Source: Aquamicrobium zhengzhouense (lineage in GTDB: Bacteria; Pseudomonadota; Alphaproteobacteria; Rhizobiales; Rhizobiaceae). From it: DNA of 64,000 nucleotides. The translations under genes were made by a program, and so were the position numbers. The notes beneath the pieces are model-generated. The model was given only the letters and a program-made list of their open reading frames with translations. It was not told the origin of the DNA and did no database searches. Shown here in pieces: positions 1-64,000 of the stretch; position 1 is the first letter of the stretch, and each line of letters opens with the position of its first letter. The stretch covers positions 364,707 through 428,706 of the forward strand of contig NZ_JADGMQ010000001.1 in the NCBI RefSeq assembly GCF_016124105.1, in the 5' to 3' direction.

Positions 1-812
1 ATGCCGAGGGGAATTTGCAGAAGCACATTTCCAAGACCAACGGCCGTAAGGAGAAGCGCTGCATCGCTTTCGCTATAGCCGATACGGGCACCGTAGACGG
101 GGAAGAGTGCGAAGCCACCGGTCTCTACCGCCCCGAAGACGAGAACGGCGCCGGTGGCCATAGGAACCATCCAAATGTAATGCGCGAAACCAGACGAGGG
201 CTCACCTGAGGTGGTCCCCATGTCCGGGCTTTCGCGTGAAGCTGCCAGAACCGGCAGAGCAGCAATCATCACCAAGCCGAACGCAATCCCGAAAGGCAGG
301 AAACCTGACGACCCGACCTGGGAGAAAAGGAAAGGCCCGAAGGCAAAGCCGAGTGATAGGACGGTGGCGTATATTCCGAGCACCAGGCCGCGCTTGTTCG
401 GCGGGGCGGAGGTGGAAATCCAGTACTCGGACAGGATGAATAGTGTCGTGAGTGCAAAGTGCAGCACAGCCCGAAGCGGAAACCACATCCAGAATGCGGG
501 TACGAAATAAAACCCGATGAATGCGAAGCCGCCGAGCAGAATCATCGCCGTCATCAGCGGCACAACGCCGATTCGTGCAGCGAACGGTGTGACGAGAGGG
601 GCCGCGGCTATCGAGGCGATTCCCGCGACAGCGGTGTTGGCCCCGATCACGGTCGATGAATAGCCGCGTGCCTCAAGAATTACGGACAGGAGCGGGACCC
701 CAAGGCCAATTGCGATACCAACGACGCTGATCGATGCAACTGCTGCGGCGACCGATAACCAGCGAATGTGGGTGATCGCCTCTTCCTGAGCGGCCAGTGA
801 ATCTGGTGCCAT
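1..812 (-). CDS. MFS transporter, 3' end outside the window
   Basis: The first 270 residues of a major facilitator superfamily protein can be read from an ATG at 812 down to the left edge without a stop. The visible part holds about seven or eight hydrophobic segments, with loops rich in Gly and Pro and a short basic stretch (NKRG) between segments, as expected for the MFS fold. It is an inner-membrane secondary transporter; the substrate cannot be told from the sequence. An AGGT sequence lies just upstream of the start. It follows the Nudix gene by 29 bases on the same strand, so it is probably the last gene of the topA-rnr-DUF983-Nudix cluster. The C-terminal third is missing here only because of the window edge. 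Confidence 0.85.
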   Translation of the reverse strand, partial: MAPDSLAAQEEAITHIRWLSVAAAVASISVVGIAIGLGVPLLSVILEARGYSSTVIGANTAVAGIASIAAAPLVTPFAARIGVVPLMTAMILLGGFAFIGFYFVPAFWMWFPLRAVLHFALTTLFILSEYWISTSAPPNKRGLVLGIYATVLSLGFAFGPFLFSQVGSSGFLPFGIAFGLVMIAALPVLAASRESPDMGTTSGEPSSGFAHYIWMVPMATGAVLVFGAVETGGFALFPVYGARIGYSESDAALLLTAVGLGNVLLQIPLG

Positions 813-841
813 GTAAAAGACCTGTGAAAAATGCGGAGTGC

Positions 842-1606
842 TTACAGTAGATCGCGCTGGAAGCGACTACCGCGCAAATAGTAAAATGGGACGGGTCCTC
901 CCGGGGAGAGGTCAGGGTCGTTTTCAAGACGCTGCTCCAGATCCACCAGAACGGTGCGAGTTATGCCGGGGATGTCGGCAGATAGAGCTTCGGCGACGGA
1001 CAGCCACATGATCTCTTCGAGCTCGTCTGTGGGGCCGCCCTCCGGCAACTCTACCGCCACGTCGTCCCTGAACGCCGCGAGAAACCGGGTATCGTATCGT
1101 CTCACCCGACCAGGAGGTGTGATCGCGCGAGCGATGAAGCGGAGAGGGGTGAGGGTGGGGCACACGCCATTTTGAACAAAGCCCTGCCAATCTGGCTTGG
1201 ACGTCTTGAAGTCACCCATTTTGCCGATGAGAAGGCCTGCTTCTTCATAGGTCTCGCGGATCGCCGACATCGCAATCGCGCGGGCGCGGGTACGGCTGAT
1301 CCGCGGGCGGGCCAGCTTTTCTTCCTCGAGTGGATGAAGCGCATCGGCCACTTTGATACGCCCGTCCGTGGGGTCAGTGCGGCCACCGGGGAACACGAAT
1401 TTGCCGGGCATGAATGCATGCCTCATGTGACGCCGTCCCATGAGGACGCGCACCTGGCCTTTCGAGCGATCTAATAGAATGAGGGTAGCCGCATCGCGGG
1501 GACGCGATGGACCTGCGCCAAGTGCAGCGTCGCGTCCCTCCACGTGATCGACCTCGGCACGGCTCATCCCGGCCATGGTCCGGCGCAAAGCGCCGTCTCC
1601 CGTCAT
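842..1606 (-). CDS. Nudix hydrolase
   Basis: A 254-residue Nudix-fold protein, predicted to hydrolyse a nucleoside diphosphate linked to another moiety; the substrate is unknown. The core of the Nudix box is clear (RETYEEAG at residues 117-124), and the FPGG element lies at 72-75. About 40 residues separate these, more than in the compact MutT pattern, so it belongs to the longer-insert branch like the NUDT7/NUDT19-type coenzyme A or acyl-CoA hydrolases; that comparison is inference. I chose the ATG at 1606 because it overlaps the stop of the DUF983 gene as ATGA, a common sign of coupled translation. The open frame extends 24 codons further upstream inside DUF983, which I consider non-coding. 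Confidence 0.85.
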   Translation of the reverse strand: MTGDGALRRTMAGMSRAEVDHVEGRDAALGAGPSRPRDAATLILLDRSKGQVRVLMGRRHMRHAFMPGKFVFPGGRTDPTDGRIKVADALHPLEEEKLARPRISRTRARAIAMSAIRETYEEAGLLIGKMGDFKTSKPDWQGFVQNGVCPTLTPLRFIARAITPPGRVRRYDTRFLAAFRDDVAVELPEGGPTDELEEIMWLSVAEALSADIPGITRTVLVDLEQRLENDPDLSPGGPVPFYYLRGSRFQRDLL

Positions 1607-2037
1607 GGATTCTGCATTTCCGGGTGGGTATCCAACGCGTCGTCCTGACCTGAGAAACCATGCATGCGGCATGCCCACTGAAGACCAACCACCCCGCCTT
1701 TTACAGGAGGCAGTGCAAGCAAGGTCATGATCAGCGTCACCGGCCCGAGATAGGCAAGGTGAGTCCAGACCGACCAGTCCACGATCGATTCGAATCCCAT
1801 ATACATGGCCACTGCGACGTGTCCGACGATCGTGACGACGAGATAGGCCGGTAGATCGTCTGCGCGGTGGTGGTGAAAGTCCTCACCACACTGATCGCAC
1901 CGATCAGCAACTTTCAGAAAGGCGCGGAACAGCTTGCCCTTGTTGCAATGTGGGCAGCGCGACATCATTCCGCGCATGATCGACTGCTTTACGGGGCGAT
2001 CTGCAACCTGGGCTTCTCCGAATATCTGTTGATCCAT
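1603..2037 (-). CDS. DUF983 family membrane protein
   Basis: A 144-residue protein of the DUF983 family, common in alphaproteobacteria and of unknown function. An N-terminal zinc ribbon is visible as CPHC at residues 28-31 and CDQC at 47-50, followed by a His-rich turn (FHHHRADD) and two hydrophobic membrane segments at about 62-82 and 92-112. The ATG overlaps the rnr stop (TAATG at 2039-2035) and its own stop overlaps the Nudix start, so it is translationally linked to both neighbours. This tight placement after RNase R is conserved in many rhizobia as I recall it, but what the protein does there is not known. Confidence 0.88.
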   Translation of the reverse strand: MDQQIFGEAQVADRPVKQSIMRGMMSRCPHCNKGKLFRAFLKVADRCDQCGEDFHHHRADDLPAYLVVTIVGHVAVAMYMGFESIVDWSVWTHLAYLGPVTLIMTLLALPPVKGGVVGLQWACRMHGFSGQDDALDTHPEMQNP

Positions 2038-4319
2038 TATCGTCTCCTTGGCCCGCCACGTGGTGCCTTGGCTCGGGCCCTTTCACGCGAGCGCCGCGCC
2101 TTATGATAGGACTGTTTGGAGCCCGGGAGGGGCTTCGGGTCGCTAAGCATCTCAAAACGCATGGCACCTGCAAGTGGTGCCACTTCAACGAGCTTCACAT
2201 CAACTGTATCTGCAAGCTGGTATCCTCTTCTTGTCCTCTCCCCAAAAAGAGCACGGGCCGACTCGTCAAAGATATAGTAGTCGTCGCCCAGAGACGAAAT
2301 AGGGATGAACCCATCTGCGCCAAATTGTGGCAGCTGGACGAAAAGACCCGCTTTGGTGACGCCCGATATTCGCGCAACAAAGGTTTCTTCCAGTCGCGAA
2401 TTCAAATGTTCGGCGATGAGACGGTCGACCGTCGCACGCTCGGCTGCCATTGCCCGTCGTTCAGCCGTCGAGATCAGTGCAGCGATCTCTTCAAGACGCG
2501 ATTCTTCTTCATTGGTGATCCCGTCCGGACCAAGCCCGTGTGCACTAATGAGCGCCCGGTGCACCAGGAGATCGGCATAGCGGCGGATGGGTGAAGTGAA
2601 ATGGGCGTATCGGCGCAGGTTCAGGCCGAAATGGCCGAGGTTTTCGGGCGAGTAGACTGCTTGGCTCTGAGATCTCAGAACGACCTCGTTGACCAGCACC
2701 TCGTGGTCCGTGCCTGCGACTTGCGCCAGGATCCCATTGAAAGACGATGGCCGCATCTGGGCTCCTCGGGCCAAAGACATCCCGATCGTCTGGAGGAATT
2801 CGCGAAGTGCTTCCTGCTTGGCGAGCGAGGGCGCGTCATGAATGCGGTATACGAGCGGCTTGTGCTTGCCTTCCAATGTCTCGGCAGCGGCAACATTTGC
2901 CTGAATCATGAATTCTTCGATCAGCTTGTGGGCGTCCAGCCGCTCTGGAACGATCACGCGATCGACTGTTCCATCCTCCTTGAGAAGGATTTTTCTCTCA
3001 GGCAGGTCGAGCTCAAGCGGTCCACGCTGCGCGCGGCCTCGCTTCAGGGCACCGTAAGCCGCCCACAGAGGCTTCAGGATCGTCTCGAGCAGTGGCTTAG
3101 TCTTGTCGTCTGGCGAGCCATCAATTGCTGCCTGAGCTTGCGGATATGCAAGCTTGGCCGCCGACTTCATCATGATGCGGTGGAACGAGTGACGGATCTT
3201 CCCACCCTCGGCGCTGAATGTCATGCGTACCGCAAGTGCAGGGCGATCTTCGCCTTCGCGAAGCGAGCATAGATCGTTCGAGATACGCTCCGGCAGCATG
3301 GGCACGACGCGGTCAGGAAAGTAGACCGAATTTCCGCGCTTCAGGGCTTCTTGATCGAGCGCGGAACCGGGCGTGACATAAGTCGCGACATCGGCGATCG
3401 CGACTGTCACGATGTGCCCACCGACATTCCTGTCGTCTGGATCTGCTTCCGCAAAGACGGCGTCATCGTGATCTTTCGCGTCCGGAGGATCGATTGTGAC
3501 CAAGGGGATGTTCCGCCAATCCTCACGACTTGCCATGCTCGCCTCAGGCGCGGCAGCGGCTTCCGCCAATGCCGTTTCAGGGAAGATGTAAGGAATGTCG
3601 TGTTCGTGGATCGCGATCATCGAGATCGCCTTCTCGCTGCTCAGCGACCCCAATATGTTGAGCACCTTGCCCTTGGGTAGGCCGTAGCGGCCGGCAGACA
3701 CCTGCTCCACTTCCACGAGATCGCCTGGTTTGGCTCCGCCCGTGTAGTCGCTGTCGATGATCAGCTCAGCCTGGCGGCGCTCGACGGGCTCGATGCGGAA
3801 GCTGCCATCACGCAGCTGACGCAGCACCCCGAGAACGGCATCGCGGCGCTTCTCGAAAATCTTGATGATGCGTCCCGTGTAGGCAGGGCCAGCGTCGAGA
3901 TCGGTCGGAAATACCTTTGCAAGAATACGTTCGCCAATACCGGGCGTCCGGGCCGAATCGCGCGAAGGACGCAGCGACACCAGCGGCACTGCACCATTTT
4001 CTTCCGGCCACTCGGCGGGGCGCGCGAGCAGGTTCCCGTCCTCGTCGCGAGAAAATACGTCGAGTACAGAAACATGGGGGAGGGCGTCGGCCCGAGTGAA
4101 GCGCTTCGCCTGCTTCTTCAGTACCCCCTCATCCTGAAGCTGGCGAAGCTGATCCTTCAGCCATGCGCGATCAGCGCCCTTCAGACGGAAAGCGCGTGCG
4201 ATTTCGCGCTTTCCGCTCTGATCAGGATTTTCCTTGATGAAAGCAAGGATTTCATCGCGCGAAGGGCGGAAATCGCTTTTGTCTTCGCCGGTCGTGCGTC
4301 CCGAAATCCGCTTTGCCAA
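2037..4319 (-). CDS. rnr: Ribonuclease R
   Basis: A 760-residue 3'-to-5' exoribonuclease of the RNB family, which degrades structured RNA and takes part in mRNA and rRNA turnover in the cytoplasm. An N-terminal winged-helix-like region is followed by cold-shock-type OB segments, then the RNB catalytic domain with the metal-binding signature DPPDAKDHDD near residues 277-286, and a C-terminal S1 RNA-binding domain at about 640-720. The last residues are Arg/Lys-rich (KARRSRERARAKAPRGG), as in other RNase R proteins. It starts 6 bases after topA ends, so topA and rnr are probably one transcript. Length matches the family. Confidence 0.96.
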   Translation of the reverse strand: MAKRISGRTTGEDKSDFRPSRDEILAFIKENPDQSGKREIARAFRLKGADRAWLKDQLRQLQDEGVLKKQAKRFTRADALPHVSVLDVFSRDEDGNLLARPAEWPEENGAVPLVSLRPSRDSARTPGIGERILAKVFPTDLDAGPAYTGRIIKIFEKRRDAVLGVLRQLRDGSFRIEPVERRQAELIIDSDYTGGAKPGDLVEVEQVSAGRYGLPKGKVLNILGSLSSEKAISMIAIHEHDIPYIFPETALAEAAAAPEASMASREDWRNIPLVTIDPPDAKDHDDAVFAEADPDDRNVGGHIVTVAIADVATYVTPGSALDQEALKRGNSVYFPDRVVPMLPERISNDLCSLREGEDRPALAVRMTFSAEGGKIRHSFHRIMMKSAAKLAYPQAQAAIDGSPDDKTKPLLETILKPLWAAYGALKRGRAQRGPLELDLPERKILLKEDGTVDRVIVPERLDAHKLIEEFMIQANVAAAETLEGKHKPLVYRIHDAPSLAKQEALREFLQTIGMSLARGAQMRPSSFNGILAQVAGTDHEVLVNEVVLRSQSQAVYSPENLGHFGLNLRRYAHFTSPIRRYADLLVHRALISAHGLGPDGITNEEESRLEEIAALISTAERRAMAAERATVDRLIAEHLNSRLEETFVARISGVTKAGLFVQLPQFGADGFIPISSLGDDYYIFDESARALFGERTRRGYQLADTVDVKLVEVAPLAGAMRFEMLSDPKPLPGSKQSYHKARRSRERARAKAPRGGPRRR

Positions 4320-4325
4320 AAGGTC

Positions 4326-6971
4326 CTATTCCTCTTCTTTAGACTTCTTCGCCGGAGCTTTTTTGGCAGCCGGCTTCTTGGTGGTCGTGGTCTTCTTGGC
4401 CGCGGGTGCCTTCTTGACTGCGGTCGCCTTCTTGGTTGCCGCCTTTTTCGTTCCGGACTTTCCTGCCTTGGCGGCGATCAGCTCAAGAGCCTCTTCGACC
4501 GTCACAGATGCAGGGTCCTTACCTTTTGGCAGCGTCGCATTGACTTTGCCCCAGTTCACATAAGGGCCAAATCGGCCATCACGTACAGTAATGGCGCCGC
4601 CATCCGGATGTTCCCCAAGTTCCTTGAGGGCCGCCGGGGTGGCTCTGCCGCCACCCTTGGAGAAGCGGGACTTCTTCTCTGCGATCACGGTGACCGCACG
4701 GTTGAGGCCGATGGTGAAAACATCCTCCACCGTCTCGAGATTGGCATAGGCGCCGTCATGAAGCAGGAACGGGCCGTAGCGACCGATGCCGGCGGCAATC
4801 ATCTTGCCGGTTTCAGGGTGCAGGCCGACATCGCGTGGAAGTGAGATGAGCTGCAGAGCTTTCTCCAGGTCCATTGATGATGGGGTCCACCCCTTCGGAA
4901 GACCGGCGCGCTTGGCTTCTTTCCCGTCGCCGCGTTGAACGTAGGGGCCGAAGCGGCCGCTCTTCAGAACGATGTCCTCGTCGGTCTCCGGATCCTTTCC
5001 GAGTACGCGGTCGCCATTATCGCCTGCGCCATCGCCTTCGCCGTTCAGGCCGTCGCCCAACTGGCGAGTGAAGCCGCATTCCGGATAATTCGAGCACCCG
5101 ACAAAGGCACCGAATTTGCCCAGCTTCAGCGAAAGGTTCCCAGAGCCGCAGCGTGGGCATACGCGAGGGTTCGAGCCGTCTTCGCGGGCCGGGAACACAA
5201 GCGGAGCCAGTTCCTCGTTCAATGTGTCGAGGACGTCCGTTACGCGCAACTCTTTCGTCTCGTCGACGTGGGCGGAGAAGTCGCGCCAGAAGTCGCGCAG
5301 AACATCCTTCCAGGCGAGTTTGCCGTCGGAAATCTCGTCCAGCTTTTCTTCAAGATCGGCTGTGAAGTCGAACTCGACGTAGCGCTCAAAGAAGTTTTCA
5401 AGGAAAGCGGTTACAAGGCGACCTTTGGCCTGAGGCATCAGGCGGCGCTTCTCGATCGTCACATAATCGCGGTCCTCGAGCGTCTTAAGAGTCGCGGCAT
5501 AGGTCGAGGGGCGGCCGATCCCGAGCTCTTCCATCTTCTTGATCAAAGACGCTTCAGAATAACGGGGAGGAGGTTCGGTCGTGTGCTGGGTCACTGCAAC
5601 GTTCTTGCGTGACAGTGCCTCGCCAGCTTTGATTTCGGGGAGGCGGCGGCTTTCCTCGTCCTCGGAATCCTCGTCCTTCTGCTCGGTATAGGCGGCGATG
5701 AAGCCATCGAACCGAACGACCGAGCCGACAGCACGAAGCCCCGCCGTGCGGCTCCCGTTGACCGCCTCGATCTCGACAGTCGTCCGTTCGATCTCGGCCG
5801 GGTTCATCTGGCTGGCAATAGCCCGCTTCCAGATGATTTCATAAAGACGAGCCTGATCTGCATCCAGATATTTACGGACGCTTGCAGGCGTGCGCCGGAA
5901 ATCAGTTGGACGCACCGCTTCGTGCGCTTCCTGGGCGTTTTTCGCCTTCGTGGAATAATAGCGGGGCTTCTCCGGCAAATAGCGATCGCCGAATTCGGCA
6001 CCAATGGCTGAGCGAGCAGCGGCGATCGCCTCCGGTGCCATCTGGACGCCGTCAGTACGCATATAGGTAATCAGACCGGTGGTCTCACCGCCAATGTCGA
6101 TACCTTCGTATAGGCGCTGTGCGACTTGCATCGTTCGGGACGCCGAGAAGCTGAGCTGCGATGAGGCAGCTTGCTGTAGCGTGGAGGTCGTGAAGGGAGG
6201 GGCCGGGTTTCGCTTCGTCGGCTTCGCTTCAACTGATACGGCGTTGAAGGTCGCCCCTTCCAGCATCCCTTTAATATCGGCGGCCTGTTCGGCGCTCTTG
6301 ATATCGAGCTTCTGGAGCTTCTTTCCTTCGAACGCGGTCAGGCGCGCTTCGAAATCATCGCTGCGTGGCGTCGCAAGCTGAGCAGCTATCTGCCAATAAT
6401 CTTCGCGGATGAACCGCTCGATTTCCGACTCACGATCGCATACCAGGCGCAGCGCGACGGACTGGACACGTCCAGCTGATCGAGCCCCGGGAAGCTTGCG
6501 CCAAAGAACCGGCGACAGTGTGAAACCTACAAGATAGTCCAGCGCACGTCTTGCGAGGTAGGCATCCACCAGCGCGACATCGATATCGCGCGGGTTCGCC
6601 ATAGCCTCGAGAACGGACTGCTTGGTAATCGCGTTGAAGACGACCCGGCGGACAGGCTGATCTTTAATGACCTTCTTTTGGCGCAACACGTCGAGGACGT
6701 GCCACGAGATCGCCTCGCCTTCACGGTCGGGGTCAGTCGCGAGGATAAGGCTGTCAGCACCCTTCATCGCCTTGGCGATGTCGGACAGCCGTTTCGAGGA
6801 CGCGCCGTCGACTTCCCACGACATGGCAAAATCTTCGTCCGGGCGCACAGAGCCATCTTTCGCTGGCAAATCGCGCACGTGCCCGAACGATGCCAGGACG
6901 ATGTAGTCCGGACCGAGATATTTGTTGATGGTCTTTGCCTTGGCAGGCGACTCGACGACGACGACGTCCAT
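4326..6971 (-). CDS. topA: DNA topoisomerase I
   Basis: An 881-residue type IA topoisomerase that relaxes negative supercoils by breaking one DNA strand. The N-terminal TOPRIM domain begins at once (VVVESPAKAKTI), with the acidic DPDREGE motif following; the catalytic tyrosine is Tyr303 in ITYMRTD. One four-cysteine zinc ribbon (CPRC near residue 600, then CSNYPEC) is followed by three related glycine-rich repeats (GRFGPYV, GRYGPFL, GRFGPYV), and the protein ends in a 45-residue Lys/Ala tail that probably binds DNA or RNA polymerase. The start is the first codon of the frame and fits the family N-terminus. It heads the minus-strand cluster with rnr. Confidence 0.97.
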   Translation of the reverse strand: MDVVVVESPAKAKTINKYLGPDYIVLASFGHVRDLPAKDGSVRPDEDFAMSWEVDGASSKRLSDIAKAMKGADSLILATDPDREGEAISWHVLDVLRQKKVIKDQPVRRVVFNAITKQSVLEAMANPRDIDVALVDAYLARRALDYLVGFTLSPVLWRKLPGARSAGRVQSVALRLVCDRESEIERFIREDYWQIAAQLATPRSDDFEARLTAFEGKKLQKLDIKSAEQAADIKGMLEGATFNAVSVEAKPTKRNPAPPFTTSTLQQAASSQLSFSASRTMQVAQRLYEGIDIGGETTGLITYMRTDGVQMAPEAIAAARSAIGAEFGDRYLPEKPRYYSTKAKNAQEAHEAVRPTDFRRTPASVRKYLDADQARLYEIIWKRAIASQMNPAEIERTTVEIEAVNGSRTAGLRAVGSVVRFDGFIAAYTEQKDEDSEDEESRRLPEIKAGEALSRKNVAVTQHTTEPPPRYSEASLIKKMEELGIGRPSTYAATLKTLEDRDYVTIEKRRLMPQAKGRLVTAFLENFFERYVEFDFTADLEEKLDEISDGKLAWKDVLRDFWRDFSAHVDETKELRVTDVLDTLNEELAPLVFPAREDGSNPRVCPRCGSGNLSLKLGKFGAFVGCSNYPECGFTRQLGDGLNGEGDGAGDNGDRVLGKDPETDEDIVLKSGRFGPYVQRGDGKEAKRAGLPKGWTPSSMDLEKALQLISLPRDVGLHPETGKMIAAGIGRYGPFLLHDGAYANLETVEDVFTIGLNRAVTVIAEKKSRFSKGGGRATPAALKELGEHPDGGAITVRDGRFGPYVNWGKVNATLPKGKDPASVTVEEALELIAAKAGKSGTKKAATKKATAVKKAPAAKKTTTTKKPAAKKAPAKKSKEEE

Positions 6972-7033
6972 ATCCTGGTGAATTACCCCTCGTACGGTAG
7001 CAATCGGCCACCGCTGATCTTCGGAAAACAGCC

Positions 7034-7106
7034 CGTCACATGGCCGTGCTTTTAATTGCGGTCAAGAGGCTGTGACGATTTTAGGAGCGGTCAGGGGCTC
7101 GTCACA
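7034..7106. repeat. Three copies of CGTCACA/TGTGACG upstream of topA
   Basis: The heptamer CGTCACA occurs at 7034-7040 and 7100-7106, and its reverse complement TGTGACG at 7071-7077, all inside the space between the divergent topA and the small gene at 7217. The first two form an inverted repeat with a 30-base spacer, the last two one with a 22-base spacer. This could be an operator array acting on topA or on the divergent gene. No regulator is identified. Confidence 0.35.
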
Positions 7107-7216
7107 ACCAAAGATTGCGCACGTTAAGATTGCAATTTTGCAGGCAGAGAGTATTAATTGAATCTATCTGTGGTTGTGTAAAATGTTTCTTGCAACCGGA
7201 GTGGCGGAGGGAAGTC

Positions 7217-7459
7217 ATGCATACGCTTCGGCAGCGTCGACGAACCGACGCGTTGGATTATCTTCAGTCAATGCTCGGTCAATTGCGAACAATGGCCCAG
7301 GCCGAGCGCTGCGATATGTTGGCGTATCTGATCGAGATGGCGTACCTGGAAGCGGGTGACATTATTCGCGGTGAGCGCCCGCTAAATGTCAGAGACGATC
7401 AGCGAAACGGAGCCGCCGGAATGCCGCTCGAGGCGACCGGCAAGGTCAAGCTCAAGTAA
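7217..7459 (+). CDS. Small conserved-looking hypothetical protein (80 aa)
   Basis: An 80-codon gene starting at ATG 7217 behind a good ribosome binding site (GGAGGG at 7206-7211). The centre is a predicted amphipathic to hydrophobic helix (LRTMAQAERC followed by MLAYLIEMAYLEAGDII), while the last 30 residues are polar. I remember short rhizobial proteins with this 'LAYLIEMAY-EA' pattern but cannot verify it, and no function is known to me. The frame is open further upstream to 7115, but there is no binding site there. Its last 78 bases overlap the 3' end of dprA on the other strand, so the two transcripts are complementary over that stretch. It is divergent from topA. Confidence 0.68.
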   Translation: MHTLRQRRRTDALDYLQSMLGQLRTMAQAERCDMLAYLIEMAYLEAGDIIRGERPLNVRDDQRNGAAGMPLEATGKVKLK

Positions 7460-8518
7460 GATCATCATGAGCTGGGACGGGTGTACGCCGGTGTGGTGCA
7501 AGAGTTCATCTATTTGAGCTGGCGACGGACCTAAGGCGTTCAGCACTGCTGAGCGCTGATCATCAAGTGGCGGGGGTGTGCTTGAGGGGATGGGCGGCTC
7601 CTCAAGCACATCCATTACGCGGGCGGTCCTGGGCACGAGTGGCTTGATGTCCTCCAGCACGTCCGCTGCTCCGGTGATGAGGGTCGCGCCGTTACGAATG
7701 AGGCTGTTGGTACCGGCGGATCTCGGATCAAGTGGCGATCCCGGCACGGCATAGACCAGGCGACCCATTTCCGCGGCGAGCCTTGCCGAGATGAGAGAAC
7801 CGGACCTGTAAGCAGCCTCAATGACCACCAAGCCGGTTCCCAGCGCTGCAATCAGCCTGTTGCGACGCGGAAAATCGCGCGATCGGGGAGACCAGGTCAG
7901 CGGCATCTCCGAAATCAAAGCGCCTCGCTCGGCGATAGTCTCACTGAGTTTCTCGTTCTCCGGAGGGTAGGGGCGGGACAAGCCGCCGGCAAAAACCGCT
8001 ACCGTTCCGGTGTCCAAGCTGCCGCTGTGAGCGGCGGCATCAATCCCTCGGGCCAGACCGGAGACGATGATGTGGCCCTCACGCCCGAGGTCGCTCGCGA
8101 TGCGGCGTGCGATTGTCATTCCGTTTGCCGACGCATTGCGGGCTCCGACGACCGAAATCGCCGGCATCCGAAACACGTCTAGACGACCTCGTACCGCCAC
8201 GAGTGGAGGCGGTTGATCCATCTGCCGCAACATTGGTGGGTAGTCGGGCTCGCCATAGGCGATAAGCCGCACGTTATGACGGGTTGCGGCCTCCAGTTCC
8301 GCTTCTGCCTCCGCAGTCGGACATATCCGGATAGATTTCGCCGCGCCGCCTGCAGCAGCCAGCGTGGGTAGCTCTGCAAGTGCGGCTTCTGCGGAGCCAA
8401 AACGGTTGATCAGTTGCCGGAACGTGGCAGGGCCAACGTTCTCGCTGCGGATGAGCCTCAACCAGTTGAGCCGTTGCCGGTCGGTTAGCGTCAAGCTTTC
8501 CGCCGGCCGCCGGCTCAT
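7382..8518 (-). CDS. dprA: DNA-processing protein DprA
   Basis: A 378-residue DprA/Smf protein, which in transforming bacteria binds incoming single-stranded DNA and loads RecA; in rhizobia its role is less defined. An N-terminal helical (HhH/SAM-like) part of about 75 residues is followed by the Rossmann-like core with [21 protein letters not shown] and the [11 protein letters not shown] loop, and a C-terminal winged-helix domain (about 310-370) as in the longer DprA proteins. Its ATG overlaps the plsY stop as ATGA (8518-8515), so it is read as the last gene of pyrB-pyrC'-plsY-dprA. Confidence 0.94.
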
Positions 8519-9102
8519 CCTTTCGAGCCGATCTTCGATTCCGTCCCCGCCAATAGGCGCTCAATATTGGGTCGGTGCTTGATGAAGATGATTATGCTCA
8601 TCGCCGCAACGATCAGCGAATGTGTTGGCAAGCCAACCATGTAGATCACGACCGGTGTGACGATACATGCGACCAGAGCGGAGAGGGAGGAGTAACGGCT
8701 GATGACAGCCGTGGCGAGCCAGGTGATCGCAAACGCCAGAAGTCCCTGCCAGGCAAAGGCGATAAGGATGCCAAGATAAGTGGCAACGCCCTTGCCGCCC
8801 TTGAAGCTTAGCCACACCGGAAACAAATGTCCGAGGAAAGCCGCGAAGCCAGCGGCAAGGCCCGCCTCCAGTCCCCATTGCGCACCGATCAGAACGGCTG
8901 CAGTTCCCTTTAAGGCGTCGCAGAGCAGCGTCAGTGCAGCGAGCCCCTTGTTCCCGGTCCGCAGGACATTGGTCGCACCGATATTGCCCGAGCCGATATT
9001 GCGCACGTCGCCCAGTCCCGCGGCGCGCGTGATCAGCAGGCCAAACGGCACAGAACCGAGTAGATAACCCAGCGCGAGCGCCAGAATTGTCGCTGTCGGC
9101 AT
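8515..9102 (-). CDS. plsY: Acyl-phosphate glycerol-3-phosphate acyltransferase
   Basis: A 195-residue multi-pass membrane enzyme that moves an acyl group from acyl phosphate (made by PlsX) to glycerol 3-phosphate, the first step of phospholipid synthesis. The family motifs are present: YLLGSVPFG near the N-terminus, the GSGNIGATN loop (about residues 37-45), and the GGKGVAT loop (about 102-108). Five hydrophobic segments fit the known topology. It sits 24 bases after pyrC' and overlaps dprA. The linkage of a lipid enzyme to pyrimidine genes looks positional, not functional. Confidence 0.96.
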
Positions 9103-9126
9103 GATCTGAATGCTCCCCGGGTCGCT

Positions 9127-10419
9127 TTAGATGGCGGCCTTGTAGACTGTGCGTCCGGACACGACTGTTTGCAAGACCTTGCCCTGCATGCGAGCGCCTT
9201 CGAAGCAGGTGTTCTTGGAGCGCGAAAGAATATCCTGTTCGCGAACAACCCAGGGCTCGTTGAGGTCAACGACAATCAGGTCGGCGTTGGAACCGGGGCG
9301 AAGCGTTCCCGCTGGCAGGCCGAACCTCTTGGCAGGTGCGGTAGACAAAGCGTCCACGAGGCGCAACAGCCGGACGCTGTCATTGTGATACAGCCGCAAC
9401 GCAGCGGACAACAGCGTTTCGAGGCCGATGGCTCCTGCTGCTGCATCGGCGAACGGCAGGCGTTTCGTGTCGACATCCTGCGGATCATGGGACGAAACGA
9501 GAATGTCTATCGTCCCGTCTCGAAGCGCTTCCACCATTGCCAGACGGTCGTCTTCTGCACGGAGAGGCGGGTTGAGACGGAAGAACGTACGATACTCGCC
9601 GACGTCGTGCTCGTTTAATGACAGGCTGGCGATGGCCGCACCGGCGGTGACATTGGCGCCGTCAGCCTTGGCGCGCCGAATCGCATTTGCGGACAGCTCC
9701 GTGGAGAGCTTGGCGGCGTGATAGGCACCTTTGGTGAGACGCGCCAGCATCAGATCCCGTTCAAGCGGGATCGTCTCGGCTTCCCTCGGGATGCCAGGAA
9801 GGCCAAGCCAGCTTGCGTAGAGCCCTTCGTTCATGACGCCGGTCATGGCCAGGTATGGATCCTGTCCGGCATGGTCGATCACCGCGCCGAAGTCGCGAGC
9901 ATATGTGAGCGCCCGGCGCATCACGAGAGAATTGACGAGGGTCTGACGACCTTCTGTGAAGAAGACGGCTCCCGCCTCACGCAGAAGGCCGAATTCCGTC
10001 ATCTCGGAGCCTTTGAGGCCACGCGTGATGGAGGCTGCCGGGAAGACGTTGACGACTGCAGTATCGCGGGCCGCGCGCAGCACGAAATCAACCAGCGCAA
10101 TATCATCGATGACGGGCGCGGTGTCGGGCATCATCACCAGGGATGTGATGCCGCCAGCCGCTGCGGCAACGCTTGCCGAAGCAATCGTCTCGCGGTGCTC
10201 GCCACCGGGCTCGCCGATGTGAACGCGCGCGTCGACCAGGCCCGGCATGATCGACTTGCCCGAGCAGTCGATGACTGCCGCGCCTTCTGGAATGCCTTGG
10301 TTGCGTGCGTCAGCGCCTGCCGCAACGATCTCCTTACCATTGACGATGACATCGCCGATCTCATCGATGTTCCGGGAGGGATCAACGACGCGTGCATTCT
10401 GAAAGACGGTGATGCTCAT
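9127..10419 (-). CDS. Dihydroorotase-like protein, predicted inactive (PyrC')
   Basis: A 430-residue member of the amidohydrolase superfamily with the fold and gene context of dihydroorotase, but with most active-site residues changed. Where active enzymes have D-x-H-x-H-x-R, this one reads DARVHIG (Arg65, His67, Gly69); the lysine/histidine helix CH-x-H reads YHAAK (His234, Lys237); and the catalytic Asp of TDHAPH is replaced by Ser310 in SSHDPQ. His183 is kept. In Pseudomonas a non-catalytic PyrC' is needed as a scaffold for the PyrB dodecamer; by analogy this is the structural partner of the adjacent PyrB. Its start overlaps the pyrB stop, which suits a 1:1 complex. An active pyrC must lie elsewhere. 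Confidence 0.85.
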
Positions 10420-11381
10420 ATGGCCGCTCCGTCGGGATTGCGGCGGGGGTCGAGGAGTGCTTCCATGACCGCCATGCGGACCGCAACGCCCATTTCAACC
10501 TGCTCCTGAATGACACTTTGAGGGCCGTCGGCTATCTCTGACGCTATCTCAACGCCGCGGTTCATCGGCCCCGGATGCATGACCAAGGCATCTTCCTTGG
10601 CCACCTTCAGCTTTTCGGCATCGAGGCCCCAATAACGGAAATATTCCCGCACCGACGGCACCATCGCGCCTTCCATGCGCTCGCGCTGCAGGCGGAGCAT
10701 CATGACGACATCGGCTCCTGCCAGGCCTTCCTTCATGGTGTTGAACACCTCGACGCTCATCTGCGAGATGCCGGAAGGCAGCAGCGTTGATGGGGCAACG
10801 ACGCGGACACGCGCACCCAGCGCGTTAAGCAGAATGATGTTCGAACGCGCGACCCGCGAGTGGGAAATGTCGCCGCAGATCGCTACGGTCAAACCGCCGA
10901 TTCTCCCCTTGGCGCGACGAATGGTCAGCGCGTCCAAAAGCGCTTGAGTCGGATGTTCGTGTGCGCCGTCGCCGGCGTTGACCACGGAACAATCGACCTT
11001 CTGCGCCAGAAGGGCGGCAGCGCCTGCGGACGCATGACGGATGATCAGAATGTCGGGACGCATGGCGTTCAGCGTCATCGCCGTGTCGATGAGGGTTTCC
11101 CCCTTCTTCACCGACGACGAGGCAACCGACATGTTCATCACGTCCGCGCCGAGTCTCTTTCCGGCTAGTTCGAACGATGATTGCGTGCGGGTTGACGCTT
11201 CGAAAAACAGGTTGATCTGGGTACGGCCGCGCAGCGTCGAGGTCTTCTTTTCCGATTGGCGCGAAATGGAGACGTCCGCGTCAGCGCGGTCGAGCAACAT
11301 TTCAATATCCAGCGGGGAAAGGCCCTTGATGCCGAGCAGGTGCCGGTGCGGAAATAGGGGAAGGGCGGTGCGCTCAGTCAT
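10416..11381 (-). CDS. pyrB: Aspartate carbamoyltransferase catalytic subunit
   Basis: A 321-residue enzyme that joins carbamoyl phosphate and aspartate to give carbamoyl aspartate, the committed step of pyrimidine synthesis. The carbamoyl-phosphate loop STRT is at residues 63-66 (in [13 protein letters not shown]), HPTQALLDA follows in the middle, and the MHPGPMNRG motif lies near the C-terminus. No pyrI regulatory subunit is present; instead the next gene is a dihydroorotase-like protein, as in class A ATCases. The start at 11381 has only a weak binding site. It is first in the operon and divergent from the aidB-like gene. Confidence 0.96.
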
Positions 11382-11518
11382 GTTAAAGCTGTGCTATAGG
11401 CATGCATCGCCCGGCCCGCAAGCGCGGCGGTCATGTTTCAGCGATTTTTCCTCGCAAAAGGATGTGTATTGCTTGTAACAGTCATGCGGCCGGAATCGGC
11501 GGAAAACGGAGTTTTGCA

Positions 11519-13144
11519 TTGACGCACGAGGTAACGAACCAGAGCCCGCCTCTCTCAGGAAGCAGCGCCTGGCGCACTGATCCGCTGCTCGTGCAGCTTG
11601 CAGACGATTTTACAGATCCGGTCCGCAAGGACCTCGATCAGCTTGGGCGCTACGTCCGCTCGGTTGAGGCGCAAGACCTTGCCCGCCTGGCAAATTCGGA
11701 AGTGCCCAAATTGCGCACTCACGACCGCCAGGGTCGACGTTCTGATATCGTCGAGTTCCATCCAGCTTACCATGCTTTGATGCGTCGGTCGGTGGGGATC
11801 GGCCTGCACTCCTCAATCTGGGAGAATAATCCGGCTGAGGCTGGAAAACGGCATCAGGTGCGCGCTGCGCGTTTTTACCTGACAGCGCAGCTGGAATGTG
11901 GGCATCTTTGTCCGATAACCATGACGAGCGCCTCGCTGGCTGCTCTGATGTCGAGTCCATCTCTGTTCCGGGAATGGGCACCACGCATCACAACGCGCAA
12001 ATACGATTCCTCGCAAAAGGCGCCGGTCGAAAAAGGCGGTCTGACCCTCGGAATGGGGATGACCGAAAAGCAGGGCGGTACGGATCTGCGTACCAACACC
12101 AGCCGGGCGGTGCGCGAAGGCAGCCAGTTCTACCGCCTGAGTGGACATAAATGGTTCCTGTCGGCACCGATGTCGGACGCGTTCCTGATGTTGGCGCAGG
12201 CAGATGAGGGGCTTTCCTGCTTTCTGGTTCCACGCTTGCTCAAGGGCGGAGTCGACAACGGACTTCGCTTCCAGAGGCTGAAAGACAAGCTTGGCAACCG
12301 TTCTAACGCGTCGTCGGAGGTAGAGTTCGACGGCACATTGGCGGAGATGGTTGGCGACCCAGGTTCCGGAATCCGCACCATCATGGACATGGTTACGCTG
12401 ACGCGTCTTGATTGCGCGGTCGCCAGTTCGGGGATCATGCGGGCGGCGCTTGCCGAAGCGGTACATCACACCCGCCACAGGCGCGTTTCCGGTCAACCCT
12501 TGATCGATCAGCCGCTCATGGTGCGTGTTTTGGCTGACATGTCTCTCGATGTTGCCGGAGCCACCGCCTTGTCGATGCGTTTGGCGCGGTCATTTGACGA
12601 GGCAGCGAACAATCCCGCCGAGGCCGCCTTTGCACGTGCGATGACGGCGGTGGTGAAGTATTGGGCCTGCAAGATCGCCCCAGCCCTGATCTATGAAGCC
12701 ATCGAGTGCATTGGCGGCAACGGCTATGTCGAAGATGGCCCGCTGGCTCGCTATTACCGGGAAGCGCCTGTCAATGCCATTTGGGAAGGGTCGGGCAATG
12801 TGATGGCGCTGGATGTCCTGCGTGTCCTCGCGCGGGCCCCGCAGCTTTTCGAGGAAGTTCTGGCGGGTATCGGACGCGATCTCGGGCCTGCCGGCAAGGG
12901 CACAGTTGGCGTGCTGCGCGCAGCACTCCAGGTTGCAGGCTCGGATGAGGGGTCGGCCCGGATTTTGACAGAGCAGCTGGCTATTTCCGCTGCAGCCGCC
13001 GAATTGCGGCGGATGGGGGCAGGGCGGATCGCCGATGCATTTGTAGAATCTCGGTTGGCGGGGCAGTGGCGGACCACCTACGGGATGCTGGACGCACGCC
13101 ATGACGCCCGTGTCATCGTCGACACCCTCTACCCCACCGACTGA
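11519..13144 (+). CDS. aidB: AidB-family acyl-CoA dehydrogenase-like protein
   Basis: A 541-residue flavoprotein of the acyl-CoA dehydrogenase superfamily that closely follows E. coli AidB, a DNA-binding protein of the adaptive response to alkylation. Shared blocks include LCPITMT, GMGMTEKQGG, SGHKWF and KDKLGNRSNAS, all conserved in that family. I chose the TTG at 11519: it has ACGGAG upstream at a good distance and gives 541 residues, the same length as E. coli AidB; the frame runs 39 codons further upstream without a plausible binding site. No ada, alkA or alkB is nearby, so the alkylation role here is inference. Isovaleryl-CoA dehydrogenase-like activity is the alternative. Confidence 0.88.
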   Translation: MTHEVTNQSPPLSGSSAWRTDPLLVQLADDFTDPVRKDLDQLGRYVRSVEAQDLARLANSEVPKLRTHDRQGRRSDIVEFHPAYHALMRRSVGIGLHSSIWENNPAEAGKRHQVRAARFYLTAQLECGHLCPITMTSASLAALMSSPSLFREWAPRITTRKYDSSQKAPVEKGGLTLGMGMTEKQGGTDLRTNTSRAVREGSQFYRLSGHKWFLSAPMSDAFLMLAQADEGLSCFLVPRLLKGGVDNGLRFQRLKDKLGNRSNASSEVEFDGTLAEMVGDPGSGIRTIMDMVTLTRLDCAVASSGIMRAALAEAVHHTRHRRVSGQPLIDQPLMVRVLADMSLDVAGATALSMRLARSFDEAANNPAEAAFARAMTAVVKYWACKIAPALIYEAIECIGGNGYVEDGPLARYYREAPVNAIWEGSGNVMALDVLRVLARAPQLFEEVLAGIGRDLGPAGKGTVGVLRAALQVAGSDEGSARILTEQLAISAAAAELRRMGAGRIADAFVESRLAGQWRTTYGMLDARHDARVIVDTLYPTD

Positions 13145-14064
13145 GCGGCAATGAACAGCACCAACGGCATTGTCAGGAATGACAGTGCCGTCTGAAGCGT
13201 CTTGACCTCAGCGTATAGTTCCGCATCGCCGCCCAGGAGGCGCGCCAGGAGATACCCATTCGCGGCGGTCGGGACAGCTGCGCAAAGGACGAGATACTGA
13301 ATTTCAGTGCCGGAGACGCCGAGTACGTAGCCTATGGTCGCGATCATGGCTGGGTAGATGATGAGCTTGGCAACAATTGGCGGCCACAGAGCTGTTCTTC
13401 TCAGCGATATCCTTTCCGTCTGAAGCGCCGCTCCAATCGCCATCAGGCCGATTCCCAGAGCCGATGTGCCTGCGAGGGAGAGGGTGACCTTGATCGGTTC
13501 GTAGAGCTCGAACGGCAATTGACGGAAAAGGACCGCACCTCCTGTTGAGATTATGAACGGGTTGAGCGCCATCCGGCGCAGCAGTACCCCGATGCTCGCC
13601 TGCTTGTCGGCGAATTTCGTGATCACCATGACCACCACGATGTTGATCGGGATGATGATGGCGGCCATTGCCAGTGCCACAACTGCGGCTCCTTGTGGTG
13701 GAAATATAGCCTGAGCTATCGGCAATGCGATGAAGCCGTTCCACCGTATCGAGGTCTGGAAAACGGACGAGAACTCGGCCGGAGTGACCCAGCGGCTGCG
13801 CCGAAGCAATGGCCAGGCGGCAAGCATGAGCGCGCACATTCCGGCAACCGCAAGGAGCAGTGCCAGCAGGAGTGAATCGAGCTTCAGAGGACTGAAATCT
13901 GCATTGTAGATCGTAATAAAGAGTAACGCCGGATAGAGGATCCAGTAGGTGAGCTGCTCGACGCCCGGCCAGACGTCTTTGGAGATTACCGGAAGTCTTC
14001 GGACGAGGATGCCCAGCCCGATCAGCATGAAAACTGGAAGGATGCTCTCGAAGATGATCAGCAT
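13129..14064 (-). CDS. AEC family (auxin efflux carrier-type) transporter
   Basis: A 311-residue membrane protein with about ten hydrophobic segments in two halves, typical of AEC permeases, which carry small organic acids or malonate-like compounds across the inner membrane. The N-terminus (FESILPVFMLIGLG) and the C-terminal half (AVPTAANGYLLARLLGG) match the family. The substrate is not evident. Its 3' end overlaps the convergent aidB-like gene by 16 bases. It is divergent from the DUF6105 gene, and the space between holds inverted repeats listed separately. Confidence 0.86.
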   Translation of the reverse strand: MLIIFESILPVFMLIGLGILVRRLPVISKDVWPGVEQLTYWILYPALLFITIYNADFSPLKLDSLLLALLLAVAGMCALMLAAWPLLRRSRWVTPAEFSSVFQTSIRWNGFIALPIAQAIFPPQGAAVVALAMAAIIIPINIVVVMVITKFADKQASIGVLLRRMALNPFIISTGGAVLFRQLPFELYEPIKVTLSLAGTSALGIGLMAIGAALQTERISLRRTALWPPIVAKLIIYPAMIATIGYVLGVSGTEIQYLVLCAAVPTAANGYLLARLLGGDAELYAEVKTLQTALSFLTMPLVLFIAAQSVG

Positions 14065-14082
14065 GGGCGCTCACGAGGGTAA

Positions 14083-14118
14083 ACCTTCCCGCGAACTAAA
14101 TGGGAGGCTTGGGAAGGT
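14083..14118. promoter_or_regulatory. Inverted repeat in the AEC/DUF6105 divergent region
   Basis: ACCTTCCC at 14083-14090 and GGGAAGGT at 14111-14118 are perfect 8-base arms separated by 20 bases. The arms lie 19 to 54 bases upstream of the AEC transporter start, a position where a repressor or activator could act. A second perfect repeat, CAGGTTC/GAACCTG, lies at 14199-14232, nearer the DUF6105 gene. Function is inferred from symmetry and place alone. Confidence 0.3.
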
Positions 14119-14286
14119 AAAGGTGAGATCGTTGGGCCAGACGATGTTTGCTGGAGAGTTAACCCTAAGGAATGGTTTCCGTTGCTGTTAAGTAAGAGCA
14201 GGTTCAGTGTTGCGCTGTCGGAAGCGAACCTGAAATTCCGACTTCCTGCCTTCCAGAGCGCACGCCATTATACGGGGCCAAAGCTG

Positions 14287-14604
14287 ATGCGTTACATCCT
14301 CATTTTCTGGGGATTGCCTATGGGGTTCTTCTGGGGCTGGTACTTCCTGTCCTACAACGACATCAATTTCGGATTGTTGTTCTTCTCCCGTGTCCTGCAC
14401 GACTTTGCGTTCGGGTTTTATGGGGAATTGCTGGGCGTCGACCCCAGCGCCATAGGCCCCATGGTGGCACGGGCATGCGCCGTCGACACTTTGCTGATTT
14501 TTTCGATTTTTGGCTTTCGCCGGCGTCGCGAAATTCTGGAGTGGTGGAGAGCGAGGGTCAGGCCTGCAGTGTCCGAACCCGGTCGAGTGCCCCCTGCAGA
14601 ATAA
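14287..14604 (+). CDS. DUF6105 family small membrane protein
   Basis: A 105-residue protein with the pattern of the DUF6105 family found in Hyphomicrobiales: a first hydrophobic segment ([16 protein letters not shown]), the conserved SYNDINFG and [10 protein letters not shown] stretch, and a second segment around [12 protein letters not shown] followed by Arg-rich residues. Function unknown. I start it at ATG 14287 where the family similarity begins; the frame is open for 35 more codons upstream, which look non-coding. Its last 47 bases overlap the end of ruvX on the opposite strand. Confidence 0.75.
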
Positions 14605-15022
14605 AGGCTGCCGCAGCCGAATCGATACGGTCCTCGCGTTTGCGCCTTGAGACATCCATCTCAATCAGCGTCCGCTCCGCCGCCACGGTGGACAATCGTT
14701 CGTCCCAATAGATGAACGGAAGCGATGTCAGCTTTTCCATGTTGCGAACGAAGGCGCGGGTGGCCTGAACGCGGGGGCCCTCACTGCCATCCATGTTGAC
14801 GGGAAGGCCGATCACGATCCCGACCACTTTTTCCTTCTGAACCTCTGACAGAAGCGCCTGCGCATCGACAGAGAACTTTTTGCGCATGATGACCGGCCGA
14901 GGGTGTGCGAATGCCAATCGGGCATCTGAGATTGCGAGCCCGATGGTCTTTGTGCCCAGATCGATCCCGGCCAGTTTCGTGCCGGGTGTTGCCAGATGGG
15001 CTACCTCTGCTATGTCGATCAC
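14558..15022 (-). CDS. ruvX: Holliday junction resolvase-like RNase YqgF/RuvX
   Basis: A 154-residue RNase H-fold protein of the YqgF/RuvX family, which trims the 5' end of pre-16S rRNA in E. coli. Visible motifs are [12 protein letters not shown] near the start with the first catalytic Asp, [10 protein letters not shown], and [11 protein letters not shown] with the acidic residues, ending in [12 protein letters not shown]. The frame is open far upstream, over the divergent hydrolase, but the family begins about 20 residues before GIDLG, so I chose GTG at 15022; GTG at 15028 is an equally possible start. It is divergent from the UlaG-like gene. Confidence 0.92.
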
Positions 15023-15104
15023 AGGCACGTTTGGTCCAATCCGCAGGCTTCTAACTGCGCGGGTTCTAACCTGAACATCACGATAAAGCGAGGAGGCTCT
15101 CCCA

Positions 15105-15812
15105 ATGAAGCTCACCTGGTACGGACATTCCGCATTCCGGATCGAAGTTGGTGACGCCGCCATCCTGATCGATCCTTTCCTCACCGGGAACCCGTCCTGG
15201 GGCAAGGGATGGGAAGAGGTGGCGGAAGGTGTTACCCACGTATTGCTGACCCACGGCCACGGTGACCACATCGGCGACTCGGCAGATATCCTGAAGAAAA
15301 CGGGCGCTATGCTGGTGGCTAACCCCGAAATCTGTCGGTTTCTGGTGAGCCAGGGCGTGGATCAGAACCGCATCAATCAGGGCAACAGCGGTGGCACCGT
15401 TGATTGCGGGGGCTTCACCGTCACGTTTACCCAGGCGTTGCACTCGTCATCATTCCCGGGAGAGGGCGGCGAGAACATCTATCTCGGCAATCCGCACGGG
15501 TTGGTTCTGCACTTCCCGAATGGCGAGTCGGCCTATCACATGGGTGACACCGATATCTTCTCCGACATGGCGCTGATCAATGAGCTGCACCAGCCGTCAA
15601 TCGGTATCGTTCCCGTTGGCGACCGGTTCACCATGGGCGGAGCTGTCGCAGCTCTGGCATGCCAGCGTTACTTCAAGTTCGACAAGGTGATCCCGTGTCA
15701 CTACGCAACATTCCCGCTGGTAGAGAAAACTGCGGACAAGTTTGTTGAGGGAATGAAGGGTTCGGCTACCGAAGTGGTGGTGGCAGAAGTCGGCAAGCCG
15801 TTCGAAGTGTGA
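15105..15812 (+). CDS. UPF0173 metal-dependent hydrolase (UlaG-like)
   Basis: A 235-residue metallo-beta-lactamase-fold hydrolase. The metal motif HGHGDH is at residues 50-55, preceded by the WYGHSAF start typical of the UPF0173 group, and a later GDTD and PCHYATFP supply further ligands. The natural substrate of this group is not settled; relatives include L-ascorbate-6-phosphate lactonase UlaG. It lies just before gatC-gatA, the same order as in several rhizobia, but without a clear functional link. The start follows GCGAGGAGGC, a good binding site. Confidence 0.92.
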
Positions 15813-15902
15813 CAACGCAAATCAGTGTTCATTGTTGCGCCGCACGAGCGGTGCAGCTATAGCCCCACCAATGGTTTTCCCTGCAACTGGCCGGAGCATC
15901 GC

Positions 15903-16190
15903 ATGTCCGTCGACATCGACACCGTCAAGCGTGTGGCGCGACTCGCCCGCATCGCCGTAACCGAGGAAGAAGCAAGCCAGATGACTGGCAAGCTCAACGC
16001 GATTTTAGGTTTCGTGGAACAACTTGGTGAAGTCGATGTCGAAGGCGTCGAGCCCATGACTTCCGTAATCCCGCAGTCGATGAGAAAGCGACAGGACGGG
16101 GTGACGGATGGAAACATCGCAGACATCATTGTCGCCAACGCGCCGGCGTCGGAAGAAAACTTCTTCCTCGTGCCCAAGGTGGTCGAATAG
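15903..16190 (+). CDS. gatC: Asp-tRNA(Asn)/Glu-tRNA(Gln) amidotransferase subunit C
   Basis: A 95-residue GatC, the small clamp subunit that holds GatA and GatB together in the tRNA-dependent amidotransferase. The family start ([16 protein letters not shown]) and the C-terminal LVPKVVE are both present. I start at ATG 15903, 26 codons inside the open frame, because this gives the usual length. gatA follows after 64 bases; gatB is not in this window. Presence of the system means that Gln-tRNA and/or Asn-tRNA is made by transamidation. Confidence 0.96.
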
Positions 16191-16254
16191 TTGACCGCGT
16201 AGGTCTTCCAGGACCGCATTCGAGCAGCACACAGGCTTACCTAACGGACGTTTC

Positions 16255-17736
16255 ATGACCGACCTGACGCAACTCACCATCGCCGAAGCCCGTACCAAGC
16301 TGCAGGCCAAGGAGATCACCGCTACCGAATTGACGGATGCGTATCTGACTGCGATTGACGCGCATAATGCGGCATTCAACGCGTATGTTGCGGTGACGCA
16401 CGATATTGCCCGCTCTATGGCGAAAGCCTCGGATGAGCGTCTCGCGAGCGGCAAGGGCGGTGCGCTCGAAGGCATCCCGCTCGGCATCAAGGATCTATTC
16501 GCGACCAAGGGCGTACACACGCAGGCTGCGAGCCACATCCTCAATGGCTTCAAGCCGGACTACGAGTCGACCGTTACGGCGAATCTTTGGGCTGACGGCG
16601 CTGTCTTGCTGGGCAAGCTCAACATGGACGAGTTCGCAATGGGCTCCTCCAACGAGACCAGCTATTACGGCCCGGTGAAGAACCCGTGGAAGGCCCGTGG
16701 TTCGGATGCCGATCTTGTCGCGGGTGGTTCGTCCGGCGGTTCCGCAGCCGCTGTGGCCGCGCATCTTTGCGCAGGTGCAACCGCAACCGATACCGGTGGT
16801 TCGATCCGTCAGCCCGCTGCCTTCACTGGCACGGTTGGCATGAAGCCGACCTATGGGCGTTGCTCGCGCTGGGGCACGATTGCCTACGCATCCTCACTCG
16901 ATCAGGCAGGGTCGATCTCCCGCGACGTACGCGACGCCGCGATTATGCTCAAGTCGATGGCCTCGACCGACCTCAAGGACAGCACCTCTGTCGACCTTCC
17001 CGTTCCTGAGTACGAGTCAGCTCTCGGCCAGTCGGTGAAGGGGCTGCGCATTGGCATTCCGAACGAGTACCGCGTCGACGGCATGCCAGATGAGGTTGAA
17101 AAGCTGTGGCAGGAGGGCATCGCATATCTACGCGATGCAGGTGCAGAGATCGTCGACATCTCGCTGCCGCACACCAAATATGCGCTGCCGGCTTACTACA
17201 TCATCTCGCCGGCTGAAGCGTCGTCCAACCTTGCCCGTTACGATGGCGTCCGCTACGGGCTGCGTGTGCCAGGCAAGGACATTATTGACTTGTATGAGAA
17301 GACCCGTGCCGCCGGTTTCGGTGACGAGGTCAAGCGCCGTGTCATGATCGGCACCTATGTGCTCTCGGCAGGCTATTATGATGCGTATTACGTTCGGGCT
17401 CAGAAGGTTCGCTCGCTCATCAAGCGCGACTTCGATCTGGCGTTTGATGCGGGCGTCGATGCGATCCTGACGCCAGCAACCCCATCGGCAGCTTTTGGTA
17501 TTGCCGACAAGGAGATGGCCGCCGACCCCGTCAAGATGTACCTCAACGACATCTTCACCGTGACAGTGAATATGGCAGGCCTCCCGGCTATCTCGGTGCC
17601 GGCAGGTCTCGACAATCAGGGATTGCCGCTTGGGCTTCAGCTGATTGGAAAGCCATTCGAAGAGGAAACCTTGTTCCGCGCGGCATACGTGATTGAACAA
17701 TCTGCAGGTCGCTTCGAGCCGCAGAAGTGGTGGTAG
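16255..17736 (+). CDS. gatA: Asp-tRNA(Asn)/Glu-tRNA(Gln) amidotransferase subunit A
   Basis: A 493-residue amidase-signature enzyme that releases ammonia from glutamine for amidation of Glu-tRNA(Gln) or Asp-tRNA(Asn). The Ser-cisSer-Lys triad can be placed: Lys79 in GIKDLF, Ser159 in GGSSGG, and the nucleophile Ser183 in [11 protein letters not shown]; the spacing matches characterised GatA proteins. It is in one operon with gatC and is followed by a strong terminator. Full length and intact. Confidence 0.97.
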
Positions 17737-17765
17737 GATCTGTCTGATCAGCCAAACTTTCGATC

Positions 17766-17792
17766 AAGGGAGCCCGCCGGCTCCCTTTTTCT
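17766..17792 (+). terminator. Terminator after gatA
   Basis: AAGGGAGCC (17766-17774) pairs perfectly with GGCTCCCTT (17779-17787) across a 4-base CGCC loop, and the stem runs into five T residues at 17786-17790. It is a standard intrinsic terminator 29 bases after the gatA stop. Confidence 0.88.
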
Positions 17793-17885
17793 TTGCGGTT
17801 TTGCGTGGGGCTTTTCGATCCTGCGGCCTTGAAACGGCAGTCAGAGCCTGCGACGAGTGCGTAGACCAGATGGCATGGGGCAGCG

Positions 17886-18683
17886 ATGTTCTTCACACTT
17901 TCAAAGCTGTTTTGGATTGTTGCGACGCCGATCAATCTGATCGGAATCCTGATCGCGCTGAGTATCGGCGCGCGGCTGCTGAGATTTCGTCGCCTGTCGA
18001 TGATTTGCAGCGTGGCTGCCCTCAGCATTCTGGGGCTCGGCGCATGGACCACCGCCGGCGCGCTTCTTCTTCACCCGCTTGAAGATTATTACGAAAGGCC
18101 GGTGCCGCCGCCAGACAATGTTGCGGGTGTGATCGTGCTCGGTGGTGGCTTCGAGGGCAGCGTCAATCTCGCCCGTGGCGGCTATGAACTCAACGCCAGT
18201 GGAGACCGCTTCGTTGAGGCGGCGATCCTCGCGCGGCTTTATCCTGAGGCAAAGATTGTCGTCACTGGTGGGTCGGGGACGTTGCTCCTGGAGGGAGAAG
18301 GTGACGGTGACACGGCTCCGCGGCTTCTTACCGCGCTCGGCGTTGAGCCGGAACGCCTCGTTCTGGAGCGTTTGTCTCGCAATACTCAAGAAAACGCGAC
18401 GCTGACCAGGGAATTGCTAAATCCGCAGCGCGGTGAAGTCTGGCTGTTGGTAACCTCCGCGTTCCATATGCCTCGTTCGGTCGGATTGTTTCGTAAGGCT
18501 GGTTTCGACGTGGTACCCTGGCCTACAGACTACCGGACAGCCGGCACCGAAACGCTGGGACTTGCGCAGGATAATGTCGCGGATTCCCTTCAAAATCTCG
18601 CAATAGGGCTGCGCGAATGGATCGGTCTGATCGCTTATAGGCTAACTGGAAGGATCGACGGGATCTTCCCACCGAAGACCTGA
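17886..18683 (+). CDS. YdcF family protein (DUF218), membrane-anchored
   Basis: A 265-residue protein with two N-terminal hydrophobic segments (about 5-28 and 38-62) and a periplasmic DUF218 domain. The domain shows GVIVLGGG near residue 80, a VVTGGSGT strand, SRNTQENA and SAFHMPRS, all typical. Relatives include SanA and ElyC, linked to envelope integrity and peptidoglycan precursor use; the exact role is unknown. It begins after the gatA terminator with its own leader and ends one base from the convergent DUF599 gene. Confidence 0.88.
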   Translation: MFFTLSKLFWIVATPINLIGILIALSIGARLLRFRRLSMICSVAALSILGLGAWTTAGALLLHPLEDYYERPVPPPDNVAGVIVLGGGFEGSVNLARGGYELNASGDRFVEAAILARLYPEAKIVVTGGSGTLLLEGEGDGDTAPRLLTALGVEPERLVLERLSRNTQENATLTRELLNPQRGEVWLLVTSAFHMPRSVGLFRKAGFDVVPWPTDYRTAGTETLGLAQDNVADSLQNLAIGLREWIGLIAYRLTGRIDGIFPPKT

Positions 18684-18684
18684 T

Positions 18685-19383
18685 TTAATCGACCACCGCC
18701 TCCCGGGCCGCTGAGAAGAATTGCCGGCGGATCTCGACCGTGACGATGAAAACCGTCGTGCTGATCAGCATCCAGGCGCCGATAAACCAGCCAAGATAGG
18801 CGATAGCGAAGAAAATGGCGCGGAGGCCTTCGTTGAAGTGCCGCCCTGCGAGGACGTTCATGCGTGTGGCCCGCTCGACCGCAATCTCAAATTCAGGACG
18901 TAAGGCCTGTTCCTCGCGGTACGAAGGAACCGCACCCATCAGGATCGAGCAGTAATTGAACAGCCGATACGACCAGCCGAACTTGAAAAAGCCGTATGAG
19001 AGAATGCCGATGAGACCAAATACCTTGGCCTCAAAAGCAGTGCGGGTGGCGATCTGTGGAGCCGGAATCTCGCTGAGAACCTCCAGAAACGTATCGGCAG
19101 ATCCGAACAGGGCGAAACACCCGCCGATTGCAAGGAGGCAGCTGGAAGCGAAGAAAGCCGTCCCTTGCTGCAGTCCGCTCATGATGCTCGTGTCCACCAT
19201 GCGAAGCTCTCGGCGCGACATCGTAAGCATCCAGTTGGCTCGCTGAGCATCCATCATCGCCGTCAAGGTGCGTCGTCGCACCAGATGCTTGAGGATGCCG
19301 GGCGCGAAAATTCCCCAGCACATGACGAAGAAAGCGATCGCCACAAGGTCAAGTACGGGAAGATAATGAGAATCGAGCGTCAT
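18685..19383 (-). CDS. DUF599 family membrane protein
   Basis: A 232-residue protein with an N-terminal membrane segment, a cytoplasmic stretch rich in Arg (MDAQRANWMLTMSRRELRM), and three further hydrophobic segments, matching DUF599 proteins of alphaproteobacteria and plants. The family signature FNYCSILMGAVP and the RHFNEGLRA motif are visible. No biochemical role is known. I chose ATG 19383 over six codons further upstream, which contain an unlikely Cys-rich run. It is divergent from the small gene at 19659. Confidence 0.82.
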   Translation of the reverse strand: MTLDSHYLPVLDLVAIAFFVMCWGIFAPGILKHLVRRRTLTAMMDAQRANWMLTMSRRELRMVDTSIMSGLQQGTAFFASSCLLAIGGCFALFGSADTFLEVLSEIPAPQIATRTAFEAKVFGLIGILSYGFFKFGWSYRLFNYCSILMGAVPSYREEQALRPEFEIAVERATRMNVLAGRHFNEGLRAIFFAIAYLGWFIGAWMLISTTVFIVTVEIRRQFFSAAREAVVD

Positions 19384-19658
19384 GCATGGACAGTGCCGCA
19401 ACTGGCCTCACTTCGCCAAGATGACGCTGTCACAATTTCGCCGCACGAGTTCACGTTCCATTTACTGCAATTTTTGCTAAGCATTTGAATTCGCGTTATC
19501 TCTTAGCTGCGCGATCCCGCCCTGAGGGGTGGCTGACACTGTTCTGCCCGTTTGTGCATTGCGGAAGAGTCGGGGAAGGGCTATGTACCGGGCTGACGGA
19601 AGGGGCCGTCGCGGCGCAAAAGAGCCGAAAAAAGTTCAATCAGCTAACAGGACGACCA

Positions 19659-19787
19659 ATGGACGAGAGCGTTCAGAAATCCTGCTGGGGCGTAACCGCC
19701 AAGGCAGTGATTGGTTTCGCCGGTATCTTCATGCTGGCCTGGCTTCTTGGCGGTCCCGATGCCGCTACAATCCTAGTGGCAGGATAG
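19659..19787 (+). CDS. Small single-span membrane protein (42 aa)
   Basis: A 42-codon reading frame starting at ATG 19659, six bases after AGGA. The product is a short polar head (MDESVQKSCWG) followed by one hydrophobic span (AVIGFAGIFMLAWLLGG) and a brief tail, so a single-pass membrane peptide is predicted. A strong intrinsic terminator begins 27 bases after the stop, which argues that this is a separate transcription unit. I do not recognise the family; it could also be a small RNA whose reading frame is incidental. The DUF599 gene is divergent 275 bases away; sdaA follows. Confidence 0.5.
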   Translation: MDESVQKSCWGVTAKAVIGFAGIFMLAWLLGGPDAATILVAG

Positions 19788-19813
19788 ACCAAGTCATCAT
19801 TTGGTGAATTCTC

Positions 19814-19842
19814 AAGGCGCAGCGCAGGCTGCGCCTTTTTTC
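19814..19842 (+). terminator. Terminator after the 42-aa gene, before sdaA
   Basis: GGCGCAGC (19816-19823) pairs with GCTGCGCC (19828-19835) over a 4-base loop, flanked by AA and TT that extend the stem, then six T residues. It separates the small upstream unit from sdaA. Confidence 0.88.
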
Positions 19843-19938
19843 TTTGGGCTTCATGTCGCAGTCGAAGCAGAGTGCGTCGGAACGCCGGTTGCAAAGTTCG
19901 CAGGAAGAGACAACATCTGTCAAAACTGGAGGCCTGCG

Positions 19939-21345
19939 ATGTTCCTTTCCGTGTTCGATTTGTTCAAGGTCGGAATAGGTCCGTCATCGTCCCACACAAT
20001 GGGCCCAATGACGGCGGCCGCGAGGTTTTTGGACGAGCTGCTCGGAGAAGACTGGCCGCGTCCAGTGGGGACCAAGGTTCACCGGCTTGCGGCAAGCCTG
20101 CATGGCTCGCTGGCATTTACCGGGATCGGCCACGGAACGGATCGTGCAGTCATTCTTGGCCTCACCGGATTGACACCGACCACAGTTGATCCGGATCGCG
20201 TAGATGACGTTCTCGAAACGGTTGAGCGCACGAAAAGCGTCAACCCGGCAGGACACCCCCTCTATTACTTTGACCCGCGTACAGACCTTGTACTCGACAA
20301 GAAGGTTCCATTGCCGGGACATGCGAACGGGATGGCATTCTCGGCATTTGCGTCAGACGGGCGCCTTCTGTTGCGCCGCATCTACTATTCGATCGGTGGC
20401 GGCTTCGTTGTTTCAGACGAAGAACTTCAACGCATGAAGGCAGAGGGGCCGCTGCGTGAAGCCGGCAGCCAAGCATTTCCATATCCGTTCGAGAACGCCA
20501 AGCAGATGTTGGCGATGGCTGCGAAAAGTGGGCTCTCCGTTGCGCAAATGAAGCGCGCCAATGAAGAGCGAAACATGTCGCGGGAGAAGCTTAACGAGGG
20601 TCTCGATGCGGTGTGGGGCGCTATGTCTGCCTGTATCGACCGGGGACTGACGCAGGAAGGCATCATGCCTGGCGGCCTGAAGGTGAAGCGCCGGGCAAGG
20701 CAGCTACACGACCGGTTGCAAGAAGAATGGAGAAACAACAGGCCCAATCCGCTCCTCGCCAATGACTGGCTCTCCGTTTATGCCATTGCGGTCAACGAGG
20801 AGAACGCCGCAGGTGGCCGGGTCGTTACAGCCCCGACGAACGGCGCCGCCGGCGTGGTACCTGCAGTACTGCGTTATTGGCTGCACTTCCACGTCGAGGC
20901 AGATCGCGAATCCATCCACGACTTCCTGCTGACTGCGGCTGCCATTGGCGGCATCATCAAGCACAACGCGTCCATATCGGGAGCCGAAGTAGGCTGCCAG
21001 GGCGAGGTGGGTTCCGCATCGGCAATGGCGGCGGCGGGGCTGTGCGCAGTCATGGGCGGAACGCCACAGCAGGTGGAAAACGCTGCTGAAATCGCGCTGG
21101 AACATCACCTCGGCATGACCTGCGATCCAGTCGGCGGTCTTGTCCAGGTTCCCTGCATCGAAAGAAATGCACTGGGCGCGGTTAAAGCGGTCACTGCGGC
21201 GTCATTGGCGATCAAGGGGGATGGAACCCACTTCGTTCCACTCGATGCGGCAGTCGAGACCATGCGTCAGACCGGTGTCGACATGAATGAGCGATACAAG
21301 GAAACCAGCCTTGGTGGTCTGGCCGTGAATGTCGTTGAGTGCTGA
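19939..21345 (+). CDS. sdaA: L-serine ammonia-lyase (serine deaminase)
   Basis: A 468-residue iron-sulfur L-serine dehydratase of the single-chain type, converting serine to pyruvate and ammonia. The N-terminal beta domain begins with [18 protein letters not shown], the family signature. The alpha domain carries the cysteines that bind the 4Fe-4S cluster ([26 protein letters not shown]) and the [11 protein letters not shown] loop. ATG 19939 has GGAGG seven bases ahead and matches the family start; the frame stays open upstream through the terminator, which must be non-coding. Full length. Confidence 0.96.
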
Positions 21346-21406
21346 CTGCTGTGGACATGCGAGTCTGGCCCTTCATCACGACAGCTCAGCGAACTAAATA
21401 GGGTGC

Positions 21407-21841
21407 ATGTCACTTCACCTCATCAAACTGTGCGTCGGCGTCGAGAGCGTTGAAGATCTGGAAGGCTGGATTGCGCTGAAGCTTGAAGAGAAGCGGCGCT
21501 CAGGCCTTGCCATTGATCATTTTCACACAACGCGGATGGTTCCCAAACGAGTTGAGGAGCTTCTGTCCGGCGGTTCGATCTATTGGATCATCAAAGGTGG
21601 GGTGCAATGCCGGCAGCGTCTGCTCGACATCCAGCCATTCACCGATGCTGAGGGCATTGGAAGATGCCGCCTCATTCTCGAACCTGAGATAATTCGTACC
21701 GAGTGGCAACCGCGCCGTCCTTTTCAGGGATGGCGTTACCTGGATCCCAAGGATGCACCGGAAGACCTCGCGGGAGCCGAATCGGGTGACGAGCTTCCGC
21801 TTGAGCTGCGACGTGAATTGACGGAGCTTGGCCTGCTGTGA
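21407..21841 (+). CDS. DUF1489 family protein
   Basis: A 144-residue soluble protein of DUF1489, a family almost confined to alphaproteobacteria. Typical features seen are the start LHLIKLCVGVESVEDL, the TTRMVPKR stretch, YWIIKGG with the following CRQRLLDI, and RPFQGWRYL near the C-terminus. Function unknown. It lies 61 bases after sdaA and 43 bases before the VWA gene, so it may share a transcript with the VWA/DnaJ pair. Confidence 0.88.
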   Translation: MSLHLIKLCVGVESVEDLEGWIALKLEEKRRSGLAIDHFHTTRMVPKRVEELLSGGSIYWIIKGGVQCRQRLLDIQPFTDAEGIGRCRLILEPEIIRTEWQPRRPFQGWRYLDPKDAPEDLAGAESGDELPLELRRELTELGLL

Positions 21842-21884
21842 GCAAGGGCTTGCAAGCGCGGGAGCTGCAGCACATCTTCAAAGC

Positions 21885-22616
21885 ATGAACCAAGACAAGC
21901 GGCAGCTTTCCAATAGCCACGTGACCGATCCGGTTTCCCGGTCAGATCGCGCCGAGATAAATGCGTTTCTCTCGCAGGTTAGGGCAATCACGCCTGCTGT
22001 GGGCTCAGGTCGTATTATCCTCGCATTAGACGCCACCATGAGCCGGCAACCCACTTGGGACCTGGCATGCAGGCTGCAGGCGCAGATGTTCGATGCAGTC
22101 GCCAGGGCCGGCGACCTGAAAGTTCAATTGGTCTACTTCCGCGGCATAGATGAATGTCGCGCGTCTCGTTTTGTGGGGGATGGATCGACCCTCAAGAACC
22201 TGATGACGAAGATTGTTTGTCGCGGCGGGCCTACGCAGATTGGAAAGGTATTCACCCAGGCGCTGAGAGAGACCGAACGCGAAAAAGTGAATGCCGTTGT
22301 CTTCATCGGTGATTCGATGGAGGAGGGCGTTGACCTGCTTGCCAAGAAGGCGGGTGAACTCGGTGTGCGCGGCGTGCCGATATTTCTGTTTCAGGAGGGG
22401 CGGGAGCCCGGCGTCGAGATCGCCTTCCGTGAATTTGCCCGCCTGTCGAAAGGGGCATGGTTCCGGTTTGACGCCAACGCCGCAGATACCCTCGCGAAGC
22501 TCCTCTCTGCGATCGCGGTCTTTGCGACCGGTGGGGTAAAGGCGTTGGAGGCGCGGGGCCGACCCGAAGATCGCCTCCTCATCTCTCACCTGAAGTCACC
22601 GGATGGAGGAGGATGA
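21885..22616 (+). CDS. VWA domain-containing protein
   Basis: A 243-residue protein built around one von Willebrand factor A domain. A MIDAS metal motif is present in the variant form DATMS (residues 49-53; D-x-T-x-S), and FIGDSMEEG supplies the later acidic residue. There is no signal peptide, so it should be cytoplasmic. I start at ATG 21885, after the DUF1489 stop; the open frame begins earlier. It overlaps the DnaJ-domain gene by four bases (ATGA), so the two products are probably made together. No function is established to my knowledge; a chaperone-type or assembly role is only suggested by the partner. Confidence 0.8.
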   Translation: MNQDKRQLSNSHVTDPVSRSDRAEINAFLSQVRAITPAVGSGRIILALDATMSRQPTWDLACRLQAQMFDAVARAGDLKVQLVYFRGIDECRASRFVGDGSTLKNLMTKIVCRGGPTQIGKVFTQALRETEREKVNAVVFIGDSMEEGVDLLAKKAGELGVRGVPIFLFQEGREPGVEIAFREFARLSKGAWFRFDANAADTLAKLLSAIAVFATGGVKALEARGRPEDRLLISHLKSPDGGG

Positions 22617-23308
22617 CTTTTCTGTTTTACGGCGCGGCCGCTCTGGTCGTCATCATTGGCCTGACGCTTCTGTTCATTCGTACGGACCCCGTCCGGCTAT
22701 CCAGGGCCCTCAAGCTCATTGGACCGGCCCTCGTTGGGGCGCTTGGTGCACTACTTTTGCTGATCGGAAGGGCTGCAGCCGGGGGGATGCTCCTCTCCGC
22801 AGCTTTTGCCTGGCACATGCGGTCCCGCAGCAAGGAGAAGGCGAAACCGTCACCCGGCATGCGGTCTTCTGTTCGCACAGCCGCACTCGAGATGGAACTC
22901 GATCATGATAGCGGAATGCTCGAAGGTCATGTTCTCGCGGGAAGTCGGGAAGGGCAGTCCCTAGCCTCTCTCGATCTTCCTGAGTTGATCGAGCTAGGCA
23001 AGGAATTGTCGTCTGATCCAGAAAGCCTTCAATTACTTGAGGCGTATCTGGACCGCCGATTTCCCGTCTGGCGTAGTCACGGCGAGACGGAGGCTGGCGA
23101 CCGGCAACGTGGCACGCCAGCTTCGGGCCCCATGAGCAAGCAGGAGGCCTACCAGGTCCTTGGTCTTGAAGCGGGAGCCAGTGCGGCGGACATTCGAAAG
23201 GCCCACCGTCGATTGATGCAGCGGGTGCATCCCGATCTCGGCGGCAGCTCGTTCCTTGCTGCGCGGATCAATGAAGCCAAGGAAGTTCTGCTGTCTTCTC
23301 AAAGGTAG
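22613..23308 (+). CDS. Membrane-anchored DnaJ-domain protein
   Basis: A 231-residue protein with two N-terminal hydrophobic segments (about 4-22 and 36-62), a middle region with Leu/Glu-rich helices (SLASLDLPELIELGKEL), and a C-terminal J domain. The HPD tripeptide is at 206-208 in QRVHPDLGG, so it should stimulate a DnaK-type ATPase at the membrane surface. The arrangement resembles the TIM14/DjlA-like class. The J domain sits at the extreme C-terminus and has no zinc or substrate-binding region. Its start overlaps the VWA gene stop. Confidence 0.88.
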   Translation: MTFLFYGAAALVVIIGLTLLFIRTDPVRLSRALKLIGPALVGALGALLLLIGRAAAGGMLLSAAFAWHMRSRSKEKAKPSPGMRSSVRTAALEMELDHDSGMLEGHVLAGSREGQSLASLDLPELIELGKELSSDPESLQLLEAYLDRRFPVWRSHGETEAGDRQRGTPASGPMSKQEAYQVLGLEAGASAADIRKAHRRLMQRVHPDLGGSSFLAARINEAKEVLLSSQR

Positions 23309-23360
23309 GTCTCCCTTCGACACACTACTAAACGGGGAAACGTTGATCATCGGGCTGACG

Positions 23361-24755
23361 TCAGAGCGCCGAGGTGAAGCAATCGATCTTCTGCTTCTTT
23401 AGGGCGCTGCAGGCGTTGACGGCCTGGTTCTTCGAACTGAAGCCGAAGCGGGCGCGGTAATAGAGAGTGCCCTTGTTGTTGAACTCTTCGATGAACGCAT
23501 TTGCGTCCGAGACGATGCCGGATGCGTTTTTGCCCGCACGAACCAGCGCCGCGAGCGCTTCCTTCTGAGAGGTTGAGGAAGCGATCTGGACGGCCCAGCC
23601 GCTCGTCTGGATGGAGGCGGTGCTCATGCTGTCCACTGCGAAACGGTCATCCGATGCCGGCGAAGCGGTTGGGACCGGAACTGCTGCGGGTGGGGTGACG
23701 CGCGACGGCATCGCAGCGGCAGCTGCAGCGACGGCCGGAGGCGTTTGCGTTTGGATATAGGCTGCGACCTGCATATCAACCTCGCCATCAGGACGTAAGG
23801 ACGGGACCGGGATATCACGACGCGGCAAAGCGATGCTCGCTGCTGCAACTTCTTGGGCACGAGGTGCCGGACGCGGTGCGCTGACCAGATTGCCACCGCC
23901 GCGCCGCGACGCTTGGGGGAAATGGTCGCGGATCAGGGCGGCGACGTGCTGGTCGCGGCTGGCGGCGCTCTTGCCCCCCATCACAACCGCGACAACCGAG
24001 CGGCCATCACGCTGAACCGAGGTCACGATGTTGAACCCGGAAGCGCGGGTGTATCCTGTCTTGATGCCGTCCGTCCCCTGGAGCTTGCCAAGCAGGCGGT
24101 TGTGCGAGTTGATGGTCTGCTTGCCGAACTTGAAGGAGCGGGTGGAAAAGTAGGTGTAATATTGCGGGAAATGCTCACGCAGGGCGATGCCCAGAATCGC
24201 CTGGTCACGCGCTGTGGTGTACTGCTCGGTGTTCGGCAGCCCGTGCGCGTTGCGGTACTGGGTGTTGGTCATTCCAAGCTGACGAGCCTTTGCCGTCATC
24301 ATGCGGGCAAATGCCTGCTCTGATCCGCCCACGAACTCTGCGACGGCGGTCGAGATATCATTGGCGCTGCGCGTAATGAGAGCCTTGATAGCGTGCTCGA
24401 CGGTGATCGATCCTCCAGCCTTAACACCCAGCTTGGTAGGTGGCTCGGCGGCTGCCCTCGCGCTGACCGGAATTCGCGACGATGACTTGTAACGCCCTTC
24501 CTTCATCCCCTCGAACAGAAGGTAGAGCGTCATCATCTTCGTCAACGATGCAGGGTAGCGCCGGGAGTCGGCATTGCTCGAGAACAGCACTTTGCCAGTC
24601 TTGGCATCCATCACATAGGCGGCGTAGCGGGAATTCGCTGATGCCTGTCCCAAAGACGCTGCAACTAAGAAAATCGCGGCGAAAAGGATTGTGACTGTTC
24701 GGTGGAGGTTCAGGATCTGCGAAAAAAACTCAGCGGACGCTGTACGCACAAACAT
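23361..24755 (-). CDS. D-alanyl-D-alanine carboxypeptidase with SPOR domain
   Basis: A 464-residue penicillin-binding protein of the DacA/PBP5 type that trims the terminal D-Ala from peptidoglycan stem peptides. A signal sequence of about 40 residues ends at ASA. The active-site motifs are SLTK at 70-73, SAN at 130-132 and KTG at 232-234. The C-terminal 80 residues form a SPOR domain (GWAVQIAS start), which binds denuded glycan at the septum, joined by an Ala/Pro/Val-rich linker. There is no C-terminal amphipathic anchor like that of PBP5, so the SPOR domain probably localises it. ATG 24755 is preferred over a start 18 codons upstream because the signal peptide then has normal form. Confidence 0.92.
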   Translation of the reverse strand: MFVRTASAEFFSQILNLHRTVTILFAAIFLVAASLGQASANSRYAAYVMDAKTGKVLFSSNADSRRYPASLTKMMTLYLLFEGMKEGRYKSSSRIPVSARAAAEPPTKLGVKAGGSITVEHAIKALITRSANDISTAVAEFVGGSEQAFARMMTAKARQLGMTNTQYRNAHGLPNTEQYTTARDQAILGIALREHFPQYYTYFSTRSFKFGKQTINSHNRLLGKLQGTDGIKTGYTRASGFNIVTSVQRDGRSVVAVVMGGKSAASRDQHVAALIRDHFPQASRRGGGNLVSAPRPAPRAQEVAAASIALPRRDIPVPSLRPDGEVDMQVAAYIQTQTPPAVAAAAAAMPSRVTPPAAVPVPTASPASDDRFAVDSMSTASIQTSGWAVQIASSTSQKEALAALVRAGKNASGIVSDANAFIEEFNNKGTLYYRARFGFSSKNQAVNACSALKKQKIDCFTSAL

Positions 24756-25138
24756 AGCAAAACGCTCTTCGTCGACTTCGGGGGGGCGGTGCCTTCGGAT
24801 GTCTGGCACGACTGGAGCGACGATATCGGGGAGAGTGTTACCAGTCCGTTTATGGTAACCTGCTCGTTCACCAATTTGATCAACTTTTCGCTAACGGATG
24901 GCTCTGGCGGGTCTTGCGAACAGGAATGCGGCAATGCGTTGAGTTTGGAGATGCTCGACGCTAAAGCGCCCGAGAGGCTGAAATCTCTTTTGTTTGTCGC
25001 GCGGTTCTGGCCGCACGGCTCGGTTTTCGCGGACACGTGCGTGCCGCATCTATTGTCAGGGCGCGAATTGATCTTAAAATTCGCGTATAAGTGCCTACAT
25101 GTCGTGCCTGGGCACGGCTCTAGCAGGGAATGTGAGCA
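24756..25138. other. 383-base intergenic region between dac and clpS
   Basis: The region separates the divergent carboxypeptidase and clpS genes. I found no convincing small gene in it; frames on both strands lack a binding site and have unusual codon use. It holds one symmetrical element (see 24837-24859) and an AT-richer stretch at about 25066-25092 that probably contains the clpS promoter, though I could not assign -35 and -10 boxes with proper spacing. Confidence 0.5.
24837..24859. promoter_or_regulatory. Dyad GTTACC-N11-GGTAAC
   Basis: Perfect six-base inverted arms at 24837-24842 and 24854-24859 with an 11-base spacer, about 80 bases upstream of the D,D-carboxypeptidase start. The arm spacing of about 1.5 helical turns fits a dimeric DNA-binding protein. 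No regulator is known to me for this sequence. Confidence 0.3.
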
Positions 25139-25507
25139 GTGAAGGCAGGGGAAGCTAGGACTGGACTGATGTTCAGGATGCAGGGCGATGAGGGTCGCGG
25201 TAGCGGTATCGGACGCGGGACCGAAGTCATCACGCGCACCAAGCCGAAGATCAAGAAACCGTCACTTTATCGAGTTCTGATCCTGAATGACGACTATACG
25301 CCGATGGAATTCGTTGTGCACATTCTGGAGCGCTTCTTCCAGAAGGACCGGGAGGCCGCGACCCGGATCATGCTTCACGTGCACAATCATGGGGTAGGGG
25401 AATGCGGGGTCTATACTTACGAGGTGGCTGAGACCAAAGTGACTCAGGTCATGGACTTCGCCCGACAGCACCAGCATCCGCTCCAGTGCGTGATGGAAAA
25501 GAAATGA
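25139..25507 (+). CDS. clpS: ATP-dependent Clp protease adaptor ClpS
   Basis: A ClpS adaptor of up to 122 residues that binds N-degron substrates and hands them to ClpA. The core is intact: [17 protein letters not shown] forms the pocket strand, with the following helix [17 protein letters not shown] and the [12 protein letters not shown] strand. Two starts are possible: GTG 25139, with AGGGA ten bases ahead, or ATG 25169; the first 30 residues are not conserved, so the choice affects only the flexible tail. clpA begins 8 bases after the stop and the two are one operon. Rhizobia often have a second ClpS elsewhere. Confidence 0.95.
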
Positions 25508-25515
25508 GGTACTGA

Positions 25516-27957
25516 ATGCCGGCTTTCTCCCCAGGCCTGGAACAGGCACTGCACAGGGCATTGACACTGGCCAATGAGCGCCATCACGAATATGCCACCC
25601 TCGAACATTTGCTGATGGCACTACTGGATGATCCGGATGCTGCCGCTGTGATGCGCGCCTGCAGCGTCAACATTGACGAGCTGCGGCAGACGGTTCTCAA
25701 CTACATCGATACTGAACTCGATAATCTGATCACTGGATATGACGAAGATTCGAAGCCGACTGCCGGTTTCCAGCGTGTCATCCAGCGTGCGGTCATTCAT
25801 GTGCAGTCCTCGGGCCGGGAGGAAGTGTCAGGCGCGAATGTTCTCGTGGCAATCTTTGCCGAGCGCGAGAGCCATGCTGCCTACTTCCTGCAGGAACAGC
25901 AGATGACGCGTTATGATGCCGTGAACTACATCAGCCACGGCATTGCCAAGCGTCCTGGTGCATCGGAGAGCCGGAGCCCGCGGGGAGCCAACGAGGATGA
26001 GCCGTCGAATTCTGCCGGGGAAGGCGAGGAGAGCGGCAAGAAGAAGCAGCAGGATGCGCTGACTGCCTATTGCGTGAATCTCAATCAGAAAGCGCGCTCG
26101 GGTAAGATCGACCGCCTGATCGGTCGTACCAACGAGATCAATCGCACGATCCAGGTCCTGTGCCGTCGCTCAAAGAACAACCCGCTTTATGTGGGTGATC
26201 CGGGCGTCGGCAAGACTGCGATTGCGGAAGGGCTGGCAAAGCGCATCGTCGATGGCGAGGTGCCTGAAGTTCTGCGCGATGCAACGATTTTTGCGCTCGA
26301 CATGGGCACGCTTCTGGCGGGTACCCGCTATCGTGGTGACTTCGAAGAACGCCTGAAGCAGGTTGTCAAGGAGCTTGAGGATTATCCCGGCGCGGTCCTG
26401 TTCATCGATGAAATCCATACGGTGATCGGTGCGGGTGCGACCTCTGGCGGGGCAATGGACGCCTCCAACCTCCTGAAGCCGGCGCTGTCTTCGGGCGCGA
26501 TCCGTTGCATCGGCTCGACCACCTACAAGGAGTTCCGTCAGTTCTTCGAGAAGGATCGGGCGCTTGTCCGTCGCTTCCAGAAGATCGACGTGAACGAGCC
26601 AACGGTCGAGGATGCCATCGAGATCATGAAGGGGCTGAAGCCCTATTTCGAGGACTTCCACAAGGTCAAGTACACGAACGAGGCGATCAAGGCCGCGGTC
26701 GAGCTTTCCTCACGCTACATCAACGACCGGAAGCTGCCGGATAAGGCGATCGACGTGATCGACGAAACTGGTGCGTCGCAGATGCTCTTGCCCGAAAACA
26801 AGCGGAAGAAGACGATCACCATCAAGGAGATCGAGGCGACCGTTGCGACGATGGCCCGCATTCCACCGAAGACGGTTTCTGCCGACGACGAAAAGGTTCT
26901 CGCCTCGCTTGAGGAAGAGCTGAAGCGTGTCGTCTATGGCCAGGACACAGCTATCACGGCGCTGGCTTCCGCGATCAAGCTGGCGCGGGCAGGCCTGCGA
27001 GAGCCGGACAAGCCGATTGGCTCCTACCTGTTCTCCGGGCCGACCGGTGTCGGCAAGACCGAAGTTGCAAAACAGCTGGCGAAGTCGCTGGGTGTGGAGC
27101 TTCTGCGTTTCGACATGTCGGAATATATGGAGCGCCACACGGTATCTCGCCTGATCGGTGCGCCTCCCGGATATGTCGGTTTTGACCAGGGTGGGCTGTT
27201 GACTGATGGTGTTGATCAGCATCCGCATTGCGTACTTTTGCTCGACGAGATCGAAAAGGCGCATCCGGATCTGTTCAACATCCTGTTGCAGGTCATGGAT
27301 CACGGCAAGCTGACCGATCACAACGGCAAGCAGGTCGACTTCCGCAATGTCATCTTGATCATGACCACCAATGCGGGTGCGGCCGATCTGGCCAAGGCTG
27401 CCATCGGGTTTGGCTCCTCCAAGCGCGACGGCGACGACATGGAGGCAATCAACCGGCTCTTTACCCCAGAGTTCCGGAACCGTCTCGATGCAATCGTGCC
27501 CTTCGGCTCACTCCCGGTCCCTGTCATTCATCAGGTGGTGCAGAAGTTCGTCATGCAGCTTGAGGCACAGCTCGCCGAGCGCCGCGTGACCTTTGAATTG
27601 ACACCTGAGGCAGTCGCTTGGCTGGCAGAGAAGGGCTACGATGAGCGCATGGGCGCTCGTCCTCTGGCTCGGGTTATCCAGGAGCACATCAAGAAGCCGC
27701 TCGCGGATGAGGTTCTCTTCGGCAAATTGCGCCACGGTGGGACGGTTCGCGTGAAGGTCGAGAAGGATGATCTTGGCAGCGACGTTCTGAGGCTTGAGGC
27801 GATTGCTGATGAAGTTCCGGTAAGGCCGAAGAAGGAAGTTCCGGAAGGGCAACCAGCCAAACGAAAGAACGCCAAGAAGGCGGTGGCGGTTGAGGATGAC
27901 GCCAAGGGCAAGGATGCTTCCAAGCGCTCTATAGTTCCTCAGTTGCCACGGAAGTAA
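25516..27957 (+). CDS. clpA: ATP-dependent Clp protease ATP-binding subunit ClpA
   Basis: An 813-residue AAA+ unfoldase that feeds substrates to ClpP. An N-domain (1-145) is followed by an acidic, low-complexity linker, then the two AAA modules with Walker A loops at about 227-234 (GDPGVGKT) and 508-515 (GPTGVGKT). The ClpP-docking IGF tripeptide is at 630-632. Compared with E. coli ClpA (758 residues) it has a C-terminal Lys-rich extension of about 40 residues ([18 protein letters not shown] region), a feature I associate with rhizobial ClpA. Downstream is a strong terminator. Confidence 0.97.
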
Positions 27958-27972
27958 TTCAAGACGTTTGGG

Positions 27973-28005
27973 CGGGCGGGATAAAGTTTTATCTCGCCCG
28001 TTTTG
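27973..28005 (+). terminator. Terminator after clpA
   Basis: CGGGCGGGATAAA (27973-27985) pairs with TTTATCTCGCCCG (27988-28000) with a single G-U wobble, and TTTTG follows. The stem is long and the loop tight; it ends the clpS-clpA transcript 15 bases after the stop. Confidence 0.88.
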
Positions 28006-28158
28006 TATAAGTGACGCGTGATCACTATTTTGCGCGGCTTCCGCCACATTCAAATCAGCTTCTGGCGGTTCCCTGACGTCTGGCTTTCGCACCCGGGTTA
28101 GGGCGTATCTGCGTTAGCCTTTTCCGTCCCGTCGAGGACCCAGAAGAGGAATATGTGC

Positions 28159-28617
28159 ATGAGACTGAACCGTACCTTGCTCACCGGATTTTCTGCCGCG
28201 CTTATCGGGCTTTCGGGAGCAATGGGGGCTGCGATCGCACAGGACGCCACCGCTCCCGCGGCGAATGCAGAAACGCAGGCCCCTGCCGCAGCCGCACCAA
28301 ATCTCGATGAACAGAAGCTCCGTTCCTTCGCCGTTGCATTCCTGGAAGTCAGTGAGCTGACGCAGGAGTATCAGCCGCAGATTGCTGCAGCCGGGTCTGT
28401 AGAAGACCAGCAAAAGCTCCAGCAGGAAGCGGGGCAGAAGATGGTTGAGGCAGTCAATTCCTCCGACGGTATTACCGTCGAAGAGTACAACATGATCATA
28501 CAGGCAGCTCAGGCTGATCCTGAGCTAGCGCAGCGTATCAATACGCACATCACAGACGCTGCTGCCGCCCCGGACGGTGCGCCGGCCCCTGCGCAAGCTC
28601 CGGCCCCGGCCGAATAA
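28159..28617 (+). CDS. Secreted DUF4168 domain protein
   Basis: A 152-residue exported protein. A signal peptide (MRLNRTLLTGF then a hydrophobic core) ends at AIA-QD near residue 28, followed by an Ala/Pro-rich linker, a DUF4168-like helical domain (LRSFAVAFLEVSEL, then DGITVEEYNMIIQAAQADPEL) and an Ala/Pro-rich tail. DUF4168 proteins are small periplasmic or surface helical proteins of unknown role. ATG 28159 is chosen because AGAGGA then lies eight bases upstream; the ATG two codons earlier is too close to it. A monocistronic unit ending in a hairpin shared with marC. Confidence 0.82.
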   Translation: MRLNRTLLTGFSAALIGLSGAMGAAIAQDATAPAANAETQAPAAAAPNLDEQKLRSFAVAFLEVSELTQEYQPQIAAAGSVEDQQKLQQEAGQKMVEAVNSSDGITVEEYNMIIQAAQADPELAQRINTHITDAAAAPDGAPAPAQAPAPAE

Positions 28618-28634
28618 ATCGTACCGTCAAGTTC

Positions 28635-28670
28635 CACTCATGTCGGCCAGAGTTCAGGCCGACATGAGTG
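28635..28670. terminator. Shared hairpin between the DUF4168 gene and marC
   Basis: CACTCATGTCGGCC (28635-28648) pairs perfectly over 14 bases with GGCCGACATGAGTG (28657-28670) around an 8-base loop. It lies between two convergent genes, and its right arm is the last coding stretch of marC. No T-run follows on either strand, so it may act as a processing or 3'-end stabilising stem as well as, or instead of, a terminator. Confidence 0.6.
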
Positions 28671-29283
28671 CCTTTATGCCATCCGCAACAAACTGGACCG
28701 CGAGGGCCGCCAGTATGACGCCGAGAAGGCGGGTCAGGATGGATCGGCCTGTTTCCCCCAAGAACCGATCTACGCGCTCAGCCGCCGCAAATGTAAGCCA
28801 TGTCAGGATCAGACATGCCGCGAGAATTGCTACCAGTGTCAAGTGACCTGAGGCACCGGTAAAGGAGCCGGAAAGGAGGACGGTCGCGGAGATGGCTCCG
28901 GGGCCCGCCATCAGCGGTATCGCCAGCGGAAACGCCGCGATGTTTCGAATGTGATCCTTGGTGATGGCGGTTTCCGCGCTCTTTTCCTTGCGCTCGGTAC
29001 GCCGTTCGAAAATCATCTCGAAGGCAATGAAGAACAGCAGCAATCCGCCTGCTACGCGGAAGGCTGGCAAAGTTATCCCGAATACAGAAAGTATCACCAC
29101 GCCAGCGACCGCAAATAGCGTCAGGATGGCAAAGCCGATTATTGTTGCCCGGGAAGCGACCTGCATTCGCTGTTTTCTGTCCATGCCAGGAGTAAGCGCC
29201 AAGAAGAGCGGTGCAAGTCCGGGCGGGTCGATCGTGACAAGGATCGTTACAAACGCATTAAAGATCACGTCTAGTTCAGGCAT
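28654..29283 (-). CDS. MarC family membrane protein
   Basis: A 209-residue integral membrane protein of the MarC/UPF0056 family with six hydrophobic segments; the family has no proven substrate, and its old link to antibiotic resistance was withdrawn for E. coli MarC. The signature TIDPPGLAPLF near the N-terminus and the AFPLAIPLMAGPGAISA loop are both present. ATG 29283 is preferred over an upstream in-frame start because GGGGGAG lies eight bases ahead of it. It is divergent from gyrA and convergent with the DUF4168 gene. Confidence 0.93.
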   Translation of the reverse strand: MPELDVIFNAFVTILVTIDPPGLAPLFLALTPGMDRKQRMQVASRATIIGFAILTLFAVAGVVILSVFGITLPAFRVAGGLLLFFIAFEMIFERRTERKEKSAETAITKDHIRNIAAFPLAIPLMAGPGAISATVLLSGSFTGASGHLTLVAILAACLILTWLTFAAAERVDRFLGETGRSILTRLLGVILAALAVQFVADGIKALMSA

Positions 29284-29563
29284 ACAATTCGCTCCCCCAC
29301 GAGTACCGGCGACGCTGTGATCTGCAGCGCCAGTTGGGACCACTCTGCCTCAAAACAGGCCCGCAGGCGATTCGCGTTGAGACCCATCGATTTCCGATTT
29401 TGCCGTGAGCTAACGCGTCGCTATCGACGGACATTCGACCTCCACAGCTAACATAATGACTCTTATAGCAAAAATGGCACTGGAAATTGACGGATCAGTT
29501 TGGAAAAATGGCGGCTCTTCCTATATAAGGAGTGGGTGTTTTCCAGCATGATCGTGATCTCCA

Positions 29564-32338
29564 TTGACTGACCAGACCACGCCGCGCGAGCCTCAGGATA
29601 TGCCTGAAGGCATCGAGCCGATCTCCATCATAGAGGAGATGCAGCGAAGCTATCTCGATTACGCGATGAGCGTGATCGTGTCTCGAGCGCTGCCGGATGT
29701 GCGAGATGGGCTTAAGCCAGTCCATCGCCGCATCCTCTATGCTTCGCACGAGAGCGGCTACCATTGGAATCGTAAGTATGTGAAATCCGCGCGTCCCGTC
29801 TCGGACGTGATGGGTAAATACCACCCGCACGGCGATGTGTCGATTTATGACGCCTTGGTTCGCATGGCGCAGGACTGGTCCATGCGCGTGCCGCTCGTTG
29901 ACGGGCAGGGTAACTACGGCTCGATCGATGGCGATCCTCCGGCAGCGATGCGATACACAGAGGCGCGCCTGACCAAGGTCGCCCACGAAATTCTCGAAGA
30001 TATTGACAAGGATACTGTCGACTTCCAGGAAAACTACGACGGTTCGCAGACCGAGCCGAAGGTGCTGCCTGCGCGCTTCCCGAACCTCCTGGTCAACGGG
30101 TCCGGGGGTATCGCGGTTGGTATGGCTACCAACATTCCGCCACACAATCTTGGGGAACTCGTCGACGGCTGTGTCGCCTTGATCGACAATCCTGAGATGG
30201 AATTGCCGGAGTTCATGGAGATTATTCCTGGGCCAGATTTCCCTACCGGCGGCATTGTTCTTGGACGTGCAGGAATCTATTCGGCTTACCAGACCGGCCG
30301 CGGCTCCATCATCATGCGCGGCAAGGTGCATGTGGAGGAGATCCGCAACGATCGTGAGGCGATCATCATCACCGAGGTTCCGTACCAGGTGAACAAGGCG
30401 ACGATGATCGAAAAGATGGCCGAGCTCGTACGCGACAAACGTATCGAGGGCATCTCCGACATCCGGGACGAAAGTGACCGTCTGGGTTATCGGGTTGTGG
30501 TTGAGCTGAAGCGCGACGCAAACGCTGACGTCATCCTCAATCAGCTTTATCGATTTACGCCTCTGCAGACTTCGTTCGGCGCCAATATGGTTGCATTGAA
30601 CGGCGGCAAGCCCGAGCAGATGGGTCTGCTCGAGATGCTCAGGGCGTTCGTCCATTTCCGTGAGGAAGTGGTGAGCCGACGCACGAAGTACCTGCTTCGC
30701 AAGGCTCGTGAGCGCGCGCATGTTCTCGTTGGTCTCGCGATTGCCGTCGCGAATATCGACGAGGTCATCAAGCTGATCAGGCATGCTCCTGACCCTCAGA
30801 CCGCTCGCGAGCAGTTGATGACGCGTCGCTGGCCTGCTGCGGACGTGGAAGCGCTGATCCAGCTGATCGACGATCCGCGTCATCGCATCAATGAGGACGG
30901 CACTTATAACCTCTCGGAAGAGCAGGCTCGTGCAATTCTCGAACTGCGCCTGCAGCGTTTGACAGCGCTTGGTCGTGATGAAATCGCGGACGAGTTGAAT
31001 GTCATTGGCGCGGAAATTTCTGAATTTCTCGACATCCTCTCGTCGCGCGTGCGCATCCTCCAGATTGTGAAGGATGAGCTGGTCGCGGTGCGTGAGGAAT
31101 TTGGAACGCCTCGTCGGACCGAATTGGTCGAGGGCGGCGCGGATATGGATGATGAAGACCTCATCCAGCGGGAAGACATGGTCGTCACGGTTACCCACGA
31201 AGGTTACATCAAGCGGGTGCCCCTATCGATCTACCGGGCACAAGCGCGGGGCGGGAAAGGCCGTTCCGGCATGTCCACGAAGGACACCGACTTCGTTACA
31301 CGTCTGTTCGTTGCCAATACGCACACTCCGGTCCTGTTCTTCACCTCGCGTGGCATCGTGTTCAAGGAGAAGGTGTGGCGTCTGCCGATTGGTACTCCGC
31401 AGTCACGTGGCAAGGCCCTGGTGAATCTTCTGAGCATTGATGCGGGCGATCGCATTACGGCGATCCTGCCACTGCCGGAAGACGAGAGCAGCTGGTCGAA
31501 TCTGGACGTGATGTTCGCGACAACGCGCGGTACCGTACGCCGGAACAAGCTGAGCGATTTCGTTCAGGTGAATCGCAACGGCAAGATTGCGATGAAGTTC
31601 GACGAGGAAGGCGATGCCATCCTCGCTGTTGAAACTTGCACCGAGCACGACGACGTCCTGCTGATTGCAGATTCCGGTCAGTGCATCAGGTTCCCGGTCA
31701 CTGATGTTCGCGTCTTCAAGGGCCGCGACTCTCAGGGTGTTCGCGGAATTGCGCTTGGCGATGACGACAAGGCGATCTCGATGACGATCCTGCATGGCGT
31801 CGACGCGTCGCCGGCGGAGCGTGCATCCTATCTCAAGCAGTCGGCATTTGAACGCAAACTGACCAGCGATGACGGCGAGAATGAAGAAATCAGCCTGACC
31901 AACGAAGAGGTTGGTGAAGAGGCGGTTCTCAGCCCTGAGCGCTACGAAGAGCTCAAGACGAGAGAGCAATTTGTCCTCACCGTAACCGAGCTGGGTTACG
32001 GCAAGCGATCTTCCTCGTACGACTTCCGGGTTACCGGGCGAGGTGGCAAGGGCATTCGCGCCACTGACGTTTCAAAGGTCGCGGAAATTGGCAGCCTGAT
32101 CGCAGGATTCCCGGTCGAGAACGAAGATCAGATCATGCTCGTCTCAGACGGCGGGCAGGTCATACGCGTGCCCGTTAACGGCATCAGATATGCAAGCCGT
32201 GCCACCAAGGGCGTCACGATTTTCCATACGGCTGCGGGTGAGAAGGTCGTATCTGTCGAGCGGATATCCGAGCCCGAGGATGAGGAAGAAAGTGCGGATG
32301 GCGCGCAGGAAACGCCACCCGCACCGCTGGAGGACTAG
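29564..32338 (+). CDS. gyrA: DNA gyrase subunit A
   Basis: A 924-residue type IIA topoisomerase subunit, which with GyrB introduces negative supercoils. The breakage-reunion domain has the catalytic Tyr131 in AAMRYTEAR, and the C-terminal beta-pinwheel includes the GyrA box QARGGKG. The quinolone-determining region reads [10 protein letters not shown], so position 92, which aligns with E. coli Ser83, is valine; Asp96 aligns with Asp87. Between blades the acidic insert ([15 protein letters not shown]) resembles other alphaproteobacterial GyrA. The start is TTG at 29564 with no obvious binding site; ATG 29600 is possible. Confidence 0.96.
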
Positions 32339-32476
32339 TTAGCCGAAGGTGACATTGCGACGAGCAGCTTTGCGCTGCGCTTCCAGCTTAACGCTCTGGG
32401 CTTCGCTATGGAGGCCTAGGGCGGTCGCGATCAGCATGGCCAGGGTCATGGTGGTGGCAAGCAGGTAGATCATCAT
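32339..32476 (-). CDS. Small single-span membrane protein (45 aa)
   Basis: A 45-codon gene whose ATG at 32476 is preceded by GAAGGAGAC, a near-perfect ribosome binding site at seven bases. The product has an immediate hydrophobic span (MIYLLATTMTLAMLIATALGL) followed by a polar, basic tail (EAQSVKLEAQRKAARRN) ending in VTFG. One membrane crossing with the tail in the cytoplasm is likely. The stop abuts the gyrA stop codon with no gap, so the gene is convergent with gyrA. I do not know the family; the strong start site and the clean span make it a believable gene. Confidence 0.65.
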   Translation of the reverse strand: MMIYLLATTMTLAMLIATALGLHSEAQSVKLEAQRKAARRNVTFG

Positions 32477-32647
32477 CGCATGTCTCCTTCGTGCTCAAAT
32501 AACGGTCGAACCCAGATATTGGTTTCAACGCAGGCCCAACTTTTCCGTTTTCGGGGTTGAACAGTCGCTGAGGAAGGCGTTCAGCTGTTGTTCATCCTGC
32601 GCCTGTGGATGATTGCCATGAGCGTGGCCTCCAGATAGAAGCCAGAT

Positions 32648-33148
32648 ATGACAAGCCGCACCGCATTCTACGCCGGATCGTTTGACCCCCTGACCAATGG
32701 CCACCTGGATGTGTTAAGGGGAGCGCTGGTTTGCTCCGACCAGGTCATCATCGGGATCGGCGTTCAAGCTTCCAAGCAGCCGCTCTTTACGTTTGATGAG
32801 CGGGTCGAGCTGATCAATGCGTGGGCGGCGCAAGAACTCGGCGAAGACGCAGTTCGTCTCGAAATTGTTGCTTTCAAAGGACTGCTTGTCGATGCCGCGC
32901 GTCAGCACGGCGCGACGATGCTGATCCGTGGGCTCCGAGACGGTACTGATCTTGACTACGAAATGCAGATGGCCGGCATGAACGGTATCATGGCACCAGA
33001 TCTTCAGACCGTATTTTTGCCTGCAAGCCCCGCGGTTCGCACAATTACAGCCACACTTGTTCGCCAGATTGCGTCCATGGGCGGCGATATCCGTCCATTT
33101 GTGCCAGCCAATGTGGCTCAGGCACTTGCTCGGAAGTTTAACGCCTAA
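32648..33148 (+). CDS. coaD: Phosphopantetheine adenylyltransferase
   Basis: A 166-residue nucleotidyltransferase that converts 4'-phosphopantetheine and ATP to dephospho-coenzyme A, the fourth step of coenzyme A synthesis. The T/HxGH-type motif is at the start ([13 protein letters not shown]), and [12 protein letters not shown] and the adenine-binding [16 protein letters not shown] follow. No standard Shine-Dalgarno is seen before ATG 32648. It is followed after 14 bases by the periplasmic cyclophilin, as in many rhizobia. Confidence 0.96.
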
Positions 33149-33162
33149 AAGCGGAGCCACAC

Positions 33163-33744
33163 ATGCACTTTACGAAATTTTTCTCGTCCGCTTTGGTCGC
33201 GGCCAGCATTTTCGCCAGCTCTGGAGCTCTTGCTGAAGAGCTGGAGAACAAGATGGTCATTCAGCTCAAGGACGGGGAGGTCGTCGTTGCACTGCGCGAT
33301 GACTTGGCCCCCAAGCACGTTGAGCAGATCAAAAAGCTGGTTCGGGCGGGCGAGTATGACAACGTCGCTTTCCACCGCGTGATCGAGGGCTTCATGGCCC
33401 AAACTGGCGATGTTCAGTTCGGGGATCTCACGGAAGCCTATAACAGCCAGCGTGTTGGCACAGGCGGCTCCTCATTGGGAACGATTGAAGCCGAATTCTC
33501 TGCAGAGTCGTTTGTCCGAGGCACGGTTGGAATGGCTCGCGCGCAGGATCCGAATTCTGCCAACTCACAATTCTTCATCATGTTCGCGCCGGGATCGTTT
33601 CTCGATGGACAGTATACGGTCGTCGGCAACGTCGAAAGCGGCATGGAGTTCGTCGATAACATCAAGCGCGGTGAGGGTCCCAATGGTGCCGTCACTGATC
33701 CGGATCGCATGATCTCCGCGCGTATCGCCGCAGACGCCAATTAA
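33163..33744 (+). CDS. Cyclophilin-type peptidyl-prolyl isomerase, exported
   Basis: A 193-residue prolyl isomerase with a signal sequence of about 24 residues ending ALA-EE, so it should act on folding proteins in the periplasm. The cyclophilin core is intact: FHRVIEGFMAQTGD holds the catalytic Arg, and SANSQFFIMFA the substrate-binding residues. It has a short insert (VQFGDLTEAYNSQ) not found in its neighbour. The next gene, 27 bases on, is a cytoplasmic cyclophilin of similar sequence, so the pair looks like a tandem duplication that serves two compartments. Confidence 0.94.
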   Translation: MHFTKFFSSALVAASIFASSGALAEELENKMVIQLKDGEVVVALRDDLAPKHVEQIKKLVRAGEYDNVAFHRVIEGFMAQTGDVQFGDLTEAYNSQRVGTGGSSLGTIEAEFSAESFVRGTVGMARAQDPNSANSQFFIMFAPGSFLDGQYTVVGNVESGMEFVDNIKRGEGPNGAVTDPDRMISARIAADAN

Positions 33745-33771
33745 GAAACACCAGATCAGGAAGGATGCCAG

Positions 33772-34251
33772 ATGGCCGAGATCAAAGACCCCGAAAACAC
33801 GATCATCATGGAGACGACGAAAGGCAAGGTCGTCATTCAGCTTCTGCCAGATGTCGCACCGGGCCACGTCGCGCGCATCAAGGAGCTTGCTCGTGAGAAT
33901 TTCTACGACGGGATCGTTTTCCACCGTGTGATCGAGGGCTTTATGGCTCAGACCGGTGATCCGACCGGCACGGGCATGGGTGGCTCCGACAAGCCGGACC
34001 TGAAGGCAGAGTTTTCGAATATGAGCCACGTTCGCGGCACCTGCTCAATGGCTCGTTCGCAGAACCCGAACTCGGCGAATTCGCAGTTCTTCATCTGCTT
34101 TGATGATTCTGCGTGGCTGAACCGCCAGTACTCTGTCTGGGGTCAGGTCATTGAAGGCATGGAGAACATCGACAAGATCAAGCGCGGCGAGCCGGTGCGC
34201 GATCCGGACAGCATCGTCACGATGCGCGTCGCCGCCGACGTCCAGGCCTAA
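33772..34251 (+). CDS. ppiB: Cyclophilin-type peptidyl-prolyl isomerase, cytoplasmic
   Basis: A 159-residue single-domain cyclophilin without a signal sequence. FHRVIEGFMAQTGD, GTGMGGSDKP and NSANSQFFICF are conserved, including the catalytic Arg and the Phe/Met/Gln of the substrate site. It shares its core blocks with the preceding exported paralogue. A stem-loop follows the stop. AGGAAGGATG lies ahead of the start at a suitable distance. Confidence 0.95.
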   Translation: MAEIKDPENTIIMETTKGKVVIQLLPDVAPGHVARIKELARENFYDGIVFHRVIEGFMAQTGDPTGTGMGGSDKPDLKAEFSNMSHVRGTCSMARSQNPNSANSQFFICFDDSAWLNRQYSVWGQVIEGMENIDKIKRGEPVRDPDSIVTMRVAADVQA

Positions 34252-34264
34252 CTAAGCCTTATTG

Positions 34265-34302
34265 CAGGGCGCGACCTCTCCGGAAGGAGCGGTCGCGCCC
34301 TG
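34265..34302 (+). terminator. Stem-loop after ppiB
   Basis: CAGGGCGCGACC (34265-34276) pairs perfectly with GGTCGCGCCCTG (34291-34302), and the loop itself contains a smaller CTCC-GGAA-GGAG hairpin. A direct T-run is missing, but the next bases are T-rich (CATTTTGACTTTTTC). It probably ends the coaD-cyclophilin transcript ahead of queA. Confidence 0.7.
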
Positions 34303-34372
34303 AACCATTTTGACTTTTTCAATTTGACTGCCTCATCTCCTTTGAAATTGGCGCTTGGAACAGGCTTGCTGA

Positions 34373-35449
34373 ATGCGAGTAGATCTCTTCGACTTCGACT
34401 TACCTGACGAGCGGATCGCGCTGCGACCGGCAGAGCCTCGTGATTCGGCACGGATGCTGGTGGTGAAGGACAGGCGAGGTTTTGAAGATCGCATCGTGCG
34501 TGATCTTCCCGCCTTTCTGCGTCCGGGGGACGCGATTGTTTTCAACGATACACGGGTTATTCCGGCGCAGCTGACAGGGCTTCGTCGACGGGATGGTTCG
34601 GTTTCCCAGATCGATACAACGCTTCACATGCGTGTTGCGGCAGATCGATGGAAGGCTTTTGCCCGTCCTGCCAAACGGCTGGTGGTCGGGGACCGGATCA
34701 ATTTCGGTCATGGGAGCAACACTTGTCTCGTCGGGTCGCTCGATGCGACAGTCATCGACAAAGGGGAAGCAGGCGAGGTCACGCTCGCATTCGATCTGTC
34801 TGGACCGGCGCTGGACGAAGCGCTTCATGCGGTGGGACACATTCCTCTTCCGCCCTATATCGCGACGCGCCGAATGGATGATGAGCGCGATAAGGCGGAT
34901 TACCAGACGATTTATGCGCGTGAAGAGGGGGCAGTCGCTGCCCCAACGGCAGGATTACACTTTACGCCAAGTCTGTTTTCCGCGCTCGAATCTACGGGTA
35001 TCGAGAAGCACTTTGTGACATTGCATGTCGGGGCTGGCACCTTCCTGCCCGTCAAGGCGGACGACACAGCCGATCACAAGATGCATTCCGAAATCGGATA
35101 CGTATCGGCACAGACTGCCGCAGCGCTCAACGCGGTCAAGGAACGCGGAGGCCGTATCGTTTCAGTGGGCACGACGTCTCTGCGGCTGATGGAAAGCGCG
35201 GTTGGTCCAGATGGCCGACTGCAGGAATGGTCCGGATCCACGGATATATTCATAACGCCCGGCTACAAATTCCGCACCGCGGACGTGCTTATGACCAACT
35301 TCCACTTGCCGCGCTCGACCCTGTTCATGCTGGTCTCGGCATTTGCAGGTCTGGAGACCATGCGGGCCGCTTATGCGCACGCAATCGAAAATGAGTATCG
35401 CTTCTATTCTTACGGCGATTCCAGCCTTCTTTTCCGGAGTGACTTGTGA
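34373..35449 (+). CDS. queA: tRNA preQ1(34) S-adenosylmethionine ribosyltransferase-isomerase
   Basis: A 358-residue enzyme that moves the ribosyl part of S-adenosylmethionine to preQ1 in tRNA, forming epoxyqueuosine. The start [20 protein letters not shown] and the [10 protein letters not shown] and HVGAGTF blocks are characteristic. Its stop overlaps the GTG start of tgt (GTGA), so the two steps of queuosine synthesis are co-translated. Full length and intact. Confidence 0.96.
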
Positions 35450-36576
35450 CTGAGCAGTTCACGTTCAAACTCCTCGCAACTGACGGCAAGGCGCGACGGG
35501 GCGAAATCAGCATGCCGCGGGGGACCATTCGTACGCCTGCGTTTATGCCAGTCGGCACGGGTGGCACCGTCAAGGCGATGTATATGGACCAGGTCAGGGA
35601 CCTTGGTGCCGATGTTATTTTGGGGAACACCTATCACCTGATGCTGCGCCCGGGAGCGGAGCGGGTGGCGAGGTTGGGCGGTCTGCATGAGTTTGCGAAG
35701 TGGCCGTATCCTATTCTCACAGATTCCGGCGGCTTTCAGGTCATGTCACTGGCGCAGCTTCGCAAGCTGAACGAACAGGGCGTTACCTTCCAGTCGCATA
35801 TTGATGGCCGTAAGTTCGAGATGTCACCCGAGCGGTCAATAGAGATTCAGGGGCTTCTGGATTCCGACATCCAGATGCAGTTGGACGAGTGCGTTGCACT
35901 GCCGACCGACGCCAAGAACATTGAACGTGCAATGGAATTGTCCTTGCGTTGGGCCGAAAGGTGCAAGGCTGCATTTGGCAATCAGCCCGGCAAGGCTATG
36001 TTCGGCATTGTCCAGGGCGGCGATATTCCGGCGTTGCGTGAGCGCTCTGCCGAAGCGCTCAAGGCGATGGACCTCAAAGGTTATGCTGTCGGCGGCCTAG
36101 CCGTCGGCGAACCGCAGAAAGTCATGCTTGATATGCTGGACGTGACCTGTCCGATCATGCCTGCTGACAAGCCAAGATATCTAATGGGCGTCGGAACTCC
36201 TGACGACATGTTGAAATCTGTCGCTCGGGGGATCGACATGTTCGACTGTGTGATGCCGACCCGGGCTGGACGCCACGGACTGGCTTTCACCAGGCGAGGG
36301 AAGGTCAATCTACGCAATGCGCGGCACGCCGACGATCCGCGACCTTTGGACGAAGAATCACCATGCCCCGCAGCGCGTGACTATTCCCGTGCCTACCTTC
36401 ACCACCTCGTTAAGTCTGGCGAGGCTCTGGGAGGCATGCTGCTGACATGGAATAATCTGGCCTACTATCAGCAATTGATGGCTGACATCAGGTCGGCGAT
36501 CGAAGCTGGTCGCTTTTCCGATCGCGCGGCCGAAATTTCAGCGGCTTGGGCCGCTGGAGATATACCGCCTCGGTGA
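35446..36576 (+). CDS. tgt: tRNA-guanine transglycosylase, zinc site degraded
   Basis: A 376-residue enzyme that exchanges guanine 34 of tRNA Asp, Asn, His and Tyr for preQ1. The two catalytic aspartates are present: Asp93 in LTDSGGFQ and the nucleophile Asp264 in [13 protein letters not shown]. The usual zinc site (C-x-C-x2-C plus a distant His) is mostly gone: aligned with E. coli Cys302, Cys304, Cys307 and His333, this protein has Ser305, Cys307, Ala310 and Asn336 ([13 protein letters not shown] and TWNNLAYY). The surrounding sequence is otherwise conserved, so the change looks like a settled variant, not decay. Start is GTG, overlapping queA. Confidence 0.95.
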
Positions 36577-36632
36577 CGGGCTTTTAAACCGCGTATTCAA
36601 CACCTTCGTAAGGCGTTCTGAAGTAATTCAAA

Positions 36633-36664
36633 AGGACTAGGGTTTCGTCGAGGAGCCTGGTCCT
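36633..36664 (+). repeat. Inverted repeat in the leader of the Anbu operon
   Basis: AGGACTAGG (36633-36641) and CCTGGTCCT (36656-36664) pair over 9 bases with one wobble and a 14-base loop. It lies about 100 bases upstream of the first gene of the Anbu operon and about 60 bases after the tgt stop. It could be an operator on DNA or a stem in the leader RNA. No T-run follows, so it is not a standard terminator. Confidence 0.4.
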
Positions 36665-36717
36665 GGAGAAGCTTTCGTTCAACGAGAGATCATCTCAGCG
36701 GTTGCTAAAAGGACTTG

Positions 36718-36758
36718 CTTTCATTCCAGATGCTGATTGAAATAGCCTGGAATGGAGG
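36718..36758 (+). promoter_or_regulatory. Stem that buries the Shine-Dalgarno of the Anbu operon
   Basis: CTTTCATTCCAG (36718-36729) can pair with CTGGAATGGAGG (36747-36758) over 12 bases, with two G-U wobbles in the lower part. The right arm contains GGAGG (36754-36758), the ribosome binding site of the TTG start at 36766. The loop (36730-36746) carries an in-frame ATG. In the RNA this stem would block translation until opened, by heat, a factor, or a competing structure; the wobble pairs beside the binding site resemble those of RNA thermometers, which is only an analogy. Confidence 0.55.
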
Positions 36759-36765
36759 TTTCCGT

Positions 36766-38181
36766 TTGGCATCATTCGATGAGATGCGTCCGGGAGGCGC
36801 GGGAACGAGGCAACCTTACGCCGGATACGATTCCTGGTTTCAGAATCAAGATCCGGCGCGCCTGAAAGAAAAGATGCTGGATGCGGAATCGGTATTCCGA
36901 AAAACCGGCATCACCTTCGCGGTCTATGGCGAGGCAGAGGCGGCTGAGCGCCTGATACCATTCGACATTATTCCAAGGATAATCTCAGGCAGTGAGTGGC
37001 GCCGCCTTACCCAGGGCATCGAACAACGGGTTCAGGCGCTGAATGCATTTCTTGACGATATCTACCATCGGCAGGAGATCATCCGGTCGGGACGCCTTCC
37101 GAAGCATTTGATTGCGGGAAATGAAGCATTCCTTCCCGAGATGATCGGAGTGCGCCCGCCTTCTGGTGTCTACACTCACATCATTGGCGTCGATATTGTG
37201 CGCACTGGCGAAAACGAGTTTTTCGTTCTGGAGGACAATGCTCGTACGCCCTCGGGCGTCTCCTATATGCTCGAGAACCGAGAGACGATGATGCAGCTCT
37301 TCCCGGAGCTGTTTCAAAAAATCAAGGTTCGCCCAGTCGAAGATTACCCGCAATTGCTGCGGCAGTCTCTTTCGATGGTTGCTCCCGAACCGGCGAAGGG
37401 CGCGCCTACAGTGGCCGTGCTCACTCCGGGCATCTACAACTCCGCCTATTTCGAGCATGCGTTTCTCGCTGACCAGATGGGGGTCGAACTGGTCGAGGGA
37501 CATGATCTGCGCGTGATTGATGGGCATGTGGCGATGCGGACAACGCAAGGATACAAGCGGATCGACGTGCTCTATCGGCGTGTCGATGATTCTTTTCTCG
37601 ACCCGCTTACTTTCCGGCCGGATTCGACGCTGGGGGTCCCGGGTATCATGGACGTTTACCGGGCCGGGAACATCACGCTCGCAAACGCGCCTGGGACGGG
37701 AATCGCCGACGATAAGGCGATCTACTCCTACATGCCGGAGATCATCGAGTTTTACACCGGCCGAAAAGCGATACTCGGTAACATCCCTACGTGGCGGTGC
37801 TCCGAGCCGGATAGCCTTAAATACGTAATCGAGCACCTTGAAGAGTTGGTCGTCAAGGAGGTGCATGGATCAGGCGGTTACGGCATGCTGGTCGGGCCCG
37901 CCGCTTCAAAAAAAGAAAGAGACCTGTTCGCATCAAAGCTAAAGGCCAATCCTGCAAACTACATTGCTCAACCGACTTTGGCTCTTTCGACGTGCCCTAT
38001 ACTGACCGAGGCAGGTCTTGCTCCGCGCCATGTCGACCTTCGTCCGTTCGTTCTCATGTCGGACCGTATCACGATCGTCCCCGGCGGGCTGACTCGCGTT
38101 GCCCTCAAAGAGGGATCCCTCGTGGTCAATTCATCTCAAGGAGGCGGTACCAAGGACACATGGGTGCTGGATGACTGGTAA
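36766..38181 (+). CDS. Circularly permuted ATP-grasp protein (Anbu operon)
   Basis: A 471-residue protein of the circularly permuted type 2 ATP-grasp family, predicted to use ATP to join a carboxyl group to an amine, perhaps to make a peptide tag. Characteristic blocks are FDEM at the start, TFAVYGEAEAAERLIPFD, LEDNARTPSGVSYMLENR, RRVDDSFLDPL, and a Lys/Gly strand VVKEVHGSGGYGM. I chose TTG 36766, where family similarity starts, with GGAGG seven bases ahead; ATG 36730 is in frame and possible but lacks a binding site. The alpha-E, transglutaminase and Anbu genes follow at 14, -1 and 26 bases. Confidence 0.9.
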   Translation: MASFDEMRPGGAGTRQPYAGYDSWFQNQDPARLKEKMLDAESVFRKTGITFAVYGEAEAAERLIPFDIIPRIISGSEWRRLTQGIEQRVQALNAFLDDIYHRQEIIRSGRLPKHLIAGNEAFLPEMIGVRPPSGVYTHIIGVDIVRTGENEFFVLEDNARTPSGVSYMLENRETMMQLFPELFQKIKVRPVEDYPQLLRQSLSMVAPEPAKGAPTVAVLTPGIYNSAYFEHAFLADQMGVELVEGHDLRVIDGHVAMRTTQGYKRIDVLYRRVDDSFLDPLTFRPDSTLGVPGIMDVYRAGNITLANAPGTGIADDKAIYSYMPEIIEFYTGRKAILGNIPTWRCSEPDSLKYVIEHLEELVVKEVHGSGGYGMLVGPAASKKERDLFASKLKANPANYIAQPTLALSTCPILTEAGLAPRHVDLRPFVLMSDRITIVPGGLTRVALKEGSLVVNSSQGGGTKDTWVLDDW

Positions 38182-38195
38182 GGGGGCGCACTGAC

Positions 38196-39137
38196 ATGCT
38201 GCTTGGACGCACGGCAAACGACCTCTACTGGATGAGCCGCTACATCGAACGCGCAGAAAACATGGCACGCCTCGTCGACGCGGGTCTTCGACTTGCATTG
38301 ACCCGCACTGAATCCGCCTCGGACGAATGGTCATCAGTTGTGGCGAGTGCGGGAGCCAAGGCCGCCTATGAGGCGCGCTATTCCAGCTACACGGCAGAAG
38401 CTGTTGGAGATTTCCTTCTCAGAGACAGCACGTATCCATCCAGCGTGATCTCGTGCATCGAGGCCGGACGTTCTAATGCGCGAATGGTCAGAACGGCGCT
38501 GACCCGTGAAAATTGGGAAAGCATCAACGAGACCTGGATGGCGTTCAAGACACTGCTGGCACCGGAAATTGACCAGCGCGAATTGCCGTCGATCCTCGAC
38601 CAGATCAAGCGCCAGACCGCGCTGATCCGGGGTGCGTTTCATGGCACGATGCTTCGAAACGAGATCTTCGATTTTGCGCAGCTCGGAATTTATGTGGAGC
38701 GTGCGGACAACACCGCACGTATCCTAGACGTAAAATATTACGTTCTTCTGCCCTCTCTGTCCTGGGTCGGTTCCTCACTGGACAACTACCAATGGGAATC
38801 GATCTTGCGGTCCGTCTCGGCGCACCGTTCGTATAGGTGGGTGTACGAGGCGGATTACAAACCGAGGAACATCGCGCACTTTCTCATACTCAACCGGCGG
38901 ATGCCTCGTTCGCTGGCCTTTTGTTATCGTATGATCGCGGAAGGCCTGGAATTGCTGGCGGAAGATTATGGCGAGCGCCATACCTGTCATGACACCTTGG
39001 ACGAGATCCGCCGCCAATTAGCTCCCGACTCAATTGACCAGATCTTTGAGAATGGCCTTCACGAGTTCCTCAGTCATTTCATTCGCTGTAACAACAGGTT
39101 CGGCGAAGAAGTTGCAGAAGATTACAGGTTCTTCTGA
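38196..39137 (+). CDS. Alpha-E domain protein (Anbu operon)
   Basis: A 313-residue, mostly helical protein of the alpha-E family (DUF403), always found near ATP-grasp and transglutaminase genes of this kind. The start LLGRTANDLYWMSRYIERAENMARL and SVSAHRSYRW and MPRSLAFCYRMI blocks are typical. It has no known catalytic motif and is thought to be a structural partner in a peptide-synthesis or modification system; that is inference from gene neighbourhoods. Its TGA overlaps the ATG of the next gene by one base. Confidence 0.92.
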   Translation: MLLGRTANDLYWMSRYIERAENMARLVDAGLRLALTRTESASDEWSSVVASAGAKAAYEARYSSYTAEAVGDFLLRDSTYPSSVISCIEAGRSNARMVRTALTRENWESINETWMAFKTLLAPEIDQRELPSILDQIKRQTALIRGAFHGTMLRNEIFDFAQLGIYVERADNTARILDVKYYVLLPSLSWVGSSLDNYQWESILRSVSAHRSYRWVYEADYKPRNIAHFLILNRRMPRSLAFCYRMIAEGLELLAEDYGERHTCHDTLDEIRRQLAPDSIDQIFENGLHEFLSHFIRCNNRFGEEVAEDYRFF

Positions 39138-39934
39138 TGCGGCTCAGGATCTCGCACCAGACCCAATATAGCTACGACAGCCCGCTGCCTTACGCGCTTC
39201 AGCGGATACGTCTTTGTCCCCAATCGGGGCCCACACAGGATGTCTTTTCCTGGAAATTGGACGTGTTGGGCGCAAAGGAAGAGGTCCGATTTAACGACCA
39301 TTTCGGCAACGACACGCGTCTGTTTAGCGTGACGCCTGGCACCTCTCAGGTCACCATACTCGCATCCGGCGAGGTTGAAGTTAAGAACGTTTCTGGTGTC
39401 CTCGGGCCCCATTCGGGAGATGCACCATTATGGCTTTTTCAGCAGGAAACCGCACTTACGCAGCACGGTCCATTGGCGACTGAATTGCTAAACGGCGATG
39501 AGCGGAATGTCGATCTGCTGGAGCAGTTGCATGATTTATCCGCCCGTATCCGGCAGCGTGTCTCCTATCGTGTTGGAGCTACGGACGCTTCTACAACCGC
39601 GGAAGAAGCGTTGAACATGGGGGAGGGTGTTTGTCAGGATCACACGCATATCTTCCTGTCCACAGCACGAAGGCTTGGTGTCCCCGCGCGGTACGTGAGC
39701 GGCTACCTTATGCTGGATGATACCGTTCAGCAGGTGGCTACCCATGCGTGGGCCGAGGCCCATATTGATGGCCTCGGCTGGGTCGGCTTTGACGTTTCAA
39801 ACGGTATTTCACCTGACGACCGATATACTCGCATCGCAGTCGGCCGCGACTATCGGGACGCAATGCCGTTTTCGGGTATACGCGTGGGCCTCGCGCAGGA
39901 ACTTCTTGAAGTTCACATCACGGTAGAGCAGTAG
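39137..39934 (+). CDS. Transglutaminase-like cysteine protease (Anbu operon)
   Basis: A 265-residue transglutaminase-fold protein with an N-terminal beta-rich domain (RLRISHQTQYSYDSPLPYALQ start region) and a C-terminal core. The catalytic triad reads Cys166 (EGVCQDHTH), His203 (THAWAEAHI) and Asp219 (GFDVSNG), at the normal spacing, so it should be an active thiol enzyme, probably a peptidase or amidase. No signal sequence is visible, so it is expected to be cytoplasmic with the rest of the cluster. It precedes Anbu by 26 bases. Confidence 0.92.
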   Translation: MRLRISHQTQYSYDSPLPYALQRIRLCPQSGPTQDVFSWKLDVLGAKEEVRFNDHFGNDTRLFSVTPGTSQVTILASGEVEVKNVSGVLGPHSGDAPLWLFQQETALTQHGPLATELLNGDERNVDLLEQLHDLSARIRQRVSYRVGATDASTTAEEALNMGEGVCQDHTHIFLSTARRLGVPARYVSGYLMLDDTVQQVATHAWAEAHIDGLGWVGFDVSNGISPDDRYTRIAVGRDYRDAMPFSGIRVGLAQELLEVHITVEQ

Positions 39935-39960
39935 TTTTCTTTTCCACTGGGACCCTTTCG

Positions 39961-40689
39961 ATGACTTACTGCGTCGGCGTGAAGTTTAATCGCGGACTGG
40001 CCTTCATGTCGGACACCCGCACAAACGCCGGGGTCGATTCCATCTCGGTTTTCAAGAAGATGTACACGTGGGAGGTTCCAGGCGAGCGGGCCTTCGTGTT
40101 GCTCGCTGCAGGCAATTTGGCGACGACACAGGCGGTCGTCAGCTTGCTGGATGAACGAGCCAAGAGTGTTGCGGATCGTTCGCCGACCCTTTTGAAAACC
40201 CCCTCCATGTATCAGACGGCACGGCTTGTTGGAGACACGGTTAAAGAGGTGATCGCGACGTCCGCTTCGGGAGGCCAAAACGCTGATGCCTTCAGCGCCT
40301 CTTTTATTCTGGGTGGGCAGGTGAAGGGCGGCGAACCGCGTCTTTTCCTGATCTACCCGGAAGGGAATTTTATTGAGAGCAGCGAGGACACGCCATTCTT
40401 TCAGATTGGTGAGACGAAGTACGGTAAACCTATACTCATCCGCGCTTACGATCCTGACATGAGTTTCTCGCAAGCCACCAAACTTCTGGCGATCTCTTTC
40501 GATTCGACGATCAGATCGAATTTATCAGTCGGGATGCCGCTCGACATGACGTTCTACGAGCGCGATTCGTTGTCTCTCGGATACCGGGCGCGCCTGGAGC
40601 AGGATGATCCATACTATAAGGAAGTGTCGGAGCGGTGGTCGGAAGCCCTTCGGGACACCTTCAATGTCTTGCCCGACTACCCACTATAA
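39961..40689 (+). CDS. Anbu, proteasome-like peptidase
   Basis: A 242-residue protein of the Ntn-hydrolase fold that matches Anbu, the ancestral-type bacterial relative of proteasome beta subunits. It starts MTYCVGVKFNRGLAFMSDTRTN: removal of Met exposes Thr1 as the predicted nucleophile, Asp17 and a Lys near position 32 (FKKMY) supply the other active-site residues, and SDTRTNAG is the family signature. No propeptide is needed. Anbu assembles into open helical or ring-like oligomers in the cases studied; its substrates are unknown. It is last in the four-gene operon with ATP-grasp, alpha-E and transglutaminase genes, the usual neighbourhood. Confidence 0.94.
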   Translation: MTYCVGVKFNRGLAFMSDTRTNAGVDSISVFKKMYTWEVPGERAFVLLAAGNLATTQAVVSLLDERAKSVADRSPTLLKTPSMYQTARLVGDTVKEVIATSASGGQNADAFSASFILGGQVKGGEPRLFLIYPEGNFIESSEDTPFFQIGETKYGKPILIRAYDPDMSFSQATKLLAISFDSTIRSNLSVGMPLDMTFYERDSLSLGYRARLEQDDPYYKEVSERWSEALRDTFNVLPDYPL

Positions 40690-40694
40690 GAAAA

Positions 40695-40716
40695 GGGGGA
40701 AGCTTGCGCTTCCCCC
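40695..40716. terminator. Terminator between Anbu and the BA14K gene
   Basis: GGGGGAAGC (40695-40703) pairs perfectly with GCTTCCCCC (40708-40716) across TTGC. Reading the minus strand the stem runs into CTTTTCTT, giving a good intrinsic terminator for the BA14K gene; on the plus strand it lies six bases after the Anbu stop with only a short T/A stretch, so it may serve both. Confidence 0.8.
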
Positions 40717-40728
40717 TAATCGGTTCGC

Positions 40729-41199
40729 TTAACGGTAAGGCGACGTGCACTGACGGCGCGGGCCGTTATATGGCTGGAAGGTGTTGTCTGATGGACGGTA
40801 TGAACGATACCGGTTCAGGCAGTAATCGACGTGGGCGTCACTGCCGCGATAGACACGGGTTGGGGGCGCAACGTGGCGAGGCTGCTGATTGGCAATCGCG
40901 CCGCTGATCACCGCACCAGCGATGAAAGCGGCAGCGGGGAACCAGAAGTCGCCGTGGCGGCGGTAACCTGGGCGATGGTCGCGGTAGCCCCGATGTCCAC
41001 GCCAATAGACGTCCCGTCCTCGACGTTCGAATCGGTCTCGGCGCTGATGTCTATCTCTCCGCCATTCGCCCTGTACCTGGATAACGGAGTCGCTCCGATC
41101 CCAGGAAGGAGCCCCAGTTGGCATGGCAATCGCCGGTGCAGCGAAGGGGACTGTCAGGGCCATGGCGGCCGCGCATAAGGTTGATACTATTTTCAACAT
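40729..41199 (-). CDS. BA14K family exported protein
   Basis: A 156-residue protein with a signal peptide (LKIVSTLCAAAMALTVPF) ending near AIA-MP, a long Arg/Gly/Tyr/His-rich middle (RRDRHQRRDRFERR), one hydrophobic segment (WFPAAAFIAGAVISGAI), and the BA14K motif at the C-terminus (DYCLNRYRSYRPSDNTF, then CTSPY). BA14K is a lectin-like immunoreactive protein of Brucella; relatives are small membrane proteins of Hyphomicrobiales. GAGGA precedes ATG 41199 by seven bases; an upstream in-frame ATG is not favoured. A general-stress-type promoter lies about 50 bases upstream. Confidence 0.88.
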   Translation of the reverse strand: MLKIVSTLCAAAMALTVPFAAPAIAMPTGAPSWDRSDSVIQVQGEWRRDRHQRRDRFERRGRDVYWRGHRGYRDHRPGYRRHGDFWFPAAAFIAGAVISGAIANQQPRHVAPPTRVYRGSDAHVDYCLNRYRSYRPSDNTFQPYNGPRRQCTSPYR

Positions 41200-41246
41200 G
41201 CCTGATCCTCTTGCATTGTTGGTCTCGTTCGGTCCCTTCCGGCAGA

Positions 41247-41271
41247 AACGGCGGGGCTGTTGAAACGTTCC
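41247..41271 (-). promoter_or_regulatory. EcfG (general stress) type promoter for the BA14K gene
   Basis: On the minus strand GGAAC (41271-41267) is followed by a 16-base spacer and CGTT (41250-41247), which fits the GGAAC-N16/17-cGTT consensus of the alphaproteobacterial general stress sigma factor EcfG. Transcription would begin near 41240, leaving a leader of about 40 bases before ATG 41199. No other good match was found in the intergenic regions of this window. Confidence 0.55.
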
Positions 41272-41300
41272 CAAAAGCGTGTTTTTCGTTGATATTGCTG

Positions 41301-41329
41301 TTGACCCGTGGCGGGTATCTCCCTATGTT
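41301..41329 (+). promoter_or_regulatory. Sigma-70-type promoter of tRNA-Lys
   Basis: TTGACC (41301-41306) and TATGTT (41324-41329) are separated by exactly 17 bases, a normal housekeeping promoter. The transcript should begin near 41336, about 27 bases before the tRNA. It is the clearest vegetative promoter in the window. Confidence 0.7.
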
Positions 41330-41362
41330 CCGGCCACCTTCGGGTAGCGCTTTAAGCGTCCG

Positions 41363-41438
41363 GAGCGCGTAGCTCAGCCGGTAGAGCAACTGACTTTTAA
41401 TCAGTAGGTCCAGGGTTCGAACCCCTGCGCGCTCACCA
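41363..41438 (+). tRNA. tRNA-Lys (anticodon UUU)
   Basis: A complete 76-base cloverleaf. The 7-bp acceptor stem is GAGCGCG with CGCGCTC, the D arm GCTC-GAGC, the anticodon arm ACTGA-CTTTTAA-TCAGT with anticodon TTT, and the T arm CAGGG-TTCGAAC-CCCTG. The 3' CCA is encoded at 41436-41438. It stands alone between the BA14K gene and the Glu/Leu dehydrogenase gene, with its own promoter upstream. No intron or odd base is seen. Confidence 0.98.
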
Positions 41439-41665
41439 CCCCCTTCTTCCAGCATCGCATGAAGCCTCGTTCAGGACAACGCTGCCGTTGTGATGCCGAA
41501 ATTGGTTTTTGTGGTCTCAGCTTGTTTCAAAGTTGCGTGTGCGACATAAGAACCGAGATAAAATTACAAAAAATAGGTCAGTATCGCTGACGACGGTTGC
41601 GAATTCCCTGTCTTTCTCATAAGCAGCGGTTCCCTAACAACTTGCAGTGGCCCATAGGAGTCATG

Positions 41666-42928
41666 ATGTCGGAAGAAAGCCTTCTCGATCACGCCCTCGT
41701 ACGCCTAGACGAAGCGGCAGCCCACTTGACCATCGACCCAGATGTCATCGAGAAGCTCAAATACGCCCGAGAGACTACCCAGGTTCGCCTCATGATCCGT
41801 ATGGATGATGGGTCACGAAAATCGTTTCTCGCTTGGCGTTGCCGATATGACGACACCCGTGGCCCTACCAAGGGCGGCATCCGCTATCATCCGGACTCCA
41901 ATGCAGACGAAGTTCAGACCCTCGCATTTTGGATGACCTTCAAGTGCGCGGTGATGAATCTTCCTTATGGTGGCGGCAAAGGCGCAGTACAGGTCGACCC
42001 GCGCAAGCTTTCCAAGGCTGAGCTTGAGCGTCTGTCGCGCGCTTACATTCAGGCTTTCGCTCGCACCATCGGTCCGGATCGGGATATCCCGGCGCCGGAC
42101 GTCTACACCAACTCCATGGTGATGGGCTGGATGGCTGACGAGTATTCGCAGATTGTGGGTCGTTCCGAGCCAGCGGTGATCACCGGCAAGCCGATTTCGC
42201 TTGGTGGCTCTCTGGGGCGCGGCGACGCGACTGCGCGCGGCGGCTACTATCTCGTGCGCCACCTGGCTGGTGACCTCGGCCTCGAAGAACTTCGGATTGC
42301 AGTCCAGGGATTCGGTAATGCCGGTCAGCACATCGCCAGCCTTTTTGCTGCTGATGGCCACAAGATCGTCGCCGTCTCGGATTCTCAGGGCGCAGTAAAG
42401 TGCGACGATGGGTTGAACATCGAAGCTCTGCTCGCGGCCAAGCGCAGCGGCGCGTCCGTGACCTCGACTGTTGGCCAGCACGGCCACGAAGCCATGCCAG
42501 CTGAAGAACTGGTTGGTGCGAATTGTGACATTCTGGTTCCGTCAGCACTTGAGAACATGATTCACAAGGCGAACGCCGAGATCGTCCAGGCGAAGATCAT
42601 TCTGGAGCTGGCGAACGGCCCGGTCACGTCCGAGGCGGATACGATTCTTGCTCGCAAGGGCGTCGTTGTCCTGCCAGACATCCTGGCAAACGCTGGTGGT
42701 GTGACCGTCTCGTATTTCGAATGGGTTCAGAACAAGCAGGGCTACTACTGGACCGTTGAAGAAATCCACGACCGTCTTCGCACGATCATGGAACGCGAAG
42801 GTCGTGCCATCTGGACGACGGCGAAGGAAAAGAACATCACCGTTCGTACCGCGGCCTATGTCCACGCTCTTTCGCGAATTGCCGACGCCATTGAGGCCCA
42901 TGGTACCCAGAACTACTTCGCGAACTGA
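41666..42928 (+). CDS. Glu/Leu/Phe/Val family dehydrogenase
   Basis: A 420-residue NAD(P)-dependent amino acid dehydrogenase, most like the NAD-linked glutamate dehydrogenases of this length; it deaminates glutamate to 2-oxoglutarate or the reverse. The substrate loop GPTKGGIRYHP and the catalytic PYGGGKGAV are intact, and the Rossmann motif GFGNAGQH follows in the C-terminal half. Specificity for glutamate over leucine cannot be proved by eye. AGGAG stands ahead of two consecutive ATG codons; I take the second (41666), with better spacing. A terminator follows. Confidence 0.92.
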   Translation: MSEESLLDHALVRLDEAAAHLTIDPDVIEKLKYARETTQVRLMIRMDDGSRKSFLAWRCRYDDTRGPTKGGIRYHPDSNADEVQTLAFWMTFKCAVMNLPYGGGKGAVQVDPRKLSKAELERLSRAYIQAFARTIGPDRDIPAPDVYTNSMVMGWMADEYSQIVGRSEPAVITGKPISLGGSLGRGDATARGGYYLVRHLAGDLGLEELRIAVQGFGNAGQHIASLFAADGHKIVAVSDSQGAVKCDDGLNIEALLAAKRSGASVTSTVGQHGHEAMPAEELVGANCDILVPSALENMIHKANAEIVQAKIILELANGPVTSEADTILARKGVVVLPDILANAGGVTVSYFEWVQNKQGYYWTVEEIHDRLRTIMEREGRAIWTTAKEKNITVRTAAYVHALSRIADAIEAHGTQNYFAN

Positions 42929-42940
42929 CGTACTATTCCA

Positions 42941-42974
42941 CCCGTCGGCTGCAATTTCAGCCGGCGGGCTTTTC
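42941..42974 (+). terminator. Terminator after the dehydrogenase gene
   Basis: CCCGTCGGCTG (42941-42951) pairs with CAGCCGGCGGG (42958-42968) with one T-G wobble across a 6-base loop, and CTTTTC follows. It lies 12 bases after the stop codon. Confidence 0.85.
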
Positions 42975-43060
42975 AAGCGACCCTATGCCACGGCTTGGTG
43001 ATTGGAGCTTGATAGAACCAAAGGTTATACCGAGGCCCGAAGACAACGGGTGAGCTTGGG

Positions 43061-43810
43061 ATGGCCATTGATATCGGATATTTGAGCGCGGTCGGGGCAG
43101 GGGCTTTGTCCTTCCTTTCGCCCTGTGTGCTGCCTCTCGTGCCGCCTTATCTTTGTTATATGGCCGGGGTCTCAATCGATGATTTCCGAGCCAGCTCGGA
43201 CCGGCTCACTGCGGTTGCGCCTGCGCGAAAGGCCCTGCTGGGCGCTTCAATCGCATTTGTTCTCGGATTTTCGACCGTATTCGTAGCGCTCGGAGCTGGT
43301 GCCTCGACGATTGGCGGGGTTCTCCGCGCCTGGCAACAGGAACTGGCGATCGTCGCTGGTCTGCTTATCATACTGATGGGTTTGAATTTCCTCGGCGTCA
43401 TCAGGCTCCCGTTCCTCTCACGTGAGGTCCGCTTTCAGGGCGGAGGCGAACCCGCGAGTGCGACGGGCGCTTATATTATGGGCCTGGCTTTCGCGTTTGG
43501 CTGGACGCCCTGTATCGGCCCGGTTCTAGGTCCGATCCTGACGCTGGCTGGTGGAAGGGACACCGTGACCGATGGCGCAATGCTCCTTTTCGCCTACTCC
43601 CTCGGTCTCGGTATTCCATTTCTGATCGCTGCGCTTTTCTCTGGTGCTTTCATGCGTTTCCTGAGCCGGTTCAGGATACATTTGGGCCGGATTGAAAAGG
43701 TGATGGGCGGGCTGCTTGTGGCGGCCGGCCTGCTGTTCCTCACCGGCGGGATCCAGACAGCATCATTCTGGTTGCTGGAAACGTTTCCTGTCCTCGGAAC
43801 ACTCGGGTAG
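43061..43810 (+). CDS. ccdA: Cytochrome c biogenesis protein CcdA
   Basis: A 249-residue membrane protein with six hydrophobic segments that passes reducing electrons from cytoplasmic thioredoxin to the periplasm for cytochrome c maturation. Both conserved cysteines are present, in LSFLSPCVLPLVPPYL and in FGWTPCIGPVLGP. It is the short CcdA type without DsbD outer domains. No other ccm gene is near. The stop codon abuts that of the convergent phaC with no gap. Confidence 0.94.
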   Translation: MAIDIGYLSAVGAGALSFLSPCVLPLVPPYLCYMAGVSIDDFRASSDRLTAVAPARKALLGASIAFVLGFSTVFVALGAGASTIGGVLRAWQQELAIVAGLLIILMGLNFLGVIRLPFLSREVRFQGGGEPASATGAYIMGLAFAFGWTPCIGPVLGPILTLAGGRDTVTDGAMLLFAYSLGLGIPFLIAALFSGAFMRFLSRFRIHLGRIEKVMGGLLVAAGLLFLTGGIQTASFWLLETFPVLGTLG

Positions 43811-45634
43811 TTACGCGCGAACCATCACATACTCGCCGGGTGCGTCGCCGAGAGATGCCTTCCCGTTGGCAAGTGGCGTGCGCGCCGGAACGTGTCGTTC
43901 ATCCAGCCCGGAGATCCAGTTTTGCCAGTGGGGCCACCAGGAGCCAGCAGTCTCGTGTGCATTGGCAACCCACTCGTCAAAGTCAGCCAAACTGGCACTG
44001 CTGGTCCAGAACTGGTATTTGAGGGCGGACGGCGGATTGATCACTCCGGCTATGTGGCCGGAGCCTGCCAGCACGTAGGTCATCTGGCCGCCGAAGCATT
44101 TCGACCCTTCGAATACAGAGCGTGCCGGAGCAATGTGGTCGTCCCGCGCAGCGAGATTGTAGATTGGGATGGTGACGTCGCTGAGCGATAGTTTCTTTCC
44201 TGCCAGCTCCATGCGCCCCGCTGAGAGATTATTGTTCAGATAGCAGTTGCGCAGATAGTAGGAGTGGTTGGCGGCTCCCATCCGGGTCGCGTCTGAATTC
44301 CAGAACAGAAGATCGAAGGGAAGCGGCGCCTTGCCCCGCAAATAATTGTTCACGACGTAAGGCCAGATAAGATCACCCGCGCGCAGCATGTTAAATGCCA
44401 TCGCCATTCGGGTTCCATCCAGATAACCCTTGCCGGACATGGCTCGCTCAAGCGCTTCGATCTGATCTTCATCCACGAAGACTTTCAGATCACCTGCATG
44501 GGTGAAATCGACCTGGGTCGTGAAGAAAGTTACCGACTTGATGCGCTCTTCACCCTCCTTGGCAAACAGCGCCAGTGCCGCGGCGAGCAATGTGCCGCCG
44601 ACGCAATAACCGATGGCATTTACCTCCGTCTCGTCGGTTTCCTCCTCGATGGTATCGAGAGCAAACTGCAGCCCCTCGCGGATGTAGGCCTCCCAACATT
44701 TGGTCCCGTGCCGCTCGTCGGGGTTCACCCAGGATATGACAAAGACAGTGTGACCTTGTTCCACCGCCCAACGGATGAAGGATTTCTGCGGGTTCAGGTC
44801 GAGAATATAGAACTTGTTGATCCAAGGCGGACAGATCAGCAGAGGCCGCTTGAGCACGGTGTCAGTGGCCGGCTCATATTGAAGAATCTCCGCCAACTCA
44901 TTACGCGCAACCACCTTTCCGGGAGTAAGGGCCAGGTGTTTGCCGATTTCAAAATGCGTCGGTTCCGTATGACGGATTTTCAGGTCGCCACCCCCAGCTT
45001 GAAAATCCTCCGCAAGCATGCGCATGCCGCGAACAAGGTTTTCGCCATTTGACGCCATTGTCTCGCGTAAGAGCTCGGGGTTGGTCAGGAGGAAGTTGGA
45101 TGGCGAAATCGCGTGGCTGATCTGCCCTACATAGAATTGGGCCTTGTGCCGCGTGTGATCATCCAGATCTGCGTGCTCTACCAGCTCGTTTGCCCAACGA
45201 GAGGTAACGAGGTAGGCCTGCTTCAAGAAATCGAAGAACGCGTTATTGGCCCATTCCGGGTCCTGAAAGCGCTTGTCGCCCTTTTCAGGCTTTGCAACCT
45301 CCCCAATTTCAGGCTGGGAGAGCCGTTGGATTGAGTTCGACCACACCTCGAGATAAGCAGAAAACAGCCGCGTTTGCGCCTCCAGCGCACGGCTCGGATC
45401 CTTCATCCAGTATTCGGTCAGATTCGAAAGCGTTTTGACGATATCTGCGAACGGGTTAGCTGTCGAACTATGCAGCTCGCCACGTTCATGCGCCGCCAAC
45501 CACGAAGACGCTACCTTCCCCGCTTCCTCGACGGCCCGGGCTAGGTTGACAGCGAAGCTCTCCGGTTCCTTTACCAGATATTGCTCCAAATTCGGGGGAA
45601 AGCTGGTGGTTCCGCGATCGTCGCGCGTGCTCAT
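43811..45634 (-). CDS. phaC: Class I poly(3-hydroxyalkanoate) synthase
   Basis: A 607-residue polymerase that joins 3-hydroxyacyl-CoA units into storage polyester granules. The N-terminal region and the alpha/beta hydrolase core are complete. The catalytic cysteine is Cys344 in GYCVGGTLL, with Asp in ARDDHIAP and His in GSGHIAG near the C-terminus. GGAGGA precedes the start. No phaA, phaB, phaR or phasin gene is next to it here; in rhizobia these are often elsewhere. It is divergent from the small lipoprotein gene. Confidence 0.96.
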   Translation of the reverse strand: MSTRDDRGTTSFPPNLEQYLVKEPESFAVNLARAVEEAGKVASSWLAAHERGELHSSTANPFADIVKTLSNLTEYWMKDPSRALEAQTRLFSAYLEVWSNSIQRLSQPEIGEVAKPEKGDKRFQDPEWANNAFFDFLKQAYLVTSRWANELVEHADLDDHTRHKAQFYVGQISHAISPSNFLLTNPELLRETMASNGENLVRGMRMLAEDFQAGGGDLKIRHTEPTHFEIGKHLALTPGKVVARNELAEILQYEPATDTVLKRPLLICPPWINKFYILDLNPQKSFIRWAVEQGHTVFVISWVNPDERHGTKCWEAYIREGLQFALDTIEEETDETEVNAIGYCVGGTLLAAALALFAKEGEERIKSVTFFTTQVDFTHAGDLKVFVDEDQIEALERAMSGKGYLDGTRMAMAFNMLRAGDLIWPYVVNNYLRGKAPLPFDLLFWNSDATRMGAANHSYYLRNCYLNNNLSAGRMELAGKKLSLSDVTIPIYNLAARDDHIAPARSVFEGSKCFGGQMTYVLAGSGHIAGVINPPSALKYQFWTSSASLADFDEWVANAHETAGSWWPHWQNWISGLDERHVPARTPLANGKASLGDAPGEYVMVRA

Positions 45635-45743
45635 TCTAACTCGCGTCCTCCGTTGCTTCCTTTTCAGGAGGCTCCTGTTCGCATATTACCATGTGATGTG
45701 AGTTTCGGTCCAACAGCGATCATTTAGACGAGGCAAAGAAACG

Positions 45744-46097
45744 ATGACAATGTGGCGCATCGCCCTGATGACGGGGATTATGTTTCCAAGCCTGCAAGCG
45801 TGCGGTACCGCGACCATCGAAGACGCAGTCCCGGTCGGGGCCTTGCACAGTGCACAACCGGCGGCGCCCCCTGCGACTTTCTCTGCTACGGGCGCCTATC
45901 CCAACCTTAACGTTATCCCCGTTCCTGCGAGCGAGCAGCTGACCGAGGGTGAGGTCGAGAGAAAGACAGAAGAACTGCGCCGGCGTCGGGAAACCTTGTC
46001 TGCTGGAGGATCCGTAGCCCCCAGCGACATGCAGGCGCTGAGAACGCTTGGTAACAGTCACGCCGACGATGCGTTGAAGGTCATCGAGGGTCGCTGA
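45744..46097 (+). CDS. Small lipoprotein, hypothetical
   Basis: A 117-residue protein with a signal sequence of type II: a hydrophobic run ending in the lipobox LQAC at Cys20, so the mature protein should be lipid-anchored. The mature part has a Pro/Ala-rich stretch, then a charged helical segment (EVERKTEELRRRRETL) that could form a coiled coil, and an HADDALKVI tail. I do not recognise the family. It lies 24 bases before the aminotransferase gene and may be co-transcribed with it, or with its own promoter in the 109-base gap to phaC. Confidence 0.72.
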   Translation: MTMWRIALMTGIMFPSLQACGTATIEDAVPVGALHSAQPAAPPATFSATGAYPNLNVIPVPASEQLTEGEVERKTEELRRRRETLSAGGSVAPSDMQALRTLGNSHADDALKVIEGR

Positions 46098-46121
46098 ACT
46101 ATCGACCGGGGGAAGGTTTAG

Positions 46122-47387
46122 GTGTATAGCGCGGCTGAATTGCCTAACCCCTCGCGATCGGATTCTCCAATGGAAGAGTTTCACAAGGTCCGCCGGCTTC
46201 CGCCGTACGTATTTGAACAAGTTAATCGGCTGAAAGCTGCAGCCCGAGCGGGTGGCGCGGACATCATCGATCTGGGGATGGGGAATCCGGACCTGCCGAC
46301 GCCTCAGAACATCGTTGACAAGCTGGTCGAAGTTGTGCGCGATCCGCGTACGCACCGTTATTCGTCCTCGAAGGGAATTCCTGGTCTGCGCAAGGCGCAG
46401 GCGAATTACTATGCCCGTCGTTTTGGTGTGAAGCTCAATCCCGACACGCAGGTCATCGCGACGCTGGGGTCGAAGGAAGGCTTTGCCAATATGGCGCAGG
46501 CCATCACCGCTCCTGGTGATGTGATTTTGTGCCCGAATCCGACCTACCCGATCCATGCATTCGGCTTCCTGATGGCCGGGGGCGTCATTCGCTCGATGCA
46601 GGCAGAACCGGACGATAATTTCATTCCGGCACTTGAGCGTGCGATCAGGCACTCTACGCCCAAGCCACTGGCGCTGATCCTGAATTATCCGTCTAATCCC
46701 ACCGCCTTCGTGGCTTCGCTGGACTTTTACCGAGACGTCGTCGCCTTCGCGAAGAAGAACGACCTTATTATCCTGTCGGATCTGGCCTACGCGGAGATCT
46801 ACTTCGACGGCAATCCGCCACCATCCGTCCTGCAGGTGCCTGGTGCGATGGATGTGACCGTCGAGTTTACGTCAATGTCGAAGACGTTCTCCATGCCGGG
46901 CTGGCGCATGGGGTTTGCGGTCGGCAATGAACGGCTCATCTCGGCGTTGACGCGGGTAAAGTCCTACCTCGACTATGGCGCGTTCACGCCGATTCAGGTT
47001 GCTGCAACTGCGGCGCTCAATGGGGATGGCTCGGAGATCGCCGAAGTGCGTGACGTCTATCATCGCCGCCGTGACGTGATGGTTGAAACATTCGCACGCG
47101 CTGGATGGAAGATCCCCGCGCCGGCTGCGACGATGTTCGCGTGGGCGCCTATCCCGGAACAGTTCCGACACATGGGTTCGTTGGAATTTTCGAAGCTTCT
47201 GGTGGAGAAGGCCGACGTAGCGGTCGCGCCCGGTGTGGGATTTGGTGAGCACGGCGACGAGTATGTCCGGCTCGCCCTCGTCGAGAATGAGCATCGGATC
47301 CGCCAGGCTGCGCGTAACATCAAGCGTTTCCTGGGTACGGTCAGCGCTACGCCCGACAATGTGGTCGAGCTCAAGGCGCATCGATAG
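46122..47387 (+). CDS. Class I/II aminotransferase (AlaC/DAP-aminotransferase-like)
   Basis: A 421-residue PLP-dependent aminotransferase. The Schiff-base lysine is Lys254 in SMSKTFSMPGWR, and LGMGNPDLPTP, NPTYPIH and NYPSNPTA are typical of the group that includes alanine transaminase AlaC and LL-diaminopimelate aminotransferase. Substrate is uncertain; placing it directly before homoserine dehydrogenase favours a link to aspartate-family amino acids. Start is GTG 46122 with GGGGGAAGG ahead; ATG 46170 is the alternative. Confidence 0.9.
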   Translation: MYSAAELPNPSRSDSPMEEFHKVRRLPPYVFEQVNRLKAAARAGGADIIDLGMGNPDLPTPQNIVDKLVEVVRDPRTHRYSSSKGIPGLRKAQANYYARRFGVKLNPDTQVIATLGSKEGFANMAQAITAPGDVILCPNPTYPIHAFGFLMAGGVIRSMQAEPDDNFIPALERAIRHSTPKPLALILNYPSNPTAFVASLDFYRDVVAFAKKNDLIILSDLAYAEIYFDGNPPPSVLQVPGAMDVTVEFTSMSKTFSMPGWRMGFAVGNERLISALTRVKSYLDYGAFTPIQVAATAALNGDGSEIAEVRDVYHRRRDVMVETFARAGWKIPAPAATMFAWAPIPEQFRHMGSLEFSKLLVEKADVAVAPGVGFGEHGDEYVRLALVENEHRIRQAARNIKRFLGTVSATPDNVVELKAHR

Positions 47388-47426
47388 GTTCCAAATCACA
47401 AACGAAGAAAGAAGGATGCCGGCGGC

Positions 47427-48740
47427 ATGAGCGAAGCATTGCGTGTTGGGATTGCCGGTCTGGGTACCGTGGGTGCCTCGGTGGCGCGTGTTCTGGCGGA
47501 AAAGGCGGCAGAACTCACCCGTCAGTGCGGTAGATCAATCGCCGTGACCGCTGTCTCCGCACGTGATCGCAACCGCGATCGGGGCGTGGATCTCTCGGGT
47601 GTCGAATGGTTCGATGATCCGGTCGCACTTGCTCGTGAAGCCGAGATCGACGTTTTTGTCGAACTGATGGGCGGCGAGGACGGGCCTGCCAAGGCTAGCG
47701 TCCAGGCCGCACTTGAGCGCAGTTGCCATGTCGTGACCGCCAACAAGGCGTTGCTTTCCAGGCACGGCGTGTCACTTGCCCTCGTCGCCGAAAAAAATGG
47801 CGTTCTTCTTAACTATGAGGCTGCGGTTGCCGGCGGAATTCCGGTGATCAAGACATTGCGCGAGGCGCTGGCTGGTAATTCGGTCTCGCGCGTCTTCGGT
47901 ATCCTGAACGGCACCTGCAACTACATTCTTACCAGGATGGAAGCTGAGGGCATTTCGTTCGAAGAGTGCCTCGCCGACGCTCAGCGGCTGGGCTACGCTG
48001 AGGCTGATCCGACCTTCGATATCGAAGGCAATGATACTGCCCACAAGCTATCGATCCTTACCAGTTTGGCATTCGGCACGAAGATATCTCCGGACGACAT
48101 TTATCTGGAAGGTATCTCGAACATTTCGCAGGCGGATATAAGGGCCGCAGCGGAGCTCGGTTTTCGGATTAAGCTGCTCGGTGTTGCACAGCGGACCGAG
48201 AGCGGGATCGAGCAGCGGGTTCATCCGACCATGGTGCCGACCTCGTCGGTTATCGCTCAGGTGCACGGTGTGACGAACGCGGTGGCTATCGAGTCCGATA
48301 TTCTTGGTGAGTTGCTTCTTTCGGGACCGGGCGCCGGTGGCAATGCTACCGCCTCGGCGGTGATCGGCGACATTGCCGACATTGCGAAGAGCCGCCCTGG
48401 CTTCCAGCACGGGCCAGTCTTCGGTCGGCCCGCTAAGGAGCTGTCCGCGTACAAGAAAGCGGCCATTCGCAAGCATGAGGGCGGCTACTTCATCCGCCTG
48501 ACCGTTCATGATCGGACCGGAGTGTTCGCGGCTATCGCAAAGCGTATGGCCGAGAATGAGATTTCTCTGGAATCCATCGTGCAGCGCGCGGCAGATCCGC
48601 AGACGACTGACCAGAAGACGGTCGTGCTTGTGACGCACGAAACGAGCGAGGCAGCAGTTCGCAAGGCTGTCGATAAAATCACCAGCGATGGTCATTTGGT
48701 CGACAAGGCACAAGTCATCAGAATTGAGAGAGCAGCGTAA
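47427..48740 (+). CDS. hom: Homoserine dehydrogenase
   Basis: A 437-residue NAD(P)-dependent enzyme that reduces aspartate semialdehyde to homoserine, on the path to threonine, methionine and isoleucine. The Rossmann loop GLGTVGASVA is at the start, the catalytic domain has NGTCNYILT and GNDTAHKLSIL, and a C-terminal ACT domain of about 80 residues (GGYFIRLTVHDRTGVFA) provides feedback regulation. It lies 39 bases after the aminotransferase and is most likely in the same transcript. Confidence 0.96.
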   Translation: MSEALRVGIAGLGTVGASVARVLAEKAAELTRQCGRSIAVTAVSARDRNRDRGVDLSGVEWFDDPVALAREAEIDVFVELMGGEDGPAKASVQAALERSCHVVTANKALLSRHGVSLALVAEKNGVLLNYEAAVAGGIPVIKTLREALAGNSVSRVFGILNGTCNYILTRMEAEGISFEECLADAQRLGYAEADPTFDIEGNDTAHKLSILTSLAFGTKISPDDIYLEGISNISQADIRAAAELGFRIKLLGVAQRTESGIEQRVHPTMVPTSSVIAQVHGVTNAVAIESDILGELLLSGPGAGGNATASAVIGDIADIAKSRPGFQHGPVFGRPAKELSAYKKAAIRKHEGGYFIRLTVHDRTGVFAAIAKRMAENEISLESIVQRAADPQTTDQKTVVLVTHETSEAAVRKAVDKITSDGHLVDKAQVIRIERAA

Positions 48741-48753
48741 GCTGTATCTATAT

Positions 48754-48765
48754 TCAATCGATTGA
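48754..48765. promoter_or_regulatory. Palindrome TCAATCGATTGA before glpX
   Basis: A perfect 12-base palindrome centred on ATCGAT, 14 bases after hom and about 100 bases before glpX. It may be a protein-binding site. A longer imperfect stem-loop (TGGGGT with ACCCCA, then CTCTTT with AAAGAG) follows at 48796-48831 without a T-run. Confidence 0.3.
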
Positions 48766-48865
48766 TGTCTGGACGAGAGCTGAAACGCTCTTGCTTGGGG
48801 TGGTTCTCTTTGACAAAAGAGGCCAACCCCAGCCGGGAAATGCCTGATCTCACAAAAGGTTCGTC

Positions 48866-49846
48866 ATGATGGCCAAAGCAGCCTCATCTGGTCTCGACCG
48901 TATCCTCACCCTTGAATTGGTCCGCGTGACAGAGCGCGCTGCGGTTGCAGCTGCGCGGCTTCGTGGCCGTGGCGATGAAAAGGCCGCCGACCAGGTCGCG
49001 GTTGACGCGATGCGTGCGGAGCTGAATCGCCTGCCCATCAACGGCACGGTCGTCATCGGCGAAGGTGAGCGCGACGAAGCTCCGATGCTTTACATCGGCG
49101 AGGAAGTCGGCACGGGTGAAGGTCCTGGCGTCGACATTGCACTTGATCCGCTCGAGGGTACGACGATCTGCGCCAAGAACCTTCCCAACTCGCTTGCGGT
49201 GATCGCGATCGCGGAGAAGGGAAGCCTCCTCTACGCCCCAGACGTCTACATGGACAAGATTGCGGTTGGTCCTGGCTATCCTGCCGGCGTCGTGAATCTG
49301 GATGCCTCGCCTCAGGAGAACATCGAGAACCTTGCCAAGGCGAAGGGCGTGCCGGTCAATGAGATCACGGCCTGCATTCTCGATCGTCCGCGCCATGCTC
49401 GCCTGATCGAAGCGGTCCGCGCGACTGGTGCAGCGATCCGCCTTATCGGTGATGGCGACGTTGCGGGCGTCATCCATACCACGAACCCGGATGAGACCGG
49501 GATCGACATCTACATGGGCACGGGTGGGGCGCCTGAGGGTGTGCTAGCAGCCGCCGCTCTGCGTTGCATCGGCGGTCAGATGCAGGGGCGTTTGCAGCTG
49601 AACACTGAAGAGAAGATCGAGCGCGCCGCGAAGATGGGTATCTCTGACCCTAACAAGGTCTACACGATGGATGAGATGGCCCGGGGCGACGTTCTGTTCG
49701 CAGCAACCGGCGTAACCGACGGCAACATGCTGTCGGGCGTCAAGTTCGGTCGCGACTCTATACAGACCCACACCATCGTTATGCGTTCATCCTCTGGCAC
49801 CGTCCGTGAGATCAAGGCTCGCCATCAGGATCTGGACAAGTTCTGA
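48866..49846 (+). CDS. glpX: Class II fructose-1,6-bisphosphatase
   Basis: A 326-residue GlpX-type phosphatase that removes phosphate 1 of fructose 1,6-bisphosphate in gluconeogenesis. Metal and substrate motifs are present: GEGERDEAPML, DPLEGTT, and the GDGDVAG and GTGGAPEGV loops. Two Met codons start the frame; AAAGG precedes them. No glp operon genes are close. It stands between hom and recJ, an order seen in other Hyphomicrobiales. Confidence 0.96.
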   Translation: MMAKAASSGLDRILTLELVRVTERAAVAAARLRGRGDEKAADQVAVDAMRAELNRLPINGTVVIGEGERDEAPMLYIGEEVGTGEGPGVDIALDPLEGTTICAKNLPNSLAVIAIAEKGSLLYAPDVYMDKIAVGPGYPAGVVNLDASPQENIENLAKAKGVPVNEITACILDRPRHARLIEAVRATGAAIRLIGDGDVAGVIHTTNPDETGIDIYMGTGGAPEGVLAAAALRCIGGQMQGRLQLNTEEKIERAAKMGISDPNKVYTMDEMARGDVLFAATGVTDGNMLSGVKFGRDSIQTHTIVMRSSSGTVREIKARHQDLDKF

Positions 49847-49904
49847 TCAGGGCTTTGTCTGAGCGACGTCGAGCGACTATGTTCGCATCCTGATGGGGGC
49901 GGAT

Positions 49905-51686
49905 ATGCCGGAACGGCGCTATTTTCTCGATATCAAGAAGTCGGTGAACGGCCTTTGCTGGGTTCACCGACTTAATCTGCGAGATGAGAATATCGCGCTT
50001 GCGATGGCGCAAGCGCATGGGGTGCCCGACATCGTCGCGCGTGTCCTCGCGGGACGCGGAGTGTCTCAGGACGACGCAACCCGGTTCCTGGACCCGACCG
50101 TACGGGACCTCCTGCCAGATCCGCGCTCATTCACAGATATGGATGCCGCAGCTGAACGGATCGCCCTGGCGATCAGGCGGCAGGAAAAGGTCGCCATTTT
50201 TGGCGACTATGACGTCGATGGCGCGTCATCTTCCGCGTTATTGATGCGCTTCCTGACCCATTACGGGATCGATGCTGAAATCTACATTCCTGACCGGATT
50301 TTCGAAGGTTACGGTCCGAACCCAGATGCGATGCGCGATCTGGTCGCGCGTGGCGCTCGTCTGATCATAACCGTTGACTGCGGCACGAATAGCGGAGCAG
50401 CAATCGACGCCGCGAATGAGGTCGGGGCTGAGGTCGTGGTGCTCGACCACCACCAGGTCGGGGGTCCTCTGCCAAATGCCGTTGCAGTCGTAAACCCAAA
50501 CAGGGAAGACGATATTTCGGGGCAGGGGCATCTTTGTGCCGCTGGGGTGGTATTTGTCACCCTGGTCAGAACGGTTGCGGTACTGCGCGAGCAAGGCAGC
50601 CGCGTTTCGCCTCCGGACCTCCTTTCCTATCTGGATCTTGTTGCTCTGGCGACAGTCTGTGACGTTGTACCTTTGGTCGGCGTTAACCGAGCATTCGTCG
50701 TCAAAGGGCTGATTGCCATGCGCCGCCTCGGCAATGTGGGTCTTAGCGCGCTGTCTCGGGTCGCCCGGATTGGCGAGCCGCTCAACCCATTCCACCTGGG
50801 TTACCTGTTGGGTCCCCGCATCAACGCCGGTGGACGTATTGGGGATGCGGCGCTCGGCAGTCGCTTGCTCGCGACGGACGATCCCACGGATGCGCGCACC
50901 ATTGCGGAGACGCTTGATCGGTTGAACAGCGAGCGTCAGGCGATGGAAAAGGTCATGCTGGCCGATGCACGTGCTGAGGCCGATGCTGAATTGGCACTCG
51001 GAGATGGTCCAGCGGTTCTCGTGACCGCAAGTGACCGCTGGCACGCCGGCATTGTGGGGCTGATTGCAGCCCGGCTCAAAGAGCATGCAAAACGTCCTGC
51101 ATTTGCGATCAATTTCATGCCGAATGGCCTTGGTACAGGCTCGGGGAGATCGATCCCGGGGTTTGATCTTGGTCGGATGGTGAGGGGAGCTGTCGAGCGC
51201 GGGCTCCTCGTCAAAGGAGGCGGGCACGCAATGGCCGCCGGCATTACGGTTCAACGCGAGAAACTTGGTGAACTTCGCGCCTTCTTCGAGGAGTGGGCGT
51301 CGGAGGAAGTGACGCGTTTGCGTGATGCTGCGGCGCTCGAAATCGACGCGGCACTATCTGCCGATGGCGCGAATTTCCAGCTGCTGGATCGGCTGGAAAG
51401 TGCAGGCCCTTATGGCGCTGGCCATCCCCAACCGATGCTGGCACTGCCAAGGCATACTATTGCGGATGCCAGAGTAGTTGGTGAGAACCATCTCCGTGTC
51501 GACCTGCGTTCGCAAACGGGCGCGCGCCTCCAGGCGATGGCCTTTCGAACTGTCGGGACAGATCTAGGAAACTTCCTTTTGTCCAGCCGCGGCAGGGCCG
51601 TCCATATTGCTGGGACCATTTCATCCAATTGGTGGAATGGTCAGCGGTCGGTGCAGTTTCGCATAGAAGACGCTGCTGTGGCATAA
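49905..51686 (+). CDS. recJ: Single-stranded-DNA-specific exonuclease RecJ
   Basis: A 593-residue 5'-to-3' exonuclease for single-stranded DNA in recombination and mismatch repair. The DHH phosphoesterase motifs are visible: FGDYDVDGASS, LDHHQVGG, and the later GGRIGDAALG; the DHHA1 part includes KGGGHAMAAG. The frame opens at ATG 49893, but ATG 49905 matches family N-termini better and has a G-rich binding site. glmU follows after 72 bases. Confidence 0.95.
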   Translation: MPERRYFLDIKKSVNGLCWVHRLNLRDENIALAMAQAHGVPDIVARVLAGRGVSQDDATRFLDPTVRDLLPDPRSFTDMDAAAERIALAIRRQEKVAIFGDYDVDGASSSALLMRFLTHYGIDAEIYIPDRIFEGYGPNPDAMRDLVARGARLIITVDCGTNSGAAIDAANEVGAEVVVLDHHQVGGPLPNAVAVVNPNREDDISGQGHLCAAGVVFVTLVRTVAVLREQGSRVSPPDLLSYLDLVALATVCDVVPLVGVNRAFVVKGLIAMRRLGNVGLSALSRVARIGEPLNPFHLGYLLGPRINAGGRIGDAALGSRLLATDDPTDARTIAETLDRLNSERQAMEKVMLADARAEADAELALGDGPAVLVTASDRWHAGIVGLIAARLKEHAKRPAFAINFMPNGLGTGSGRSIPGFDLGRMVRGAVERGLLVKGGGHAMAAGITVQREKLGELRAFFEEWASEEVTRLRDAAALEIDAALSADGANFQLLDRLESAGPYGAGHPQPMLALPRHTIADARVVGENHLRVDLRSQTGARLQAMAFRTVGTDLGNFLLSSRGRAVHIAGTISSNWWNGQRSVQFRIEDAAVA

Positions 51687-51758
51687 ATTGCGAAGGGATT
51701 GGAGCGGAGCGCTCCGGATGCTACACCAACGGCCCATCCAGCTTTCGTCGGATTTTCC

Positions 51759-53099
51759 ATGATTTCCAGAACGTGCCTTTCGATCATTCTTGCCGCCGGT
51801 GAAGGTACCCGGATGAAAAGCGCGCTGCCAAAAGTGCTGCACCGGGTGGCAGATCTTCCTATGGTCGCTCATGTGGTCAATGCCGCGCGAGGTGCGGACA
51901 TTGCCGTCGTCGTGGGACGGGAAGCGGATAAGGTTCGAGACGCTGTCAGGCCCTTCGCTCCCGATGCCGATGTGTTCCTGCAGCAAGAACGCCTGGGAAC
52001 CGCTCATGCAGTTCTGGCAGCAAGAGAGAAGATTGAACGGGGCTATGATGATATCCTCGTTCTGTTTGGCGATACACCGCTGGTCGAAGTCGACGCGCTG
52101 ACCTCTTTAAGATCCGAGCTTGCGAAAGGTGCGTCAGTCGTCGTGATGGGCTTTCGCACCGAGAAGCCAGATGGTTACGGGCGCTTGATCGAGAAGGATG
52201 GATCCCTCATCGCCATTAGGGAGCATCGCGACGCAAGCGATGAGGAGAGGCAGATTACCTTCTGCAATGGTGGCCTCATGGCGATAGCCGGCGAGCATGC
52301 GCTGGCGCTGCTGGACGCAGTGACGAATGAAAATGCGAAAGGCGAGTTCTACCTCACCGACGTCGTAGAGATCGGGACGGCGCGCGGGCTGAAAGTGGTA
52401 GCGACCGAGGCGTCCTACGAGAATGTGCTCGGCATCAACACCAGGGCCGAACTCGCAGAAGCGGAGACCGTGTGGCAGCAGCGCCGCCGGCGGGAGCTCA
52501 TGCTGGACGGCGTGACAATGCTCGCTCCGGAGACGGTGCGGCTATCGCATGATACGGTAATCGAAGCTGACGCGACCCTGGAGCCGAACATCTATTTCGG
52601 GCCCGGCGTGAAGGTGGCTTCGGGAGCACGTATCCGGGCATTTTCGCACCTAGAGGGAGCAGTCGTTGACGCTGGTGCGGAGGTTGGGCCATTCGCGCGA
52701 CTGAGACCCGGCACTCGGGTTGGCGATGGCGCTAAGGTCGGGAATTTCTGCGAGGTCAAGAATGCGGTTCTTGACCAGGGTGCGAAGGTCAACCACCTGA
52801 CCTACATTGGCGATGCGCATATTGGCGCGAAAGCTAATATTGGCGCGGGAACGATCACCTGCAACTATGATGGGTTTGCGAAACATCACACGGAAATCGG
52901 CGCTGGTGCCTTCATAGGTTCGAATTCGTCGCTTGTTGCGCCCGTCAGCATCGGCGAAGGCGGATACGTTGCGTCTGGCAGTGTCGTCACGCAGGATGTA
53001 CCCGCTGACGCTCTTGCCTTTGGACGCGCTCGACAGGAGACGAAGCTCGGCCTTGGTCGCAAGTTGCGCGATAGGCTCAAGGCAAAGTCCGAAAAATAA
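51759..53099 (+). CDS. glmU: Bifunctional UDP-GlcNAc pyrophosphorylase / glucosamine-1-P acetyltransferase
   Basis: A 446-residue enzyme that acetylates glucosamine 1-phosphate and then couples it to UTP, giving UDP-N-acetylglucosamine for peptidoglycan and lipid A. The N-terminal pyrophosphorylase has [11 protein letters not shown]; the C-terminal left-handed beta helix starts near residue 250 with its hexapeptide repeats, and includes NFCEVKNA and the catalytic His in [11 protein letters not shown] start at ATG 51759; an earlier ATG 20 codons upstream is less likely. Followed by glmS. Confidence 0.96.
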
Positions 53100-53116
53100 A
53101 CGAATAACTGGTTTGG

Positions 53117-53136
53117 GTTGTGCCGCCTGGCACGAC
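53117..53136 (+). terminator. Hairpin after glmU
   Basis: GTTGTGCC (53117-53124) pairs with GGCACGAC (53129-53136) with one T-G wobble around GCCT. There is no T-run, so this is a weak terminator or an attenuating stem between glmU and glmS. Confidence 0.4.
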
Positions 53137-53222
53137 ACTTGCTGAAATGAATTGTGACTTCTCCCGCGCGAGACGGACGTCCTATGACCGTCTTGCATTC
53201 GGGGTAGAAAAGGGTTCGCGGC

Positions 53223-55046
53223 ATGTGCGGAATTGTCGGGATAGTTGGGCGGGCTGACGTTGCGCCACACATCGTGGATGCGTTGAAGCGGCTTGAATAC
53301 CGTGGGTATGACTCAGCAGGCGTCGCAACCATTTCTGATGGCGCGCTTGGGCGGCGACGTGCGGAAGGAAAGCTCGTAAATCTTGAGCGGCGTTTGGCCG
53401 ATGAGCCACTTGATGGCACGATCGGGATTGGTCATACGCGCTGGGCAACACACGGTGTTCCCAATGAGGCAAATGCCCATCCGCATTTTTCCGGTGACGT
53501 CGCTGTGGTTCACAACGGCATTATCGAAAACTTTGCCGAACTTCGGGCTGCGTTGATCGCTGACGGCTTTGAGTTTCATTCCCAAACTGACACCGAGGTC
53601 ATTGCGCATCTGATCACCCGGGAGCTCAAGGCGGGGAAGGATCCTGTATCGGCCGCGCACGCCTCGTTGAGGGTACTGCGCGGAGCGTTTGCGCTCGCAA
53701 TCATGTTCCGGGGCGATGAAGATTTGATCATCGGCGCCCGCAACGGTCCACCGCTGGCTGTTGGCCATGGGGAAGGCGAGATGTATCTGGGCTCGGACGC
53801 CATCGCACTGGCGCCGTTCACCAACGCCATTACCTATCTCGAAGATGGCGACTGGGCCGTGCTGCGTCGCAGCGGCGTCGAAATCTTTGACATTGAGGGT
53901 AGCCCGGTCAGCCGTCGGCGGCAGCAGTCGCTTGGCACAGCCTACATGGTCGACAAAGGCAATTATCGTCACTTCATGGAGAAGGAAATTTACGAGCAAC
54001 CGGAGGTCGTCTCCCATACGCTCGCGAATTACCTCGATTTTGCAAACTCCAAGGTGAAAGAGTTTTCGCTTCCCTTCGACTTCGCGAAGCTCGATCGTCT
54101 GTATGTGTCAGCCTGCGGCACCGCCTATCTCGCGGGCCTGGTAGGAAAGTACTGGATCGAACGCTATGCGCGTCTTCCAGTCGACATCGATATCGCCTCG
54201 GAGTTCCGCTATCGGGAATTGCCGATAACCAAGAACAGCGCCGCGCTTTTCATCTCTCAGTCGGGAGAGACGGCCGACACGCTGGCTTCTCTGCGTTATT
54301 GCCGCAGTGAGGGTCTGCCGATCGGCGCGATCGTCAACGTGCGGGAATCGACGATCGCCAGAGAATCGGACGCGGTGTTTCCGACCCTTGCCGGTCCCGA
54401 AATTGGCGTTGCGTCAACGAAAGCATTCACCTGTCAGCTATCGGTCCTAGCTGCACTTGCGGTTCGCGCAGCAGTCGCGCGCGGCACAGTGGATGCCGCT
54501 CAGGAAGCGCAATTGGTCCGCGAGTTGTCGGAAGCGCCAGGATTGGCGCATCAGGTATTGAAGCTGGCGAGCCAGATCGAGCGTCTGGCGCGCGACCTCT
54601 CGCAATACAAGCACGTCCTGTATCTCGGCCGCGACACCAACTTCCCGTTGGCGATGGAGGGTGCCCTCAAGCTCAAGGAAATTTCCTACATCCACGCGGA
54701 AGGCTATGCGGCGGGTGAACTGAAGCACGGTCCTATCGCACTGATCGACGAGAAGATGCCGGTCATCGTGATTGCGCCTCACGATCGCATCTTCGAGAAG
54801 ACGGTCTCCAACATGCAGGAAGTCGCGGCACGTGGGGGTAAAATCATCCTCATCACCGACGCGAAGGGCGCAGCGGAATCGACGGTCGATACGCTCGCGA
54901 CCATCGTCGTTCCCGACGTGCCGGAAATCATCTCCCCGATTATTTACGCCTTGCCGATCCAGCTGCTGGCTTATTACACGGCGGTATTCATCGGCACGGA
55001 CGTCGACCAGCCGCGCAATCTCGCGAAGTCCGTTACGGTCGAATAG
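53223..55046 (+). CDS. glmS: Glutamine-fructose-6-phosphate aminotransferase
   Basis: A 607-residue enzyme that makes glucosamine 6-phosphate from fructose 6-phosphate and glutamine, first in the amino-sugar pathway completed by GlmU. The N-terminal glutaminase domain starts MCGIVGIVG with the nucleophile Cys2, and the two SIS sugar-isomerase domains follow, with SQSGETADT and the C-terminal LAKSVTVE. I see no glmS ribozyme in the 123-base space upstream. The stop lies six bases from that of the convergent recG. Confidence 0.97.
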   Translation: MCGIVGIVGRADVAPHIVDALKRLEYRGYDSAGVATISDGALGRRRAEGKLVNLERRLADEPLDGTIGIGHTRWATHGVPNEANAHPHFSGDVAVVHNGIIENFAELRAALIADGFEFHSQTDTEVIAHLITRELKAGKDPVSAAHASLRVLRGAFALAIMFRGDEDLIIGARNGPPLAVGHGEGEMYLGSDAIALAPFTNAITYLEDGDWAVLRRSGVEIFDIEGSPVSRRRQQSLGTAYMVDKGNYRHFMEKEIYEQPEVVSHTLANYLDFANSKVKEFSLPFDFAKLDRLYVSACGTAYLAGLVGKYWIERYARLPVDIDIASEFRYRELPITKNSAALFISQSGETADTLASLRYCRSEGLPIGAIVNVRESTIARESDAVFPTLAGPEIGVASTKAFTCQLSVLAALAVRAAVARGTVDAAQEAQLVRELSEAPGLAHQVLKLASQIERLARDLSQYKHVLYLGRDTNFPLAMEGALKLKEISYIHAEGYAAGELKHGPIALIDEKMPVIVIAPHDRIFEKTVSNMQEVAARGGKIILITDAKGAAESTVDTLATIVVPDVPEIISPIIYALPIQLLAYYTAVFIGTDVDQPRNLAKSVTVE

Positions 55047-55052
55047 CGGACG

Positions 55053-57161
55053 CTATCCTGCTCGCAAGAGCCTGACGGCATCATCCCGGCCATACAGATA
55101 AAGCAAGGTCTTGAGCGCCTCTCCGCGAGGGGAGGTCAGCTCAGGATCTCGCTCCAACATCAGGCGCGCGTCGTCACGGGCGATCTGCAAAAGATCCGCG
55201 TGGCGTTCAATTCGGGCCACTCTGAAACCTGGCGCACCGGACTGTTTGGTGCCCAGCAACTCGCCTTCGCCGCGCAATTTCAGATCTTCCTCCGAAATCC
55301 GGAAACCATCCTCAGTCTCGCGCATGACGGAAAGGCGCTGTCTGGCAACGAGACCCAGTGGCTCCTTGTAAAGCAGGACGCAGTTCGACTGGCGATCACC
55401 GCGACCGACACGGCCACGAAGCTGGTGGAGTTGCGCGAGACCAAATCGCTCGGCGTGTTCTATCACGATGATCGTCGCATCCGGCACATCGACACCCACT
55501 TCGATGACAGTGGTTCCGATGAGGATTCGGGTGTCACCGTTCTTGAAGGCAAGCATTGCCGCATCTTTGTCCGGACCGCTCATCCTGCCGTGGATAATTC
55601 CGACTTTATCGCCGAAGATCGGCTGCAGCGCCGCGTAGCGGTCTTCGGCCGACATCAATTTGATGTCTTCGGATTCCTCGACAAGCGGGCAAATCCAATA
55701 GACCTTCTGGCCGCTCTGAATGGCTGACTGAAGGCGATTTACCAACTCTCCGATACGTTCCAGCGGCAGCGTTACGGTCTGAATGGGTTTGCGCCCCGCG
55801 GGCTTTTCCGTGAGGCGGGAGACGTCCATATCTCCAAACGCCGTCAGGACAAGCGTGCGCGGAATAGGAGTCGCGGTCATCACCAGCATGTCCACTGCTT
55901 CACCTTTCGCCGAGATCGCAAGGCGTTGATGCACTCCGAAACGGTGCTGCTCATCAATGATCGCCAGCACGAGGTTCTGGAACTGCACAGCGTCCTGAAA
56001 TATCGCGTGGGTGCCGATCACTATGTCGACATTTCCCTCGGCGATGGCTTTGAGTGTTTCCGTGCGGTCTCGACCTTTTTCACGTCCCGTCAAAATCGCG
56101 GTCTTGAGACCTGCGCTCTCGGCGAGGACCTTGATCGAGGAAAAATGCTGTCTGGCCAGGATTTCCGTAGGGGCCATCAGCGCTGATTGCCCACCGGCTT
56201 CGGCGGCGCGCGCCATCGCCATAAGCGCGACGACGGTTTTTCCTGACCCAACATCACCTTGCAACAAGCGCAACATGCGTTCCGGCAAGGCGAGGTCGGC
56301 ATGAATGTCTTCCACTGCCTTCTCCTGAGCCGCGGTCAGCGAGTAGGGCAAAGCCGCGCGGATCTTCCGTTCCACCGATCCGTTGCCAACCAGGGGGCGA
56401 CCGTCGGCCTTACGGATTCGCTTTCGGACCAGCGCGAGCGCAAGCTGGCCCGCCAGCAATTCGTCATACGCCAGCCTCCGCCATGCAGGGCTGTCTGGAT
56501 TGATGTCGAGAGGATCCGTGGGGTGATGCAGTCTGTGCAACGCCATTCGCAAGCTTGGAAAGTTCTGGCCTCTCGATACTTCGGGATCCAGCCATTCGGG
56601 CAGATCCGGGACGCGATCAGTTCCAGCGAGAATGGCGCGGCGCAGCACCTTGCCAGATAGTCCGGCTGTCAGCGGATAGACATTTTCGAGCAGAGGCAGC
56701 TCATCGGCACGTGCGACCGGCACCATGTGGTCCGGGTGAACCATCGCGGCACGGCCGTTGAAGCGCTCCAAGCGGCCGGAGACGATGACCTCTGAACCTT
56801 CTGGCAACGCTTTGCCGAGCCAATCGCCTCGCGCGTGAAAGAAGGTGAGCGCGATTTCATTTGAGGCGTCATGTCCGTAGACCCGGTAAGGTTGTTTGCC
56901 TTTGCCAGGGGGAGGCGGCTGATGATGATCGATCGAGATCTTCAGGGTAACAACCGTGGCTTCAGGCGCTTCACTGATCAGATAGGTTTTGCGCCGGTCA
57001 ATGATCGAATGCGGCAACACGAAGAGGAGATCACCCACCCTCACGTCTCGTCCGGTGGTATCGTGCGGGACGACGTTGGGGAGTAGCTTGGCCAGTTTCG
57101 GGCCAATCCCATCGAGGACGGTTGCAGGTGCGAAGAGGGGATCAAGCAGGTTCGGTCGCAT
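55053..57161 (-). CDS. recG: ATP-dependent DNA helicase RecG
   Basis: A 702-residue branch-migration helicase for stalled forks and Holliday junctions. The N-terminal wedge domain is followed by the helicase core with Walker A GDVGSGKTVV, the DEQH box (IIDEQHRFG), TATPIPRT and the later QLRGRVGRG. The family C-terminal region with the TRG motif is complete. It is convergent with glmS and divergent from sdhE. Confidence 0.96.
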   Translation of the reverse strand: MRPNLLDPLFAPATVLDGIGPKLAKLLPNVVPHDTTGRDVRVGDLLFVLPHSIIDRRKTYLISEAPEATVVTLKISIDHHQPPPPGKGKQPYRVYGHDASNEIALTFFHARGDWLGKALPEGSEVIVSGRLERFNGRAAMVHPDHMVPVARADELPLLENVYPLTAGLSGKVLRRAILAGTDRVPDLPEWLDPEVSRGQNFPSLRMALHRLHHPTDPLDINPDSPAWRRLAYDELLAGQLALALVRKRIRKADGRPLVGNGSVERKIRAALPYSLTAAQEKAVEDIHADLALPERMLRLLQGDVGSGKTVVALMAMARAAEAGGQSALMAPTEILARQHFSSIKVLAESAGLKTAILTGREKGRDRTETLKAIAEGNVDIVIGTHAIFQDAVQFQNLVLAIIDEQHRFGVHQRLAISAKGEAVDMLVMTATPIPRTLVLTAFGDMDVSRLTEKPAGRKPIQTVTLPLERIGELVNRLQSAIQSGQKVYWICPLVEESEDIKLMSAEDRYAALQPIFGDKVGIIHGRMSGPDKDAAMLAFKNGDTRILIGTTVIEVGVDVPDATIIVIEHAERFGLAQLHQLRGRVGRGDRQSNCVLLYKEPLGLVARQRLSVMRETEDGFRISEEDLKLRGEGELLGTKQSGAPGFRVARIERHADLLQIARDDARLMLERDPELTSPRGEALKTLLYLYGRDDAVRLLRAG

Positions 57162-57275
57162 GACTGGACCATATGACGCCCATGTGTGACGGCAAAGGCT
57201 GACATTGCGGATTTGAGGCGTTATATCCGCCCATCATCCATGGCTTTCCACAGGCCCGAGGGAATTTAATCCGAC

Positions 57276-57563
57276 ATGACGGGAACTACGCGCTCCAGCG
57301 CCAATCTGGATCCACGCCGCAGAAAGATTCTCTACCGCTCCTGGCACCGCGGAATGCGAGAGGTCGACCTGATCCTCGGTTCGTTTGCCGATGGTGAGAT
57401 CGAAAAACTGTCGGAAGAAGAGCTGAACATCTATGAGCACTTCATGTCAGAACTCGATGGCGACATCCTGAAATGGGTTCTGGGCGAGGTGCCGGTTCCG
57501 GCCGAGCATGACACCCTGGTCTTTGCAAAGATCCTGAGTTACCGCGACGCAGCGTTGGTCTGA
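57276..57563 (+). CDS. sdhE: Succinate dehydrogenase assembly factor SdhE
   Basis: A 95-residue protein of the SdhE/Sdh5 (DUF339) family that helps attach FAD to the flavoprotein subunit of succinate dehydrogenase. The RGMREVDLIL motif (residues 25-34) with the conserved Arg-Gly and the acidic FMSELDGDILKWVLG stretch are typical. It lies 7 bases before mfd, an arrangement common in alphaproteobacteria. Confidence 0.94.
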   Translation: MTGTTRSSANLDPRRRKILYRSWHRGMREVDLILGSFADGEIEKLSEEELNIYEHFMSELDGDILKWVLGEVPVPAEHDTLVFAKILSYRDAALV

Positions 57564-57570
57564 TAGCCGC

Positions 57571-60500
57571 ATGAGTATCCTCTCCGCAATCCGCCTACCC
57601 GAAAAAGGTAATGCCATCATTGATGGCATTGCCGATGGCTATGAAGGCTTCGCGCTAGCGTCTATCGCCGCCCAGTTGAGCGAAGCGCCGCTGATCTATG
57701 TGGCGCGTGATGGGCAGCGTATCCCGGCTCTGACTGAGGTGCTGGCATTCGCAGCTCCCGGCATCCCGGTGCTCGAACTGCCAGCGTGGGACTGCCTGCC
57801 ATATGATCGTGTGTCACCGGGGGCGGATGCGGCTTCACGACGCCTGGATGCGATGACGGCGATGGCTGCGCTGCGGGACAAACCGCATCGCGCGATCATC
57901 CTTGTAAGCGCGAATGCATTGCTGCAGCGGATGCCTCCGGCAAAGGCCGTGGCGGCGCAATCCTTCTCTGCACGCCCGGGCAACCAGGTGGATATGAATG
58001 CGCTCCTAGCGCATCTTGAGATCAGCGGCTTCGATAGGGTTCCCACGGTTCGTGATGTGGGTGAGTACGCCGTCAGAGGCGGCATCCTTGATCTTTACGC
58101 GCCGGGTGGCGAGCCAGTGCGGCTGGACTTCTTTGGCGATACGCTGGAATCGATCCGGACCTTTGACCCTGCAACCCAGCGCACAGTTGGCCAAAAGCAG
58201 TCTTTCGCCCTGAAGCCAATGAGCGAGGTGTCGCTCACCCCTGATACAATCAGCCGGTTTCGGCGTTCTTATATCGAGGCCTTCGGCGCGCCTTCACGTG
58301 ACGATGCGCTCTATGCCGCAGTCAGTGAAGGCCGGCGCTTTGCAGGCATGGAGCATTGGCTCCCGCTCTTCTATGAAGAGATGGAAACGGTCTTCGACTA
58401 TCTCCCTGACGCACCGATCGTTTTCGATCATCTCGCACACGAGGCGATTGCAGAGCGGTCAGCACTGATCCTTGATCATTATGAAGCACGGTCGAAGCAG
58501 GGCGACGCATTCGCGGACGCCGTGCCTTACATGCCCGTTCAGCCGCCCCTGCTTTACCTTTCCCCCGAAGAAGTGAAATCACGGCTCGACGCGCGCGTGT
58601 GGGCCGACTTTACCCCTTTCGACACGCCGCCAACGCTTGGACGAGCTTTGCGTCATGCGGGGGCTCGGTCGGGGCGCAATTTTGTTGAGGAGCGAGCAGA
58701 CCCGAATGAAAATGTGTTTGAACATGCAGTCAAACACATCGCTGATCTACGGACGGGCAAACGTCGTGTGTTGATTGCAGGGTACAGCGAAGGGTCGCTC
58801 GACCGCCTGACACAGGTGCTGACCGAGCACGGCCTGGAAAACCTTCACAAGATCGGAGCCATCGGTGAAGTCGAGAAGCTGGGTAAGGGGCAGGCAGGTC
58901 TAGTCGTTCTACCTCTGGAAGCCGGTTTCGAGACGGAAAGCCTCTCAGTCATCGCCGAGCAGGATATTCTGGGCGACCGTCTGATCCGTCGTGCCAAGAA
59001 GCGCAAGAAAGCTTCCGATTTCATTGCCGAAGTCGCAGCCCTTTCCGAAGGGGACATCGTCGTTCACACAGAACACGGCATAGGACGTTTCATCGGACTG
59101 AAGACGATCGAAGCAGCTGGTGCGCCGCACGATTGCCTTGAAATCCACTATGCGGGTGATGATCGGTTATTTCTGCCGGTCGAGAACATCGACCTCCTGT
59201 CTCGCTATGGATCCGAGTCGTCGGAGACCATGCTCGACAAGCTCGGCGGTGTGGCCTGGCAGTCTCGCAAGGCAAAGCTGAAGCGGCGACTGCTGGAGAT
59301 GGCCGGCCAGTTGATCAAGCTTGCAGCAGAGCGCGAGTTGAGACCTGCACCCGTGATGATGCCGCCTGAAGGTGTCTACGCAGAATTTGCCGCACGGTTC
59401 CCGTACGAGGAGACGGACGATCAGCAGTCGGCAATTGACGCAGTCGCGGATGATCTGGCTGCTGGGCGGCCGATGGATCGGTTGATTTGCGGCGATGTGG
59501 GCTTCGGCAAGACGGAGGTTGCCCTCAGAGCTGCGTTCCTTGCTGCAATGGAAGGCTTCCAGGTTGCCGTCGTGGTTCCGACAACCTTGTTGGCGCGCCA
59601 GCATTTTCGCACTTTCAGCCAGCGGTTCGCAGGGCTGCCGATAAATGTGCGTCAAGCCTCGCGCCTCGTTTCGTCGAAAGAATTGTCGCAGACAAAGAAG
59701 GGGGTTACGGACGGCACTGTTGATATCGTCGTCGGCACTCATGCGCTTCTGGGGACGGGGGTAACCTTCAAAAACCTCGGCCTCCTCATCATCGACGAAG
59801 AGCAGCACTTCGGCGTGAAGCACAAGGAGCGATTGAAGGAGCTGAAAATCGACGTTCACGTTCTAACGCTGTCGGCGACGCCTATCCCACGTACGCTCCA
59901 GCTCGCGCTGACTGGCGTTCGTGAGCTGTCTTTGATCACGACTCCGCCGGTCGACCGTATGGCGGTACGCACATTCATCTCGCCCTTTGATCCGCTCGTA
60001 ATCCGAGAGACTCTGCTGCGTGAGCGCTATCGCGGCGGCCAGAGCTTCTACGTTGTCCCACGCATCTCCGATCTTGACGAGATCAAGACGTTCCTCTCCG
60101 AACAAGTTCCGGAACTGAAGGTCGCGACGGCTCACGGTCAAATGGCTGCGGGCGAACTCGATGACATCATGAATGCCTTTTACGACGGCCAATATGATGT
60201 GCTTTTGTCGACGACGATCGTCGAATCCGGCCTCGATATCCCGACCGCGAACACGATGATCGTCCATCGCGCCGACATGTTCGGACTTGGGCAGCTCTAC
60301 CAGCTGCGGGGGCGTGTTGGTCGCTCCAAGCTGCGGGCGTATGCGCTATTCACCTTGCCAGCCCGCAAGACGCTTACCGCGTTGGCCGAGCGCCGGCTCA
60401 AAGTTCTTCAGTCGCTCGACACTTTGGGCGCAGGCTTCCAGCTGGCCAGCCACGACCTCGATATTCGTGGTGCTGGCAACCTGCTCGGAGATCAGCAAAG

Positions 60501-61053
60501 CGGCCACATCAAGGAGGTCGGCTTTGAGCTTTACCAGCAGATGCTGGAGGAAGCGGTGGCCGAACTTCGTGGCACCGGTGAAGCGTTCGAGGAGGGGTGG
60601 TCGCCGCAGATCACTGTAGGAACTGCCGTAATGATTCCGGAAAGCTATGTTCCGGATCTGCAGCTACGCCTTGCCCTTTATCGCCGCCTTGCGGACCTTG
60701 AAACGCCGGGGGAGATCGACGGGTTCGGTGCTGAACTGATTGATCGTTTTGGTCCGATGCCCGAAGAGGTGGAGCACCTGCTGAAGATCGTGTTCATCAA
60801 GGCTCTCTGCCGCAAGGCCAATGTCGAGAAGCTTGATGCAGGACCAAAAGGGGTCGTCATTCAGTTTCGCAACAAGACGTTCCCCGAGCCGGCCGGCCTC
60901 GTTCGTTACATTGCGGAGCAGGGCTCGCTGGCGAAGATTCGTCCAGATCAGAGCATTGTGCTGATGCGGGATTGGCCAACTCCGCAAAAGCGTCTGGCAG
61001 GCTCTGCGGTGATAATGACGCAGCTTGCTAAGCTCGTTGAGAAGGCAGCCTGA
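57571..61053 (+). CDS. mfd: Transcription-repair coupling factor
   Basis: A 1160-residue DNA translocase that removes RNA polymerase stalled at lesions and recruits UvrA. The N-terminal UvrB-like domains (about 1-350) are followed by the CarD-like RNA polymerase interaction domain (GDIVVHTEHGIGRF near 490), the RecG-like motor with GDVGFGKTEVAL, the DEEQ box and TATPIPRT, and the C-terminal TRCF domain. Length is normal. A strong hairpin follows the stop. Confidence 0.97.
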   Translation: MSILSAIRLPEKGNAIIDGIADGYEGFALASIAAQLSEAPLIYVARDGQRIPALTEVLAFAAPGIPVLELPAWDCLPYDRVSPGADAASRRLDAMTAMAALRDKPHRAIILVSANALLQRMPPAKAVAAQSFSARPGNQVDMNALLAHLEISGFDRVPTVRDVGEYAVRGGILDLYAPGGEPVRLDFFGDTLESIRTFDPATQRTVGQKQSFALKPMSEVSLTPDTISRFRRSYIEAFGAPSRDDALYAAVSEGRRFAGMEHWLPLFYEEMETVFDYLPDAPIVFDHLAHEAIAERSALILDHYEARSKQGDAFADAVPYMPVQPPLLYLSPEEVKSRLDARVWADFTPFDTPPTLGRALRHAGARSGRNFVEERADPNENVFEHAVKHIADLRTGKRRVLIAGYSEGSLDRLTQVLTEHGLENLHKIGAIGEVEKLGKGQAGLVVLPLEAGFETESLSVIAEQDILGDRLIRRAKKRKKASDFIAEVAALSEGDIVVHTEHGIGRFIGLKTIEAAGAPHDCLEIHYAGDDRLFLPVENIDLLSRYGSESSETMLDKLGGVAWQSRKAKLKRRLLEMAGQLIKLAAERELRPAPVMMPPEGVYAEFAARFPYEETDDQQSAIDAVADDLAAGRPMDRLICGDVGFGKTEVALRAAFLAAMEGFQVAVVVPTTLLARQHFRTFSQRFAGLPINVRQASRLVSSKELSQTKKGVTDGTVDIVVGTHALLGTGVTFKNLGLLIIDEEQHFGVKHKERLKELKIDVHVLTLSATPIPRTLQLALTGVRELSLITTPPVDRMAVRTFISPFDPLVIRETLLRERYRGGQSFYVVPRISDLDEIKTFLSEQVPELKVATAHGQMAAGELDDIMNAFYDGQYDVLLSTTIVESGLDIPTANTMIVHRADMFGLGQLYQLRGRVGRSKLRAYALFTLPARKTLTALAERRLKVLQSLDTLGAGFQLASHDLDIRGAGNLLGDQQSGHIKEVGFELYQQMLEEAVAELRGTGEAFEEGWSPQITVGTAVMIPESYVPDLQLRLALYRRLADLETPGEIDGFGAELIDRFGPMPEEVEHLLKIVFIKALCRKANVEKLDAGPKGVVIQFRNKTFPEPAGLVRYIAEQGSLAKIRPDQSIVLMRDWPTPQKRLAGSAVIMTQLAKLVEKAA

Positions 61054-61056
61054 TAA

Positions 61057-61090
61057 GAAATGGCGCGGAGATCGTGTGCCGCGCCATTTC
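61057..61090. terminator. Bidirectional hairpin after mfd
   Basis: GAAATGGCGCGG (61057-61068) pairs perfectly with CCGCGCCATTTC (61079-61090) across a 10-base loop, between the convergent mfd and DsbA-fold genes. T-rich bases on both sides (TTTCATATATT on plus; TTTCTTATC on minus) suit termination in both directions. Confidence 0.8.
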
Positions 61091-61107
61091 ATATATTCGG
61101 ACCTGCA

Positions 61108-61806
61108 CTAAGCGTCTTTGGAAAGCTCCCCGCGCGCCTTAGCTGATGCAACCTGCCGGAGCGCATCAACCAATGACGTGGTTTCCTGCGCGCCGACGAG
61201 TACATACCTGTTTTCTAACACGAAGCTCGGAACGCCACTAACGCCCATCGCCCTGGCGGATTGCATCTCTGCACGAAGAGACTCGATGTCTGCCGGGGAG
61301 AGGAGCAGCGCTGCCACCAGGCCGCCATCCATGCCGCACTCCTCAGCGGCTTCCGTCAGCACCTTATGATCGCCAATGTCACGCCCCTCTTCGAAATATA
61401 GCTCGAAGAGCCGCTTCACGATCAAGGATTGAGTGCCATCGGGCGCCTTTGGCGAACCGGCCCAGCGAATCAAGCGATGGGAATCCAGCGTATTGGGCGC
61501 AACCTGAATGTCCTCGAAATTAAAGCGTATCCCGTCAAGTTCGCCTAACTGAGCGATCTGTGCGTGCATTGCGGTGATGCGTTCTTCGCTGCCGAATTTG
61601 TCGAGCATATACTTCGCCCTTGGCAGTCCCTTCGCCGGGACATCTGGGTCTAATTGGAACGGACGCCAACGCGGCTTGATCTGAACATCATCGATGAGGC
61701 TGATTGCCTGCTCGAGCCTTTTCATTCCGATGAAGCACCAGGGGCATACGACGTCCGAAATGACGTCGATGACCAATTCAGTCCGTTCAAGCATGGCTTT
61801 GTCCAT
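61108..61806 (-). CDS. DsbA family (FrnE-like) oxidoreductase
   Basis: A 232-residue thioredoxin-fold protein of the DsbA/FrnE type. The active-site CPWC is at residues 21-24, and the helical insert and the GVSGVPSFVLENRYVLVGAQ strand carrying the cis-Pro are typical. There is no signal sequence, so it is cytoplasmic, unlike DsbA itself; relatives act on protein disulfides or polyketide substrates. The start is directly next to the stop of the peptide-binding protein gene, so the two may be co-transcribed. ATG 61794 (Met5) is another possible start. Confidence 0.92.
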   Translation of the reverse strand: MDKAMLERTELVIDVISDVVCPWCFIGMKRLEQAISLIDDVQIKPRWRPFQLDPDVPAKGLPRAKYMLDKFGSEERITAMHAQIAQLGELDGIRFNFEDIQVAPNTLDSHRLIRWAGSPKAPDGTQSLIVKRLFELYFEEGRDIGDHKVLTEAAEECGMDGGLVAALLLSPADIESLRAEMQSARAMGVSGVPSFVLENRYVLVGAQETTSLVDALRQVASAKARGELSKDA

Positions 61807-63603
61807 TCATTCGTCTGCTTGCCACCACGTCGTGAGCTGCGGGCCCAGCAACGGGGTTACTTCCGGCCGATCAATCTGTTTCCACCGCGCAATCCATCTC
61901 ACAGGCTGATGATAGAGTGGAACGACATAGGCACCCGAAAGCAGGACGCGATCATAGGCCCGAACCGCGGTCTCGAAATCTTCCCGCGTGCGAGCCGACA
62001 AGAGGGCGTCGATCATTGCGTCGATTGCTGGCTCAGCGGCCCCGGCGAAGTTGAACGTACCCTCAATGTCACGGTTTGCTGAGCCCCACCGAAAAACCTG
62101 TTCCACACCAGGGGAGAGCGAAGAGGTGTAGTTGAAGAGCATCGCGTCAAAATCATAAACCCGCTGACGCTGAAGGTACTGGGCCGCATCGACCACTCTG
62201 ATCGTCGCGGAAATGCCAAGCCGCTCAAGTGTGCGGCTCCACGCGGTCGCGACTGGTACAGCTGAAGGGCCGTTGAGCATGATCTCAAACGAAAGGGGCT
62301 TGCCGCTGGCATCCACCAGGTGCCGACCTTCCAGCCGGTAGCCTGCTGCTTTAAGGGCATCCATTCCCTTTCGGAGAAACTCCCGATCCCTGCCCGTGCC
62401 GTCGGAGTGTGGGAGCTGCCACTTTCCGGTAAAAATTTCGGGCAATACCGCATCTGGGAACGGGGCTAGCAGGGCACGCTCTTCGTCACTCGCCGGCGCA
62501 CCGAATGAGGAGAGGTCAGAGCCATCATAAAAACTGCGAATCCGCGCATAGGCTCCGTTGAAGAGGTTCCGGTTCGCCCATTCAAAATCAAACAGACCGC
62601 TCAGAGCATGTCGGACATCGCGGTCGGCGAATACGGGGCGACGAGTATTCATGACGAAACCGTACATGCCAGATGGGAAACGCTTCTCGAACTCGTCCTT
62701 TATGACACGACCGTCGCGCGCGGCCGGGAAGTCGTATCCCGTGGACCAGCGTCCGGTATCCGTCTCGATATTGATGAAGGTCGAGCCCTTCTTGAAGGCT
62801 TCAAAAATCGTGTTGTCGTCGCGGATATAGGTAATGCGGATCTGGTCGTAATTGTCGTGACCGATCTTGGTAGGAATGTCTTTTGCCCAATAATCCGGAT
62901 TACGCTTCAGCGTGATGGATTCGCCAGGCCGAATGGCATCAATCAGATACGGTCCTGAACCGATAATAGGCTTCAGGGTAGACCGTTCGAACTTTTCCGC
63001 ATCGATCGCATGTTCGGGCAGGACTGGCATCAGCCCGAGTATCAGCGGAAGCTCACGATCTGGCTCTGCAAAGGTGAACCGCACGCCCCGTTCGCCGACC
63101 TTCTCGATCTTCGAGACCTTTTTCGCGGTGGTTGCGTACCGCGGAAAACCCTTGTCGCGTAAAAGCTCGAGGGTGAAGATAACATCGTCCGGCGTGATCG
63201 GTTCGCCGTCCGAGAACCGGGCCCGTTCATCAAGGGTGAATTCGACGAAGCTGCGCTCGTCATCCGTTTCGACGGTTTTTGCGATCAGCGGGTAAAGGGT
63301 GAAGGGCTCATCCGCCGAGCGGTGCATGAGCGTTTCGAACACGTTGTTACCCAGCTCAAGATCGACAAGGCCGCGCGCAGCGTCCCCTTGGACGATGAAA
63401 GGATTGACGCTGTCGAAAGACCCTTGCCAGGCATATTCCACTCGCCCGCCTTTCGGCGCGTCGGGGTTTACATAGGGAAAATGGGCGAAGTCTTCCGGAA
63501 GCGCCGGCTCCCCATGCATCGCAATTGCATGGCGGGGGCCGTCAGCCATGGATGGGCAAATCATTGCGCCGACAATGACAAGTGCGGTCGCCAGTAGACG
63601 CAT
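61807..63603 (-). CDS. Extracellular peptide-binding protein, YejA-like
   Basis: A 598-residue solute-binding protein of ABC transporters, family 5, exported by a signal sequence of about 20 residues ending MA-DG. The sequence AMHGEPALPEDFAHFPYVNPDAPKGG region and RVEYAWQGSFDSVNPF are close to the YejA group that binds oligopeptides or microcin C-type compounds. Other matched parts are GSGPYLI and RYRRNPDYW-like KRNPDYWAKD. The permease and ATPase genes are not downstream; the next gene is the DsbA-fold protein. Confidence 0.93.
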   Translation of the reverse strand: MRLLATALVIVGAMICPSMADGPRHAIAMHGEPALPEDFAHFPYVNPDAPKGGRVEYAWQGSFDSVNPFIVQGDAARGLVDLELGNNVFETLMHRSADEPFTLYPLIAKTVETDDERSFVEFTLDERARFSDGEPITPDDVIFTLELLRDKGFPRYATTAKKVSKIEKVGERGVRFTFAEPDRELPLILGLMPVLPEHAIDAEKFERSTLKPIIGSGPYLIDAIRPGESITLKRNPDYWAKDIPTKIGHDNYDQIRITYIRDDNTIFEAFKKGSTFINIETDTGRWSTGYDFPAARDGRVIKDEFEKRFPSGMYGFVMNTRRPVFADRDVRHALSGLFDFEWANRNLFNGAYARIRSFYDGSDLSSFGAPASDEERALLAPFPDAVLPEIFTGKWQLPHSDGTGRDREFLRKGMDALKAAGYRLEGRHLVDASGKPLSFEIMLNGPSAVPVATAWSRTLERLGISATIRVVDAAQYLQRQRVYDFDAMLFNYTSSLSPGVEQVFRWGSANRDIEGTFNFAGAAEPAIDAMIDALLSARTREDFETAVRAYDRVLLSGAYVVPLYHQPVRWIARWKQIDRPEVTPLLGPQLTTWWQADE

Positions 63604-63830
63604 GAAGGGACTCCGAAGGTCAAACTCAATCCGAATCGGCAGACCCTAGCATGAGAGGGAAAGTGCCGGAATCGTGGTTAGGTCAGGCAATTTTGCTTGC
63701 GGGTCTGGATTCGTTTAGCCTGGCGGTGTAACAGGCGCTAGAAGTCATGCTGTCGCCGTATTTGCTGATCACCTGTGCAGCAACCAACGGCTGCCAAGCA
63801 GCTCATATGTCTTGAGAGGATCACGACCCA

Positions 63831-64000
63831 ATGAACAGCCGGAAGACCGACGTGTCCCGCCTTTCAGTTTTGGCAGGCGGTGCTTTTGCCGTAGCGGCCA
63901 TGACGTTGACTCCCGCCGCCGCTCAGCAGCCGGAGATGCCGAAAGGCTGGTTCAAGGCCTGCAGCAAGCAGGAAGACGTAGACATCTGCAATGTCCAGAA
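63831..64000 (+). CDS. IalB family (invasion-associated locus B) protein, 3' end outside the window
   Basis: The first 56 residues of an exported protein start at ATG 63831, with GAGAGGA about nine bases upstream. A signal peptide ends near AAA-QQ (residue 31), and the mature part begins PKGWFKACSKQEDVDICNVQ, the start of the IalB domain known from Bartonella, where it is linked to entry into red blood cells; in free-living rhizobia the role is unknown. The rest lies beyond the right edge. It is divergent from the YejA-like gene. Confidence 0.85.
   Translation, partial: MNSRKTDVSRLSVLAGGAFAVAAMTLTPAAAQQPEMPKGWFKACSKQEDVDICNVQ

Follow-up and report, generated by a model that had tools for sequence, protein, structure and literature searches.

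The window, a 64,000-nucleotide stretch of the Aquamicrobium zhengzhouense genome, contains an Anbu operon that is an ordinary, intact example of a cluster type published in 2008–2009 and found in many species. Comparison across genomes revealed that the constant part of this cluster is the ATP-grasp and alpha-E genes, with those for Anbu and the transglutaminase-like protein being optional. Anbu is a proteasome relative that was named in 2008, and its function is still unassigned in the published accounts consulted.

Gene content and organization

Four genes, encoding ATP-grasp, alpha-E, transglutaminase-like and Anbu proteins in that order, run along the plus strand at 36766-40689 with intergenic gaps of 14, -1 and 26 bases by direct reading (Table 1). 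An earlier note made from the sequence alone had these coordinates exactly right, and its gene identities and order were borne out by Pfam matches for all four families: CP_ATPgrasp_2 (2.7e-167) and PF04174 (1.6e-148) for the ATP-grasp protein, PF04168 (1.3e-93) for alpha-E, Transglut_core (1.1e-21) and Bact_transglu_N (1e-18) for the transglutaminase-like protein, and Proteasome (1.1e-8) for Anbu. With these four families together on one strand, the locus is an Anbu operon. The ATP-grasp gene starts with TTG, 7 bases downstream of a GGAGG. Anbu and a BA14K-like gene converge, and a hairpin separating them is terminator-like on the minus strand by consensus match.

Table 1. Features of the Anbu operon and its flanking regions in the window
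Feature	Coordinates	Strand	Basis
Promoter-like element CTTGCTTT...TGAAAT	36714..36743	+	Common to near relatives, -50 to -55 from ATP-grasp start
Ribosome-binding site GGAGG	36754..36758	+	Direct reading
Circularly permuted ATP-grasp, 471 aa, predicted amide ligase	36766..38181	+	PF14403, PF04174
Alpha-E, 313 aa	38196..39137	+	PF04168
First alpha-E duplicate, residues 16-96	38241..38483	+	hhalign 97%
Second alpha-E duplicate, residues 166-252	38691..38951	+	hhalign 97%
Transglutaminase-like protein, 265 aa	39137..39934	+	PF01841, PF08379
Anbu, 242 aa	39961..40689	+	PF00227
Hairpin between Anbu (+) and BA14K-like (-) genes	40694..40717	.	Consensus match only

None of the four proteins has an N-terminal stretch that reaches the hydrophobicity seen in two proteins of the window that are exported or membrane-bound, and the cytoplasmic location that the earlier note proposed for lack of signal sequences is probably right by this crude hydropathy measure. 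The genome contains two proteasome-family matches, Anbu and one on C5 that is presumably HslV.

Catalytic residues and structures

ATP-grasp enzymes activate a carboxylate with ATP and then join it to an amine. The protein of the window matches PDB 3n6x (E 6.7e-199) and carries all of the signature residues E156, D157, N158, D315, D316, K317, K364, D424 and N455, which were picked by conservation and presumably have the catalytic roles of the family. Residues conserved in the operon proteins were identified in family alignments of 76-81 rows; 68 of 76 prepared rows were used for the alpha-E structure model and 61 of 77 for the transglutaminase-like model. Alpha-E is modelled as all-helical (pLDDT 90.7) and is internally duplicated according to hhalign, with one ER motif in each half. 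Its model had no match among PDB folds at E<=0.001, the best being a designed barrel (0.28); a likeness to di-iron enzymes (E 3.6-5.6) was not accepted as evidence.

Residues 166, 203 and 219 of the transglutaminase-like protein are Cys, His and Asp, the triad that the earlier note had recognized, and they are conserved in the family alignment (Cys in 77 of 78 rows with one gap, His and Asp in 78 of 78). The model (pLDDT 96.1) has PDB 3isr, which bears the name putative cysteine protease, as its nearest solved fold (E 4.3e-21). Triad and modelled fold together point to a transglutaminase-like cysteine hydrolase.

Anbu matches five PDB sequences among those listed (5loy, 5nyj, 5nyf, 5nyw and 5lox), with E values from 6.1e-93 (5loy) to 4.7e-70 over query residues ~2-240, that is, over its full length. 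The free-Thr start, Asp17 and Lys described earlier are indeed present and kept across the family: the N-terminus reads M-T-Y-C, Asp17 and Lys32 are found in mature numbering (Thr1 after Met removal), and the alignment has Thr in 80 of 81 rows plus one Ser, with Asp and Lys in 81/81. The S1 pocket consists of T20, F30, A48, L52 and T55, compared with T20, F30, T48, L52 and S55 in PaAnbu, so that position 55 is Thr here and Ser there. Hydrophobic T20, F30 and L52, rather than the basic pocket of Anbu-2, place it in the Anbu-1 subtype. Ala at position 48 occurs in 2 of 81 rows (Thr in 46, Ser in 31, Cys in 2).

The note had also judged all of these enzymes likely active, which holds in part. Catalytic residues are conserved, the ATP-grasp protein of one Anbu operon is reported to release phosphate from ATP (PMC6376114), and Thr1 of PaAnbu is a competent nucleophile because epoxomicin and MG132 modify it (PMC5666114). 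Against this, YbAnbu, HyAnbu and PaAnbu all showed neither peptidase nor amidase activity in published assays (PMC6376114). The same source found no specific interaction among the Yersinia operon proteins and no stimulation of the ATP-grasp protein by Anbu.

Conservation across genomes

Eighty related loci were compared, which are the closest relatives because they are the best-scoring 80 of 593 matches; by their titles, they cover several alphaproteobacterial orders. The order ATP-grasp, alpha-E, transglutaminase, Anbu is kept in 72 of them, more than by chance. It was read directly in 67 loci (some with ATP-grasp cut at the contig end); three have an additional upstream transglutaminase gene, one has two overlapping ATP-grasp frames and one was listed out of order solely through overlapping open frames. 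Four other loci lack some genes at a contig end, and the remaining four differ: two have no transglutaminase gene (L094 and L111), one is rearranged (L116) and one has Anbu alone (L131).

Among 200 genomes of the phylum, 112 encode alpha-E, and all of these also encode ATP-grasp. Four further genomes have weak ATP-grasp matches only (E 2e-4 to 1e-7); above the family cut-off ATP-grasp occurs in 113 genomes, and by that measure alpha-E is in 112/113. Anbu was found in 69/200 genomes, 68 of them with the ATP-grasp/alpha-E pair (the exception being G133), and the pair occurs without Anbu in 44/112. Anbu lies <8 kb from ATP-grasp in 59/69 genomes, counted with the ATP-grasp matches listed, >8 kb away on the same contig in five and on a different contig in three; G188, whose ATP-grasp position is not among the matches listed, was left uncounted. 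The earlier description of a complete system calls for caution: the transglutaminase gene is missing from otherwise intact clusters (L094, L111, G070 and G180, the last with a contig end nearby), and many genomes have the pair without Anbu.

No recurrent fifth gene was identified, as none of the 45 widest neighbour families listed exceeds 25/80 loci; these families, whose frames were not annotated individually, show scattered distances or local synteny. A peptide tag encoded next to the operon was likewise rejected: among the 15 widest small-frame families listed, none exceeds 11/80 loci, and all are local synteny or antisense frames. The data gave no sign of a protein tag.

Other genomes encode a further variant, in which alpha-E is fused to an ATP-grasp. 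Among the matches listed, 24 of 36 ATP-grasp frames of at least 800 codons have an alpha-E match of equal frame length, and the other 12 have no alpha-E match listed; one fusion was confirmed with Pfam. Six ATP-grasp positions kept in 20/20 aligned stand-alone copies are lost in 22/22 fusion copies, in which the ER motifs of alpha-E remain intact, suggesting a separate role for alpha-E. The genome of the window has no such fusion, since it contains only one ATP-grasp and one alpha-E match. No earlier report of a degraded fused ATP-grasp was named among the literature matches listed, Iyer 2009 itself being outside that search.

Upstream region and expression

The promoter-like element scores 12-13 of 13 in 14 of 70 upstream regions (the window and 69 of the 80 loci), always at -50 to -55. 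Shuffles gave 0.1 per 70 at score 12 and none at 13, and no random window from the same loci scored above 11, in a test that is partly circular because the pattern was first derived from such sequences. All 14 regions are Rhizobiaceae-like by title, and the remaining 56 lack the element. Because the element spans TTG at 36715, the longer ATP-grasp frame that the ORF finder begins there is unlikely to be used. A promoter scan gave no more matches than shuffled sequences.

A sigma54/NtrC promoter upstream of ATP-grasp was considered and rejected: 14/70 regions score at least 12 of 15 vs 9.3 in mononucleotide shuffles with a simple consensus that other sites would escape, and the best single site (score 14) is in L116. 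Since such sites are little above shuffles, a nitrogen link in this group is unsupported by sequence. Published data do connect relatives to nitrogen. Anbu is reported to be upregulated in P. putida under nitrogen limitation (PMC5666114, citing Hervas 2008). Log2 fold changes on nitrate vs ammonium in that species are 4.44 for PP_2685 (Anbu) and 3.99 for PP_2688 (ATP-grasp) (PMC8050072). A related Burkholderia cluster, in whose description Anbu is not named, is NtrC/sigma54-dependent: for DUF404/407, DUF403 and two transglutaminase-domain genes, the table values of an ntrC mutant range from -6.0 to -9.4 (PMC5491218).

Comparison with known systems

The Anbu operons of Yersinia bercovieri and Pseudomonas have the same four families, published order and catalytic residues as the window, and no essential difference was found; the deviations noted are Ala at S1 position 48 and Thr in place of the PaAnbu Ser at position 55. 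A cluster in G074 shares the ATP-grasp, alpha-E and transglutaminase families but differs in lacking Anbu: it encodes a transglutaminase-DUF2126 protein (DUF2126 being a putative amidoligase), an ATP-grasp/alpha-E fusion that has lost ATP-grasp signature residues, and a transglutaminase. RimK/RimB, which acts in polyglutamylation of RpsF, is alike in outline, with an ATP-grasp enzyme adding residues and an associated protease removing them, although that protease is retropepsin-like aspartic and no membership is claimed (PMC11957791). The RloABC operon of Pseudomonas aeruginosa likewise brings together genes for a protease, a transglutaminase-like protein and an ATP-grasp, but its aspartic proteases are secreted and its membrane-bound transglutaminase is inactive (PMC12239564).

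Possible function of the operon

The reading that we favour, with about an even chance of being correct, is that the ATP-grasp/alpha-E pair makes an amide product in the cytoplasm that Anbu and/or the transglutaminase-like protein cuts, probably under nitrogen limitation. The ATP-grasp protein would activate a carboxylate with ATP and join it to an amine, and alpha-E, its constant partner, may bind it and hold substrate or product. Anbu, whose proteasome-like subunits form an open spiral and for which no unfoldase is known, would cut or remodel the product, as might the transglutaminase-like cysteine hydrolase; either cutter can be absent from relatives, all four proteins would share a single product, and the cycle would probably be used when nitrogen is short. 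Gene content, conserved catalytic residues, the dependence of Anbu on the pair in the genomes counted, its closeness to ATP-grasp in most of them, the existence of ATP-grasp/alpha-E fusions and the residue loss in these, published phosphate release, the epoxomicin reaction and nitrate/NtrC-linked expression argue for this make-and-cut cycle. The three Anbu proteins inactive in assays, the lack of interaction in Yersinia and of ATP-grasp stimulation, the genome with Anbu but no pair, the occasional distance of Anbu from ATP-grasp, and the scarcity of sigma54-like sites beyond shuffle level argue against it.

Ubiquitin-like tagging, in which ATP-grasp and transglutaminase would mark proteins with a peptide and Anbu would either strip this mark or degrade its carriers, has been proposed in the literature (PMC6376114, citing Iyer 2009 and Valas 2008), but we consider it improbable: some clusters lack the transglutaminase, the sources (PMC8665760 among them) describe no unfoldase for Anbu, and because no small frame among the 15 widest families listed recurs beside the cluster beyond local synteny and antisense frames, any tag would have to come from another locus or from non-ribosomal synthesis. 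Another suggestion in PMC6376114, scavenging during nitrogen starvation through non-specific protein degradation by Anbu and ammonia release by the transglutaminase-like enzyme, agrees with published higher expression when nitrogen is limiting. It seems unlikely, as it leaves the constant ATP-grasp and alpha-E and the optional Anbu unexplained, and no peptide cleavage was seen in that source.

The competent Thr1 of PaAnbu, together with the lack of reported hydrolysis, would fit an Anbu that joins peptides from ATP-grasp as a ligase or transpeptidase, like connectase, a proteasome-like homologue that is a protein ligase (PMC8665760). Connectase, however, is monomeric, lacks helices H1-H2 and has a two-helix insertion, unlike Anbu, and the published accounts consulted report no transfer by Anbu, making this very doubtful. 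Equally doubtful is adjacency by ancestry, with the transglutaminase-like protein and Anbu having unrelated substrates; their separate absence from some clusters and the lack of specific interaction (PMC6376114) would suit it, but the pair accompanies Anbu in all but one genome and gene order is widely kept across orders.

We also put forward, as a rather unlikely extension of the make-and-cut cycle, that alpha-E and not Anbu is the key: it may be a duplicated all-helical carrier, of a fold unseen among solved structures, that passes the amide product, a non-ribosomal nitrogen-rich conjugate formed when nitrogen is limiting, between the ligase and interchangeable hydrolases. The fused copy, with its degraded ATP-grasp and intact ER motifs, would then act as carrier or regulator, with DUF2126 serving it instead.

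The locus does not solve the Anbu puzzle; the comparison points to the product of the ATP-grasp/alpha-E pair, and the degraded ATP-grasp of the fusions suggests an independent role for alpha-E.

Organization and Setting of the Operon

The locus in the window belongs to the Anbu operon family, of which it is an intact and ordinary example. Its four genes follow one another head to tail, all on the + strand and at spacings of 14, -1 and 26 bases, an arrangement described in the earlier note with which the coordinates agree. Pfam identifies them, in order, as circularly permuted ATP-grasp, Alpha-E, transglutaminase-like and proteasome subunit. Five solved Anbu sequences match the window Anbu (E 6.1e-93 to 4.7e-70), PDB 3n6x matches the ATP-grasp across almost its full length, and 3isr matches the transglutaminase-like protein in both sequence and predicted fold. 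Translation of the ATP-grasp probably begins at the TTG at 36766, which is preceded by GGAGG; a frame extending back to 36715 is unlikely, since a promoter-like element that the window shares with Rhizobiaceae-like relatives crosses the start of that frame.

The genome (4.07 Mb, 29 contigs) contains one ATP-grasp match of the operon kind and two proteasome-family matches, one being Anbu and the other presumably HslV. The closest named loci are Rhizobiaceae-like (Aquamicrobium, Mesorhizobium and Nitratireductor). Searches identified queA upstream of the operon, where we also take two genes, recognized without a search, to be tgt and gyrA. Ten Rhizobiaceae-like loci have a small upstream frame that by eye we take to be Lrp/AsnC-like. 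Downstream of the operon lie a BA14K-like gene and a glutamate/leucine-type dehydrogenase gene, the latter scoring under NCBIfam equivalog cut-offs.

Coordinates of features in the window, in related loci (L) and in genomes (G) and contigs (C) of the survey of 200 phylum genomes
Feature	Location	Strand	Remarks
Peptidyl-prolyl isomerase-like genes (presumed, by eye)	window 33163-34251		adjacent pair; first with signal-like N-terminus
Anbu operon	window 36766-40689	+	
BA14K-like protein gene	window 40729-41274	-	converges on Anbu; terminator-like hairpin in between
tRNA-Lys (anticodon ttt)	window 41363-41438		downstream of operon; only tRNA found by ARAGORN in the window
Lrp/AsnC-like frame (presumed), example	L061:6140-6439		
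G133 Anbu	C88:6053-6775 (L053)		
G055 Anbu	C1:3056235-3056933		diverged, 34% identity; ~370 kb from ATP-grasp/alpha-E genes
Anbu of an alphaproteobacterial MAG	L131:9731-10741		other three genes absent from its 20-kb locus
Lentibacter cluster	L116:9064-17564		transglutaminase and Anbu; 1207-aa transglutaminase-DUF2126 on opposite strand; then ATP-grasp, alpha-E, transglutaminase
G074 C1 cluster	L140:3595-10349		ATP-grasp/alpha-E fusion between transglutaminase-DUF2126 protein and second transglutaminase-like protein; without Anbu

Conservation of Catalytic Residues

The window was aligned with up to 80 related loci, which are close relatives because they are the best-scoring 80 of 593 matches. 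The Anbu Thr is kept in 80 of 81 sequences (Ser in the other), and the Asp and Lys in 81/81; the transglutaminase-like protein retains Cys in 77/78 (one gap) and both His and Asp in 78/78. The catalytic residues that the earlier note ascribed to these two proteins are conserved. In a broader set of 20 Anbu proteins with identity down to 44%, Asp and Lys do not vary and Thr is almost always kept. The S1 pocket of the window Anbu is of the Anbu-1 kind.

Internal Duplication in Alpha-E

The predicted alpha-E model consists entirely of helices (pLDDT 90.7). In a profile comparison of its own parts, residues 16-96 matched residues 166-252 with 97% probability (single-comparison E-value 2.2e-11), and an ER motif occurs in each repeat. 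Probabilities were 95-98% when the two repeats were cut in three other ways, 57% for a pair of later segments that keep the register, and at most 16% for the three out-of-register pairs. None of 350,542 solved chains matched the model at E<=0.001, and no PDB chain matched the sequence better than E 0.08.

Co-occurrence and Clustering

Anbu accompanies the ATP-grasp/alpha-E pair, and the pair often occurs without Anbu. Among 200 phylum genomes, 112 encode alpha-E; the same 112 encode ATP-grasp, which has four additional weak matches. Anbu is present in 69, of which 68 contain both partners, and the pair lacks Anbu in 44. The remaining Anbu genome, G133, has neither partner; this genome is called 100% complete. 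In 40 near relatives, counting the window's own genome, Anbu was identified in 20 and alpha-E in 26, and every genome with Anbu also had alpha-E. Two genomes of the same genus have neither.

In 59/69 genomes, Anbu and a listed ATP-grasp are no more than 8 kb apart. In the other ten, the two are farther apart on one contig (five) or on different contigs (three), ATP-grasp is missing (G133), or its position is not listed (G188). Clusters without the transglutaminase occur in two Aureimonas loci (L094, L111), G070 and G180; elsewhere in the Aureimonas genomes and in G070 there are transglutaminase-like matches that are more distant, and in G180 a contig end lies near the cluster. In G120, a diverged transglutaminase is located on the opposite side of Anbu.

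Fused ATP-grasp/Alpha-E Proteins

At least 36 listed ATP-grasp matches are in frames of at least 800 codons, 24 with a listed alpha-E match of equal frame length. The neighbors of the fusion were read in one locus, L140 (G074); fused genes are also present in L141 and L143-L162. The alignment comprised 22 fused ATP-grasps, all belonging to the 36 (those of G074 and G058 and 20 others), together with 20 stand-alone copies drawn from 20 of these 22 genomes. All 20 stand-alone proteins keep E156, D157, N158, D315, D316, K317, K364, D424 and N455. No fused protein retains E156, N158, D315, D316, D424 or N455, D315 being replaced by Glu, a mild change, in 22/22; K317 is kept in 1/22 and K364 in 4/22, at a point where the alignment is unsure. 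D157 and R271 remain in 21/22, and D279, N307 and R426 in 22/22. Because signature residues are lost, we judge it unlikely that the fused ATP-grasp functions as a ligase. In the alpha-E part, R15, R19, E168 and R169 are kept in 22/22, E18 and R99 in 21/22, and R25 and R154 in 20/22; K180, W200 and H289, invariant in 12 co-aligned stand-alone rows, are lost in 22/22. The window carries the stand-alone, intact kind.

Implications for Function

In published work, Anbu is reported to show no peptidase activity, the operon proteins no specific interaction, and the ATP-grasp to liberate phosphate (PMC6376114). Thr1 of Pseudomonas aeruginosa Anbu reacts with epoxomicin and MG132, standard substrates are not cleaved, and a Cytophaga Anbu-2 does not react (PMC5666114). 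Expression of Anbu is described as steady across various conditions, nitrogen limitation excepted (PMC5666114), an ATP-grasp/alpha-E/transglutaminase cluster as dependent on NtrC (PMC5491218), and Anbu and ATP-grasp expression as higher on nitrate (PMC8050072). Sigma54 control is predicted for COG3484 (PMC12316311); our scan upstream of 70 ATP-grasp genes revealed little excess of sigma54-type sites. The literature also covers the RloABC operon of P. aeruginosa (PMC12239564) and the RimK/RimB system of RpsF polyglutamylation (PMC11957791), and describes Anbu as without known function as of 2021 (PMC8665760).

We consider a make-and-cut amide cycle the likeliest mechanism. In it, ATP-grasp and alpha-E would together make an amide product; we infer that Anbu would cut it. 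The window adds one member to the family, and the useful additions come from the comparison.
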